A stretch of 40,892 nucleotides of DNA, taken from the NCBI GenBank assembly GCA_013151445.1, contig JAADIG010000069.1, forward strand, positions 1 through 40,892. The letters are read 5' to 3'. A program made the translations under genes and the position numbers. Source of the DNA: Actinomycetota bacterium. Its GTDB lineage: Bacteria > Actinomycetota > Acidimicrobiia > Spongiisociales > UBA5794. Below the pieces are notes generated by a model. The model made no database searches, was not told where the DNA came from, and was given only the letters and a program-made list of their open reading frames with translations. This document shows, one piece after another, positions 1 through 40,892 of the stretch. Position 1 is the first letter of the stretch. Every line of letters starts with the position of its first letter.

Positions 1-473
1 ATCTCCTCAAGCATCAACTTGGTGCGCCCATAGGGGTTAATCGCCGATAGCTTCGACTCCTCGGTAAGAGGAAGCTCGTCGGGGATACCGTATACGGTCG
101 CCGACGACGAGAACACGAGGTCGCGCACACCGTGGTTCGCCATGACACGCGCCAGCGTCGCACCGCTCCCGACGTTGTTGAGGTAGTAGTCCACCGGATG
201 CGAAACCGACTCGCCCACGGCCTTCAACCCGGCCATGTGAATCACCGCGTCAAACTCGTGCGCATCGAACACTTCTCCGAGCGAGGCTTCATCGGTGACG
301 TCAACCTCGGCGAACTCCACTCGCTGACCCGTGATCGTTTCGAGACGATCGATAACCTTACGATCAGCATTCACCAGGTTATCGACGATGACGACCGAAT
401 GGCCGGCCTGCATCAACTCGATCACTATGTGGCTGCCGATGTATCCGGCGCCGCCTGTGACAAGTACGTTCAT
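1..473 (-). CDS. galE: UDP-glucose 4-epimerase GalE (C-terminus beyond window)
   Basis: Interconverts UDP-glucose and UDP-galactose with bound NAD, supplying galactose for surface polysaccharides. The N-terminal 157 residues are present. They start MNVLVTGGAGYIGSH, the Rossmann GxxGxxG NAD-binding motif of the extended SDR family. Further in are HMAGLKAVGES, the SSSATVYG catalytic Ser region, and NPYGRTK carrying the YxxxK pair. The ATG is preceded by a good Shine-Dalgarno (GGAGGATCAC before ATG). The gene runs off the left edge, so about half of the roughly 330 aa family length is missing. Divergent from mrp. A closely related NDP-sugar epimerase cannot be fully excluded. Confidence 0.93.
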   Translation of the reverse strand, partial: MNVLVTGGAGYIGSHIVIELMQAGHSVVIVDNLVNADRKVIDRLETITGQRVEFAEVDVTDEASLGEVFDAHEFDAVIHMAGLKAVGESVSHPVDYYLNNVGSGATLARVMANHGVRDLVFSSSATVYGIPDELPLTEESKLSAINPYGRTKLMLEE

Positions 474-598
474 GTGATCCTCCGCAGAGCAAATACGCTG
501 ACGGTCTCGGGAATGTTTGGACTAGCCGCCACAGTAGTGCCCCACTGGGTTCAGGGAGTGGCGCCAACGGCAACTCCTGGCGGCGATACCATACGGTC

Positions 599-1750
599 AT
601 GGTGACACACGAAGATATCCAAGGCGCTCTCCGAGGCGTAATCGACCCCGAACTCGGTGTCGACATCGTTGAACTCGGCATGGTCGATGACATTGTCATC
701 GATGGAGGGAACGTCACGATCAAGATCGCTCTCACGATCGCGGCCTGCCCCATGCGAGACCAGATCGAAACCGATGTCGTTCGTCGGATCAACAGCATCC
801 AGGGGGTTGACGACGTCACGATCAACATCGCCGCCATGAGTAAATCCCAGCGGGCCGCTCTCATGGAGAAGGCCCGCCTGCGCGCCCGGGAGAACGCCAT
901 CGCGACGATGGTAAGCCCGACCACACGGGTCATCGCGATCTCTTCGGGCAAGGGTGGCGTCGGGAAATCATCACTGACCGCAAACCTCGCCATCGCTCTC
1001 GACGACCTTGGTTACAAGGTAGGGCTGCTCGATGCAGACATCTGGGGTTTCTCGCTGCCCCGAATTCTCGGTGTGCTCGACAACCGGCTTGAAGCCGGCG
1101 AGGACCGCAAGATCGAACCAATCGTTGCCTACGGGATAGAGCTGGTATCGACCGGACTCATCATCGAAGATGAACAGACCGCGTTGATGTGGCGCGGGTT
1201 AATGCTCTCGAAGGCTCTGGAACAATTCCTGCGAGATGTCCGCTGGTCGAAGGACCTCGACTACCTACTCGTCGACATGCCACCCGGGACCGGGGACATC
1301 CAGATGGCGCTCGGTCGACTGCTACCACAGGCAGAAATGATCGTCGTTACGACTCCGCAGAAGGCAGCTCAGAAGGTTGCGGCACGCGTTGCCGACATGG
1401 CTCGACGATCGTTCATGCCGGTGCTGGGAGTGATTGAGAACATGTCAGGGTTCACGACCGAGGATGGCCGGCACTACAAACTCTTCGGTGAGGGCGGTGG
1501 ACAGGAGCTTGCAGCTCAGATCGGTGTTCCGCTGCTGGCCCAGATCCCGTTGGACCCGTTCCTCGTCGAAGGAGGGGACACCGGCCGGCCCGTTGCAAAG
1601 TTCCATCCCGATGGACCTGCTGGCAGTGCGATCAGGGAGGCGGCTCAACGTCTTGTTGCAACGATTCCCCCGGCGGAAGATGATTCGTGTGGAACCAGGA
1701 TGGACCTCATCGCGCAACGCCTTGCCGACCTGGAAGCGGCACGCAGCTAA
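599..1750 (+). CDS. mrp: Mrp/NBP35-family iron-sulfur cluster carrier ATPase
   Basis: 383 aa. The N-terminal part (about 1-90) is a MIP18/DUF59-like domain (DPELGVDIVELGMV). The C-terminal P-loop domain has the deviant Walker A SSGKGGVGKSS, then LLDADIWGFSLPRIL and the Walker B-like LVDMPPGTGD. In this family the protein binds ATP and carries Fe-S clusters to apo-proteins in the cytosol. The CxxC motif of many homologues near the C-terminus is not evident here. A TACCAT element ends 6 nt before the ATG with no Shine-Dalgarno, suggesting a leaderless mRNA. A GTG follows directly after the ATG, so the start could be one codon later. Confidence 0.93.
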   Translation: MVTHEDIQGALRGVIDPELGVDIVELGMVDDIVIDGGNVTIKIALTIAACPMRDQIETDVVRRINSIQGVDDVTINIAAMSKSQRAALMEKARLRARENAIATMVSPTTRVIAISSGKGGVGKSSLTANLAIALDDLGYKVGLLDADIWGFSLPRILGVLDNRLEAGEDRKIEPIVAYGIELVSTGLIIEDEQTALMWRGLMLSKALEQFLRDVRWSKDLDYLLVDMPPGTGDIQMALGRLLPQAEMIVVTTPQKAAQKVAARVADMARRSFMPVLGVIENMSGFTTEDGRHYKLFGEGGGQELAAQIGVPLLAQIPLDPFLVEGGDTGRPVAKFHPDGPAGSAIREAAQRLVATIPPAEDDSCGTRMDLIAQRLADLEAARS

Positions 1751-1760
1751 CACCCCGGTG

Positions 1761-2879
1761 TTAACCGCACAAACCCTTCACCAGGGGATATGGGTTCACC
1801 GCCGAACCGCCGCCCGGGTGAAACTGAAAGTGGACGTGGTTTACCGTGTACCGAGCGTTGCCTGAATTCCCGACGTACCCAATGAGTTCGCCTGCGGATA
1901 CCGACTGGCCCTTCGTTAGACCATCCGCCCAGCCATCCATGTGGGCGTAGTAATACTCGTCTCCGCTGGCACCCGTTAACCAGACGGTGATGCCACCAAG
2001 CGACCCGTTCCCCATACGCTTCACAACGGCATCCTCAATCGCGACGAGTGGTGTTCGTTTGGCTGCGATCATGTCGACACCCTTGTGCGTTCGGCCACCC
2101 GAACGCGGGGCACCCCAGGTATCCACGAACGAGACAGCTCCATTCACCGGACACACCAGATCACCGCTCGGTGGCGGTGGTGGCGGCGGTGGCGGGTCGG
2201 GAGGATGAGTTGTCGTTGTCACACTCGGGGATGAGGTGGTGGTGACGGGAGCGCGAGTCGTCGTGGTAGTCGTTGTCGTCGTCGATGTCGCAAGCCACTT
2301 GCGATACTCCTGCTCCTTGTAGGCGGCGGTGATCTCCCGGTACGCCGTGTCGGCACGCTCCAGCTCAAGGACGATCTCGTCGCCGAGGGAAGCGAGCTCG
2401 TCGTTGGTGGCTTTTTGCTGGGTGAGGGCTTCGTTCATCCGCTGGCTTTGGGCGGCGTAACTAGCCGAGAGAGCCTCGACGCGAACGATCTCGGCGTTCT
2501 CACGTGCCGTCATCCTGCTGAGGTATTCGAGCTTTATCGCGGCCTCGTCGATGTTGACGGTCTCGAAATAGACACCGATACCAGTGAAGTCGTTGCGCCG
2601 GTACATCTGACCGAGGAGTTGTGCTGCGCTCTCTCTTGTCACCGCAAGCTCAGCCTCGGTATTGGTGAGCGAGACCGAGAGCCTGGCTACTTCCTCCTGG
2701 AGCTGGTCGAGACGCTGAATGCTGTCCTCGTACTGTTGAGTCGCCTCTTCGAGACGGTTCTGTGAATCGACGCGCGCCTGGTCGGCGCTGTCTAGATCCG
2801 CCTGGGTGATCTCCCGAGCTGCGTACGCGGGAGCTGTCAGGAAGGCAACCACTGCGAGGACCAGTAGGACGCGTTTCAT
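1761..2879 (-). CDS. Secreted M23 (LytM) metallopeptidase with coiled-coil N-terminus
   Basis: 372 aa, exported cell-wall hydrolase of the EnvC/NlpD type. A signal peptide (MKRVLLVLAVVAFLTAPAYA) is followed by a coiled-coil region (about 25-190), then a Thr-rich and Pro-rich linker, including an uninterrupted proline run, that probably spans the wall. The C-terminal LytM domain keeps the zinc ligands HKGVD and HVHFQ, so it is probably catalytically active on peptidoglycan peptides. The ATG at 2879 is chosen because the signal peptide starts there and it overlaps the upstream stop by ATGA. Last gene of the chain fxsA, NUDIX, MBL, M23. It could instead serve as an activator of another amidase. 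Confidence 0.9.
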   Translation of the reverse strand: MKRVLLVLAVVAFLTAPAYAAREITQADLDSADQARVDSQNRLEEATQQYEDSIQRLDQLQEEVARLSVSLTNTEAELAVTRESAAQLLGQMYRRNDFTGIGVYFETVNIDEAAIKLEYLSRMTARENAEIVRVEALSASYAAQSQRMNEALTQQKATNDELASLGDEIVLELERADTAYREITAAYKEQEYRKWLATSTTTTTTTTTRAPVTTTSSPSVTTTTHPPDPPPPPPPPPSGDLVCPVNGAVSFVDTWGAPRSGGRTHKGVDMIAAKRTPLVAIEDAVVKRMGNGSLGGITVWLTGASGDEYYYAHMDGWADGLTKGQSVSAGELIGYVGNSGNARYTVNHVHFQFHPGGGSAVNPYPLVKGLCG

Positions 2880-3664
2880 GCTCGCTCCGTCCCAACCGTG
2901 AGCCGGGTCGCTGCCAAGACGTCGCCGTCCCACGCGGCGATTCGTCCGTCCTTGGCGAGCTTGAGCAGCACGACACCTACCTGGTGCATTGCCGCTGGCA
3001 CGAGCGCACTCGCCAGTCCTTCGTAGACAATGTCAACAATGTCGCCAACGGTTGTCGCACCACTAGCGATTGCTGAAACAAACTGGTCTTCACGCATGCG
3101 ACGGTGAGCAATATAGGCCGCCACCGCACTGCGTCCATCGGTGATGCGCTCGCCATGTCCCGGAAGAATCAACTCTGGTGTCACCTTCTCCACAGTCTCC
3201 AGGGAATCCATATAGGCAGACGCGTCTTCGAGGATCACGGTGGAGCCCGAAATGATGTGATCTCCAGTGAACAGAACATCCTCGCCGAGGTAGCAGATGT
3301 GGTCGTCGGTATGGCCTGGCGTATGAAGCACCGTGAGCTCAGTCGAACCAATCCGTACGACATCACCGTCCGCAACAGTGTCGGTTGGTTCGAACTGGAG
3401 ACCCGGGGCAAAACCGTAAACCGGGACACCAAACTCGCTGCCGAGCGGGTTCGCCGCTGGCGCATGGTCCGGATGCGTGTGGGTTACCGCAACCGCGACG
3501 GGGCTGTCCGATCCCAACGCGTGTCGAATTGCCTCAAGATGGCTATCAATGATCGGACCGGGATCAAGGATGAGAGCCATACCGTCATCGGCAATGACGT
3601 AGGTGTTGGTGCCCGGACCCGTATACGGACCTGGGTTTGGGCACAGCACGCGCTCAACTCGCAT
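2876..3664 (-). CDS. MBL-fold hydrolase, glyoxalase II / LACTB2-like
   Basis: 262 aa. Metallo-beta-lactamase fold with the zinc motif THTHPDHAPA (HxHxDH), then HTPGHTDDH, FTGDHI and PGHGE. The C-terminal 70 residues resemble the winged-helix tail of LACTB2-type proteins (HRRMREDQF through VVLLKLAKDGRI). Family members hydrolyse thioesters or act as nucleases; the substrate here cannot be told. Its start lies inside the 3' end of the NUDIX gene (11-nt overlap) and its TGA overlaps the peptidase ATG, so translation is probably coupled through the chain. Confidence 0.88.
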   Translation of the reverse strand: MRVERVLCPNPGPYTGPGTNTYVIADDGMALILDPGPIIDSHLEAIRHALGSDSPVAVAVTHTHPDHAPAANPLGSEFGVPVYGFAPGLQFEPTDTVADGDVVRIGSTELTVLHTPGHTDDHICYLGEDVLFTGDHIISGSTVILEDASAYMDSLETVEKVTPELILPGHGERITDGRSAVAAYIAHRRMREDQFVSAIASGATTVGDIVDIVYEGLASALVPAAMHQVGVVLLKLAKDGRIAAWDGDVLAATRLTVGTERA

Positions 3665-4472
3665 CCGTCACCTCGCTCAAGGAAGTATTACCGGCACGCC
3701 GAGCGGCTTCGCCGGCACGTGCCAGCGCCTCGGGATCCGGCGGCAGGTCCCCCAGTTCGGTGAAACCTGACTCCCCAGGTAGGAGCAGTTCCACCGAGTC
3801 GTCATCCAACACCCTCATCCGGGGTTGGATCACATCGACCGTAGATTGTGCCTCGATGTGGGCGAACCAGTCTTCCACCGACTCGAACCGGGCGATTCGT
3901 GCAAGAGTTTTGGCGGTAGGGAGCGGCACGACCCACTGCCCTGAAGCTGCCCGACGCTCAGCTTCGGATGGACGAATCCACTCGGCACGGTCCAGCTCGG
4001 CGGGATCGGGATCGGGATCGATCCCCATTGGTAACTCAACGGCGAAGAACCGCGCTTCGAATCGCATGGGCACCATCGTGGGTGTCACCCATGTGACAAA
4101 CCAACAAAAGTTTGACCCCGCCCACGTCATACCCTTCTTGGTGAGATGAGCGCTCAGCGCCCCGTTGCGCAGGCCACGTTCCTCACGCCTCGCAAAGGAG
4201 GTACCGTCGGATGTGACCCAGATGCCGGTCTCCTCTGCAAGCTCGCGTGCTGCAGCCGACACCCAAGGCGCGAGCACCGGATCGGCAACACCGGTGTGTG
4301 CCATCGTCTCGGCAAAACTATCTTCGGGATCGAGCACACCACCCGGGAACACCCAGGCCCCCGCCATGAATTTCGCCGTCATACCTCGCTGCACCATCAG
4401 CACCTCGAGATACTCATGGTTTTGGCGAACTGCGCACACGGTCGAGGCTGGACGAGCTAATTGTGCATTCAT
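3654..4472 (-). CDS. NUDIX hydrolase, NUDT19-like with split Nudix box
   Basis: 272 aa. The Nudix box is interrupted: GGVLDPEDS is followed by an insert of about 20 residues before AARELAEETGI, the REUxEExGU half. Such inserts are typical of NUDT19/RP2-type proteins, some of which cleave CoA or acyl-CoA diphosphate bonds. The start at 4472 overlaps the fxsA stop (ATGA). An open frame continues further upstream, but only through fxsA in another frame, so the internal ATG is preferred. The position next to an MBL thioesterase-type gene would fit thioester or CoA turnover, which is inference. Confidence 0.85.
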   Translation of the reverse strand: MNAQLARPASTVCAVRQNHEYLEVLMVQRGMTAKFMAGAWVFPGGVLDPEDSFAETMAHTGVADPVLAPWVSAAARELAEETGIWVTSDGTSFARREERGLRNGALSAHLTKKGMTWAGSNFCWFVTWVTPTMVPMRFEARFFAVELPMGIDPDPDPAELDRAEWIRPSEAERRAASGQWVVPLPTAKTLARIARFESVEDWFAHIEAQSTVDVIQPRMRVLDDDSVELLLPGESGFTELGDLPPDPEALARAGEAARRAGNTSLSEVTDAS

Positions 4473-4942
4473 AAATCGATCACATCCGGAGGGCCACCGT
4501 CGGACTCGTCCTCGGGGCGCACACCACCAAACGGGTTTCCGGGTTGGGCGAAGGGACCACCGATCGTGCGAACCTCGAAACGATTCTTGAGCATTCGGGC
4601 GCCCAGCCTGCGCAGGACCTCCCTCACGCCGGGGACGAGCAGCAGAAACCCGATCGTGTCGGTGATGAACCCCGGAGTAACCAGCAGCGCACCCGAAACA
4701 AGAATCATGCCCCCGTGGGTGATTTCCTTTGTAGGAATCTCCCCCTGGGCGAAGGTCGCCTGCACCTTCCGCCAGGCTCCCCTGCTCTGTCGCGAAACAA
4801 GGGCAGCACCGATCAACGCCGTCATGATGACGAACAAGATCGTCGATCCCCAACCGACCGATTCCGACACTCTCAGAAAGAGCGCGATTTCGGCGATGGG
4901 CATCGCCACAAACAGGAGAAACAGAAAGCTACTTGTTCTCAT
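4469..4942 (-). CDS. fxsA: FxsA family membrane protein
   Basis: 157 aa. Starts MRTSSFLFLLFVAMPIAEIA. It has an N-terminal hydrophobic segment, the family's PIAEIALFLRV stretch, a second hydrophobic helix (GSTILFVIMTALIGAALV), then GGMILVSGALLVTPGFITD and LLLVPGVRE. FxsA proteins are small inner-membrane proteins; the E. coli member relieves phage T7 exclusion by F plasmid, but the normal role is unclear. An upstream ATG at 4978 would overlap selA. The ATG at 4942 is preferred because a TATCCT box ends 7 nt before it. First gene of the minus-strand chain and divergent from selA. Confidence 0.88.
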   Translation of the reverse strand: MRTSSFLFLLFVAMPIAEIALFLRVSESVGWGSTILFVIMTALIGAALVSRQSRGAWRKVQATFAQGEIPTKEITHGGMILVSGALLVTPGFITDTIGFLLLVPGVREVLRRLGARMLKNRFEVRTIGGPFAQPGNPFGGVRPEDESDGGPPDVIDL

Positions 4943-4949
4943 GCCTGTG

Positions 4950-4971
4950 AGGATACCGCGACGGGTATCCT
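4950..4971. promoter_or_regulatory. Symmetric divergent promoter (back-to-back -10 boxes) between fxsA and selA
   Basis: An 8-bp perfect inverted repeat, AGGATACC at 4950-4957 and GGTATCCT at 4964-4971, with a 6-bp spacer. Each arm carries a TATCCT hexamer, one per strand, each ending exactly 7 nt before the ATG of selA (4979) or fxsA (4942). Seen directly: the symmetry and spacing. Inferred: two leaderless promoters sharing one dyad that could also bind a dimeric regulator. Confidence 0.5.
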
Positions 4972-4978
4972 GCGCCAC

Positions 4979-6340
4979 ATGAGCCTACGCGATCTTCCGG
5001 GTGTTGACACTCTTTGCACCACCCTCACAACAAGTCAAACAGCACACGATCTTCCAGCAATGGTCATCACCGATGTCGCTCGCCGGGCGATCGAGCGCAC
5101 CAGGGCCGCCCTCATCGCCGGAGAGGATCCGCCGTCGGCAGAGACCACGGCTGCAAACGAACTCGCACAGCTCGCACAATCCGCGACCCGACCTGTGATA
5201 AACGCTACCGGCGTGTTGCTCCACACCAACCTCGGACGAGCGGCTGTCCACCCCAGGGCCGCTGAGGCCGCTGCCACAACGCTGCGTTCCTCCTCCAATC
5301 TTGAGTTCGATCTCGCCACGCAACATCGTGGTGGTCGGTCGAGCTACGGCAAATCTCTTCTCACTGCCCTCACCGGAGCCGAAGCCGCACTCATCGTTAA
5401 CAACAACGCCGCGGCCTTGTTCCTCACCCTCGCGGCACTGTCGAGCGGACATCGAACAGTCGTCTCGCGTGGCGAACTCATCGAAATCGGTGGTTCGTTC
5501 CGACTCCCCGAACTCATGGCCGCAACGGGAGCGATTATTGATGAGGTAGGCACGACAAACAGAACTCGAAAGGGGGACTACGAACGTGTGCTGATGGGAG
5601 CCGCGCTCGCGTTGAAGGTGCATCCGTCCAACTACCAGGTCGCAGGGTTCACTGAGGAAGCCTCCTGGGCTGAAGTCGCCGACGCGGCACACGCGCACGG
5701 CGTTCCACTCGCGGCCGACGTGGGATCAGGCCTTCTCGACGCAACGGTGCCGTGGATTCCCGGACCCCCACCGAAGTGGCTGACCAACGAACCCGGAGTC
5801 CGCCAGACCCTGGAGGACGGTGCGGATCTCGTCCTGTTCTCTGGTGACAAGCTGATCGGTGGTCCACAGGCGGGCATCATCGTCGGTACCAGGGACCTCA
5901 TTGTGCGACTGTCGAAACATCCGATCGCCCGCAGCGTGCGGATATCTGCCGGGGCCCTCGCCGCCCTCGAAACAACTCTTGCGCTCTACGCAAATGATCA
6001 GACACTCGAGATCCCGTTCTGGCGCCAAGCAACGGCACAAAGAGACGAACTCTCGGAACGCCACCAATTGTTAATCGACAGTGTCCCGCTCGAAGGGACG
6101 CTCATCGAGACAGAATCTGTACCGGGAGCGGGCACCGTTCCTGGGGCAGGTATCCCAACAGTCGCGGCAGCGTTCACCTGCGATGCAGACCGCACATGGG
6201 CTGATCTGCTCCGAAGGCGGTTGCCGGTCGTGACACGCCGACAGGATGGCCGTCTTGTCGTAGACCTCCGGTCAACCGACCGCGACACGGATCAGCTAGT
6301 GGCCGAGGCTCTCACCGAAGTCGCGGGGACCGGCGGGTAA
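4979..6340 (+). CDS. selA: L-seryl-tRNA(Sec) selenium transferase SelA
   Basis: 453 aa. PLP enzyme that converts seryl-tRNA(Sec) to selenocysteinyl-tRNA(Sec) using selenophosphate; family members form large rings in the cytosol. The diagnostic motifs are RPVINATGVLLHTNLGRA (about 71-88), VHPSNYQVAGFTEE, and SGDKLIGGPQAGI with the PLP lysine at about residue 291. The length matches the family. The ATG is placed by the TATCCT box 7 nt upstream; an open frame extends upstream but lies across fxsA. Its stop overlaps the selB start by one base (TAATG), so the two are an operon. selD and selC are not in this window. Confidence 0.97.
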   Translation: MSLRDLPGVDTLCTTLTTSQTAHDLPAMVITDVARRAIERTRAALIAGEDPPSAETTAANELAQLAQSATRPVINATGVLLHTNLGRAAVHPRAAEAAATTLRSSSNLEFDLATQHRGGRSSYGKSLLTALTGAEAALIVNNNAAALFLTLAALSSGHRTVVSRGELIEIGGSFRLPELMAATGAIIDEVGTTNRTRKGDYERVLMGAALALKVHPSNYQVAGFTEEASWAEVADAAHAHGVPLAADVGSGLLDATVPWIPGPPPKWLTNEPGVRQTLEDGADLVLFSGDKLIGGPQAGIIVGTRDLIVRLSKHPIARSVRISAGALAALETTLALYANDQTLEIPFWRQATAQRDELSERHQLLIDSVPLEGTLIETESVPGAGTVPGAGIPTVAAAFTCDADRTWADLLRRRLPVVTRRQDGRLVVDLRSTDRDTDQLVAEALTEVAGTGG

Positions 6341-8124
6341 TGCCGATCATCGCGACCGCTGGCCATGTCGACCACGGCAAGTCGACCCTAGTCAACGCCC
6401 TCACCGGGCGCGACCCGGATCGCTGGGCCGAGGAAAAGGAGCGTGGACTCACGATCGACCTCGGGTTTGCTTGGACAACCCTCGCCGAATCAGTGGACGT
6501 GGCGTTCGTCGACGTGCCCGGCCACGAACGATTCATCAAGAATATGCTCGCAGGAATCGGGGGTCTCGATGTTGCGTTGCTCGTGGTGGCCGCTGATGGT
6601 GGATGGATGCCGCAGACCGAGGAACACACCGCCGTGCTCGACCTGCTCCAAATCGAAACAGGTGTCATTGCACTCAGCCGTATTGACCTCGTCGACGACG
6701 ACCTCCGCGAGCTTGCCGAGCTAGAGATCGCGGAGCGAATCGCAGGAACGACACTTGACGGATGGCCGGTCGTTGCGGTGTCCGCGGTCACGGGCGATGG
6801 CATCAACGACATTCGCAAAGCACTGCTAACCGCGCTCGGATCCGTGAAACACACCAACTCGGAACCGCACCTCTGGGTCGATCGATCATTCACGGTCGAC
6901 GGTGCAGGGACTGTCGTGACCGGGACGCTGACAGGCGGCCCACTGGGACTGGACTCCAAACTAGTGACATGGCCATCCGGTGACGCAATGCGCATACGCG
7001 GGTTGCAGACAATGGAACGATCGGTAGCCGAAGTAACCGCGGGTTCACGAGTTGCTCTCAACCTCGGTGGTATCGGCGCCGAGTCCATCGAGCGGGGAAC
7101 ACTGCTGGCCCCGCCAGATTCCTTCCGACCGACTGCTCGTTTCCTTGCACAGATACGCCGGGTTCGTTCCGTCGAGGGTGTATCTGATCGTGGCGCCTAT
7201 CACATCCACGTCGGATCGGGGAGCTGGCCAGCAACACTGCGTATCCTCGAAGACGTCAACGAACAGGGCGGTATCGCCCTCATCACAACCGACAAACCTG
7301 TTCCGCTACACGTCGGCGACCGGTTGATCGTTCGCGACGCAGGCCGCCAGCAGGTAGTCGCTGGAGGGCAGGTGTTGGACCCCCACCCGGCTCAAAAGAG
7401 TCGACAATTCCTCCCGACAGCGCCTCTTCTCCAGCGAGCGCTCGCCGACGACGGCCAGTTCGCAGACACTCTCCTGGCGGTGCGCGGGTCCGCAACGATA
7501 GACGAGTTGCGCCGCGACACCGGTCAACTCCCGACAACCGGAACTACGATCGCGGACTCTGTCTTTACGGAAGCACATCTAGGACAGCTCTCACAGATGC
7601 TGATCGAGCAGGTGAACTCCTATCACTCCAGGTACCCGCTACGACCCGGAGCACCGAAGGCGACACTCGCAGAACTGCTCGACATTGACCTTGCAGTCGT
7701 CGAACACCTCGCTACCAGCAACAACGAACTGCAAGACGATGGACCGACGGTCAGGAAGACCGAGTTCGAAATTACGCACAGCCCCGAAGATGAGGCCGCA
7801 TGGAAGAGGGCCCGTGCGATGCTTGTAGCCAGCGGTCTTGGCGTTCCGCGCGTGCCCGAATTGGGGCTAAACGAAGAATTCCTCCACGCGGTCATTCGGG
7901 CAGGGAAACTGCAGAGAATCACAAGCGATCTCGTCTACCTGCCAGAGCAGATGGACGAGATCGCTTCACGACTACAGAATATGGACGACGGGTTCGGTGT
8001 CGCTCAATTCAGAGATGCAATGGACATCAGTCGCCGCCAGGCAGTGCCGCTGCTTGAATGGCTCGACGCCCACGGGTGGACATTGCGCCGGGGTGATTCC
8101 CGAACGGTTAAACGGCGGCTCTAG
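6340..8124 (+). CDS. selB: Selenocysteine-specific elongation factor SelB
   Basis: 594 aa GTPase that brings Sec-tRNA(Sec) to UGA codons by also binding a bSECIS hairpin in the mRNA. G1 is AGHVDHGKST, switch II is DVPGHERFIKNMLAG, and the G4 position is the divergent SRID in place of NKxD. Domains II and III follow (WVDRSFTVDGAGTVVTGTL and on). The C-terminal 200 residues are the winged-helix repeats that bind SECIS RNA (VAQFRDAMDISRRQAVPLLEWL is typical of the last one). Co-transcribed with selA. The last 17 nt overlap the convergent whiB gene. A substrate mRNA is present at 14790-15590. Confidence 0.97.
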   Translation: MPIIATAGHVDHGKSTLVNALTGRDPDRWAEEKERGLTIDLGFAWTTLAESVDVAFVDVPGHERFIKNMLAGIGGLDVALLVVAADGGWMPQTEEHTAVLDLLQIETGVIALSRIDLVDDDLRELAELEIAERIAGTTLDGWPVVAVSAVTGDGINDIRKALLTALGSVKHTNSEPHLWVDRSFTVDGAGTVVTGTLTGGPLGLDSKLVTWPSGDAMRIRGLQTMERSVAEVTAGSRVALNLGGIGAESIERGTLLAPPDSFRPTARFLAQIRRVRSVEGVSDRGAYHIHVGSGSWPATLRILEDVNEQGGIALITTDKPVPLHVGDRLIVRDAGRQQVVAGGQVLDPHPAQKSRQFLPTAPLLQRALADDGQFADTLLAVRGSATIDELRRDTGQLPTTGTTIADSVFTEAHLGQLSQMLIEQVNSYHSRYPLRPGAPKATLAELLDIDLAVVEHLATSNNELQDDGPTVRKTEFEITHSPEDEAAWKRARAMLVASGLGVPRVPELGLNEEFLHAVIRAGKLQRITSDLVYLPEQMDEIASRLQNMDDGFGVAQFRDAMDISRRQAVPLLEWLDAHGWTLRRGDSRTVKRRL

Positions 8125-8365
8125 CCACTACCTGACGTCTCTCGGACTCGGTGAGGCCCCCCCAGATGCCGTACGGTTCCTTGATCTCCATTGCGAAATC
8201 AAGACAATCCCCTCTGACCGAACACACAGTACAAACAGCCTTCGCACGAATCTCTCTTCGTTCCCGTTCGTCTTTTCTCTCGCTTTTACTCGGCGGGAAA
8301 AAGAGATGTGAACGGTTACCGCGACAAAGCGCGACTGGCTGCCATGATCGATCCATAGGGACCAC
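8108..8365 (-). CDS. WhiB-family iron-sulfur transcriptional regulator
   Basis: 85 aa from a GTG start. Four cysteines in the Wbl pattern (about C14, C45, C48 and C54: LCRG, VCTVC and GDC) bind a 4Fe-4S cluster, followed by the GIWGG turn and a short basic tail. These proteins sense redox or NO and act on the primary sigma factor. The GTG at 8365 is chosen because AGGAGG lies 4 nt before it; an ATG three codons later is possible. It converges on selB and overlaps its end by 17 nt. A redox regulator beside selenium genes is suggestive but not evidence of a link. Confidence 0.93.
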   Translation of the reverse strand: MVPMDRSWQPVALCRGNRSHLFFPPSKSERKDERERREIRAKAVCTVCSVRGDCLDFAMEIKEPYGIWGGLTESERRQVVARAAV

Positions 8366-8485
8366 ATTTCCTCCTGAGGGGTGGGAAGATATCCAACGGT
8401 GAAAGCACGGTAGTCGCGCTAGGTTCACGCCGCCAGGAAATGTTTGGCAAAGAGTGTTAGCTTTTCGCGAGCACCCTATTTTGGG

Positions 8486-9748
8486 TCAACGGTCAACCGG
8501 CGACACATCCAACACCACACCGGTCACAGCCTCGACGACAAGACGCTCACCCGGCACAATATTTGCCGCTCGGGTGGCGGTTGCACGCCACTTCGCCCCA
8601 TCGAGATCGATCATTCCGTCCGGGTCGAACGCCGAAAGTGCTTCCCCGACTTTCCCGATGAGATGCTCACGGCCGATCGTCACCGTTGCAAACCTCGATC
8701 TACCGACCGTAGTGAGGGCGACCGCAAAGAAGAACAAAGCAGCAAGCACCGTCAACAGCACCGCCCACCATTGGGGTCCGAATTGGTCGGACCGCACCCA
8801 GTTAGCTCCGCCAAAGAAAAGCAGGACAGTCCCCAACGCGGTAAACGGACCGAGCGAACTTCGCTGAAAGTCAGCGGTGTAGAGAGCGAGACCCCCCAGC
8901 ACCGCAGCGACACCGAACCAATTCATCGGCAACACCGCGAGGCCATAACCTGCGAGGAACAACGCCAAGGATGCGACCCCTGCGGTGATGCCGACCCCTG
9001 CTGCGTAGAACTCGAAAGCGACGCTCGATAGACCGATGACGAGGAAGAACAACGTCGCTTCGGGTCGGGTCGCCAACCGAAGAAACCGCGACGTGAGTCC
9101 GGGTTTTACGAACCGGATCTCAACCGACGCAACGTTGACCATGGACCCATCAACTTCGACCAGCTCAGCGGTCTCCAGAGTGACGGGACCCGCAACGGTT
9201 TCCACCGTCAGCCCATCAAGACGTCCCATAAACTCACCAATCGTGGCGTCAACCGAGTCGATGAGGTCGGCAATAGGTTCCGTGACACGAACAGACCCCG
9301 CATCGAGGGCCGGGTCAATGTTGCGCAGCCCCGTCGGCAATGAACTGTCCTCACAACACACCACCGGCTGGAGTTTCCCGATGGTCACGTCGGGCGCCGC
9401 ACTCGTCACATGGGCAAAACGAAGTATCTGTGCCGCCCCACCCTGTGTCGAAGACCCAATGGGGCCAACCCACGCGGCTATGGGGGTTGCCGACGCGAGG
9501 ATCGCCTCGTAGAGCTCCGTCGGATCACCCGAGGCGATACCCGGCTGATTTACCTGAAGGATGACGAGCTGAACGTCGGGTGTTTGCACGGTTTCGGTAA
9601 GGAAATCAAGGCCCCGCTGATCCAGGGGACCCTGGATATCGGCAACAACGATTGGCCCGGGATCATCGGTGGACTGGGCGAACGCACCAGTAACCACGAG
9701 GCCGAGAACCGAAACAAACATAAGGGCAGAGGTGGTGAGTCGTCGCAT
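8486..9748 (-). CDS. NfeD-like membrane protein with degenerate ClpP-like protease domain
   Basis: 420 aa. Signal peptide (1-24), a ClpP/Clp-like domain (about 30-220), four to five transmembrane helices (about 235-345), and a C-terminal OB-fold NfeD domain (about 355-420, IGREHLIGKVGEA and GERLVVEAVTG). In NfeD1b proteases the catalytic Ser lies in an ASAGT segment ten residues before a His. By eye the matching segment here is STQGGAAQILRFAH, with Gly at the Ser position, so peptidase activity is doubtful. NfeD proteins usually partner with stomatin/flotillin proteins, none of which is in the window. TAGAAT lies 9 nt before the ATG. Confidence 0.85.
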   Translation of the reverse strand: MRRLTTSALMFVSVLGLVVTGAFAQSTDDPGPIVVADIQGPLDQRGLDFLTETVQTPDVQLVILQVNQPGIASGDPTELYEAILASATPIAAWVGPIGSSTQGGAAQILRFAHVTSAAPDVTIGKLQPVVCCEDSSLPTGLRNIDPALDAGSVRVTEPIADLIDSVDATIGEFMGRLDGLTVETVAGPVTLETAELVEVDGSMVNVASVEIRFVKPGLTSRFLRLATRPEATLFFLVIGLSSVAFEFYAAGVGITAGVASLALFLAGYGLAVLPMNWFGVAAVLGGLALYTADFQRSSLGPFTALGTVLLFFGGANWVRSDQFGPQWWAVLLTVLAALFFFAVALTTVGRSRFATVTIGREHLIGKVGEALSAFDPDGMIDLDGAKWRATATRAANIVPGERLVVEAVTGVVLDVSPVDR

Positions 9749-9855
9749 CGTTGAAGGATTCTACGCCACGAAACGACCCGCTGATTCCTCCCCGATGTGG
9801 CCCCGCGCATCGGCGCTGTCTTGTCACACGGTTGTCCGGCCGATACTCTTGTCTC

Positions 9856-10230
9856 ATGACCACAGTTCTCCTTGTCACCGATACGCCCTGGGTCCGCGAC
9901 GAAGTACATGCTGCCCTCACGGCTCCCGAGTTCTCGATCGTCGATCATGACGACTCCGCGACCGCCGGGACAGCAGTCCAAGACAACGAGGCTGCGGTCG
10001 CAGTTGTCGATCTCCAGGTCGGATCGATGGGGGGAATGGCCCTCGTTCGCTCGATCCGCGATGCGTCAATGAAGGCCGGCGCGGAGACCCCGGTGGTCTT
10101 GCTGCTGGACCGAGCAGCCGATGCCTTCATCGCAAAACGCGCCGGTGCGGCACGCTGGGTGACCAAGCCGGTCTCTGCCCACGAACTGCAATCCACTGTT
10201 CGCGAGTGCCTCGCCGCCTCTGAGCTCTAA
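9856..10230 (+). CDS. Stand-alone response-regulator receiver domain protein
   Basis: 124 aa CheY-like fold without an output domain. The phosphoacceptor Asp is in VAVVDLQVGSMGG (about residue 53), and the conserved Lys is in WVTKPVSAHEL. The first acidic residue pair is partly lost (LLVTDTP instead of the usual VVDDEP), which may alter Mg binding. No kinase is adjacent; the nearest is the orphan histidine kinase at 17651. A TACTCT box ends 6 nt before the ATG with no Shine-Dalgarno, so the mRNA is probably leaderless. Followed after 42 nt by the CNNM gene. Confidence 0.85.
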   Translation: MTTVLLVTDTPWVRDEVHAALTAPEFSIVDHDDSATAGTAVQDNEAAVAVVDLQVGSMGGMALVRSIRDASMKAGAETPVVLLLDRAADAFIAKRAGAARWVTKPVSAHELQSTVRECLAASEL

Positions 10231-10272
10231 AGTAAAGACGGGAGGCACGGCTCCATCGGGGCCATCGCTGCA

Positions 10273-11520
10273 GTGAACCTACGTATCGTTTACATCATCA
10301 CCCTTGCGTTGTGCACACTCGGATCTGGTTTTTTCTCGGGCTCCGAAACAGCGTTGATGTCGCTCGGGAAAGAACGCGTCCACCAGCTCGCCGACCGGGG
10401 CCGGCGCGGCTTGCGTGTCCAACAGTTGACCGGGGATCCCGAACGGCTCCTCTCAACATTGCTCGTGGCAAACAACGTCGTGAACATCCTCGGTACGGCA
10501 ATCGCCACCGCGTTGTTCATCGACCTCCTTGGAGAAACGAGCGGCCCCATCGTCTCCGCGGGCGTCGTAACCGTCGTCGTACTCGTTGCTGGGGAGATCA
10601 CCCCAAAAACACTCGCCGCGCGGTCGCCCGAACGTTTCTCACTTGCGGTAGCACCGACGATCTACGTGCTCTCGAAAGGCCTCGCGCCCATCGCTGCGTT
10701 CTTCACCGCCATCACCCAGGGACTCCTGAACATGATCGGGGTGGGACGGCGAAAGGATGAAGGGAACGTCACCGAGGACGACATCCTCGCACTCGCAGAC
10801 CTCGGCCACGAGGAAGGAGGGATCGCCACGGTGGAACGCGAGATTATCGACGCACTTTTCTCCATCGCCGAAAAACCCGTGCGCGACGTCATGACGCCAC
10901 GCGTAGACCTCGCAACGATGGCTTCCCCCGTAACCGCCGAACAGGTCCGCGACTCGGTGTCGAACACCGGCCATAGCCGCTACCTCGTCACCGGCGACAG
11001 CGTCGAGGACATCCTCGGAGTCCTCTACGTCAAAGATGTCCTCCGGTTCGGCGATGACGCCACACCCGACGCAATTCGTCGCCTCCTCCGACAACCGCTC
11101 TACATCCCCGAGTCGACACCCATCCTTGAGGCACTGCAAACCCTGCGATCAAACCGGTCCGGGTTTGCCGTCATCAGCGATGAACACGGCGGCATCGAGG
11201 GCATCATCACCGTCAAGGACCTCATGGCCGAGCTTGTTGGCGAGCTCCAGGATGAACACGACCCCGGGACACCCTCAATCGTTCCCCTCGGGTCCCGCAA
11301 ATGGATCGCCGATGGCCGGGTCGACGTCGACGACCTTGCCGAGATAACGGGTGCAGAGATCCCCGAGGGCCAATACTCCACGATGGCAGGACTCTTCCTC
11401 GACATCAGCGGACAGATCCCCGAAGAGGGAGACCGGGTCACGGCCGGTGACGAGCTCGAACTTGTCGTCCTTCGCATGGATCGCAACCGCATCGACCGCC
11501 TCCGCGTCGAACGAATCTAG
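10273..11520 (+). CDS. CNNM/CBS-domain transporter (hemolysin C / CorC-like)
   Basis: 415 aa. The N-terminal DUF21/CNNM membrane domain (about 1-170; FFSGSETALMSL and LVANNVVNILGTAIAT are typical) is followed by a Bateman pair of CBS domains (about 195-325; VMTPRVDLATM, GFAVISDEHGGIEGIITVKDLM) and a C-terminal CorC_HlyC domain (about 335-415). The family exports or regulates Mg2+ or Co2+ at the cytoplasmic membrane; older names call it hemolysin. The start is a GTG at 10273. Possibly in one transcript with the receiver-domain gene upstream. Confidence 0.92.
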   Translation: MNLRIVYIITLALCTLGSGFFSGSETALMSLGKERVHQLADRGRRGLRVQQLTGDPERLLSTLLVANNVVNILGTAIATALFIDLLGETSGPIVSAGVVTVVVLVAGEITPKTLAARSPERFSLAVAPTIYVLSKGLAPIAAFFTAITQGLLNMIGVGRRKDEGNVTEDDILALADLGHEEGGIATVEREIIDALFSIAEKPVRDVMTPRVDLATMASPVTAEQVRDSVSNTGHSRYLVTGDSVEDILGVLYVKDVLRFGDDATPDAIRRLLRQPLYIPESTPILEALQTLRSNRSGFAVISDEHGGIEGIITVKDLMAELVGELQDEHDPGTPSIVPLGSRKWIADGRVDVDDLAEITGAEIPEGQYSTMAGLFLDISGQIPEEGDRVTAGDELELVVLRMDRNRIDRLRVERI

Positions 11521-11571
11521 CTAGCTGATCCAGAGACTGTCGGCGGGCGGACGTGTGTACAATCGTCCAAA

Positions 11572-11645
11572 CGGGACGTAGCGCAGCTTGGTAGCGCGCA
11601 TCGTTCGGGACGATGAGGTCGCGGGTTCAAATCCCGCCGTCCCGA
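11572..11645 (+). tRNA. tRNA-Pro (anticodon CGG)
   Basis: The 74-nt cloverleaf folds completely. Acceptor CGGGACG pairs with CGTCCCG; D-stem is GCGC/GCGC; anticodon stem is CATCG/CGATG with loop TTCGGGA (anticodon CGG, reading CCG); T-arm is GCGGG, TTCAAAT, CCCGC. CCA is not encoded. TACAAT at 11558-11563 is a likely -10 box. The last 22 nt plus 2 more recur at 11785-11808. Confidence 0.97.
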
Positions 11646-11659
11646 CTATCACGGTCGGG
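11641..11659 (+). terminator. Hairpin overlapping the tRNA-Pro 3' end
   Basis: CCCGAC at 11641-11646 pairs perfectly with GTCGGG at 11654-11659 across a 7-nt loop. The 5' arm is part of the tRNA acceptor strand, so the structure competes with the tRNA fold. It may be a terminator or a processing signal. There is no T-run, so termination is uncertain. A near-copy with one G-T pair follows the duplicated tRNA end at 11803-11821. Confidence 0.35.
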
Positions 11660-11666
11660 TCTCCCC

Positions 11667-11701
11667 GAGGCTTTCGAGGCCCTCCCGGGCCTCGAAACCT
11701 C
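11667..11701. repeat. Strong imperfect inverted repeat downstream of tRNA-Pro
   Basis: GAGGCTTTCGAGGCCC and GGGCCTCGAAACCTC form a 15-of-16 bp hairpin around a 4-nt loop, with one bulged base. There is no T-run on either side. It could be a U-less terminator for the tRNA or part of the sequence between the two tRNA 3' ends. The rest of 11646-11883 holds no gene. Confidence 0.55.
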
Positions 11702-11784
11702 TACCCATCCACGCGGACTCCCGATCCCGCGTATCGGGTTCGAAGTACCCAACATATTCAGAGCCTCCACGACTCAAGTCCCTA

Positions 11785-11808
11785 GGTTCAAATCCCGCCG
11801 TCCCGACT
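11785..11808 (+). repeat. Direct repeat of the tRNA-Pro 3' end (att-like)
   Basis: 24 nt identical to 11624-11647, covering the T-arm, the acceptor 3' strand, the discriminator and two flanking bases, 161 bp downstream of the original. Similarity continues with mismatches for about 12-15 more bases (GGTCGGGTCTC versus GGTTGGGTCTC). Duplicated tRNA 3' ends are the usual scar of site-specific integration. No integrase lies between or beside the copies, so this would be an empty or eroded remnant, or a local duplication. Confidence 0.6.
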
Positions 11809-11825
11809 CATCAGGTTGGGTCTCA

Positions 11826-11875
11826 TGTTTTGGCGTCCAATAGCGCACCATGGTGCGCTATTGGACGCCAAAACA
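11826..11875. repeat. Intergenic palindrome, copy 1 of the TTTTGGCGTCC family
   Basis: A perfect 50-nt palindrome with 25-bp arms and no loop, centred between 11850 and 11851. Outer arms carry TTTTGGCGTCC and GGACGCCAAAA; the core is a self-complementary stretch centred on CACCATGGTG. It lies 8 bp past the stop of the SRPBCC gene and after the tRNA-Pro region, between converging units. Copies 2 and 3 are at 18972-19035 and 19847-19916. Tails are T before and A after the stem, the reverse of an intrinsic terminator. Confidence 0.8.
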
Positions 11876-11883
11876 GGGAAGTC

Positions 11884-12324
11884 TTACGAGTCGACAGCTA
11901 CCTTGAGTGCCTCAAGTTCACGTTTGAGCAGATGACGCGTCGAACGTTTATACAACGGGCGGGCGATCGTGAAGAGCAATCGGGTGGCGAGGCTATCCGG
12001 TCCGGACTCGATCACAGATGTCACCTCGGTCGACCCATTCTTACCTCTGAACTCAAGACGACCCTTGAATTTCATCGGACCCTTTGCAGTCGCAAACCCG
12101 AACACCTTCTTCGGATCCCAGCGGGTGATTTTGAACTCGAAATCGACGGGTCGACGCGCCACGAGGTAGGTGGCAACGAATCGGGCACCCTTCTCTTTGG
12201 TGTCCGACAGCATTCGCGCCGCCGTTACCCCCGTCATCCAGGCGGGCAAACGGTTTATGTCGGAGGCGTACGAGAACACGTCATCAACCGGCCGATTGAT
12301 CGTGATAGTTGAAGTTGTTTCCAT
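11884..12324 (-). CDS. SRPBCC-superfamily (polyketide cyclase/CoxG-like) protein
   Basis: 146 aa. A single START/Bet v1-like fold with the usual opening strand (TSTITINRPVDDVFSYASDINRLPAWM) and later FKITRWDPKKVFGFATAKGP and TEVTSVIESGP, ending in a long C-terminal helix (RPLYKRSTRHLLKRELEALK). The fold binds hydrophobic ligands. The ligand is not predictable, and neighbours give no clue. A weak GGAG precedes the ATG. Its stop lies beside palindrome copy 1. Confidence 0.85.
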   Translation of the reverse strand: METTSTITINRPVDDVFSYASDINRLPAWMTGVTAARMLSDTKEKGARFVATYLVARRPVDFEFKITRWDPKKVFGFATAKGPMKFKGRLEFRGKNGSTEVTSVIESGPDSLATRLLFTIARPLYKRSTRHLLKRELEALKVAVDS

Positions 12325-12420
12325 ACCTGGCTCCGCTACGTCTACCGTCCCTACAGTATCGCATCGGCAGATTTGACGCTCATCATAAGCACCGGCACTC
12401 CACCCCCTCTATGGCAACCT

Positions 12421-13464
12421 TCACCCCGCCGAGTCTCCACGGAGGAGCAGCTCCGCAAGTTGCACGGTGTTGAGGGCAGCACCCTTGCGGAGGTTGTCAC
12501 TCACTACCCAGAGATTTAGCCCACCCCGTTCACCGAGGGTCTCGCGGACACGTCCGACGAGCGTCGTATCGATCCCTGCGGCATCGAGGGGTGTAGGCAC
12601 CTTGGCGTCGTCCCACACCTCGACACCGGGAGCCTCGCTAAGAATATCCAGGGCTTCATCACGACTGACGACCCTATCGAAGAACACGGTCGCAGCAACC
12701 GAGTGGCCCACAGCTACCGGAACTCGAACACACGTAGGCTCAACGCGAATCGAATCGTCGCCAAGTATCTTGCGAGTCTCGTTGACCAGCTTCCACTCCT
12801 CGTCGGTGTAGTGCTCCTCAGCAAAGGAACCGGCGTGAGGTAGAACGTTGAACCCAATCGGACGCGAATACAACGTAGATCCCGGGTCGCTCCATCCGCC
12901 CGTCGCGAGCTCCTCCGGTTTCTTGCCGAGCACATCAATCTCATGCATCAGGACTTCGACACCGGCCTGACCCGACCCAGAGGTCGCCTGGTAGGACGTT
13001 GCGATCATGCGGTCGATCCCAGCGGCACGATGCAACGGACCGACAGCCATCATCAAACCCATCGTCGTGCAGTTCGGATTGGCAACGATGCCATTGTGAC
13101 GAGCGATCGCGTCGTCGTTCACTTCGGCAACGACAAGCGGAACGGCAGGATCGCGCCGAAAAGCCGATGAGTTATCGATAACGACCGCACCCGCGGCCAC
13201 AAAAGCAGGGGCATACTCAAGAGAACGAGCGCCCCCGGCCGAAAACAAAGCAATGTCGACTCCGGTGGGATCAGCGGTCGCGAGATCCTCAACGGTTACA
13301 TCACCCCAGGGGGTCGAAACCACCGTACCGGCAGACCGAGATGAAGCAAACAATCGGAGAGAGGACAACGGAAAGTTCCGCTCGCTGAGGATCGACAACA
13401 TCGTCCTCCCCACTACCCCCGTGGCCCCGACTACCGCGACCCGAGGGGCGGCGATACCTCTCAC
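12421..13464 (-). CDS. asd: Aspartate-semialdehyde dehydrogenase
   Basis: 347 aa. Reduces aspartyl phosphate to aspartate semialdehyde with NADPH, the second step towards Lys, Thr, Met and diaminopimelate. The Rossmann motif VAVVGATGVVGRTM opens the protein, and the catalytic Cys is in NPNCTTMGL. QATSGSGQAG and a C-terminal VVSDNLRKGAALNTVQLAE stretch fit the family. The GTG at 13464 is chosen because AGGAGGA lies 6 nt before it and it overlaps the aspartokinase stop (GTGA). An open frame continues upstream without support. Operon with aspartokinase. Confidence 0.96.
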   Translation of the reverse strand: MRGIAAPRVAVVGATGVVGRTMLSILSERNFPLSSLRLFASSRSAGTVVSTPWGDVTVEDLATADPTGVDIALFSAGGARSLEYAPAFVAAGAVVIDNSSAFRRDPAVPLVVAEVNDDAIARHNGIVANPNCTTMGLMMAVGPLHRAAGIDRMIATSYQATSGSGQAGVEVLMHEIDVLGKKPEELATGGWSDPGSTLYSRPIGFNVLPHAGSFAEEHYTDEEWKLVNETRKILGDDSIRVEPTCVRVPVAVGHSVAATVFFDRVVSRDEALDILSEAPGVEVWDDAKVPTPLDAAGIDTTLVGRVRETLGERGGLNLWVVSDNLRKGAALNTVQLAELLLRGDSAG

Positions 13465-14693
13465 AACGATTCCTCCTGAGGCGCGAGGGCGGGCTTGAAA
13501 CCATTGTGGAGTGCCCGGACGGCGTCCTCGATGCGGTCCAGAGCGACGATACAAGAGATACGGATCGGCGAGGTTGAGATCATTCCAATGTTGATGTCGC
13601 TGTCGGAGAGAATTCGAAACATCTTCGCCGCAATCCCCAGCTCGGTCTTCATACCGGCACCGACGATCGACACTTTGGCGATGTTCTCGTCAACATCGAC
13701 ACCTCCCGCACCGAGGTCCGCAACAATCGACTCGGAACTCTCTCGCGCTTTTGCGAGCTGATGTTTGGGGACGGTGAACGAAATATCGGTATAACCCTCG
13801 GTCGAAACGTTCTGCACAATCAGGTCAACGGTGACACCGGCTATCGCCAGCGGTTCGAAGACCTTGGCGGCGATTCCGGGTGTGTCCGCAAGACCCTGGA
13901 TAGTCACCTTTGCCTCTGATGAGTCGTGGGCAACCCCACGAACGATCGCTTCCTCCATGGTCTTCTCCTTAACCCATGTGCCTTCGCCATCGTGAAACGA
14001 CGAACGTACATGAATAGGTATTGAATAACGGCGACCGAATTCAACCGAACGTGCCATCAGCACGCCAGTCCCGGCGGAGGCCATCTCGAGCATCTCTTCG
14101 AACGAAATCTCGACCAGCTTTTGAGCATCCGATACAACCCGGGGGTCGGCCGTGAACACTCCGTCCACATCGGTGTAGATCTCACACACATCAGCACCAA
14201 GCGCAGCAGCGAGTGCAACAGCGGTCGCGTCCGAACCCCCACGACCGAGGGTCGTCACGTCCCTCGACAGGGGATCGACGCCCTGGAAACCGGCGACGAT
14301 GACAACTCGACCTTCGTCGATTGCGTCCTTGACACGATCAGCCCGGATATCGACGATCTCGGCCTCGCCATGTACCGCGGTGGTAAGAATTCCTGCCTGG
14401 GAACCGGTGAAACTCACCGCGGGCACTCCCAGGTCATCAAGGGCCATTGCAAGCAACGCCATGGAAATCCGTTCACCGGCAGTGAGCAGCATGTCCATCT
14501 CGCGCGGATGGCTGGACGTCGTGACATCCTTGGCGAGCTCAATGAGATCGTCGGTGGTCCTTCCCATCGCAGAGACGGCAACAACCACAGCGTTATCGTC
14601 GCGATACGTGGCCGCAATACGAAGGGCGACGTTCTTTAACCGCTCGGCGTCGCCGACGGATGTGCCACCGAATTTCTGCACTATCAGGGCCAT
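13461..14693 (-). CDS. lysC: Aspartate kinase
   Basis: 410 aa. Phosphorylates aspartate, the committed step of the aspartate family. The kinase domain (1-250) opens MALIVQKFGGTSVGDAERL, and GRGGSDATAVALAAALGAD is the conserved substrate/nucleotide loop. Two ACT domains (about 265-400) provide feedback control, with QGLADTPGIAAKVFEPLA and VSIVGAGMKTELGIAAKMF. The length is that of actinobacterial Lys/Thr-inhibited enzymes, in which a beta subunit can also start internally. TACACT ends 8 nt before the ATG, suggesting a leaderless transcript. Divergent from the selenoprotein gene. Confidence 0.96.
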   Translation of the reverse strand: MALIVQKFGGTSVGDAERLKNVALRIAATYRDDNAVVVAVSAMGRTTDDLIELAKDVTTSSHPREMDMLLTAGERISMALLAMALDDLGVPAVSFTGSQAGILTTAVHGEAEIVDIRADRVKDAIDEGRVVIVAGFQGVDPLSRDVTTLGRGGSDATAVALAAALGADVCEIYTDVDGVFTADPRVVSDAQKLVEISFEEMLEMASAGTGVLMARSVEFGRRYSIPIHVRSSFHDGEGTWVKEKTMEEAIVRGVAHDSSEAKVTIQGLADTPGIAAKVFEPLAIAGVTVDLIVQNVSTEGYTDISFTVPKHQLAKARESSESIVADLGAGGVDVDENIAKVSIVGAGMKTELGIAAKMFRILSDSDINIGMISTSPIRISCIVALDRIEDAVRALHNGFKPALAPQEESL

Positions 14694-14789
14694 AGCTCGG
14701 CAGTGTAGGTGGTTCCCCTGCTAGCCCAATCCACCGTCGGAGGCGTCGCCAATCCTTCCCGAAATGTCAAGAATCGGTACAGTCGGGGC

Positions 14790-15590
14790 ATGGCATCCAC
14801 GGCAGTAGCGATCGGCTTCGTACTCATACTCCTCACCTGGATCGTGTATCTGGGTGCAATCCCTCGTGAGCAAGTGCCCGCTCGCCCGGTGCTCCATGTC
14901 GTAGTGATGGTTTTCGGTGTTGTTGCGGTGCTGGCCGGCCTTGGGGGTGGCGGGATTTCCCTCGGTGTGTTCCCAATCGCTTTCGGGATCGTGGCCATCG
15001 GTCTTGCGTCACTCTTCTTTTTCCTTCTCACGATCGCCCGCCTACCCGACAGCGAGATTCGAGTAGCCGTCGGCGATCCGATGCTCGCGTTCACAGCATT
15101 CGATTCGTCGGGAACCGCCATTGACACAGCCGACTGGAGGGGTCAACGGGTTCTCCTGAAGTTCTTCCGCGGCAAGTGGTGACCGTACTGTTCCGCTGAG
15201 TTGCAGCGGTTCGAACGGATGCAGCCCCTACTCGGGCGATACCGGGTTACCACGGTGGCAATCAGCAAGGACAGTGTCGATGACGCGCACGAGCATCGGG
15301 CACGCGACGGACTCTCGTTCGCAGTCCTCTCCGACCCCGAGTTACGGGTTATCGAAAAGTACGGCCTCGTACACCGCAACGGGTTCGAGTTCGTCACCCG
15401 CTTTGTTTTGGGATTCGCCCTCGGATACCCGATCGGTTTCAAGCGAATGGCAATCCCGACGACCCTCCTGATAGACGAACAGGGCATCATTCGTTGGATT
15501 GACCAGGCGGAGGACTACCGTCTTCGTGGCGATGCTGGCCGGATCGAGCAGGCGTTGCGCGATGTTTGGGGATGGCACGGCGTGGAGTGA
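14790..15590 (+). CDS. Membrane-anchored peroxiredoxin/thioredoxin-fold selenoprotein (UGA read as Sec)
   Basis: 266 aa if the in-frame TGA at 15180-15182 is selenocysteine (Sec131). Three hydrophobic helices (about 5-24, 34-53 and 57-83) anchor an AhpC/TSA-like thioredoxin-fold domain (about 92-266). The redox motif reads FFRGKW, then Sec, then PYC (Sec131, Cys134), where Cys-containing homologues of this type have WCPYC. After the TGA the same frame stays open to 15590 with typical peroxiredoxin strands (VTTVAISKDSVDDA, FAVLSDPELRVIEKYG, PTTLLIDEQGIIRW). A hairpin lies 10 nt after the UGA, and selA-selB are about 7 kb upstream. TACAGT ends 6 nt before the ATG. Standard gene calling would split it into two ORFs. 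The likely role is thiol- or peroxide-dependent redox chemistry at the membrane; the substrate is unknown. Confidence 0.9.
15193..15209 (+). promoter_or_regulatory. Candidate bacterial SECIS hairpin
   Basis: CCGCTG (15193-15198) and CAGCGG (15204-15209) form a perfect 6-bp stem with the 5-nt loop AGTTG, starting 10 nt after the UGA. Apical loops of bacterial SECIS elements lie about 16-25 nt after the UGA and contain exposed G/U bases that SelB reads, which fits. It is inside the coding frame, as expected for a bSECIS. Confidence 0.7.
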
Positions 15591-15695
15591 TCCACCAGCG
15601 AGGCCCCCAACTCGGGACACCAGTTGGAGAGGTTGCAGACGGGCCTGCTGTTCGAGAATCCTCATGTGTTCCAGGGAGGCCTAAGCTTGCGCACT

Positions 15696-16448
15696 ATGGC
15701 TATCAAGACCCCCCTCAGAACGCTCATCGCCACCGCGCTTGTGGTATCCGCCTGCGGCGGCGGTGCGACGGTGACGACCACCACAGTGACGCCAACTCCT
15801 CCTCAGATCACGCTTGCTACCACGACGACACAGCCGTTCGCAAGACCACCTGCATCGTATTTCGAATTCCGCCAGCAACCTGCGGCCTGTGGCGCCGAGA
15901 CCCCTCCAGAAGCGCGTGATCTGCGTTTTGACGCACCGGATGACATGGAACTCGATCCCGGTGTCAAACTCCTCGCCACGATCGAGACTTCCTGTGGGCC
16001 AATCGACCTGGAACTGGACCCGTCGTTAGCGCCCGAAACCGTGAACTCTTTCGTATTTCTCGCCCAGTCGGGTTACTACGACGGCACGGTGGCGCACCGT
16101 CTGATCCCCGGTTTCATGTTGCAAGCTGGCGACCCGACCGCGACAGGAACTGGCGATCCGGGTTACTCACTGCCGGACGAGTTCCCATCCGATGGATTCA
16201 TTTATGAGCCGGGAGTAGTTGCGATGGCCAACGCCGGTCGCGGCACGACAGGAAGCCAGTTCTTCATCGTCACCGGCGACGCCAGTCATCTGCAACCCGT
16301 ATTCACAGTGATCGGAACGGTCTCGGCAGGCCTCGACACGCTGGCACTCATCGACGAGGTCCCGCTGGGCCCAAATATCCGGGGCGAGGCATCGATTCCG
16401 CTTGAGTCGATCTACATTGAGTCGATCACGATCACACCGCTCGATTAG
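15696..16448 (+). CDS. Cyclophilin-type peptidyl-prolyl isomerase, lipoprotein
   Basis: 250 aa. The signal peptide ends in a lipobox (VVSACGG), so the mature protein is probably lipid-anchored outside the membrane, with a short Thr-rich linker after it. The cyclophilin domain (about 80-248) has SCGPIDLELDPSLAPETVNSF, YYDGTVAHRLIPGFMLQAGD, VVAMANAGRGTTGSQFFIVTG and PVFTVIGTVSAGLD, all family hallmarks, and should isomerise X-Pro bonds in exported proteins. The ATG at 15696 gives a proper signal peptide, and TAAGCT ends 8 nt before it. A longer frame starting at 15624 would bury the signal. Confidence 0.93.
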   Translation: MAIKTPLRTLIATALVVSACGGGATVTTTTVTPTPPQITLATTTTQPFARPPASYFEFRQQPAACGAETPPEARDLRFDAPDDMELDPGVKLLATIETSCGPIDLELDPSLAPETVNSFVFLAQSGYYDGTVAHRLIPGFMLQAGDPTATGTGDPGYSLPDEFPSDGFIYEPGVVAMANAGRGTTGSQFFIVTGDASHLQPVFTVIGTVSAGLDTLALIDEVPLGPNIRGEASIPLESIYIESITITPLD

Positions 16449-16545
16449 TCGCTACGGGCGGTGCGACCTTCTTATCGGCAGCGCCATGCGACTCGAAAAC
16501 CCGGCCAGTTGGACGCATCAATTTGTCGCGCGTTAGGGTTTGCGC

Positions 16546-16758
16546 ATGGGAACTACTAAACGAGAGCGACAAAAGGCGAACCGCGAAGTGAAACGCGTCG
16601 CCGAAGCCAAGGCAGCACGGATTGCCGCGGTGAAGAAAAACATCATCAGGATGACGAAGTGGGCTATCGCCATTGCGGTGGTGATCGCGATCTATTCCTG
16701 GTGGGCGAACAGCGGTAACGATTCGGTGGCGGCGCTCGTCGCCATTCATGTCGGTTGA
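16546..16758 (+). CDS. Small basic single-pass membrane protein, unknown function
   Basis: 70 aa. A highly charged Lys/Arg-rich N-terminal helix (MGTTKRERQKANREVKRVAE through KKNIIRMTKW) precedes one transmembrane segment (WAIAIAVVIAIYSWW) and a short tail. No known domain is recognised. TAGGGT ends 6 nt before the ATG. Its 3' end overlaps the PHP gene by 11 nt, suggesting co-translation. The amphipathic N-terminus could bind RNA, DNA or acidic lipids, but nothing shows which. Confidence 0.72.
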   Translation: MGTTKRERQKANREVKRVAEAKAARIAAVKKNIIRMTKWAIAIAVVIAIYSWWANSGNDSVAALVAIHVG

Positions 16759-17590
16759 CCTTCACCTCCACAGTTACATCTCCGATGGCAGTGAGAGTCC
16801 TGCCAGCATTGTCGAACTCGCCGTCGCGGCCGGACTCTCGGCAATTGCATTAACGGACCATGACATTCTTGACGGAGTACCGGAGGCCCGGGCTGCGGCG
16901 AAGACACACGGTCTCGAGTTCATCCCCGGGACGGAACTCTCCGTCGGTTGGAACGGTGCCGCCATGCACCTGTTGGTGTATTTCCTCGAACCCGGACCGG
17001 GACCCCTCCAGGATCGGCTGGTAGCCGTACGCGAGGGACGGGCCACGCGCAATGTGCGCATCATCACGGCCCTCCAAGCCCACGGCATCGATATCTCGTT
17101 CGACGAGGTTGCCACCATCGCCGGTGAAGGATCCATGGGGAGGCCTCACTTCGCCAGGGTTCTCATCGACAAGGGAGTTGTTGACTCCATGACTGAAGCA
17201 TTCGATACCTGGCTCGCCGTCGGAAGACCCGGTTACGTGTCGCGTGATCGGCTGGATGCCTTCGAGGCGATCGACCTCGCCAGGCAGTCGGGTGCAGTCC
17301 CGGTTATCGCGCACCCGCACACGCTCGGTCTTGGCGCCGAAGAGTACGCGGACGCGTTTCGTGACCTCAGTACGGCAGGCCTCGGCGGCATCGAGGCGTA
17401 TTACAACGAGTATTCGCCCGACCTACGCGAGCACCTGGCAAGCATCTGTCGCAGTCTCGGGATTGCGGCGACGGGCGGCTCGGACTTCCACGGCACCTAC
17501 AAGCCTGACATCAAGGTGGGCACCGGTCTCGGCGATCTCACCGTACCCGACGAATCCCTCCAGCAATTGGTAACTCAAAGGAATCGTTGA
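16748..17590 (+). CDS. PHP-domain phosphoesterase (RNase AM / YciV-like)
   Basis: 280 aa. The metal-binding motifs of the PHP family are all visible: VDLHLHSYISDGSESP, ALTDHDILDGV, FIPGTELS, VIAHPHTLG and TGGSDFHG. YciV/TrpH-type proteins remove phosphates from 3',5'-nucleoside bisphosphates and trim RNA 5' ends, so a cytosolic role in nucleotide or RNA turnover is likely. The start overlaps the upstream small membrane protein by 11 nt. Length is typical. Confidence 0.9.
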   Translation: MSVDLHLHSYISDGSESPASIVELAVAAGLSAIALTDHDILDGVPEARAAAKTHGLEFIPGTELSVGWNGAAMHLLVYFLEPGPGPLQDRLVAVREGRATRNVRIITALQAHGIDISFDEVATIAGEGSMGRPHFARVLIDKGVVDSMTEAFDTWLAVGRPGYVSRDRLDAFEAIDLARQSGAVPVIAHPHTLGLGAEEYADAFRDLSTAGLGGIEAYYNEYSPDLREHLASICRSLGIAATGGSDFHGTYKPDIKVGTGLGDLTVPDESLQQLVTQRNR

Positions 17591-17650
17591 TCTCCTTTAC
17601 CTGGGCACTAGACACGCCGATAGAACCCTGAGGATGGAGGGTCGTTGACG

Positions 17651-18970
17651 ATGTCGGACAGTATGGTTGCACAGCTCGCAGCACCGATTAGCTACACCGC
17701 AGTGCGCACTGCATACAACGCAGTACGCGCCGTTGCCGGTGGCATTGTCATGCTTGCATCGGTTGCAATCTTCATCCTCGGAGGCCCCGGGGCGTGGCTT
17801 GCTCTGGGCGCCGGAGTTGTTATGACCGCCGACGGACTCGCCCGGCTCAATCGTGGCGAGAGTGCCATCTACCCCCTCGTCCTCGACGTCACCATTACCG
17901 GCGCTGGCCTGTTCTTCAACGGCGTCAGCGCGGCGGTTGTCGTCGCCGGAATCCTCTACACACTCACAACGGCGTTGCTCCTTCTCCCTCCACCGCGAGC
18001 GCTTGCGGTCATTGGATATGCCTCACTATGGGGTATCCCTCTCGTATTCCTCGACCCGATGTTCGAAACCTCGTCAGACGTGTTTGCGTGGTTAGTTACG
18101 GGGACCCTGATGGTCTACGTCGCGCTCCTCCTGATCTCAGCCGGCGTGGCGCTACATCGCGCCAGGGCCGCTCACCACGAAGCGCTGGAATCAGAACGGC
18201 GTTCCTCGGAGATCAAGAACGAGTTCGTGTCCATGGTGAGTCACGAACTACGAACACCGCTCACCTCGATCCAGGGATTCACCGAGACACTCTCCGATAG
18301 TTGGGAGCTGCTCGAAGCAGGTGAGATCAACGAGTTCCTCACGATCATGCACGACGAAACGACTCATCTCACCAATCTTGTCGAAGACATCCTGGTGATC
18401 CCTCGCCTCGATGCGGGACACCTCCGTTTGGACCCCGAAGAGTTTGATATTCGCGAAGAAGCTTTCAGCACCGCGGAAACGATATTTCGCGATTCACACA
18501 AGGAATATGTGGTCAGCATCCCTGGCGGGGTCAACGTGTTCGCCGACAAGATCCGGGTCGACCAGGTGTTGCGCAACCTGCTTGAGAACGCCCGCAAGTA
18601 CGGTGGCGACCAGGTCCTAATCGAGGGTTCAGTATCCGGAGAACGATACAAGGTCGTGATCTCCGACAATGGGCCAGGGGTACCGCTCGATCAAAGGACG
18701 CAGATCTTCGAGCACTTCGAGCAGGGGTCCAAGGGTGATGGCCGCTCAGAGACCGGTGTCGGATTGGGACTCCCCATCGCCCGAAAATTACTGCGAGCCA
18801 TGAACGGTGACCTCTGGTTTGAGCCTCGTTTTCCGACCGGTTCTCGCTTTTGCTTCACCATGACGCTGAAGGACATCACGGTCCCCGAGACGACCGATGT
18901 CGCGACTCAGCAACAGGGTTCGCCGGTTTCGATGTTTCATCAGAAGCAATCCGAGCGGGTCGTCGGATAG
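17651..18970 (+). CDS. Sensor histidine kinase with multi-pass N-terminal membrane domain
   Basis: 439 aa. Five or six hydrophobic helices occupy about residues 28-168 without a large periplasmic sensor. A short coiled stretch leads to the dimerisation/phosphoacceptor domain (EFVSMVSHELRTPLTSIQG, His at about 198) and the ATPase domain with NLLENARKYGG, ISDNGPGVP and GVGLGLPIARKLL. It signals by phosphotransfer to a response regulator, but none is adjacent, so it is an orphan; the lone receiver at 9856 is a possible partner only by default. The ATG at 17651 has GGAGGG upstream; a TTG two codons earlier is possible. Palindrome copy 2 starts 1 bp after the stop. Confidence 0.93.
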   Translation: MSDSMVAQLAAPISYTAVRTAYNAVRAVAGGIVMLASVAIFILGGPGAWLALGAGVVMTADGLARLNRGESAIYPLVLDVTITGAGLFFNGVSAAVVVAGILYTLTTALLLLPPPRALAVIGYASLWGIPLVFLDPMFETSSDVFAWLVTGTLMVYVALLLISAGVALHRARAAHHEALESERRSSEIKNEFVSMVSHELRTPLTSIQGFTETLSDSWELLEAGEINEFLTIMHDETTHLTNLVEDILVIPRLDAGHLRLDPEEFDIREEAFSTAETIFRDSHKEYVVSIPGGVNVFADKIRVDQVLRNLLENARKYGGDQVLIEGSVSGERYKVVISDNGPGVPLDQRTQIFEHFEQGSKGDGRSETGVGLGLPIARKLLRAMNGDLWFEPRFPTGSRFCFTMTLKDITVPETTDVATQQQGSPVSMFHQKQSERVVG

Positions 18971-18971
18971 G

Positions 18972-19035
18972 ACTCCAGCTTTTGGCGTCCAGAATGCACC
19001 CTTTTTGTGTGCATATGGACGCCAAAAGTTGGAGT
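18972..19035. repeat. Intergenic palindrome, copy 2 of the TTTTGGCGTCC family
   Basis: A 64-nt imperfect inverted repeat. The outer arms ACTCCAG and TTGGAGT continue into TTTTGGCGTCCA (from 18980) and TGGACGCCAAAA (to 19027). The inner parts AATGCAC and GTGCAT pair again with a different sequence from copy 1, around a T-rich loop. It fills the gap between the histidine kinase stop and the converging MerR stop (7 bp away). Confidence 0.8.
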
Positions 19036-19042
19036 GATTGTT

Positions 19043-19798
19043 TCAGGCGCTCGAGTACCGGACCGCAATCGCTGCGGAGAGAAACTCGGCCAACCCATCG
19101 CCCGATCTGTTGATGCTCTGGCGGAACCGCTCGTCCGACACATACATCTCCCCGAGTCCGGCATGGATCTCGGGGGTGCACTCGTAGAACCATTTGTCAA
19201 TCGAAGAACGGTGGGCGTCAACCAGCTCGGCGGCGGCGGTGGAATCCGCAGACACCCCCTCGCGCATGAGGCCAAGTAGAGCCCGATAGATCTCATCCGT
19301 CTCGGCCTGCTGCCGCTTCCAGTCGGCGGAGGTGTAGGCGGAGGTGCGCTTGGCGGTGGCGGCGAATAATTCGGATCCTCCCCAGCGCGCCTCGGCCTCG
19401 GTCACGAATTCGTTCGGGTCGAAGTCGCCAAAAACCTCCAGTTTCTCGTATGCCGTCATAGGTGTTCCTTTCAGCTCAGCATCGATCGCGCGGTCGAGTC
19501 GAGCGGCGATGCGGCGTAACTTCTTGAGTTGCCGATCAATGCGATGACGTGCCTGTCGCAGTGCATCAACCGGATCGGATGTCTCGTTGAGGAGGCGAGC
19601 AATCTCATCAAGACCAAGATCAAGCTCGCGATATGTCAGGATCTGTTGGAGTCTGCTGACGTCGGCGTCCGTGTAGGCCCGGTAGTCGTTGTCGCGGCGC
19701 TCCGAGGGTCTGAGTAACCCAATTTCGTCGTAGTGGTGCAGTGTTCGCACCGTAATTCCCGCCATCCTGGCGACGTCACCGACTGTTCTCGTTTCCAT
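19043..19798 (-). CDS. MerR-family regulator with TipAS-like ligand domain
   Basis: 251 aa. The N-terminal MerR winged helix (TVGDVARMAGITVRTLHHYD, then IGLLRPSERRDNDYRAY) is followed by a coiled-coil dimer helix (about 75-110) and a C-terminal TipAS domain (about 120-250; WFYECTPEIHAGLGEMYVSD and DGLAEFLSAAIAVRY). In TipA proteins this domain traps drugs such as thiopeptides, with a Cys forming a covalent bond; the single Cys in FYECTPEIH is a candidate. It should distort and activate a promoter with a long spacer. Its own promoter has a 19-bp spacer, consistent with autoregulation. Flanked by palindrome copies 2 and 3. Confidence 0.9.
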   Translation of the reverse strand: METRTVGDVARMAGITVRTLHHYDEIGLLRPSERRDNDYRAYTDADVSRLQQILTYRELDLGLDEIARLLNETSDPVDALRQARHRIDRQLKKLRRIAARLDRAIDAELKGTPMTAYEKLEVFGDFDPNEFVTEAEARWGGSELFAATAKRTSAYTSADWKRQQAETDEIYRALLGLMREGVSADSTAAAELVDAHRSSIDKWFYECTPEIHAGLGEMYVSDERFRQSINRSGDGLAEFLSAAIAVRYSSA

Positions 19799-19804
19799 GA
19801 CGGT

Positions 19805-19835
19805 AGGCTAAACCATGACGTAACGTGAGGGTCAA
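19805..19835 (-). promoter_or_regulatory. MerR-type promoter with 19-bp spacer for the TipA-like gene
   Basis: On the minus strand TTGACC (19835-19830) and TAGCCT (19810-19805) are separated by 19 bp, the over-long spacing typical of MerR-activated promoters. The spacer contains two ACGT tetranucleotides in ACGTTACGT. TAGCCT ends 6 nt before the ATG, so the transcript would be leaderless. Confidence 0.5.
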
Positions 19836-19846
19836 GAGATTTCTGA

Positions 19847-19916
19847 GTTTTGGCGTCCGCCGCTCGCTGTAAACCGACGAATACGGGAGCCGTTGGCGGG
19901 GTGTGGACGCCAAAAC
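19847..19916. repeat. Intergenic palindrome, copy 3 of the TTTTGGCGTCC family
   Basis: A 70-nt element bounded by GTTTTGGCGTCC (19847-19858) and GGACGCCAAAAC (19905-19916). The core is longer than in copies 1 and 2 and has its own CCGCC/GGCGG complement (19857-19861 with 19895-19899). It lies 13 bp past the stop of the sigma-like gene and 11 bp upstream of the merR -35 box. Confidence 0.75.
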
Positions 19917-19929
19917 CTCGAGGGTGGGG

Positions 19930-21564
19930 TCATGACGACCGCGGCACCCGTACCTCGACCACGTCGTCGCCGGTCACGAGCGACCACACGAAGAACTCAC
20001 CGGAGGCATCCCGCTCGATCACCCAGGGCTCCTTAAGAGCGCGCCCGATGTCCCACATGATGGGATAGACCATGTCCAGGCGGGCCAGTCCATATATGCG
20101 ATCCACTGCGTTGAGCGAGATCACCGTACCCGGGTGGTCTCGGAGGATCTGCTCAATTGATCCCGCATCGCACCGAATTGCTGCATCGAGCAGCGGCAAG
20201 CGCACTGCACTGACCTCGTCGGGCAGGCTTCGATCTATGAAAGGTATCTGTGCGAGTCGGCCCGAACATCCACCGCCATCGAGTTCAAGCGTTCTGACGG
20301 ATAGCGGACTACCCGCAGCGTTGAGTGCCGTGAACCTAGCGATCTGGTTCCATCCCGGAGTTGCGAGGTCGAAAAAGGCGGTGCGACCAACCGGTCGTTG
20401 TAGGAGGTTTCGACCGTCCGGGATCGTCACGCGGACGATGGCTGCGTCCGCTGGCAAGGCCGACCACACGACCCGGGCACTGGTGATCCAGCCCCAGTTC
20501 TTACGCGTCACGACATCGAGCCATAGTTTGGCCCCCGACCCAAAGCCGCTGTAGGCCGCTTCTGTCGTCTTGATCACACCAATAGGTACATCGTCGCGAG
20601 CAACAATTGTGTAGAGATCGTCGCGAATCACGGCTGCGGGCCAAAGCGCTACATCGGAGAGGTCAACCTCGGGAATGCTGATCTGATCAACAACCGCCGA
20701 CAGCTGGTTTCTGAGAGCCAACGTCACATCATCACGACCAACGACAAACCCCACCCCGAACGGTCGGTCAGCACAACACGGAGCGAGCGGGCCAGGATCG
20801 GGACCGGCGTCCGGTGCAACAATCCTGATGCCATCGTCGGAGAAGTCCGATTCGGCCGCGACGCTGCCGATTCCCTCTGGAGCGGGCACCTGAGTCACGT
20901 TGAGCAAGACCGCGCCCGTCCCGACGATCGCGACCCCCAATGCCAACACTGCAACGATCCGGACACCGACCGAGATTCGCCTCCACTTCGCTACCGGTGT
21001 TGGCCCGTGTGAAATCAAGTCGAGACGCGACATCCTGGGGGTGGCCGCCACAAGCGGCGCCATTGCGTCCCGGAACCGGCGACGGAACCACGGAGCGTTG
21101 GCCGGGGATATGGCTCGGCATTGTTTCCCGGCTTGCATCAGATGCCGACGCACGACGCCGGAGGGAACCCGCATCACACGTGCAGCCTCGGAAGAGTCGA
21201 GGCCAGCCGAATACACAAGATAGACCGCCGCTCGCCGGCGCAGAGATAGCAGCAGTATCGCGTCGGTGGCCTGCTGTTGGGGTGTTGCGGTGCCACCGGC
21301 GAGGGGAACGGGAAGTGGCGCACCGACCCGCCAGGCCGGAAGCACGCTGGTATCGCGACGGTTATGTGGCCCTTCGGCGAGCCGCAACACACGTCGCATC
21401 AGTGCATTTCGGGGACTCTGCAGTTCCCTCAAGGGCTGATGGGCCGCCGCCCTGTGAAGAACTGTCGTTACCAACACCACGGCACTCTCCGGACCAACCA
21501 GCACCGTGGCGAACCGGATCAGGGCTTCTGCGTGATCGTCGTAGACGTTGATATCCATCGTCAT
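19930..21564 (-). CDS. ECF-sigma-like protein fused to a transmembrane helix and large extracytoplasmic domain
   Basis: 544 aa. Residues about 5-60 resemble a weak sigma region 2 (YDDHAEALIRFATVLVGPES). Residues about 105-150 form a sigma region 4-type helix-turn-helix (SLRRRAAVYLVYSAGLDSSE, ARVMRVPSGVVRRHLMQAG). A basic stretch leads to one transmembrane helix (about 199-222) and about 320 residues of probably secreted, beta-rich sequence with several Cys (APCCADRP, GGCSG), which I do not recognise. Actinobacterial ECF groups with C-terminal membrane extensions are known; here region 2 looks degenerate, so it may bind DNA or RNA polymerase without being a full sigma factor. No separate anti-sigma gene is adjacent. 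Confidence 0.72.
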   Translation of the reverse strand: MTMDINVYDDHAEALIRFATVLVGPESAVVLVTTVLHRAAAHQPLRELQSPRNALMRRVLRLAEGPHNRRDTSVLPAWRVGAPLPVPLAGGTATPQQQATDAILLLSLRRRAAVYLVYSAGLDSSEAARVMRVPSGVVRRHLMQAGKQCRAISPANAPWFRRRFRDAMAPLVAATPRMSRLDLISHGPTPVAKWRRISVGVRIVAVLALGVAIVGTGAVLLNVTQVPAPEGIGSVAAESDFSDDGIRIVAPDAGPDPGPLAPCCADRPFGVGFVVGRDDVTLALRNQLSAVVDQISIPEVDLSDVALWPAAVIRDDLYTIVARDDVPIGVIKTTEAAYSGFGSGAKLWLDVVTRKNWGWITSARVVWSALPADAAIVRVTIPDGRNLLQRPVGRTAFFDLATPGWNQIARFTALNAAGSPLSVRTLELDGGGCSGRLAQIPFIDRSLPDEVSAVRLPLLDAAIRCDAGSIEQILRDHPGTVISLNAVDRIYGLARLDMVYPIMWDIGRALKEPWVIERDASGEFFVWSLVTGDDVVEVRVPRSS

Positions 21565-21658
21565 GGTTGGGCGACTCCCAATTCACAAGAGAGGGTTCTC
21601 ACACCAAGTGTTACACGTCCGGATGTTTGTTCGCACACGGCGACACCCCGACGGAAGA

Positions 21659-21673
21659 CCGTGACAGTCACGG
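21659..21673 (-). terminator. Perfect short hairpin after the carboxylase epsilon-like gene
   Basis: CCGTGAC and GTCACGG form a perfect 7-bp inverted repeat around a single base, 10 nt past the stop of the gene ending at 21684. A short TCTT follows on the minus strand rather than a full T-run. It could be a terminator or an operator for the sigma-like gene that starts at 21564. Confidence 0.35.
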
Positions 21674-21683
21674 CCACGCAGCA

Positions 21684-21917
21684 TTACTCGCCGGTGGAAT
21701 CAGTGCTGTCACCCCAGTTTTGAGTATCGCGCACGGGCCCCGGGTCGTTGGTCGGCTTGAGGTGGTCGCTCGCGACCCTTTGCCATTCCGTCGGTCGAGG
21801 GGCGGCCGCACCGACCGCACTCGCAGCCGCTTCTTCTTCCAGGGACTGCGCAATAGCGGCCATCACTGCGGCGGCCTCATGGGGTCCGGCGCCACCGGTG
21901 ATTTCGACTTCACTCAC
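21684..21917 (-). CDS. Small acyl-CoA carboxylase epsilon-subunit-like protein
   Basis: 77 aa from a GTG start that overlaps the mce stop by 8 nt. It opens VEITGGAGPHEAAAVMAAIAQ, the pattern of actinobacterial AccE subunits (a Gly/Pro turn then an Ala-rich helix), and has an Ala-rich middle, the TEWQRVASD Trp region and an acidic tail. AccE stabilises biotin-dependent acyl-CoA carboxylases. The alpha and beta subunits are not in this window, but the pairing with methylmalonyl-CoA epimerase fits propionyl-CoA metabolism. The call rests on pattern and context only. Confidence 0.55.
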   Translation of the reverse strand: MSEVEITGGAGPHEAAAVMAAIAQSLEEEAAASAVGAAAPRPTEWQRVASDHLKPTNDPGPVRDTQNWGDSTDSTGE

Positions 21918-22320
21918 CGGAGACCTCCACCAACTCGATCAACGTACCGGTTAGCTCCCTCGGGTGGACGAACGCAATCCTGGCGCCTCGTCCACCGATA
22001 CGCGGAGTCTCGTCGATCAACTCGGCGTCTAATTCCTTGAGGTGTTCGAGGGCTGCAATGATGTCTGGAACCGCAAATGCGAGATGATGCAAGCCCTCTC
22101 CCCTCGTTGCGAGGAACTTGCCGACGGGTGTATCGGGGTTCAACGGCGCCAGCAACTGTACGCACGATCCCCCGACCGCCAGCATGGCTTCCTCAACCCC
22201 CTGGTCGGCAACAACCTCGCGGTAAAGCACTTCGATGTTGAACAGCGTACGGTAACCGTCGATCGCGATATCGAGATTCTCAACAGCGATCGCAACGTGG
22301 TCGAGGTTGTAGGGAAGCAT
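21910..22320 (-). CDS. mce: Methylmalonyl-CoA epimerase
   Basis: 136 aa vicinal-oxygen-chelate fold. It opens LPYNLDHVAIAVENLDIAID, with metal-ligand His in LDHVAIA and later in GEGLHHLAFAVPDI; the C-terminal TLIELVEV supplies the Glu ligand. It interconverts (S)- and (R)-methylmalonyl-CoA in the propionyl-CoA to succinyl-CoA route. TATCGT ends 6 nt before the ATG at 22320, which sets the start; the frame is open further upstream but without motif support. Divergent from ybaB. Confidence 0.92.
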   Translation of the reverse strand: MLPYNLDHVAIAVENLDIAIDGYRTLFNIEVLYREVVADQGVEEAMLAVGGSCVQLLAPLNPDTPVGKFLATRGEGLHHLAFAVPDIIAALEHLKELDAELIDETPRIGGRGARIAFVHPRELTGTLIELVEVSGE

Positions 22321-22432
22321 GGAACAACGATACCAGCGGTGTGTCACGGTATCGGACCAGTCCGCAATCATCGCGCACCGGATCCACGCAAGGACCGCTT
22401 GAAGTCCCAAGCAATGCGCTAACCTCCCCGGT

Positions 22433-22759
22433 ATGGGACGCATGCCAAAAGACATGCGCCAGCTCATGCAGCAGGCGCAACAGATGCAAGCAGAGCTCCA
22501 GCAAACTCAAGCTGAGCTCGCAGATAAGACCTATGAAGGAACCGCGGGCGGTGGAGTGGTGACTGCCACCGTAAAGGGATCGGGCCAGCTTGTAGCTGTA
22601 ACGTTCGATCCTTCCGTTCTCGACCCGGACGACCCCGAGATGGCGGGCGACCTTGTGGTCGCTGCGGTGAACCAGGCCATGGCCACGGCGGCGGACGAGG
22701 CCAGCTCAGCCATGGGCGGTCTTGCGGGCGGAATGGACCTCGGCGGTCTCCTCGGCTGA
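22433..22759 (+). CDS. ybaB: YbaB/EbfC nucleoid-associated protein
   Basis: 108 aa. The Met/Gln-rich opening (MPKDMRQLMQQAQQMQAELQ) and the central TAGGGVVTATVKGSGQL are diagnostic. YbaB dimers bind DNA in the cytosol, and in many genomes the gene precedes recR. TAACCT ends 7 nt before the ATG with no Shine-Dalgarno. Its stop overlaps the recR start by one base (TGATG). dnaX, often upstream, is absent here. Confidence 0.95.
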   Translation: MGRMPKDMRQLMQQAQQMQAELQQTQAELADKTYEGTAGGGVVTATVKGSGQLVAVTFDPSVLDPDDPEMAGDLVVAAVNQAMATAADEASSAMGGLAGGMDLGGLLG

Positions 22760-23352
22760 TGTTTGAGCCGCCGGTACAACGGCTCATTGATGAGTTCGCA
22801 CGACTTCCCGGCATTGGCCGCAAGAGTGCCCAACGTCTGACTTTCCATATCCTCAACATCGAGGATGTCGACGCGTCACGTCTCTCGGACGCGATTCTGG
22901 ACATGAAGAAGAAGATCCGGCTGTGCGCACAGTGTTTCAACCTCACGGCCGAGGAGCTGTGCTCAGTATGTGCCGATCTGCGGCGGGACCCGACAGTACT
23001 GTGCGTCGTCGAGCGTGCTCAGGACATCGCAGTCATCGAGGGTACCAACCAGTTCCGGGGGCGTTATCACGTGCTCGGCGGTTCGATCTCTCCCATAGAG
23101 GGGATCGGACCAGACGAGTTGCGCATCAGGGAACTCCTCGGAAGGCTCGACCATGAGGGAGTCACCGAAGTCATCGTCGCGACCAACCCGACGGTCGAGG
23201 GTGACATGACAGCAATGTACATCGCGCGGGCAATCAAGCCCCTCGGTATCACCGTCAGTCGACTGGCCAGCGGACTCCCGGTCGGCGGTGACCTGGACTA
23301 CGCCGATGAGGTAACTCTTGGTCGGGCCCTCTCCGGTCGCCAGGAGATGTAA
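22759..23352 (+). CDS. recR: Recombination mediator RecR
   Basis: 197 aa. Helix-hairpin-helix LPGIGRKSAQRLTFHIL, a zinc finger with four Cys (CAQCFNLTAEELCSVC), and a Toprim domain (VVERAQDIAVIEGTNQFRGR, YHVLGGSISPIEGIGP, VIVATNPTVEGDMTA). With RecF/RecO it loads RecA on gapped DNA. Translationally coupled to ybaB. Confidence 0.97.
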   Translation: MFEPPVQRLIDEFARLPGIGRKSAQRLTFHILNIEDVDASRLSDAILDMKKKIRLCAQCFNLTAEELCSVCADLRRDPTVLCVVERAQDIAVIEGTNQFRGRYHVLGGSISPIEGIGPDELRIRELLGRLDHEGVTEVIVATNPTVEGDMTAMYIARAIKPLGITVSRLASGLPVGGDLDYADEVTLGRALSGRQEM

Positions 23353-23357
23353 CCCGC

Positions 23358-24461
23358 ATGCGGGTGCTCCTCGTCGAGCCGTTTCTCGGCGGCTCGCATC
23401 AGGCGTGGGCGGAGGGCTACCAGCGCCACTCGGCGAACGACGTCGTCATCATCGGCCATGAGGGTCACTCGTGGAGGTGGCGGCTGCGCGGTTCGTGGGC
23501 CACCCTCGCAGCACAGGCTCGTGACCTCGGCGACTTTGATGCGGTGATAACGTCGTCGATGCTCGACACCGCAAAGTTTCTCGGGGCGACCCGCTTCCGC
23601 CTTGGCAGCACCCCGGTCGTCCACTACATGCACGAAAACCAGCTGTCGTATCCCGTCGCAGCGGGACAGACACCTCCGGTCGAGCACATCCTGACGAATT
23701 GGGCCGCAACCGTCGTTGCCGACCAGGTGTGGTTCAACTCGCAGTGGCATCTCGACACCTGGTACGCCCAGCTCCCTGATTTCCTCGGGAGATACCGCGG
23801 CGACACGCACCTCGATATCGTCGCGGACGTGCGTCACCGATCCGAGGTCGTGCCCATTGGTGTTGACCTGAGACCCTTCGATGCAATTCCACGATCGTCC
23901 CGGGCACGTCCTCTTGTCGTATGGAATCAGCGCTGGGAGCACGACAAGGGTCTGCAACAACTCTCCGACGCACTCCGGTCCCTGGCCGAGCAGGACGTCG
24001 CATGCGACTTCGCATTCCTTGGCGAAGTGCCACAGACACCACCAGCGGTCATCACCGAACTCGTTGCCTGGCTAGGCGACCGAGTCGTCCACGCAGGTTT
24101 TGCGGATACTCCTACCTACCGCCGGATACTTCGGTCTGCAGACATCGTGCTCTCGACGGCGGACCATGAGTTTTTTGGCATCGCCATCACCGAAGCAATC
24201 TATGCCGGGGCCGCACCACTCCTCCCGGATCGCCTGGTTTACCCCGAACGGATTCCCGAGAAATTGCACGACCGGGTGCTGTACCGCAATACCCCGGAGC
24301 TTGTGGACGGGCTTGTCAGGCTGATCAAGAATTCAGCAGAGCGAACCGCCATTGTCACCGCGCTCCACTCGGAGATGGGACGTTTCGACTGGTCAGCTAT
24401 TGCAGCCGACTACGACACCCGGTTGGCGTCGCTCGTCACAAGATCGGCGACTACGGCCTGA
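23358..24461 (+). CDS. tRNA-queuosine alpha-mannosyltransferase-like glycosyltransferase
   Basis: 367 aa, GT-B fold. The N-terminal domain is DUF3524-like: MRVLLVEPFLGGSHQAWAEG, HSWRWRLRGS, SSMLDTAKFL and VHYMHENQLSYPV match the pattern I recall for GTDC1/QTMAN, the enzyme that adds mannose to queuosine in tRNA-Asp. The C-terminal half has VVWNQRWEHDKG, DIVLSTADHEFFGIAITEAI and LVYPE. Starts 5 nt after recR, so it probably shares the ybaB-recR transcript. Acceptor and sugar in this organism are inferred from the family only. The 3' end overlaps a converging lipoprotein gene by 11 nt. Confidence 0.85.
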   Translation: MRVLLVEPFLGGSHQAWAEGYQRHSANDVVIIGHEGHSWRWRLRGSWATLAAQARDLGDFDAVITSSMLDTAKFLGATRFRLGSTPVVHYMHENQLSYPVAAGQTPPVEHILTNWAATVVADQVWFNSQWHLDTWYAQLPDFLGRYRGDTHLDIVADVRHRSEVVPIGVDLRPFDAIPRSSRARPLVVWNQRWEHDKGLQQLSDALRSLAEQDVACDFAFLGEVPQTPPAVITELVAWLGDRVVHAGFADTPTYRRILRSADIVLSTADHEFFGIAITEAIYAGAAPLLPDRLVYPERIPEKLHDRVLYRNTPELVDGLVRLIKNSAERTAIVTALHSEMGRFDWSAIAADYDTRLASLVTRSATTA

Positions 24462-25002
24462 TATCGCCGATCTCCCAATCCCAGAGAATGTTCCCGGGGA
24501 CAAGCGAGGTGAACGCTATCGATAGATCGAAGACCGACCCACTGCCATCGCTGGCAGCGCAGATGTGAGGCTCGCTCACCCCAATGTCGAAGATCCTCGT
24601 TTCCTTGCCACAGTCGACGGTGATCGCTGCCGCACCGTCCGCAGTGTTCTCGGAGAGAATCCGCACCATTTCGCCCTCGATGGGTCCCCAGGACTCTCCA
24701 AGAATGAGGTTTGTGGTCTGCACGTCGAAAAAGTCGTCTTCGGCCAGGGTCGCCTCGAGTCGCACAACATCGCCCGTCGTCGTGGTCGCGGTACAAAGGA
24801 ACGTTGTGCCAACGTCCGTGGAACTCGGTTTCGTACATGATGCATCCAGATCACCAAGACCGAAACCATCACCAAAATCACCCTCGACGAAATCCTCGAC
24901 CTGGTTTTCGACAGGACTGGAGCCGATATTGATTTCCCCAGAAACCGAACATGCGGCAGCAACGATCATGAGGGCAACTCCTGCCACCAAACTCTTCTTC
25001 AT
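24451..25002 (-). CDS. Secreted lipoprotein, DUF4333-like, unknown function
   Basis: 183 aa. A signal peptide with lipobox (MKKSLVAGVALMIVAAACS) predicts a lipid-anchored exported protein. The mature part is acidic with a Gly/Asp-rich stretch (VEGDFGDGFGLGDLDA), then a segment like DUF4333 (SCTKPSSTDVGTTFLCTATT, LEATLAEDDFFDV) and a C-terminal piece with two more Cys (VDCGKE, HICAA). AGAGGA precedes the ATG. It is the last gene after glpX on the minus strand, and converges on the glycosyltransferase gene. Confidence 0.8.
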   Translation of the reverse strand: MKKSLVAGVALMIVAAACSVSGEINIGSSPVENQVEDFVEGDFGDGFGLGDLDASCTKPSSTDVGTTFLCTATTTTGDVVRLEATLAEDDFFDVQTTNLILGESWGPIEGEMVRILSENTADGAAAITVDCGKETRIFDIGVSEPHICAASDGSGSVFDLSIAFTSLVPGNILWDWEIGDIRP

Positions 25003-25069
25003 GGAATCCTCTTCTAGCTAAACCCAGCAGTGGTTCGCCGTCCCCGACTCGGTCGACCGCTGGTGGTAA

Positions 25070-26038
25070 TTACAGAGACTTTACCCGGTCGAATCGGTGG
25101 ATTGCTTCCACAAAGCGTACGGTCCCCGTGCGCGAGCGCATGACCACGGAATGGGTCCGTGCGGTATTCCCGTGAAGTTGGATGCCGTGGAGTAGCGCGC
25201 TGGGCGTCACGCCGGTTGCTGCGAAGAACGTATCATCGCTGGCAACAAGGTCACCGGTCAGCAGAACCTGTGTCAGATCGATGTTGTTGTCGGCCGCATA
25301 TTGCCGCTCCTCATCACCGCGCGGCCAGATTTTGCATTGCAGTTCACCGCCGAGCGCCTTCATCGCACATGCGGCAGTCACCGCCTCGGGTGATCCACCG
25401 ATACCAAGGAGCAAGTCGATCCCGGAGTCGGCCTTCGCCGTTGCTATTGCCCCCGCAATGTCGCCGTCGGTGATCAGGGCACAACGGGCACCTACGGCCC
25501 GGACGCCCTGGATGATGCCGTCGTTGCGGGGTCGATCGAGAATCATGACAGTGACGTCCCCCACACCTTTGCCGAGTGCCTTTGCCACCTGAGCAATGTT
25601 GTGCTCGATGGGTGCCTCAATGTCGACGGTGCCGGCAGCCTCTTCACCAACAGCGATCTTGTCCATGTACACCAGGCTTCCCGGAGAAAACATTGAACCC
25701 CGGCTCGCCAGTGCAATCACCGCAAGGGCACCGTCGGAACCTCGTGCCGTTAGCGTCGTGCCGTCAACGGGGTCGACCGCGACATCTACTTCGGGTTTGT
25801 TGCCGTTACCAACACGCTCACCGTTGTAGAGCATCGGAGCTTCATCTTTTTCGCCTTCGCCGATGACGACGATCCCGTCCATCTCTACGGTTGCCAGGAT
25901 GGCTCGCATGGCATCGACCGCAGCTTGATCGACAGCGTTCTTGTCCCCACGTCCCTGCCATCGCGACGCCGCTACCGCGGCCGCTTCGGTGACTCTGACC
26001 AGCTCCATAGCGAGGTTCCGGTCTGGTGCATCACTCAT
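25070..26038 (-). CDS. glpX: Class II fructose-1,6-bisphosphatase GlpX
   Basis: 322 aa. Gluconeogenic enzyme hydrolysing fructose 1,6-bisphosphate; the only FBPase in many actinobacteria. Metal-binding motifs are VVIGEGEKDEAPML and DVAVDPVDGTTLTARG. GIGGSPEAVTAACAMKALGG and GVTPSALLHGIQLHG also fit the family. AGGGAG lies just before the ATG. It follows the thiolase gene by 33 nt on the same strand. Confidence 0.96.
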   Translation of the reverse strand: MSDAPDRNLAMELVRVTEAAAVAASRWQGRGDKNAVDQAAVDAMRAILATVEMDGIVVIGEGEKDEAPMLYNGERVGNGNKPEVDVAVDPVDGTTLTARGSDGALAVIALASRGSMFSPGSLVYMDKIAVGEEAAGTVDIEAPIEHNIAQVAKALGKGVGDVTVMILDRPRNDGIIQGVRAVGARCALITDGDIAGAIATAKADSGIDLLLGIGGSPEAVTAACAMKALGGELQCKIWPRGDEERQYAADNNIDLTQVLLTGDLVASDDTFFAATGVTPSALLHGIQLHGNTARTHSVVMRSRTGTVRFVEAIHRFDRVKSL

Positions 26039-26071
26039 ATTTCTCCCTTATTCACTACTTCTACAGGTGTT

Positions 26072-27253
26072 TCAGACAGTGCGTACGACAATGCCATCCC
26101 CCTGCCCTCCACCACCGCATAGTGCCGCACCACCGACTCCTCCACCCCTTTTGTGGAGAGCGCTGATAAGCGTCACGACGATACGTGCACCCGTGGCACC
26201 GAGTGGATGACCGAGCGCGACGGCACCTCCGTTGACATTGATGATGTCCTCCGAGATACCCAATTGACGACCGGCCCAGTACGACACGGATGCGAACGCT
26301 TCGTTGAACTCGTAAAGGTCAATGTCGGCGATGCCCAACCCCGCAGCGTCCGCGGCGAGTCGGATGGCCTCGGCCGGGCGTTCTTGCAGGGTGGCGTCGG
26401 GTCCGGCAGTCTGTCCGTATCCAAGGATCTCTGCCACGATTGGCAGACCGGCCGCCTCGGCAGCCCCACGATCGGCAACCAGCAGAGCGGCGGCGCCATC
26501 GGAAATCTGCGATGCGTTCCCGGCAGTGATCGTGCCATCGCTGATAAATGCCGCCCGCAGGCTGGCGAGCTTCTCCGCCGTCATACCCGGCCGGTATCCC
26601 TCGTCGACGCTCACCACCACCGGCTCACCTCGTCGTTGGGGCACCGAAACCGGGATAATCTCGTCTGTGAAGGCCCCCGATGCAACTGCGGCCTCTACAC
26701 GTTGGTGGGATCGTGCGGCCCAGGCATCTTGAACCTCTCGATCGATTCCCAGATCAGTGTTCTTGCGATCCGATGATTCACCCATGAGACACTGGTCGAA
26801 GGCGCAATAAAGACCGTCGTGGGTAAGCACATCGACGAGGGTCGCATCCCCGTATCCGACGCCGGTCCGCGCATGCGGAAGCACATGAGGTGCGTTGGTC
26901 ATCGACTCCATGCCACCGGCGACGATGAATGAGGCCTCACCCAGACGGATGCGTCGGCTCGCCTCGGCAATAGCAGTCATCCCCGACAGGCAGACTTTGT
27001 TTATTGTCATTGCGGGCACGGTCATCGGAATGCCACCGCGCACAGCGGCTTGGCGGGCGGTGATCTGGCCTTGCCCGGCCTGGAGGACATGACCGAAGAT
27101 GACCTCGTCGACACGTTTGCCGTCGAGGCCGGCGCGCGCAAGGACCGCCGATATTGCTACTCCACCAAGATCCATGGCGGTAAGTGATGAGAACGCCCCA
27201 TTGAACCGTCCGATGGGTGTGCGGGCGATTGAACAAATGACCGGGTTCGACAC
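26072..27253 (-). CDS. Acetyl-CoA acetyltransferase (thiolase)
   Basis: 393 aa. Condenses or cleaves acetoacetyl-CoA and related 3-ketoacyl-CoAs. The nucleophilic Cys is in NKVCLSGMTAIAEA, the His in GGAVALGHPLGATGAR, and the second Cys in LCGGGGQGDG; DLYEFNEAFA is also conserved. The GTG at 27253 is chosen because it has GAGGAG upstream and gives the usual SNPVICSIARTPIGRF opening; the open frame beyond it runs into the csoR operator region. Divergent from csoR. Confidence 0.95.
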   Translation of the reverse strand: MSNPVICSIARTPIGRFNGAFSSLTAMDLGGVAISAVLARAGLDGKRVDEVIFGHVLQAGQGQITARQAAVRGGIPMTVPAMTINKVCLSGMTAIAEASRRIRLGEASFIVAGGMESMTNAPHVLPHARTGVGYGDATLVDVLTHDGLYCAFDQCLMGESSDRKNTDLGIDREVQDAWAARSHQRVEAAVASGAFTDEIIPVSVPQRRGEPVVVSVDEGYRPGMTAEKLASLRAAFISDGTITAGNASQISDGAAALLVADRGAAEAAGLPIVAEILGYGQTAGPDATLQERPAEAIRLAADAAGLGIADIDLYEFNEAFASVSYWAGRQLGISEDIINVNGGAVALGHPLGATGARIVVTLISALHKRGGGVGGAALCGGGGQGDGIVVRTV

Positions 27254-27337
27254 AGTGTGCTCCTCACAACAACTCGTTTGAATGCTACTCCGTCGTCGGG
27301 AACTGGCGGAAAACGGCCCAAAAACAACCGTCGTTCC

Positions 27338-27358
27338 TACCCCACGGGGGGTGGGGTA
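27338..27358. promoter_or_regulatory. CsoR-type copper operator upstream of csoR
   Basis: TACCCCAC and GTGGGGTA form a perfect 8-bp inverted repeat around GGGGG. The A/T-flanked C-run and G-run halves are the pattern of CsoR operators. A TATAGT overlaps its right end (27357-27362) and a TACAAT follows at 27373-27378, 8 nt before the csoR ATG, so bound CsoR would block transcription until Cu(I) releases it. Confidence 0.8.
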
Positions 27359-27386
27359 TAGTACCGCTGTGCTACAATGCCGCCCT

Positions 27387-27683
27387 ATGAAAGATGAACA
27401 CAAAAAAGCAGCACTGAACCGTCTGAAGACGGCTCGCGGTCACGTAAATGCGGTGATCCAGATGATCGAGGCAGAGCGGTACTGCACCGATGTGATGAAA
27501 CAGGTATCTGCTGTCCAGGGTTCACTCGAGAAGGTGAATCGCATTCTCCTCAACAACCACGTCGAGACATGCGTCATGGAAGCAGTGCAGGAAAATCGCG
27601 TCGAACAGATCGTCGACGAACTTATGGAAACACTCAGGTACACACCTGGCATAACCGGCCCGACCGAGGAGGCCCTTCTATGA
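27387..27683 (+). CDS. csoR: Copper-sensing repressor CsoR
   Basis: 98 aa all-helical DUF156 family. The Cu(I) ligands Cys33, His58 and Cys62 have exactly the Cys-His-Cys spacing of CsoR (25 and 4 residues), in RYCTDVMKQVSAVQGSLEKV and NNHVETCV. The upstream operator supports copper over formaldehyde or sulfide sensing. The stop overlaps the copZ start by ATGA. Confidence 0.94.
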   Translation: MKDEHKKAALNRLKTARGHVNAVIQMIEAERYCTDVMKQVSAVQGSLEKVNRILLNNHVETCVMEAVQENRVEQIVDELMETLRYTPGITGPTEEALL

Positions 27684-27886
27684 CCAACATCACTCTTTCT
27701 GTTCCCGATATCTCTTGCGGCCATTGCAAAACCTCTATTGAGGGGGCTGTTTCAGAGCTCGACGGTGTCGACACCGTCGAAGTCCATATCGAAGAAAAGA
27801 CAGTGGATGTGGCATTTTCTGACTCCGTGGCGACCGATTCGATCATCGATGCTATTGAGTCACAGGGCTACGACGTAGCTAAGTAA
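27680..27886 (+). CDS. copZ: Copper chaperone CopZ (HMA domain)
   Basis: 68 aa single heavy-metal-associated domain. The metal site is CGHC (Cys13 and Cys16) in [15 protein letters not shown]. It carries Cu(I) in the cytosol to CopA and CsoR. GAGGAGG precedes the ATG. It overlaps csoR by 4 nt and is 2 nt from copA, so all three form one operon. Confidence 0.95.
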
Positions 27887-27888
27887 CA

Positions 27889-30045
27889 ATGGCAAAAACT
27901 GATACCATCACGTTCGACGTGAACGGTATGACCTGCGCGTCCTGCGCAGTTCGCATCGAACGCGTTCTTGGAAAACAGGACGGCGTAGACCACGCCGTCG
28001 TTTCATTTGCTGGCCAGGAGGCTCGCGCCACTGTCTCGCCTGACACCGACATTGCGGCACTCGAAGCAGCCGTCGGCAAGATTGGCTACACCATCAAGGC
28101 CCTCGAAGAGGGAGATGAACGAATCTCCCCGACCGAGCGCTACGCCGAGGAGGCCCGTCATCAGCTCAAGCTGGTCGCTGGTTCAGCGGCATTGTCTCTC
28201 CCCCTCATGGGGATTGCACTACTGGGGCCGAAAGACACCCCGTGGCTCATCTTTCAGGCATTTCTCGCGACGATTGTTGTGTTCTATTTCGGAATCCAGT
28301 TCCACACGGCGGCCTGGACTCGCCTGAAGGCAAGAACCGCAAACATGGACTCACTGATTTCGGTGGGCACACTGGCGGCGTATTTTGCCTCTGTTGCAGC
28401 GATTATCCGCGGCGGAGATGTGTTCTTCGAAACCGCCGGGATGATCATTACGCTGATCCTGTTGGGACGCTTCTTTGAAGCGAGCGCAAAGGGTCGCGCC
28501 TCACAGTCGATTGCTCGCCTTGCCGAGCTCGGGGCGCGCGAAGCACGCCTGCTCCGTGACGGTGTAGAGGTCATGGTCGACCCGATTGAGCTGGCCCCCG
28601 GCAATATCGTGGTCGTCAAGCCAGGCGAACGGATCCCCTGCGACGGGGTTATCACCGAGGGTTCTTCGACCATCGACGAATCAATGCTGACCGGAGAATC
28701 CGTGCCAGTTGACCGCGGACCAGGTGACGAAGTCATCGGTGCGACGGTGAACCAGAACGGGAGCCTGCGCGTCGAGGTTACCCATGTGGGTCCAAACACC
28801 ACTCTCGCTGAGATCATCCGACTCGTGGAGGACGCCCAGGCGACCAAGGCTCCGATTCAGGGTCTTGCGGACAAGATATCGTCCATCTTCGTACCGATCG
28901 TCATGGCAATATCAGCCGTTGTCTTTATCGGTTGGATGCTGGCTGGCGCGACGTTTGGCAGCTCGCTCCAGAACGCAATTGCGGTGCTGATTATTGCCTG
29001 TCCCTGCGCTCTCGGACTCGCCACCCCGACAGCGATCATGGTCGGGTCAGGGCGGGGAGCGGAGCTCGGCGTGTTGTTCAAGGGTGCGGATATTTTCCAG
29101 CGTGCCCACGAAATCGAGACCGTCGTATTCGACAAAACCGGCACATTGACGCTCGGGGCCATGACGTTGACCGACGTCATCGCCGAGGATGAGGAAACGC
29201 TGCTCCGTCGGGTCGGTGCTATCGAGAACCTGAGCGAACACCCGATTGCCCGTGGCATCGTGCTCGGGATCGAAGAGCGGGGTATCGAAATCGGTGAAGC
29301 AACCGACTTTGAGGCCACACCCGGCGGCGGGGTAATTGCAAAGACTGACGGCGTCAAGGTCGCTATCGGGACACCGACATTCCTTGGGGAACTCGACATG
29401 GTTGTCCTGGAAGACCACTTCACGATGCTTGACCGCCTCGCCGACCAGGCCAAGACAGCCGTCATGGTCGGCTGGGATGGCAAGAGCACCGGTGTCCTCG
29501 GTATCGCGGACGATATACGACCGACGTCGATCGCAGCTATCCGAGAACTTCACAAAGACAACATGAAGACCGTCATGCTCACAGGCGACCGGCGCCTCAC
29601 GGCCGAACGGGTTGCTGCCCAGCTCGGGATCGACAACGTAATTGCCGAAGTGCGACCAGATGAGAAAGCCGCAACGATTCGCGAACTCAGCGAAAAGAGT
29701 CCTGTCGGATTCGTCGGCGACGGTATCAATGATGCCGCCGCCCTCGTGACGGCAGACATTGGCATCGCCGTCGGTTCGGGTACCGATGTCGCTATCGAAT
29801 CCGCCGATGTCGTCCTCCTATCACCCGATCCGGCGCTCGTTGTGGGTGCCATGCGCTTGGCCCGCTCCACGTTCCGCGTGATCAAACAGAACCTGTTCTG
29901 GGCGTTCGCGTACAACACGGCAGCGATCCCGCTGGCAGCCGCTGGCCTGCTCAATCCAATGATCGCAGCGGGAGCGATGGCTCTATCATCGGTTTCAGTC
30001 GTCTCGAACTCAGTCCGATTGCGTCGATTCACACCGACAAGATGA
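27889..30045 (+). CDS. copA: Copper-exporting P1B-type ATPase CopA
   Basis: 718 aa. One N-terminal HMA domain (GMTCASC, Cys16 and Cys19), eight expected membrane helices, the transport motif CPC at about 371-373, phosphorylation site DKTGT (Asp415), HP motif SEHPIARG, and hinge [10 protein letters not shown]. It pumps Cu(I) out of the cytoplasm. The CPC motif and CsoR control argue for Cu(I) over Zn or Cd. Confidence 0.96.
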
Positions 30046-30063
30046 TCCCAGTGAGGTAACAAC

Positions 30064-31416
30064 ATGGTGCAGTTCTCTTTCCTCGATGACCTCGTCGAGG
30101 TAACGCAGATCAGTACTGCGGGACTCGGTGACCACTCCTACATCATCAACGTTGGTGGTGAAGGAGTGGTCATTGATCCACAGCGCGATGTGGTCCGTTT
30201 CGAGCGCCAGCTGGAGACTGACAATCTCCGTCTCGTCGCTGTCTTTGAGACACATATCCACAACGATTATCTGTCCGGTGGGGCGATTCTTGCTGGGCGA
30301 GCGGACGCCCGTTATGTCTTGCCGCACGGCACCGGAGCAACGGTTCCGCATGTCGGTGCGCAAGACGGCGATGATTTTGTCATCGGGGATGCGGTGATCC
30401 AAGCGCTCCACACGCCGGGTCACACACATCACCACACGTCGTATGCGCTGCTCGTCGACGGTACACCTCTCGCCATCTTTTCGGGTGGTTCGATGTTGGT
30501 CGGTGCGGTCGGTCGGTCCGATCTTCTCGGGCCAGACCATACCGAGACGCTGCTGGAGAGTCAGTACAACTCGGTGCGGCGTATCGCAACCGACATGGAT
30601 GACGTGACCCTGGTGACACCAACACATGGTGCGGGGAGTTTCTGCGCGGCCGGGACCGCCGGTGGATCTGTCTCGGATATTGCGCAGGAAAAGATATCGA
30701 ACCCTGCGCTGCTCGCACCCGATCTCGCAACGTTCAAGACGACCCAACTCGCGGGGTACCTGATGTACCCCGACTACTACCCGACGATGGCTCCCGTTAA
30801 TCGTGTCGGTGCGACGCCCATAGATGAGTCTCCAATTCCCTTGCTTCCGGCGACGGACCGATCCGGCAGGATCGTCGATGTCCGCCCACGTGAGGATTTC
30901 GCCGCATGTCACATCGTCTCGTCGACCAACATCCCGATGTCAACCGATGTCGGAACATACACCGGGTGGATGTTCGAGAATGATGAGAGTTACATTCTCG
31001 TTGCAAGTTCGGATGACGCAGAGACCGTCCGTTTGCAGTTCCAGAGGATCGGATTCGATACGATCATCGGACGTATCGACCCGAGTGAGGTGACCGATGA
31101 CCTGGCGGACACCGGAAGCTACCCCATGGCGACGTTCGTAGAAATGCGGACAGCCGAGGGCAGCTACAAGCTCGATGTACGTGATCCGGTGGAGGTTGCC
31201 GGAGGGACAATCACCGGCGCTACCAACATTCACGTTGCCACGCTGGCGGACAACCTTGACGGTGTTCCCGACGAGCCGATCTGGACCTTCTGTGCCTCGG
31301 GATATCGCGCCAGCATTGCGGCTTCTGTTCTTGCTGCGGCGGGCAAGAGTCCGGTCTTGGTGGGTGAGCAGCTCCCCGACCTACAGGCCGCCACATCGAC
31401 CACCGAGACCATCTAA
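30064..31416 (+). CDS. MBL-fold / double rhodanese protein, persulfide dioxygenase-like
   Basis: 450 aa. The N-terminal metallo-beta-lactamase domain (about 1-230) has ETHIHNDYLSGG, HTPGHTHHHTSY and PTHGAGS, typical of the persulfide-dioxygenase/glyoxalase branch that keeps one mononuclear iron. Two rhodanese domains follow. The first (about 255-345) lacks an obvious catalytic Cys; the second (about 355-440) has WTFCASGYRASIA with an active-loop Cys. It should oxidise or transfer persulfide sulfur. GAGGT lies before the ATG. It is 18 nt after copA and probably in the copper operon, linking copper stress with thiol or sulfane sulfur. Confidence 0.88.
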   Translation: MVQFSFLDDLVEVTQISTAGLGDHSYIINVGGEGVVIDPQRDVVRFERQLETDNLRLVAVFETHIHNDYLSGGAILAGRADARYVLPHGTGATVPHVGAQDGDDFVIGDAVIQALHTPGHTHHHTSYALLVDGTPLAIFSGGSMLVGAVGRSDLLGPDHTETLLESQYNSVRRIATDMDDVTLVTPTHGAGSFCAAGTAGGSVSDIAQEKISNPALLAPDLATFKTTQLAGYLMYPDYYPTMAPVNRVGATPIDESPIPLLPATDRSGRIVDVRPREDFAACHIVSSTNIPMSTDVGTYTGWMFENDESYILVASSDDAETVRLQFQRIGFDTIIGRIDPSEVTDDLADTGSYPMATFVEMRTAEGSYKLDVRDPVEVAGGTITGATNIHVATLADNLDGVPDEPIWTFCASGYRASIAASVLAAAGKSPVLVGEQLPDLQAATSTTETI

Positions 31417-31425
31417 CGTACGTCT

Positions 31426-32298
31426 ATGGATTCAGTCCGCCAATTCCACACACCGCGACTTCGCAAGCCCGTTGCAGTCATCGCCTTCGAAGGCTGGAAC
31501 GATGCATGTGAGGCTGCATCTGCGGCCGCAACGTACACGCTGCATGTCGGTAAACGTACGGAGCCCTTCGCCGTCATCGACCCGGATGAGTTCTACGACT
31601 TTCAGCAACATCGCCCCATCATCACCTCCAGCGATGGGGGGCACCGGTCACTGTCGTGGCCGATCACTCGGTTCCATGCCGTCAAGATCACCGACCATCC
31701 TCAGGACCTGATCGTCGTCACCGGCGATGAACCCAGCTTCCGGTGGCGCACCTACGCGAGGAGAATCACCCAGGTCCTCGTGGAGCACGATGTTGAGCAA
31801 GTCATCATCCTCGGCGCCTTCATAGGCCAGGTGGCGCATCGGAGGCCGACACCCATCATCGGGGTCGCAACCGAACCCGAACGTGTGGAGCGGTTCGATC
31901 TCCAGGGGTCAGACTACGAGGGGCCAACGGGGATTGTCAGCGTCGTCATGGAAGCCTGCCGGGAGGCGGGGATTCCTGCGATGTCCCTGTGGGCGGCGAC
32001 ACCGCATTACCTGGCGGCAAGTCCGAACCCTAAGGCCATGCTGGCACTTCTGAGAAAGACGGCCGAAATCACTGGTCTTCCGCTCGACCTGGACGACCTC
32101 GACACTGTCGTGGAGCGATACCTCGACAAGGTGGAGAACGCAATCGATGCTTCCGCCGACCTGAATGACTACATCTCCGACCTCGAACGCCAAGACGACG
32201 TCTCGGATCGAACGATGGTGTCGTCTGTCGATGACACAGAGGAACTCTTCGACGAGATCGAGAATTTCCTTCGCCAAAACCCCGACAGCTCGCGCTAG
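31426..32298 (+). CDS. PAC2-family (proteasome assembly chaperone-like) protein
   Basis: 290 aa. Matches the PAC2 fold: PVAVIAFEGWNDACEAASAA, VVTGDEPSFRWRTYARRI and YEGPTGIVSVVMEACREAGIPA, SLWAATPHYL. Actinobacterial members occur near proteasome or cell-envelope genes, but their function is unsettled. TAACGT ends 6 nt before the ATG, suggesting its own leaderless promoter despite the short gap after the upstream gene. The acidic C-terminal tail (about 245-290) is low complexity. Confidence 0.88.
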   Translation: MDSVRQFHTPRLRKPVAVIAFEGWNDACEAASAAATYTLHVGKRTEPFAVIDPDEFYDFQQHRPIITSSDGGHRSLSWPITRFHAVKITDHPQDLIVVTGDEPSFRWRTYARRITQVLVEHDVEQVIILGAFIGQVAHRRPTPIIGVATEPERVERFDLQGSDYEGPTGIVSVVMEACREAGIPAMSLWAATPHYLAASPNPKAMLALLRKTAEITGLPLDLDDLDTVVERYLDKVENAIDASADLNDYISDLERQDDVSDRTMVSSVDDTEELFDEIENFLRQNPDSSR

Positions 32299-32334
32299 CG
32301 GGTCCGGCAGCACGGATATTGAGGGCTGAACACT

Positions 32335-32718
32335 ATGAACGTTGTACTTTGGATTCATCTGCTCGCAGTCGCCGTATGGACCGGTGGCCTCATCACCCTG
32401 GCTGCTCTTGTTCCGGCGATCAGAAAGGCCGGCGCCGACATCGAGGTTATCCGCGCTGCGGCCCGCCAGTTTGGTCGCCTGTCGTGGACGGCGATGGGGC
32501 TGGCCGTCGTAACCGGACTTATGCTGGCGAACGACTTCGGTTACTCACTCAGCGGCAGTGCTATCGGAACGAAGGTACGGGTCGTCGGTGCGATGATCGC
32601 GCTCGCCGGCTTCCACCAGTTCACTGCAAAGAAGACGCCTCCGGCGATACGCGGCGCAATCCAGGGTGTGGTTCTCGTCCTGGCCGTGCTGACATTCTGG
32701 CTCGCGGCAACTATCTAA
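32335..32718 (+). CDS. CopD-like integral membrane protein
   Basis: 127 aa with four hydrophobic helices. LWIHLLAVAVWTGGLITLA and GAMIALAGFHQF carry conserved His residues like the CopD copper-resistance domain, and a basic loop (TAKKTPPAIRG) follows. CopD-type proteins may import copper or bind heme. Nearness to the csoR-copZ-copA operon supports a copper role, but a PAC2 gene with its own promoter intervenes. Confidence 0.72.
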   Translation: MNVVLWIHLLAVAVWTGGLITLAALVPAIRKAGADIEVIRAAARQFGRLSWTAMGLAVVTGLMLANDFGYSLSGSAIGTKVRVVGAMIALAGFHQFTAKKTPPAIRGAIQGVVLVLAVLTFWLAATI

Positions 32719-32869
32719 CGGCGTAGTAGCGAGACGGCCGCGCACACGCTCATCATCTGTTCGTGTGACACTCGACAAAACCATGCCCAGCGCGCTGCGT
32801 TAGAACGAAACCACGCTTCCCAAGACAGACTCGGGGGCGCCCCGCCGCCGCGGGACCTCTAGACACCAA

Positions 32870-32896
32870 CAAGCCCCAGCATGATGCTGGGGCTTG
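32870..32896 (-). terminator. Hairpin terminator of the bS22 gene
   Basis: CAAGCCCCAGC and GCTGGGGCTTG form an 11-bp perfect stem around ATGAT, 8 nt past the bS22 stop on the minus strand. The following T content (TTGGTGTCT) is weak but present. It may also serve genes arriving from the other side. Confidence 0.7.
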
Positions 32897-32904
32897 AAGA
32901 TGAG

Positions 32905-32994
32905 CTACTTACGCTTGTGACGGTTCGCCTTCAGACGCTTCCGGTACTTGTGCTTACTCATCTTCTTGCGGCGCTTTTTGATCAGCGAACCCAT
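32905..32994 (-). CDS. Ribosomal protein bS22 (AURKAIP1/COX24-like mini-protein)
   Basis: 29 aa: begins MGSLIKKRRKKMSKHKYRK and ends RLKANRHKRK, more than half Lys/Arg. This is the pattern of actinobacterial bS22, a small-subunit ribosomal protein that binds 16S rRNA near the decoding region. A GAGGG site lies 6 nt before the ATG, and a strong hairpin follows the stop. Too short for most gene callers. I see no other gene in the flanking gaps 32719-32904 and 32995-33230. Confidence 0.9.
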   Translation of the reverse strand: MGSLIKKRRKKMSKHKYRKRLKANRHKRK

Positions 32995-33230
32995 TCATTA
33001 CCCTCTAAATCGGTAGAAAACTCACGGCGGGAGACCAGAAAACGGCCTCTGCCCCCTGTAGGTTCGCGAAACATCGTCCAATGTGCAAGCTGAGCGGGCC
33101 CCAGAACAATACGAGGGCGCAGTCATCGTCCCGCCACAATCAACCGAGCACTGCGTCGGTACGCCTGAAACCGACGTGGTCTGTGTGCTGTAGCGGGGTT
33201 TTCTCGTCCACTCCCACGTAGACTGTGGTC

Positions 33231-33959
33231 ATGAAAAAGCCGATCATCGGGATTAGTTCTCGCCCCAGACGCCTCACAACATCACAGGGCGAGTCCCGTG
33301 TTTACACCCTCCAACACACCTATCGGGATGCAGTCGTACGTGCAGGTGGCATCCCGCTGTCGCTGCCAGCGATCGACGTCGAGGACGTCGACGCCATGCT
33401 TGATGCCCTCGACGGCATGATCCTCTCCGGTGGCGGCGACATCAACCCAACTGCGTGGGGTGGAATCCGGACGGGTGAGGTCTACGGTGTCTCCGACGAA
33501 CGCGACACATTCGAGATCGCCCTCGCCCGGGAAGCACACAAACGCTCGATGCCGACACTCGCAATCTGCCGAGGCATGCAGGTCATCAACGTCGCGTTCG
33601 GCGGGACTCTGATAACCGACATTCCGGCAACCTTTGGCACCGAGCACATGATGAAGGGTGACGCGGTTCTCGACACCTTCCAGACAGTCCGGTTGGAGGA
33701 GGGATCCAGGGTGGCGGAGATCACCGGGACCACGGTCCTTGCCGTGAATTCGATCCATCACCAGGCGGTTGATACCCCGGGAGATGGTTTTCGCGTTGTT
33801 GGCCGATCCGACGACGGTGTCGTCGAAGCGATCGAGTTCGAGGACACCAGTTGGCCACTGACCGCAGTGCAATGGCATCCCGAGTATCTGGACCAGGTCG
33901 ACGACAAACACTCCCGCCTCCTCTTCGAAGCGCTCGTGACGGACGCCACACCGGTGTGA
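33231..33959 (+). CDS. Class I amidotransferase-like gamma-glutamyl hydrolase (peptidase C26, PuuD-like)
   Basis: 242 aa. Nucleophile Cys in LAICRGMQVINVA, oxyanion region ILSGGGDINP, and the catalytic His and Glu in VQWHPEYLD. In the family such proteins cleave gamma-glutamyl bonds, for example gamma-Glu-GABA in putrescine breakdown; no other Puu genes are here. TAGACT ends 6 nt before the ATG at 33231; a GTG two codons earlier touches the -10 box and is less likely. Confidence 0.9.
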   Translation: MKKPIIGISSRPRRLTTSQGESRVYTLQHTYRDAVVRAGGIPLSLPAIDVEDVDAMLDALDGMILSGGGDINPTAWGGIRTGEVYGVSDERDTFEIALAREAHKRSMPTLAICRGMQVINVAFGGTLITDIPATFGTEHMMKGDAVLDTFQTVRLEEGSRVAEITGTTVLAVNSIHHQAVDTPGDGFRVVGRSDDGVVEAIEFEDTSWPLTAVQWHPEYLDQVDDKHSRLLFEALVTDATPV

Positions 33960-34360
33960 ACATCCTGCTCGTCTGCGATGGGAACACGTGCAGATCAGTG
34001 ATGGCAGAGGCACTCGGCAAACAACGGTTCCCTGGCCACCGGTGGCGTAGCCGCGGCCTGGCGGTGGTTCCCGGTTCGCCAACCGTGCAACACACAGCCG
34101 TTGCTCTGGGAGACATGAACGAGCATGTCGAGAACCATGTCCCAACATTGGTGACCGCGACCGACGTGGAGTGGGCCGACGCTGTGTATGCCATGACGAC
34201 ACGCCACGTCGAAGAATTGGCGCAGCGGTTCAAGACGGCAGCCATTCGCCTGGACGAGCAAAGCGACGTTGCCGATCCGTTCGGTGACGACCCAGCCCGA
34301 TATCGTCGATCCCTTGACCATATCGAGCAGGCAATGCTGGAGCGGTTCACCGCGCCGTAG
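33956..34360 (+). CDS. Low-molecular-weight protein phosphatase, arginine-phosphatase-like (YwlE type)
   Basis: 134 aa from a GTG overlapping the previous stop (GTGTGA). The P-loop is LLVCDGNTCRS, a CX5R motif; the acid loop is VADPFGDD. A Thr sits where tyrosine phosphatases usually have Ile or Leu (GNTCR rather than GNICR); in YwlE this Thr gives arginine-phosphate selectivity. No McsB-type arginine kinase is in the window. Stop is 6 nt from the converging thrB. Confidence 0.87.
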   Translation: MNILLVCDGNTCRSVMAEALGKQRFPGHRWRSRGLAVVPGSPTVQHTAVALGDMNEHVENHVPTLVTATDVEWADAVYAMTTRHVEELAQRFKTAAIRLDEQSDVADPFGDDPARYRRSLDHIEQAMLERFTAP

Positions 34361-34366
34361 CGCGGG

Positions 34367-35209
34367 TTACCTCCATCCCGTTGTCGCAACACCAAGCTGA
34401 CGAATTTCTCCACCGTCCTGGAGTACGTGCTCCAGCTCCGCGGTCACCGCCGCCACCGTGGAGTCAGTGACGAAAGCCAGGGCCGTCGGCCCGGCACCGC
34501 TCCAGCCGGCATGCATTGCACCACTATCGAGAGCGGCTTTGATGAGTTCTCCGGTTAGCGGCGACAGGGACGCACGATATGTCTCGTGGAGTTCATCGCC
34601 GCGGGCCATCGCCAGAATCTCAGCATTGCCCGAACGGAGACCCTCGACAAGGAAGGCCACTCGGCCGACGTTTCGTGCTGCGGCACCGTGCGGCACGTGT
34701 GCGGGTAGTGCATTTCGGGCGGCTTGCGTCTTGAGATGAATATCGGGTATCGCGACGACTATGCGCACACTCGGATGCAGTGTGAGATGCGCAAGACTGT
34801 CGCCCGTCGCGGCAACAAGGCCGCCGAACACGGCGGCTCCTGCGTTGTCTCCATGACCCTCAAGCTCGTTGGCGATTACGAAAAGGTCCTCCCCGGTGGG
34901 CTCAAGACCACGGCTCCGCAGGACGGCCGCAGCCGTCGCCACGATCACCGCAGCACTCGACCCGAGACCGCGAGCGCGCGGAATCTCGTTGGTGATGGTG
35001 ATCCGGTGGGGTTCATCGGCGACAGCCTGTGCCGCGGACAACACGAGGTCGCCGGGTTCAAGTGCCGTAACGGCCCCGCCCTCTTCGAGCTCCCAGCTAT
35101 CGGACGGCACGGCGGTCACGACACAACGCAGTTCAAGCGCGAGTCCGAGGCAGTCGAAACCGGGTCCGAGATTCGCCGACGACGCTGGTGCGCTAGCTGT
35201 GCCTATCAC
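34367..35209 (-). CDS. thrB: Homoserine kinase ThrB
   Basis: 280 aa GHMP kinase making O-phosphohomoserine for threonine synthesis. SAPASSANLGPGFDCLGLAL and the ATP loop PRARGLGSSAAVIVATA are diagnostic; the C-terminal GAMHAGWSGAGPTALAF is the third GHMP motif. The GTG at 35209 overlaps the upstream CDF transporter stop by GTGA. Separated from asd and lysC, which lie 20 kb away. Confidence 0.94.
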   Translation of the reverse strand: MIGTASAPASSANLGPGFDCLGLALELRCVVTAVPSDSWELEEGGAVTALEPGDLVLSAAQAVADEPHRITITNEIPRARGLGSSAAVIVATAAAVLRSRGLEPTGEDLFVIANELEGHGDNAGAAVFGGLVAATGDSLAHLTLHPSVRIVVAIPDIHLKTQAARNALPAHVPHGAAARNVGRVAFLVEGLRSGNAEILAMARGDELHETYRASLSPLTGELIKAALDSGAMHAGWSGAGPTALAFVTDSTVAAVTAELEHVLQDGGEIRQLGVATTGWR

Positions 35210-36117
35210 TCTGTCGATTCCAACTCAACGAAGATCCGTGTCGCCGTGGGGACCAACTCGCGAATCCGTGCCTCAATGTCGTCGATGGCCCGCTCGGCAG
35301 CTTCGACGCTCAGCTCCCGATCGAGTTCTACATCCATATTGACGAGGATTTCGTTGGGAGACAGCTGCATGGTCAACACTCGGCTGACGTTCGAGACCGC
35401 CGGGACACCGAGGGTCGCAGCTCGAATCAGGGACCGTTCGCGTCTCGTGGCACTCTCGCCAATGAGGAGCCCCTTCATCTCGAAGGCCAAAACCCAGGCG
35501 ACTGAGGCAAGCAGCAGACCGATGAGAATCGAAGCAATACCATCCCACTGTACCCACCCTGTGACGTCGGCAAGGATGAGTCCCGTTGCGGCGATAAACA
35601 GGCCGAGGACCGCGGCGGAGTCTTCGAACAGGACAACGATCAACGAAGTGTCGGTCGATTCTCGAATGGTCGTCACGAGGGATCGTCCGGCCCGGGCCTT
35701 GTTGAAGTCCTTCAAGGCTGGCCGAAACGCCACCATGCTTTCGAAGATGGCAGCGACACCAAGGACTACGAGGGAGAACAAGATCCCGGCCTCGGACTCG
35801 TGCGGGTTGACGACCCGGCGATACCCCTCAATGAGCGCAAAGATCGCACCACCGACAAAGAGAAACACGGCAACCATGAAACTCCAGAAATACGCCTCCT
35901 TCCCGCGTCCGAAGGGGTGGCGGGCGTTGGGAGCTAGACGTGACGCAGCCTCGCCGCGCAGGAGGAAGAGCTGGTTCGTCGAGTCAGCGACCGAGTGGAA
36001 AGACTCGGCAAGCATCGCCGAACTGCCGGAGATCGCAAAGGCGATCGCCTTGATGATGGCAATGCCAACGTTTGCAGTGAGGGCGAGAAGAACAAGTTTC
36101 TTGGATCCGGTGGCCAT
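35206..36117 (-). CDS. Cation diffusion facilitator (ZnT9/SLC30-like)
   Basis: 303 aa. Six membrane helices with the metal site AESFHSVADSTNQ in helix II and DGIASILIG in helix V; ARHPFGRGKEAYFW is typical of the ZnT9-like branch. The C-terminal cytosolic domain (about 215-303) is the CDF metal-binding ferredoxin fold. It should export Zn2+ or a similar divalent ion against protons. Translationally coupled to thrB. Confidence 0.9.
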   Translation of the reverse strand: MATGSKKLVLLALTANVGIAIIKAIAFAISGSSAMLAESFHSVADSTNQLFLLRGEAASRLAPNARHPFGRGKEAYFWSFMVAVFLFVGGAIFALIEGYRRVVNPHESEAGILFSLVVLGVAAIFESMVAFRPALKDFNKARAGRSLVTTIRESTDTSLIVVLFEDSAAVLGLFIAATGLILADVTGWVQWDGIASILIGLLLASVAWVLAFEMKGLLIGESATRRERSLIRAATLGVPAVSNVSRVLTMQLSPNEILVNMDVELDRELSVEAAERAIDDIEARIRELVPTATRIFVELESTE

Positions 36118-36195
36118 GGCGCAAGGTTAGAAGGTTTTGTCGGTGGGTCCGCGCCGCTCCGTCCCGGAGGCAGCTTTGGCACTCCCGTGCCACCG

Positions 36196-37023
36196 CTACA
36201 CAACGACGTCGCGGCGATCAAAACCCCACAGACCCACCCCGACAAGCACGAGACCGACGACCAACAGGACCGCAAAGTCACCCATCGGGAAACCGTTGGC
36301 GAGGGGATCCGCCCGGCTGAACCAATGGAACGGTGTCAGCTTCTGCGTCCATTTCAGACCCTCGACAATGTTGGCGATACCGTTGAAGAAGAATGCCGCC
36401 GCCAGGTATCCGGCCGAGATGCCGTTGGTCATACCCCGCTTGCCCGTCACCCCACCGATGGCGAGAGCAAGTGAGCCGAACAGGAATCCAACGAGGGTTG
36501 CGCCGACGTTGGCGGCGAGAATCCCTTGTACCGAGAGGAGACCATCAAGAACCGGGTTGCCAACGAACAACACGATCGCGAGAAACGCGTTGATGCCAAT
36601 CAGTAGCACGGTCAGCGCTGCATGTTTCTGGAGCACAATCGAGCGACGCGAGATCGGCTGCATCAGCAACAGCTCCATCGTGCCCCGGTCTTCTTCCCCC
36701 GCAAGGGCTGCCGTACCCATCGAGATCGCAAACGCGCCAATCACCAGGATCCCGATTGATTCGTACATGCGAGCGTTGATGAGACCCACCGGTGAAAACA
36801 AGTCAGCGGCGCTCTCCACACCAAACATCGCCAGCATCGGTTGCATGTTCTTGAAGAGGTCCTCGAGGCCCTGAGTGTCCTTGAAGGAGGGGTACGAGAG
36901 AATCGTGACGATCAAGAGGAACGCAAGCCCGCCAATCCACCATGGCATCGAGCGGCGGCGCTCCCAGATCGTCTTACCGAAGATGCTACGCAACACCGGT
37001 ATCACCGTCGCTATCGTCGGCAT
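36196..37023 (-). CDS. ABC-2 type transporter permease
   Basis: 275 aa, about six membrane helices. It opens with the cytoplasmic KTIWERRRSMPWW stretch, and the EEDRGTMELLLMQPISRR segment is the classic ABC-2 motif. It pairs with the ATPase encoded immediately upstream. The ATG at 37023 overlaps that gene by 38 nt; GTG or TTG codons at 37005 to 36993 are possible starts. Substrate unknown. Confidence 0.86.
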   Translation of the reverse strand: MPTIATVIPVLRSIFGKTIWERRRSMPWWIGGLAFLLIVTILSYPSFKDTQGLEDLFKNMQPMLAMFGVESAADLFSPVGLINARMYESIGILVIGAFAISMGTAALAGEEDRGTMELLLMQPISRRSIVLQKHAALTVLLIGINAFLAIVLFVGNPVLDGLLSVQGILAANVGATLVGFLFGSLALAIGGVTGKRGMTNGISAGYLAAAFFFNGIANIVEGLKWTQKLTPFHWFSRADPLANGFPMGDFAVLLVVGLVLVGVGLWGFDRRDVVV

Positions 37024-37903
37024 AGAACTCCAGGAACACGTCTTCGAGGTTGCCGTTGCTGCTCGACACGTTGCGCACTCGATGTTGGGCGAGCGCCTTC
37101 ACCAACTCATCCATCGTGCCCACGACAACGAATCCCAGACTTCGTCCGTCCGGCAGAGGATGCACCTCGGCGACCGAGGACAACCCGGCAAACTGTTCGA
37201 CCGGCACAGCTTCCTCAAAGGTGACGTCAAGGCTGCGTCGCGCACGTGCCTTGAGATCCGCGACATGCTCAGTCGCGACCAGGCGACCCCGCCGGATGAT
37301 GGCGACTCGGTCCGCCACTCGTTCAACCTCGGGCAACACGTGCGAGCTCAAGAAGACGGTGCGTCCGGCCTCCTTCACCTCGTCGAGGAGTGCGTAGAAC
37401 TCTTGCTGCATAAGGGGGTCGAGTGCCGATGACGGTTCGTCGAGGATGACAAGTTCGGGAGTTGCCATGAACGCCTGCACAAGGCCTACCTTCTGCCGGT
37501 TACCACTGGAGTAGGAACGGAACGGGCGGTCCAGATCGAGGTCGAATCGTTCGGCGAGTTTGTGCATTTCCGAGAGGTCTTCAAGACCACGGATCGAAGC
37601 GAAGAATCCGAGCATCTGGCGCGCCGTCATACGATCGTACATGGCGAGTTCGCCGGGCAGGTATCCAATGCGTCGATGGATGGCGATCGAATCGACTCGA
37701 CTGTCGAGGCCGAACACAGTGACGGACCCGGAGGTCGGTCGTAACATGTCAACAAGCACCCGCAGCGTTGTCGATTTCCCGGCACCGTTGGGTCCGAGAA
37801 AACCGAAGATCTCTCCCTGATACACGGTGAGGTCCACATCCTCAACGCCACGCACCGTGCCGTAGAACTTCGTCAGGTTTTTGATCTCGATTACAGCTGG
37901 CAT
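36986..37903 (-). CDS. ABC transporter ATP-binding protein
   Basis: 305 aa. Walker A LGPNGAGKSTT, signature YSSGNRQKVGL (variant of LSGGQ), Walker B LVILDEPSSALDP, switch His in LSSHVLPEVE. The C-terminal extension (about 215-305) is the DrrA/CcmA type. Energises the permease at 36196. Start could be 37903 or the Met at 37915; neither has a clear Shine-Dalgarno. Confidence 0.92.
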   Translation of the reverse strand: MPAVIEIKNLTKFYGTVRGVEDVDLTVYQGEIFGFLGPNGAGKSTTLRVLVDMLRPTSGSVTVFGLDSRVDSIAIHRRIGYLPGELAMYDRMTARQMLGFFASIRGLEDLSEMHKLAERFDLDLDRPFRSYSSGNRQKVGLVQAFMATPELVILDEPSSALDPLMQQEFYALLDEVKEAGRTVFLSSHVLPEVERVADRVAIIRRGRLVATEHVADLKARARRSLDVTFEEAVPVEQFAGLSSVAEVHPLPDGRSLGFVVVGTMDELVKALAQHRVRNVSSSNGNLEDVFLEFYADDSDGDTGVA

Positions 37904-37954
37904 TCGGTGTGTCATGCTACTGATGTCAGGAAACCAACAACGACGTCGCAACAA

Positions 37955-38812
37955 CTAGGCCGGCGACTGTCGTACCCGATTGGCCAGACGAAACGACAAG
38001 CCCGCTGCCACAAGTGCCATGGTCACGGTGAACAGCATCACGACACCGGCGTTCGAAGCGAGAATGGTGGAGCCACCCGCAGCGAGTGCAGACCGTCCCC
38101 TTGCCGGGTCCAGCACCCACGCTCCGATGCGCAACATGACGACGAACGTCGCCCCCGACACGACGAGGCGTATGAACAATCGCCGGATCATCAGAACACG
38201 GTCGTCGGCTAGCGCGACCGCGGCGCCGCCGGAGATGAACAGCCCCACTACGGCGATCCCCAGCGCCTTGGTGAGGAGGACCGTTGAGCTGGAAACCGCC
38301 GACGCAACTCCGGCGGTGACTTCGGTCGCCAGAGTCAACACACCGACCCGATCGAGAATGCGCAGCACGTCTGTCCGGTCGACCGGAATGTCACGCACAT
38401 TCAACTCGTCGACGATTCGGACGATGAGCGGCTCAAACGCTGACACAACATCGACCTCGGTCACGGTACCCGGCTCCGCAAGCGATGCGAATACAAGCTG
38501 GTTCACCACGTCGTCGAGCGCGGCCGCAAACACCGGATCGTCGCGGACCCACTCGACCGCCAGTGCCGCCTCGGAACTCGTGAGACGAGTCACGGAGTCG
38601 AGTCCGGCACTCAACCAGTTCTCGATTCGACTCGACACCGTCTCGGCATTGACGACCTGACGCGTCGCCGTCGCGAGAGTGGTGGTGTCGACCGACACGG
38701 CCCTCCCCCACATCGACCCGAGGAAAATCGTCGTAAAGATGCTGAATATCCATAGGGCGATCGAGAGTCCGAGGAACCTCGGTTGGACCCGTGCAGTGTG
38801 TACCGATGTCAT
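37955..38812 (-). CDS. Integral membrane protein of unknown function
   Basis: 285 aa. One N-terminal helix (LGLSIALWIFSIFTTIFLGS), about 130 residues of extracytoplasmic sequence with repeating acidic helices, then three C-terminal helices (about 170-195, 215-235, 250-275). No family recognised with certainty. TAGCAT ends 9 nt before the ATG. The same strand continues into the ABC ATPase after 51 nt. Confidence 0.75.
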   Translation of the reverse strand: MTSVHTARVQPRFLGLSIALWIFSIFTTIFLGSMWGRAVSVDTTTLATATRQVVNAETVSSRIENWLSAGLDSVTRLTSSEAALAVEWVRDDPVFAAALDDVVNQLVFASLAEPGTVTEVDVVSAFEPLIVRIVDELNVRDIPVDRTDVLRILDRVGVLTLATEVTAGVASAVSSSTVLLTKALGIAVVGLFISGGAAVALADDRVLMIRRLFIRLVVSGATFVVMLRIGAWVLDPARGRSALAAGGSTILASNAGVVMLFTVTMALVAAGLSFRLANRVRQSPA

Positions 38813-38899
38813 AAGGGCACGATGCTACGTCACCGACCGCATTAGCCCAAGACCTTCCCGATTTATTGCGCACGTCATTCGTCCGCTACGGTCACCGGG

Positions 38900-39124
38900 A
38901 TGGATATTCTCGAAGTTCTCGGCCTCGACGACCTACTTGCCCAATTTGTACTGGCAATCGGTGCGGCAATGTGGCTGGGAAACGCGTTTGCGATCTACCA
39001 ACACAAGCAGGGACGAAGCCCCAAGGGTGTCGATACACCCTTCAACACCGTACGGGCATGGTGGCTGCTTTGGGTTGGCGTAGTGATCAGCCTGTGGGGC
39101 TTGATCAGCATGTTCGCCAAATAA
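38900..39124 (+). CDS. Small two-helix membrane protein, unknown function
   Basis: 74 aa with two hydrophobic segments (LLAQFVLAIGAAMWLGNAFA and WWLLWVGVVISLWGLISMF) joined by a Lys/Gly/Pro loop (YQHKQGRSPKGVDTPFNT). TACGGT ends 7 nt before the ATG. The gene ends 36 nt before tRNA-Gly. Real by start signal and composition, but the family is not known to me. Confidence 0.75.
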   Translation: MDILEVLGLDDLLAQFVLAIGAAMWLGNAFAIYQHKQGRSPKGVDTPFNTVRAWWLLWVGVVISLWGLISMFAK

Positions 39125-39160
39125 CGCGAGCCCGATGAGCGGAGTACACTTCCGGCAACC

Positions 39161-39234
39161 GCGGGTGTAGTTCAATGGCAGAACATCAGCTTCCCAAGCT
39201 GAATACGGGGGTTCGATTCCCCTCACCCGCTCCA
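39161..39234 (+). tRNA. tRNA-Gly (anticodon CCC)
   Basis: Full cloverleaf: acceptor GCGGGTG with CACCCGC, D-stem GTTC/GAAC, anticodon stem TCAGC/GCTGA with loop TTCCCAA (anticodon CCC, reading GGG), T-arm GGGGG, TTCGATT, CCCCT. CCA is encoded, unlike the tRNA-Pro in this window. TACACT at 39145-39150 is a likely -10 box. Confidence 0.97.
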
Positions 39235-39245
39235 GGGATACCCGG

Positions 39246-39560
39246 ATGGCAGCGCAGATGACTACGTTCAAACTATTCGCCGTGGCTGTTGCTCTCTTTC
39301 TCGGGTATTGGTTTGTGCAGATCGCGATTATTGGCGCAGCCCTTGAGTTCGAACCGGGTGGAGTCTTCTACGGGAACAAAACGAACGACCTGATCGGCTA
39401 CGGGATGTGGTTAGCAGCAGGCATCCTGTTGTCACCAACGATCGCGTTCTGGACCTTCCGTTCCCATCGCAAACCCATCGCCATTGCGGGCGCAATCGCC
39501 CTGGCGGTCGGCGTTATCGGGTACATCCTCTTTGTGACTCAGCTCCGCGATTTGGCCTAG
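39246..39560 (+). CDS. Three-helix membrane protein, unknown function
   Basis: 104 aa. Hydrophobic segments at about 7-30, 50-68 and 76-96. The ATG lies 12 nt after the CCA of tRNA-Gly, so tRNA and gene may share a transcript. An ATG four codons later is an alternative start. No clear Shine-Dalgarno. Family not recognised. A small TGCCC/GGGCA hairpin follows the stop. Confidence 0.7.
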   Translation: MAAQMTTFKLFAVAVALFLGYWFVQIAIIGAALEFEPGGVFYGNKTNDLIGYGMWLAAGILLSPTIAFWTFRSHRKPIAIAGAIALAVGVIGYILFVTQLRDLA

Positions 39561-39670
39561 TGCCCTTGCGGGCAGATGACGCAGGCCCATCCCGGAACAT
39601 CGTGGTGCGGGCGCCGGAGCAGGTCACCTGACGTTGTCTCTACGCCTATCCCGGGTCGATAGGAGAATCC

Positions 39671-39736
39671 TTGACAGGCTTACGGTGTATCTGGTAGTTT
39701 ACGGCGGTTGGCTTACGGCATATGCTTACGTCGTAA
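39671..39736 (+). promoter_or_regulatory. Promoter and TTACG operator cluster of the ABC exporter
   Basis: TTGACA (39671-39676) and TAGTTT (39695-39700) with an 18-bp spacer form a good sigma70-type promoter. TTACG recurs at 39680, 39699, 39713 and 39726, the last as part of the palindrome TTACGTCGTAA (39726-39736). The repeats look like binding sites for a TetR- or MarR-type repressor not in this window. Confidence 0.6.
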
Positions 39737-39800
39737 ATACCGGTTGCAGGAATCGATCGATGCCGCTCCGATCCCCGACCGAATCAGGAAGAGAAGGAAC

Positions 39801-40793
39801 ATGGATTCAACAACTGGACTCAAGGAAGGTCGGGATGTCACCGCGACGATGCCGGACGCCTTCCTCGAGGTCGAAGATCTCCACAAGGCGTATGGGTCGG
39901 TGGTCGCTCTCAACGGGGTCGACCTCAGCGTGCAACGAGGTCAGATCGTTGGCCTTCTGGGTCCGAACGGCGCCGGCAAGACCACCCTGGTATCGATTAT
40001 CTGCGGTCTCCGCAGGGCCGATCGAGGGAAGGTTACCGTCAACGGAATCGACGCCCTCAGCCATCCCCAGAGGGCCCGAGCATTCATCGGGCTTGCCCCC
40101 CAGGACATCGGCATCTACCCGAGCGTGACGGTGCTCAACAACCTCCAACTGTTCGCCGAACTCACGGGTCTGTCGGGTCGGGCAGTCGCCACCCAGATCG
40201 AACAGATCGCGACCGCTCTGCGCCTCGACGAGTTACTCGACCGGAAGGCGGGCGAACTCTCCGGCGGCCAGAAACGTCGACTCCACACGGCCATCGCCCT
40301 GCTCAACGAACCGCCGCTCGTGCTGCTCGACGAACCAACGACCGGTGCCGACGTCGAGACCCGGGCCGCGCTCCTCGAGGTCGTCACCGACCTTGCCCGA
40401 CGCGGATCTTCGGTCGTGTACTCGACCCACTACCTCCAGGAGATTGAGACGCTCGACGCAACGGTCGTCATTATTGAACATGGAAATGTGATCGCCTCTG
40501 GTGCGGTCCACGATCTGATCGCCGCAAGTGGTGGGAGCATCGTTGCGATTACCTTCGCCGGTCAGCCACCGTCACACCTCAATGGATATACCGCCTCCGT
40601 GGACGGGTCGGTGATGCGGGTGACCACCGACGACCCGGGACGTGCGACTGCCCAGATCCTTGAGCAGCTCGGTGCCGAGAGCAGCAGGGTCGAGGGCATC
40701 GAAATCATCAAACCAAGCCTCGAGACTGCCTATCTGGCAATCACCGGGCACCGATACACACAAGGGGAAGAACGCAATGTCGTTGCGTCGTAG
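39801..40793 (+). CDS. ABC exporter ATP-binding protein (drug/NodI type)
   Basis: 330 aa. Walker A LGPNGAGKTTL, signature LSGGQKRRL, Walker B LVLLDEPTTGAD, switch STHYLQE, and a C-terminal extension of about 90 residues. The ATG at 39801 is chosen for the GAGAAGGA just before it; a longer open frame runs through the promoter and is rejected. The next gene overlaps its end by 17 nt. Confidence 0.93.
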   Translation: MDSTTGLKEGRDVTATMPDAFLEVEDLHKAYGSVVALNGVDLSVQRGQIVGLLGPNGAGKTTLVSIICGLRRADRGKVTVNGIDALSHPQRARAFIGLAPQDIGIYPSVTVLNNLQLFAELTGLSGRAVATQIEQIATALRLDELLDRKAGELSGGQKRRLHTAIALLNEPPLVLLDEPTTGADVETRAALLEVVTDLARRGSSVVYSTHYLQEIETLDATVVIIEHGNVIASGAVHDLIAASGGSIVAITFAGQPPSHLNGYTASVDGSVMRVTTDDPGRATAQILEQLGAESSRVEGIEIIKPSLETAYLAITGHRYTQGEERNVVAS

Positions 40794-40892
40794 TTGGGCG
40801 ATAGGTCGCCATGAAATCCGCATGCTGATGGACGACCCGGGAACGATCGTCTTCCTGATTCTGATGCCGATGTTGATGATGGCGGTCATGAA
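40777..40892 (+). CDS. ABC-2 type permease (N-terminus; runs off window)
   Basis: The first 38 residues are present: a basic start (MSLRRSWAIGRHEIRMLMDD) and the beginning of a membrane helix (TIVFLILMPMLMMAVM), as in ABC-2 permeases of drug exporters. AAGGGGAAG precedes the ATG. It overlaps the ATPase gene by 17 nt, so it is its transport partner. Confidence 0.8.
   Translation, partial: MSLRRSWAIGRHEIRMLMDDPGTIVFLILMPMLMMAVM

Follow-up and report, generated by a model that had tools for sequence, protein, structure and literature searches.

Selenoproteins that combine an AhpC-TSA domain with selenocysteine (Sec) in a UxxC pair have been known for two decades. Such pfam00578 proteins were catalogued in 2006 (PMC1794560), 2008 (PMC2398784), 2022 (PMC9312934) and 2026 (PMC13188914). 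They have been named Prx-like thiol:disulfide oxidoreductases (type protein WP_010940744.1), with a UxxC or UxxU site (PMC1794560, PMC9312934), or 'Prx-like 1' (PMC2398784). The protein described here is encoded in a stretch of 40,892 nucleotides, hereafter called the window, and shares with them the AhpC-TSA domain and a UxxC site with Sec in first place. It appears to differ from them in two respects. A three-helix anchor is not mentioned in the accessible parts of those descriptions, and Cys forms are far commoner in Prx-like 1 (225 Sec against 2,740 Cys; PMC2398784), whereas the subfamily of the window consists of 76 Sec forms and one Cys form. Selenoproteins of the Redoxin family (PF08534) likewise have the domain and the UxxC site in common with the window protein; PMC13188914 lists them without architecture, and they may already include this clade. 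Iodothyronine deiodinases (PMC9141512) are membrane-anchored thioredoxin-fold selenoproteins too, but these animal enzymes have another active site and substrate, so the likeness is one of layout and not of family.

Two sets of Cys proteins come close to the window protein. Soluble or lipoprotein peroxiredoxin-like proteins with the motif FYRGxWCPYC/FC (L021-L023, L069, L073-L077, L079, L128) have the same domain with Cys exactly at the position of Sec131, but lack the three-helix anchor and the hairpin described below and fall into separate clades. Membrane proteins with FFRGNWCPLC (L068, L070, L072) or FYRGSWCPIC (L071) resemble the window protein in their N-terminal membrane helices, their redoxin domain and a terminal motif of the DQTDNYRVRPEP type, similar to WIDQAEDYRxRGD. 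These, however, carry Cys for Sec, are 22% identical to the window protein and form a separate clade with 100/100 support.

The WCxxC site and the thioredoxin fold are also found in ResA and TlpA, thiol-disulfide oxidoreductases that are anchored by a single helix and have their domain on the non-cytoplasmic side. On the corresponding NCBIfam models the window protein remained below the cut-off (ResA 40.2 against 170 bits, TlpA 32.8 against 230 bits), as it did for the SelL-related redox protein NF040769 (29.7 against 120 bits), and none of the NCBIfam models (June 2026) reached its cut-off. SelU/PRXL2 (PF13911, AhpC-TSA_2) did not match the window protein at E 0.001, and matched one of nine members of alignment A1 at 7.8e-5. 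The original prediction regarded a fusion of three membrane helices to such a domain as an unfamiliar form. This holds for the three-helix, nearly Sec-only subfamily, which seems to be the new part, but not for Sec in pfam00578 UxxC proteins, which was already established. In the accessible part of the openly available literature no mention of the three-helix membrane form was found, and an earlier sighting is possible.

Reading frame and conservation of the Sec codon

Two same-frame ORFs, predicted to form a single gene, do join across a TGA (14,790..15,590, + strand). The gene encodes 266 amino acids with Sec at codon 131 (TGA, 15,180..15,182, +) and its UxxC partner Cys134 (15,189..15,191, +), which is invariant in alignments A1 and A3. 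The TGA is in frame with both ATG 14,790 and the terminal TGA at 15,588-15,590. The same ATG is the start codon in a genus mate (L009), which supports the choice of start. Six bases 5' of the ATG we read by eye a TACAGT (14,778..14,783, +), identical in the genus mate, which might be an actinobacterial -10 box of a leaderless gene; a sigma-70 promoter scan gave no match.

An in-frame TGA alone is weak evidence. The window holds 100 ORFs of at least 200 amino acids once TGA is read through, so homology must decide on the Sec reading. The AhpC-TSA match spans the TGA (residues 94-236, E 8.7e-25; PF00578, 87.5 bits against a curated cut-off of 26), and the Pfam match to Redoxin spans it too. Among the relatives third codon positions were the most variable both 5' and 3' of the TGA, which shows both halves to be under protein selection, and the C-terminal part was conserved to the last motif, WIDQAEDY, in all of them. 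Scanning contigs from 84,980 species gave eight relatives with 38-68% identity, all eight with TGA at the same codon and the motif KFFRGxWUPYC. Further orthologues were obtained by profile searches in which stops were read through and U was treated as C, after which the genes themselves were read. In the resulting full-length set (n=77) the codon was TGA in 76 genes and TGC in one. Some rows contained two TGA, or one TGA and one TAG; the idea that these hold an additional Sec, or read some other stop through, was rejected, as the extra stop was the gene's own terminal stop. The prediction that UxxC stands where Cys relatives have CxxC agreed with the alignment, in which Cys stands at the position of Sec131 in L110, the one Cys orthologue, and in 15 Cys relatives farther removed.

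SECIS hairpin, Sec machinery and the Cys orthologue

The hairpin expected after the UGA was found at 15,193..15,209 (+), with a 6-bp stem (15,193-15,198/15,204-15,209) and the loop AGUUG (15,199-15,203), which is AGUUG or AGUUA across orthologues. The bSECIS model asks for a loop of 3-9 nt, a stem of 4-16 bp, G within the first two loop bases, a spacing of 16-37 nt and an MFE of -7.5 or lower (PMC13188914). The hairpin fits these constraints with a loop of 5 nt, a stem of 6 bp, G in second place, a loop beginning 16 nt 3' of the UGA and -16.1 kcal/mol. It was present in all 76 Sec genes, 75 of which form all six pairs and one five. In 57 sequences (44 distinct) 100% of the cells were paired and 18 cells had changed on both sides, counts that are inflated by kinship among the sequences. 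The covariation score was 0.226 against 0.067 for shuffled ones and was reached in 0 of 500 shuffles.

Part of this covariation was synonymous. In 57 of 57 sequences the last base of the Arg140 codon is complementary to the second base of codon 135, CGA occurring with GTC, CGG with TCC or GCC, and CGC with AGC or CGC, and GCT at Ala136 was always paired with CAG replacing CGG. The leucine codon in the loop was TTG or TTA in 76 of 76 Sec genes, while elsewhere in 57 of these genes the two make up 217 of 1723 leucine codons. Judged from the codons, the synonymous part is something that protein selection cannot account for. Since the UA pair 18-26 co-occurs with each of the three states that pair 14-30 takes (in L014, the window and L013), the changes are not a single inherited block. 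Energy z-scores were modest (-1.0 to -1.7; a weak -1.5 for the window alone), and the support for the hairpin is the covariation, not the z-score.

Both selA and selB lie in the window, as the original prediction had it. The product of selA (4,544..6,340, +) scored 417.8 bits on TIGR00474 from residue 148 onward; the listed ORF extends some 147 codons too far at the 5' end, and with homology beginning near 4,985 the true start is probably there. That of selB (6,340..8,124, +) scored 330 bits on TIGR00475, above the cut-off. The gene for tRNA-Sec (selC) is on another contig of the source genome, C135, and selD on contig C8:12449-13375 (L019), with an in-frame TGA inside, so that SelD is itself probably a selenoprotein. 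Among 379 genomes SelB was found in 51 of the 56 carriers of the Sec form and in 165 of the 323 others (Fisher p 3e-9); the five carriers with no SelB match are perhaps incomplete MAGs. In several genomes the gene adjoins or is near selB (G868:C211, G706:C161, G879:C60, G745:C1). A TlpA/ResA-like lipoprotein (L138, C4:5149-5460) is a further selenoprotein candidate in the source genome. It has the sequence VIFWAEWUSVCRREL, in which TGA is the first position of the UxxC site (WAEWUSVC).

The search for Cys/Sec exchange among relatives, suggested with the prediction, gave one case. L110 (genome G907, contig C30) has the motif FFRGQWCPFC in a single uninterrupted frame and is nested within the Sec clade. 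Its hairpin is lost, with two of six pairs formed and CTG as the loop leucine codon, and its host is not among the SelB-positive genomes. By its sequence and place in the tree L110 is a Sec-to-Cys reversion inside the Sec clade.

These observations bear on two readings in which no Sec is made. The TGA could be a true stop ending a 130-residue three-helix peptide, or parting two separate proteins, as the standard code and conventional annotation would have it. Such a stop would sit at the active site within a thioredoxin fold, ahead of a second half conserved to WIDQAEDY, in a family whose Cys orthologue is a single frame and whose SECIS covaries; we hold this very improbable. A pseudogene or a one-base sequencing error would also leave two frames parted by a single TGA, but the same TGA recurs in dozens of independently assembled genomes and relatives differ mainly at third codon positions on either side of it, which makes this reading the most improbable of all. 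Conservation, selection and the Cys orthologue led us to reject both. What had been named as grounds for giving up the prediction came out in its favour, as homology runs through the TGA, the genome has selC and selD, and dozens of independent assemblies share this codon. From codon conservation and SECIS covariation we conclude that UGA codon 131 is almost certainly recoded as Sec.

Distribution and related membrane redoxins

Most of the full-length orthologues came from a single phylum-level group, to which Myxococcota MAGs led. Within the order of the source genome the gene was present in 2 of 138 genomes, and 396 genomes of the source phylum gave no further full-length match. SelB was found in 93 of 109 genomes of the order. 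The tree placed the family in a clade of 76 rows (75 Sec, one Cys; support 100/99), and the window protein with that of the genus mate in a subclade of 16 rows (100/99), the rest of which were mainly Myxococcota-type. The presence of Sec-competent relatives without the gene, together with the nesting among Myxococcota-type rows, suggests that a lineage already competent for Sec gained the gene horizontally; repeated loss is the alternative. Nearest plasmid relatives matched in the redoxin domain only, at no more than 33% identity.

Several further observations were made. Five genomes (G637, G894, G604, G710, G797) each carry more than one full-length member of the family, two or three in number. 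A MAG titled 'Rhodobacterales' (G529, L011) has the phylum neighbours of the Myxococcota MAGs and seems to be publicly mislabelled. A second group of membrane redoxins (L078, L080-L085, L127) has the motif FYRGHWUPFC, always with TGA, and downstream hairpins unlike those of the first group. Two apparently exported redoxins with FYRGGWUPYC (L086, L087; TGA) branch next to a Cys clade and represent a Sec/Cys exchange of their own among soluble forms.

Membrane anchor, active site and proposed reaction

The three membrane helices of the original prediction were recovered by AlphaFold2 (51 aligned sequences, pLDDT 95.5, pTM 0.91) and by hydropathy. They span residues 2-23 (14,793..14,858, +), 34-57 (14,889..14,960, +) and 60-81 (14,967..15,032, +), and the model makes a three-helix anchor very probable. 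The AhpC-TSA/Redoxin domain, located by Pfam and fold search, covers residues 94-243 (15,069..15,518, +). Positive charge is concentrated between helices 1 and 2 (K+R 2.5; N-terminus 0.4, second loop 0.5), and by the positive-inside rule the redoxin domain therefore probably faces the cytoplasm.

In the model a thioredoxin fold follows helix 3, and its first active-site helix starts directly after Sec131. The nearest solved folds were Bcp/PrxQ, AhpE and ResA. Sec131 falls at the Ser/Thr position of the peroxiredoxin (S/T)xxC, which in the ResA CxxC is taken by the first Cys. Cys134 aligns with the peroxidatic Cys of peroxiredoxins, and Arg127 occupies the position of the peroxiredoxin Pro. Pro223 of a PT loop invariant in 51 rows (15,456..15,458, +) would be, by analogy with thioredoxin folds, the cis-Pro facing the active site. 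The word 'peroxiredoxin-like' of the original prediction is thus right for the fold but not for the active site. A canonical peroxiredoxin was rejected, as PxxxTxxC (or TxxU) is replaced by R127GxWU131PYC134, with Arg at Pro and Sec at Thr; the fold is peroxiredoxin-like and the active site, with its UxxC, thioredoxin-like. Cys134 is the sole Cys, so any bridge within the protein must join it to Sec131.

The following course of events is proposed. UGA codon 131 would be decoded as Sec by SelB and tRNA-Sec, directed by the downstream SECIS hairpin, and the three helices would hold the product in the inner membrane with its redoxin domain probably on the cytoplasmic side. The selenolate of Sec131 would be the attacking nucleophile, Cys134 would close a selenenylsulfide with it, and a cytosolic thioredoxin-type reductant would reopen this bond. 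The likeliest reaction would be reduction of peroxides, above all lipid hydroperoxides, at the membrane or close to it. We hold redox use of the UxxC pair to be highly likely and, the choice of substrate left aside, a SECIS-directed, three-helix-anchored UxxC redox selenoprotein to be likely. Peroxides rather than disulfides as substrate is a tentative assignment, to which we give slightly less than even weight.

Absence of the PxxxTxxC peroxidase signature counts against an ordinary peroxidase, and the main rival is a disulfide reductase or isomerase acting, in the manner of ResA/TlpA, on membrane proteins or small molecules. The alignment of WUxxC with the WCxxC of ResA, the ResA-type structures among the nearest folds and the name Prx-like thiol:disulfide oxidoreductase given to pfam00578 UxxC selenoproteins (PMC1794560) speak for this role; on the predicted cytoplasmic, reducing side there would be less need for disulfide work, and the best structural matches were the Bcp/PrxQ and AhpE peroxiredoxins. 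We regard it as quite possible, though somewhat less likely than peroxide reduction. The pair could also handle metal, arsenic or mercury, or sense redox state, with the helices as partner module, in line with the many prokaryotic selenoproteins predicted to bind metal (PMC13188914) and with the capacity of three membrane helices to pass on a signal. The protein has no selenol or thiol besides those of Sec131 and Cys134, and no metal-resistance neighbour occurs among the loci checked, which renders this unlikely. A search of eight loci for an operon pointing to the substrate gave no shared partner gene apart from the genus mate (PPIase, PHP). The neighbours elsewhere were unrelated; among them are a glutaredoxin-rhodanese fusion (L014) and another AhpC-TSA protein (L012).

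Peroxide reduction, still the reading we put forward, would fit into a wider picture that is speculative and on the whole doubtful: an almost exclusively Sec family of membrane redoxins that repair lipid hydroperoxides of the inner membrane and pass between phyla together with their SECIS, a counterpart of GPX4 in function, not in descent. The family is easily missed, because standard gene calling cuts the protein short at this TGA and so removes its active site, and detection pipelines that need Cys homologues (PMC12013277) could also drop it. L110 adds a bacterial case of Sec-to-Cys change, a kind said to be rare, and together with its Sec orthologues offers natural pairs for testing Sec against Cys and the decay of a SECIS. 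With the ratio of Sec to Cys reversed relative to Prx-like 1, the job of this subfamily seems to demand selenium.
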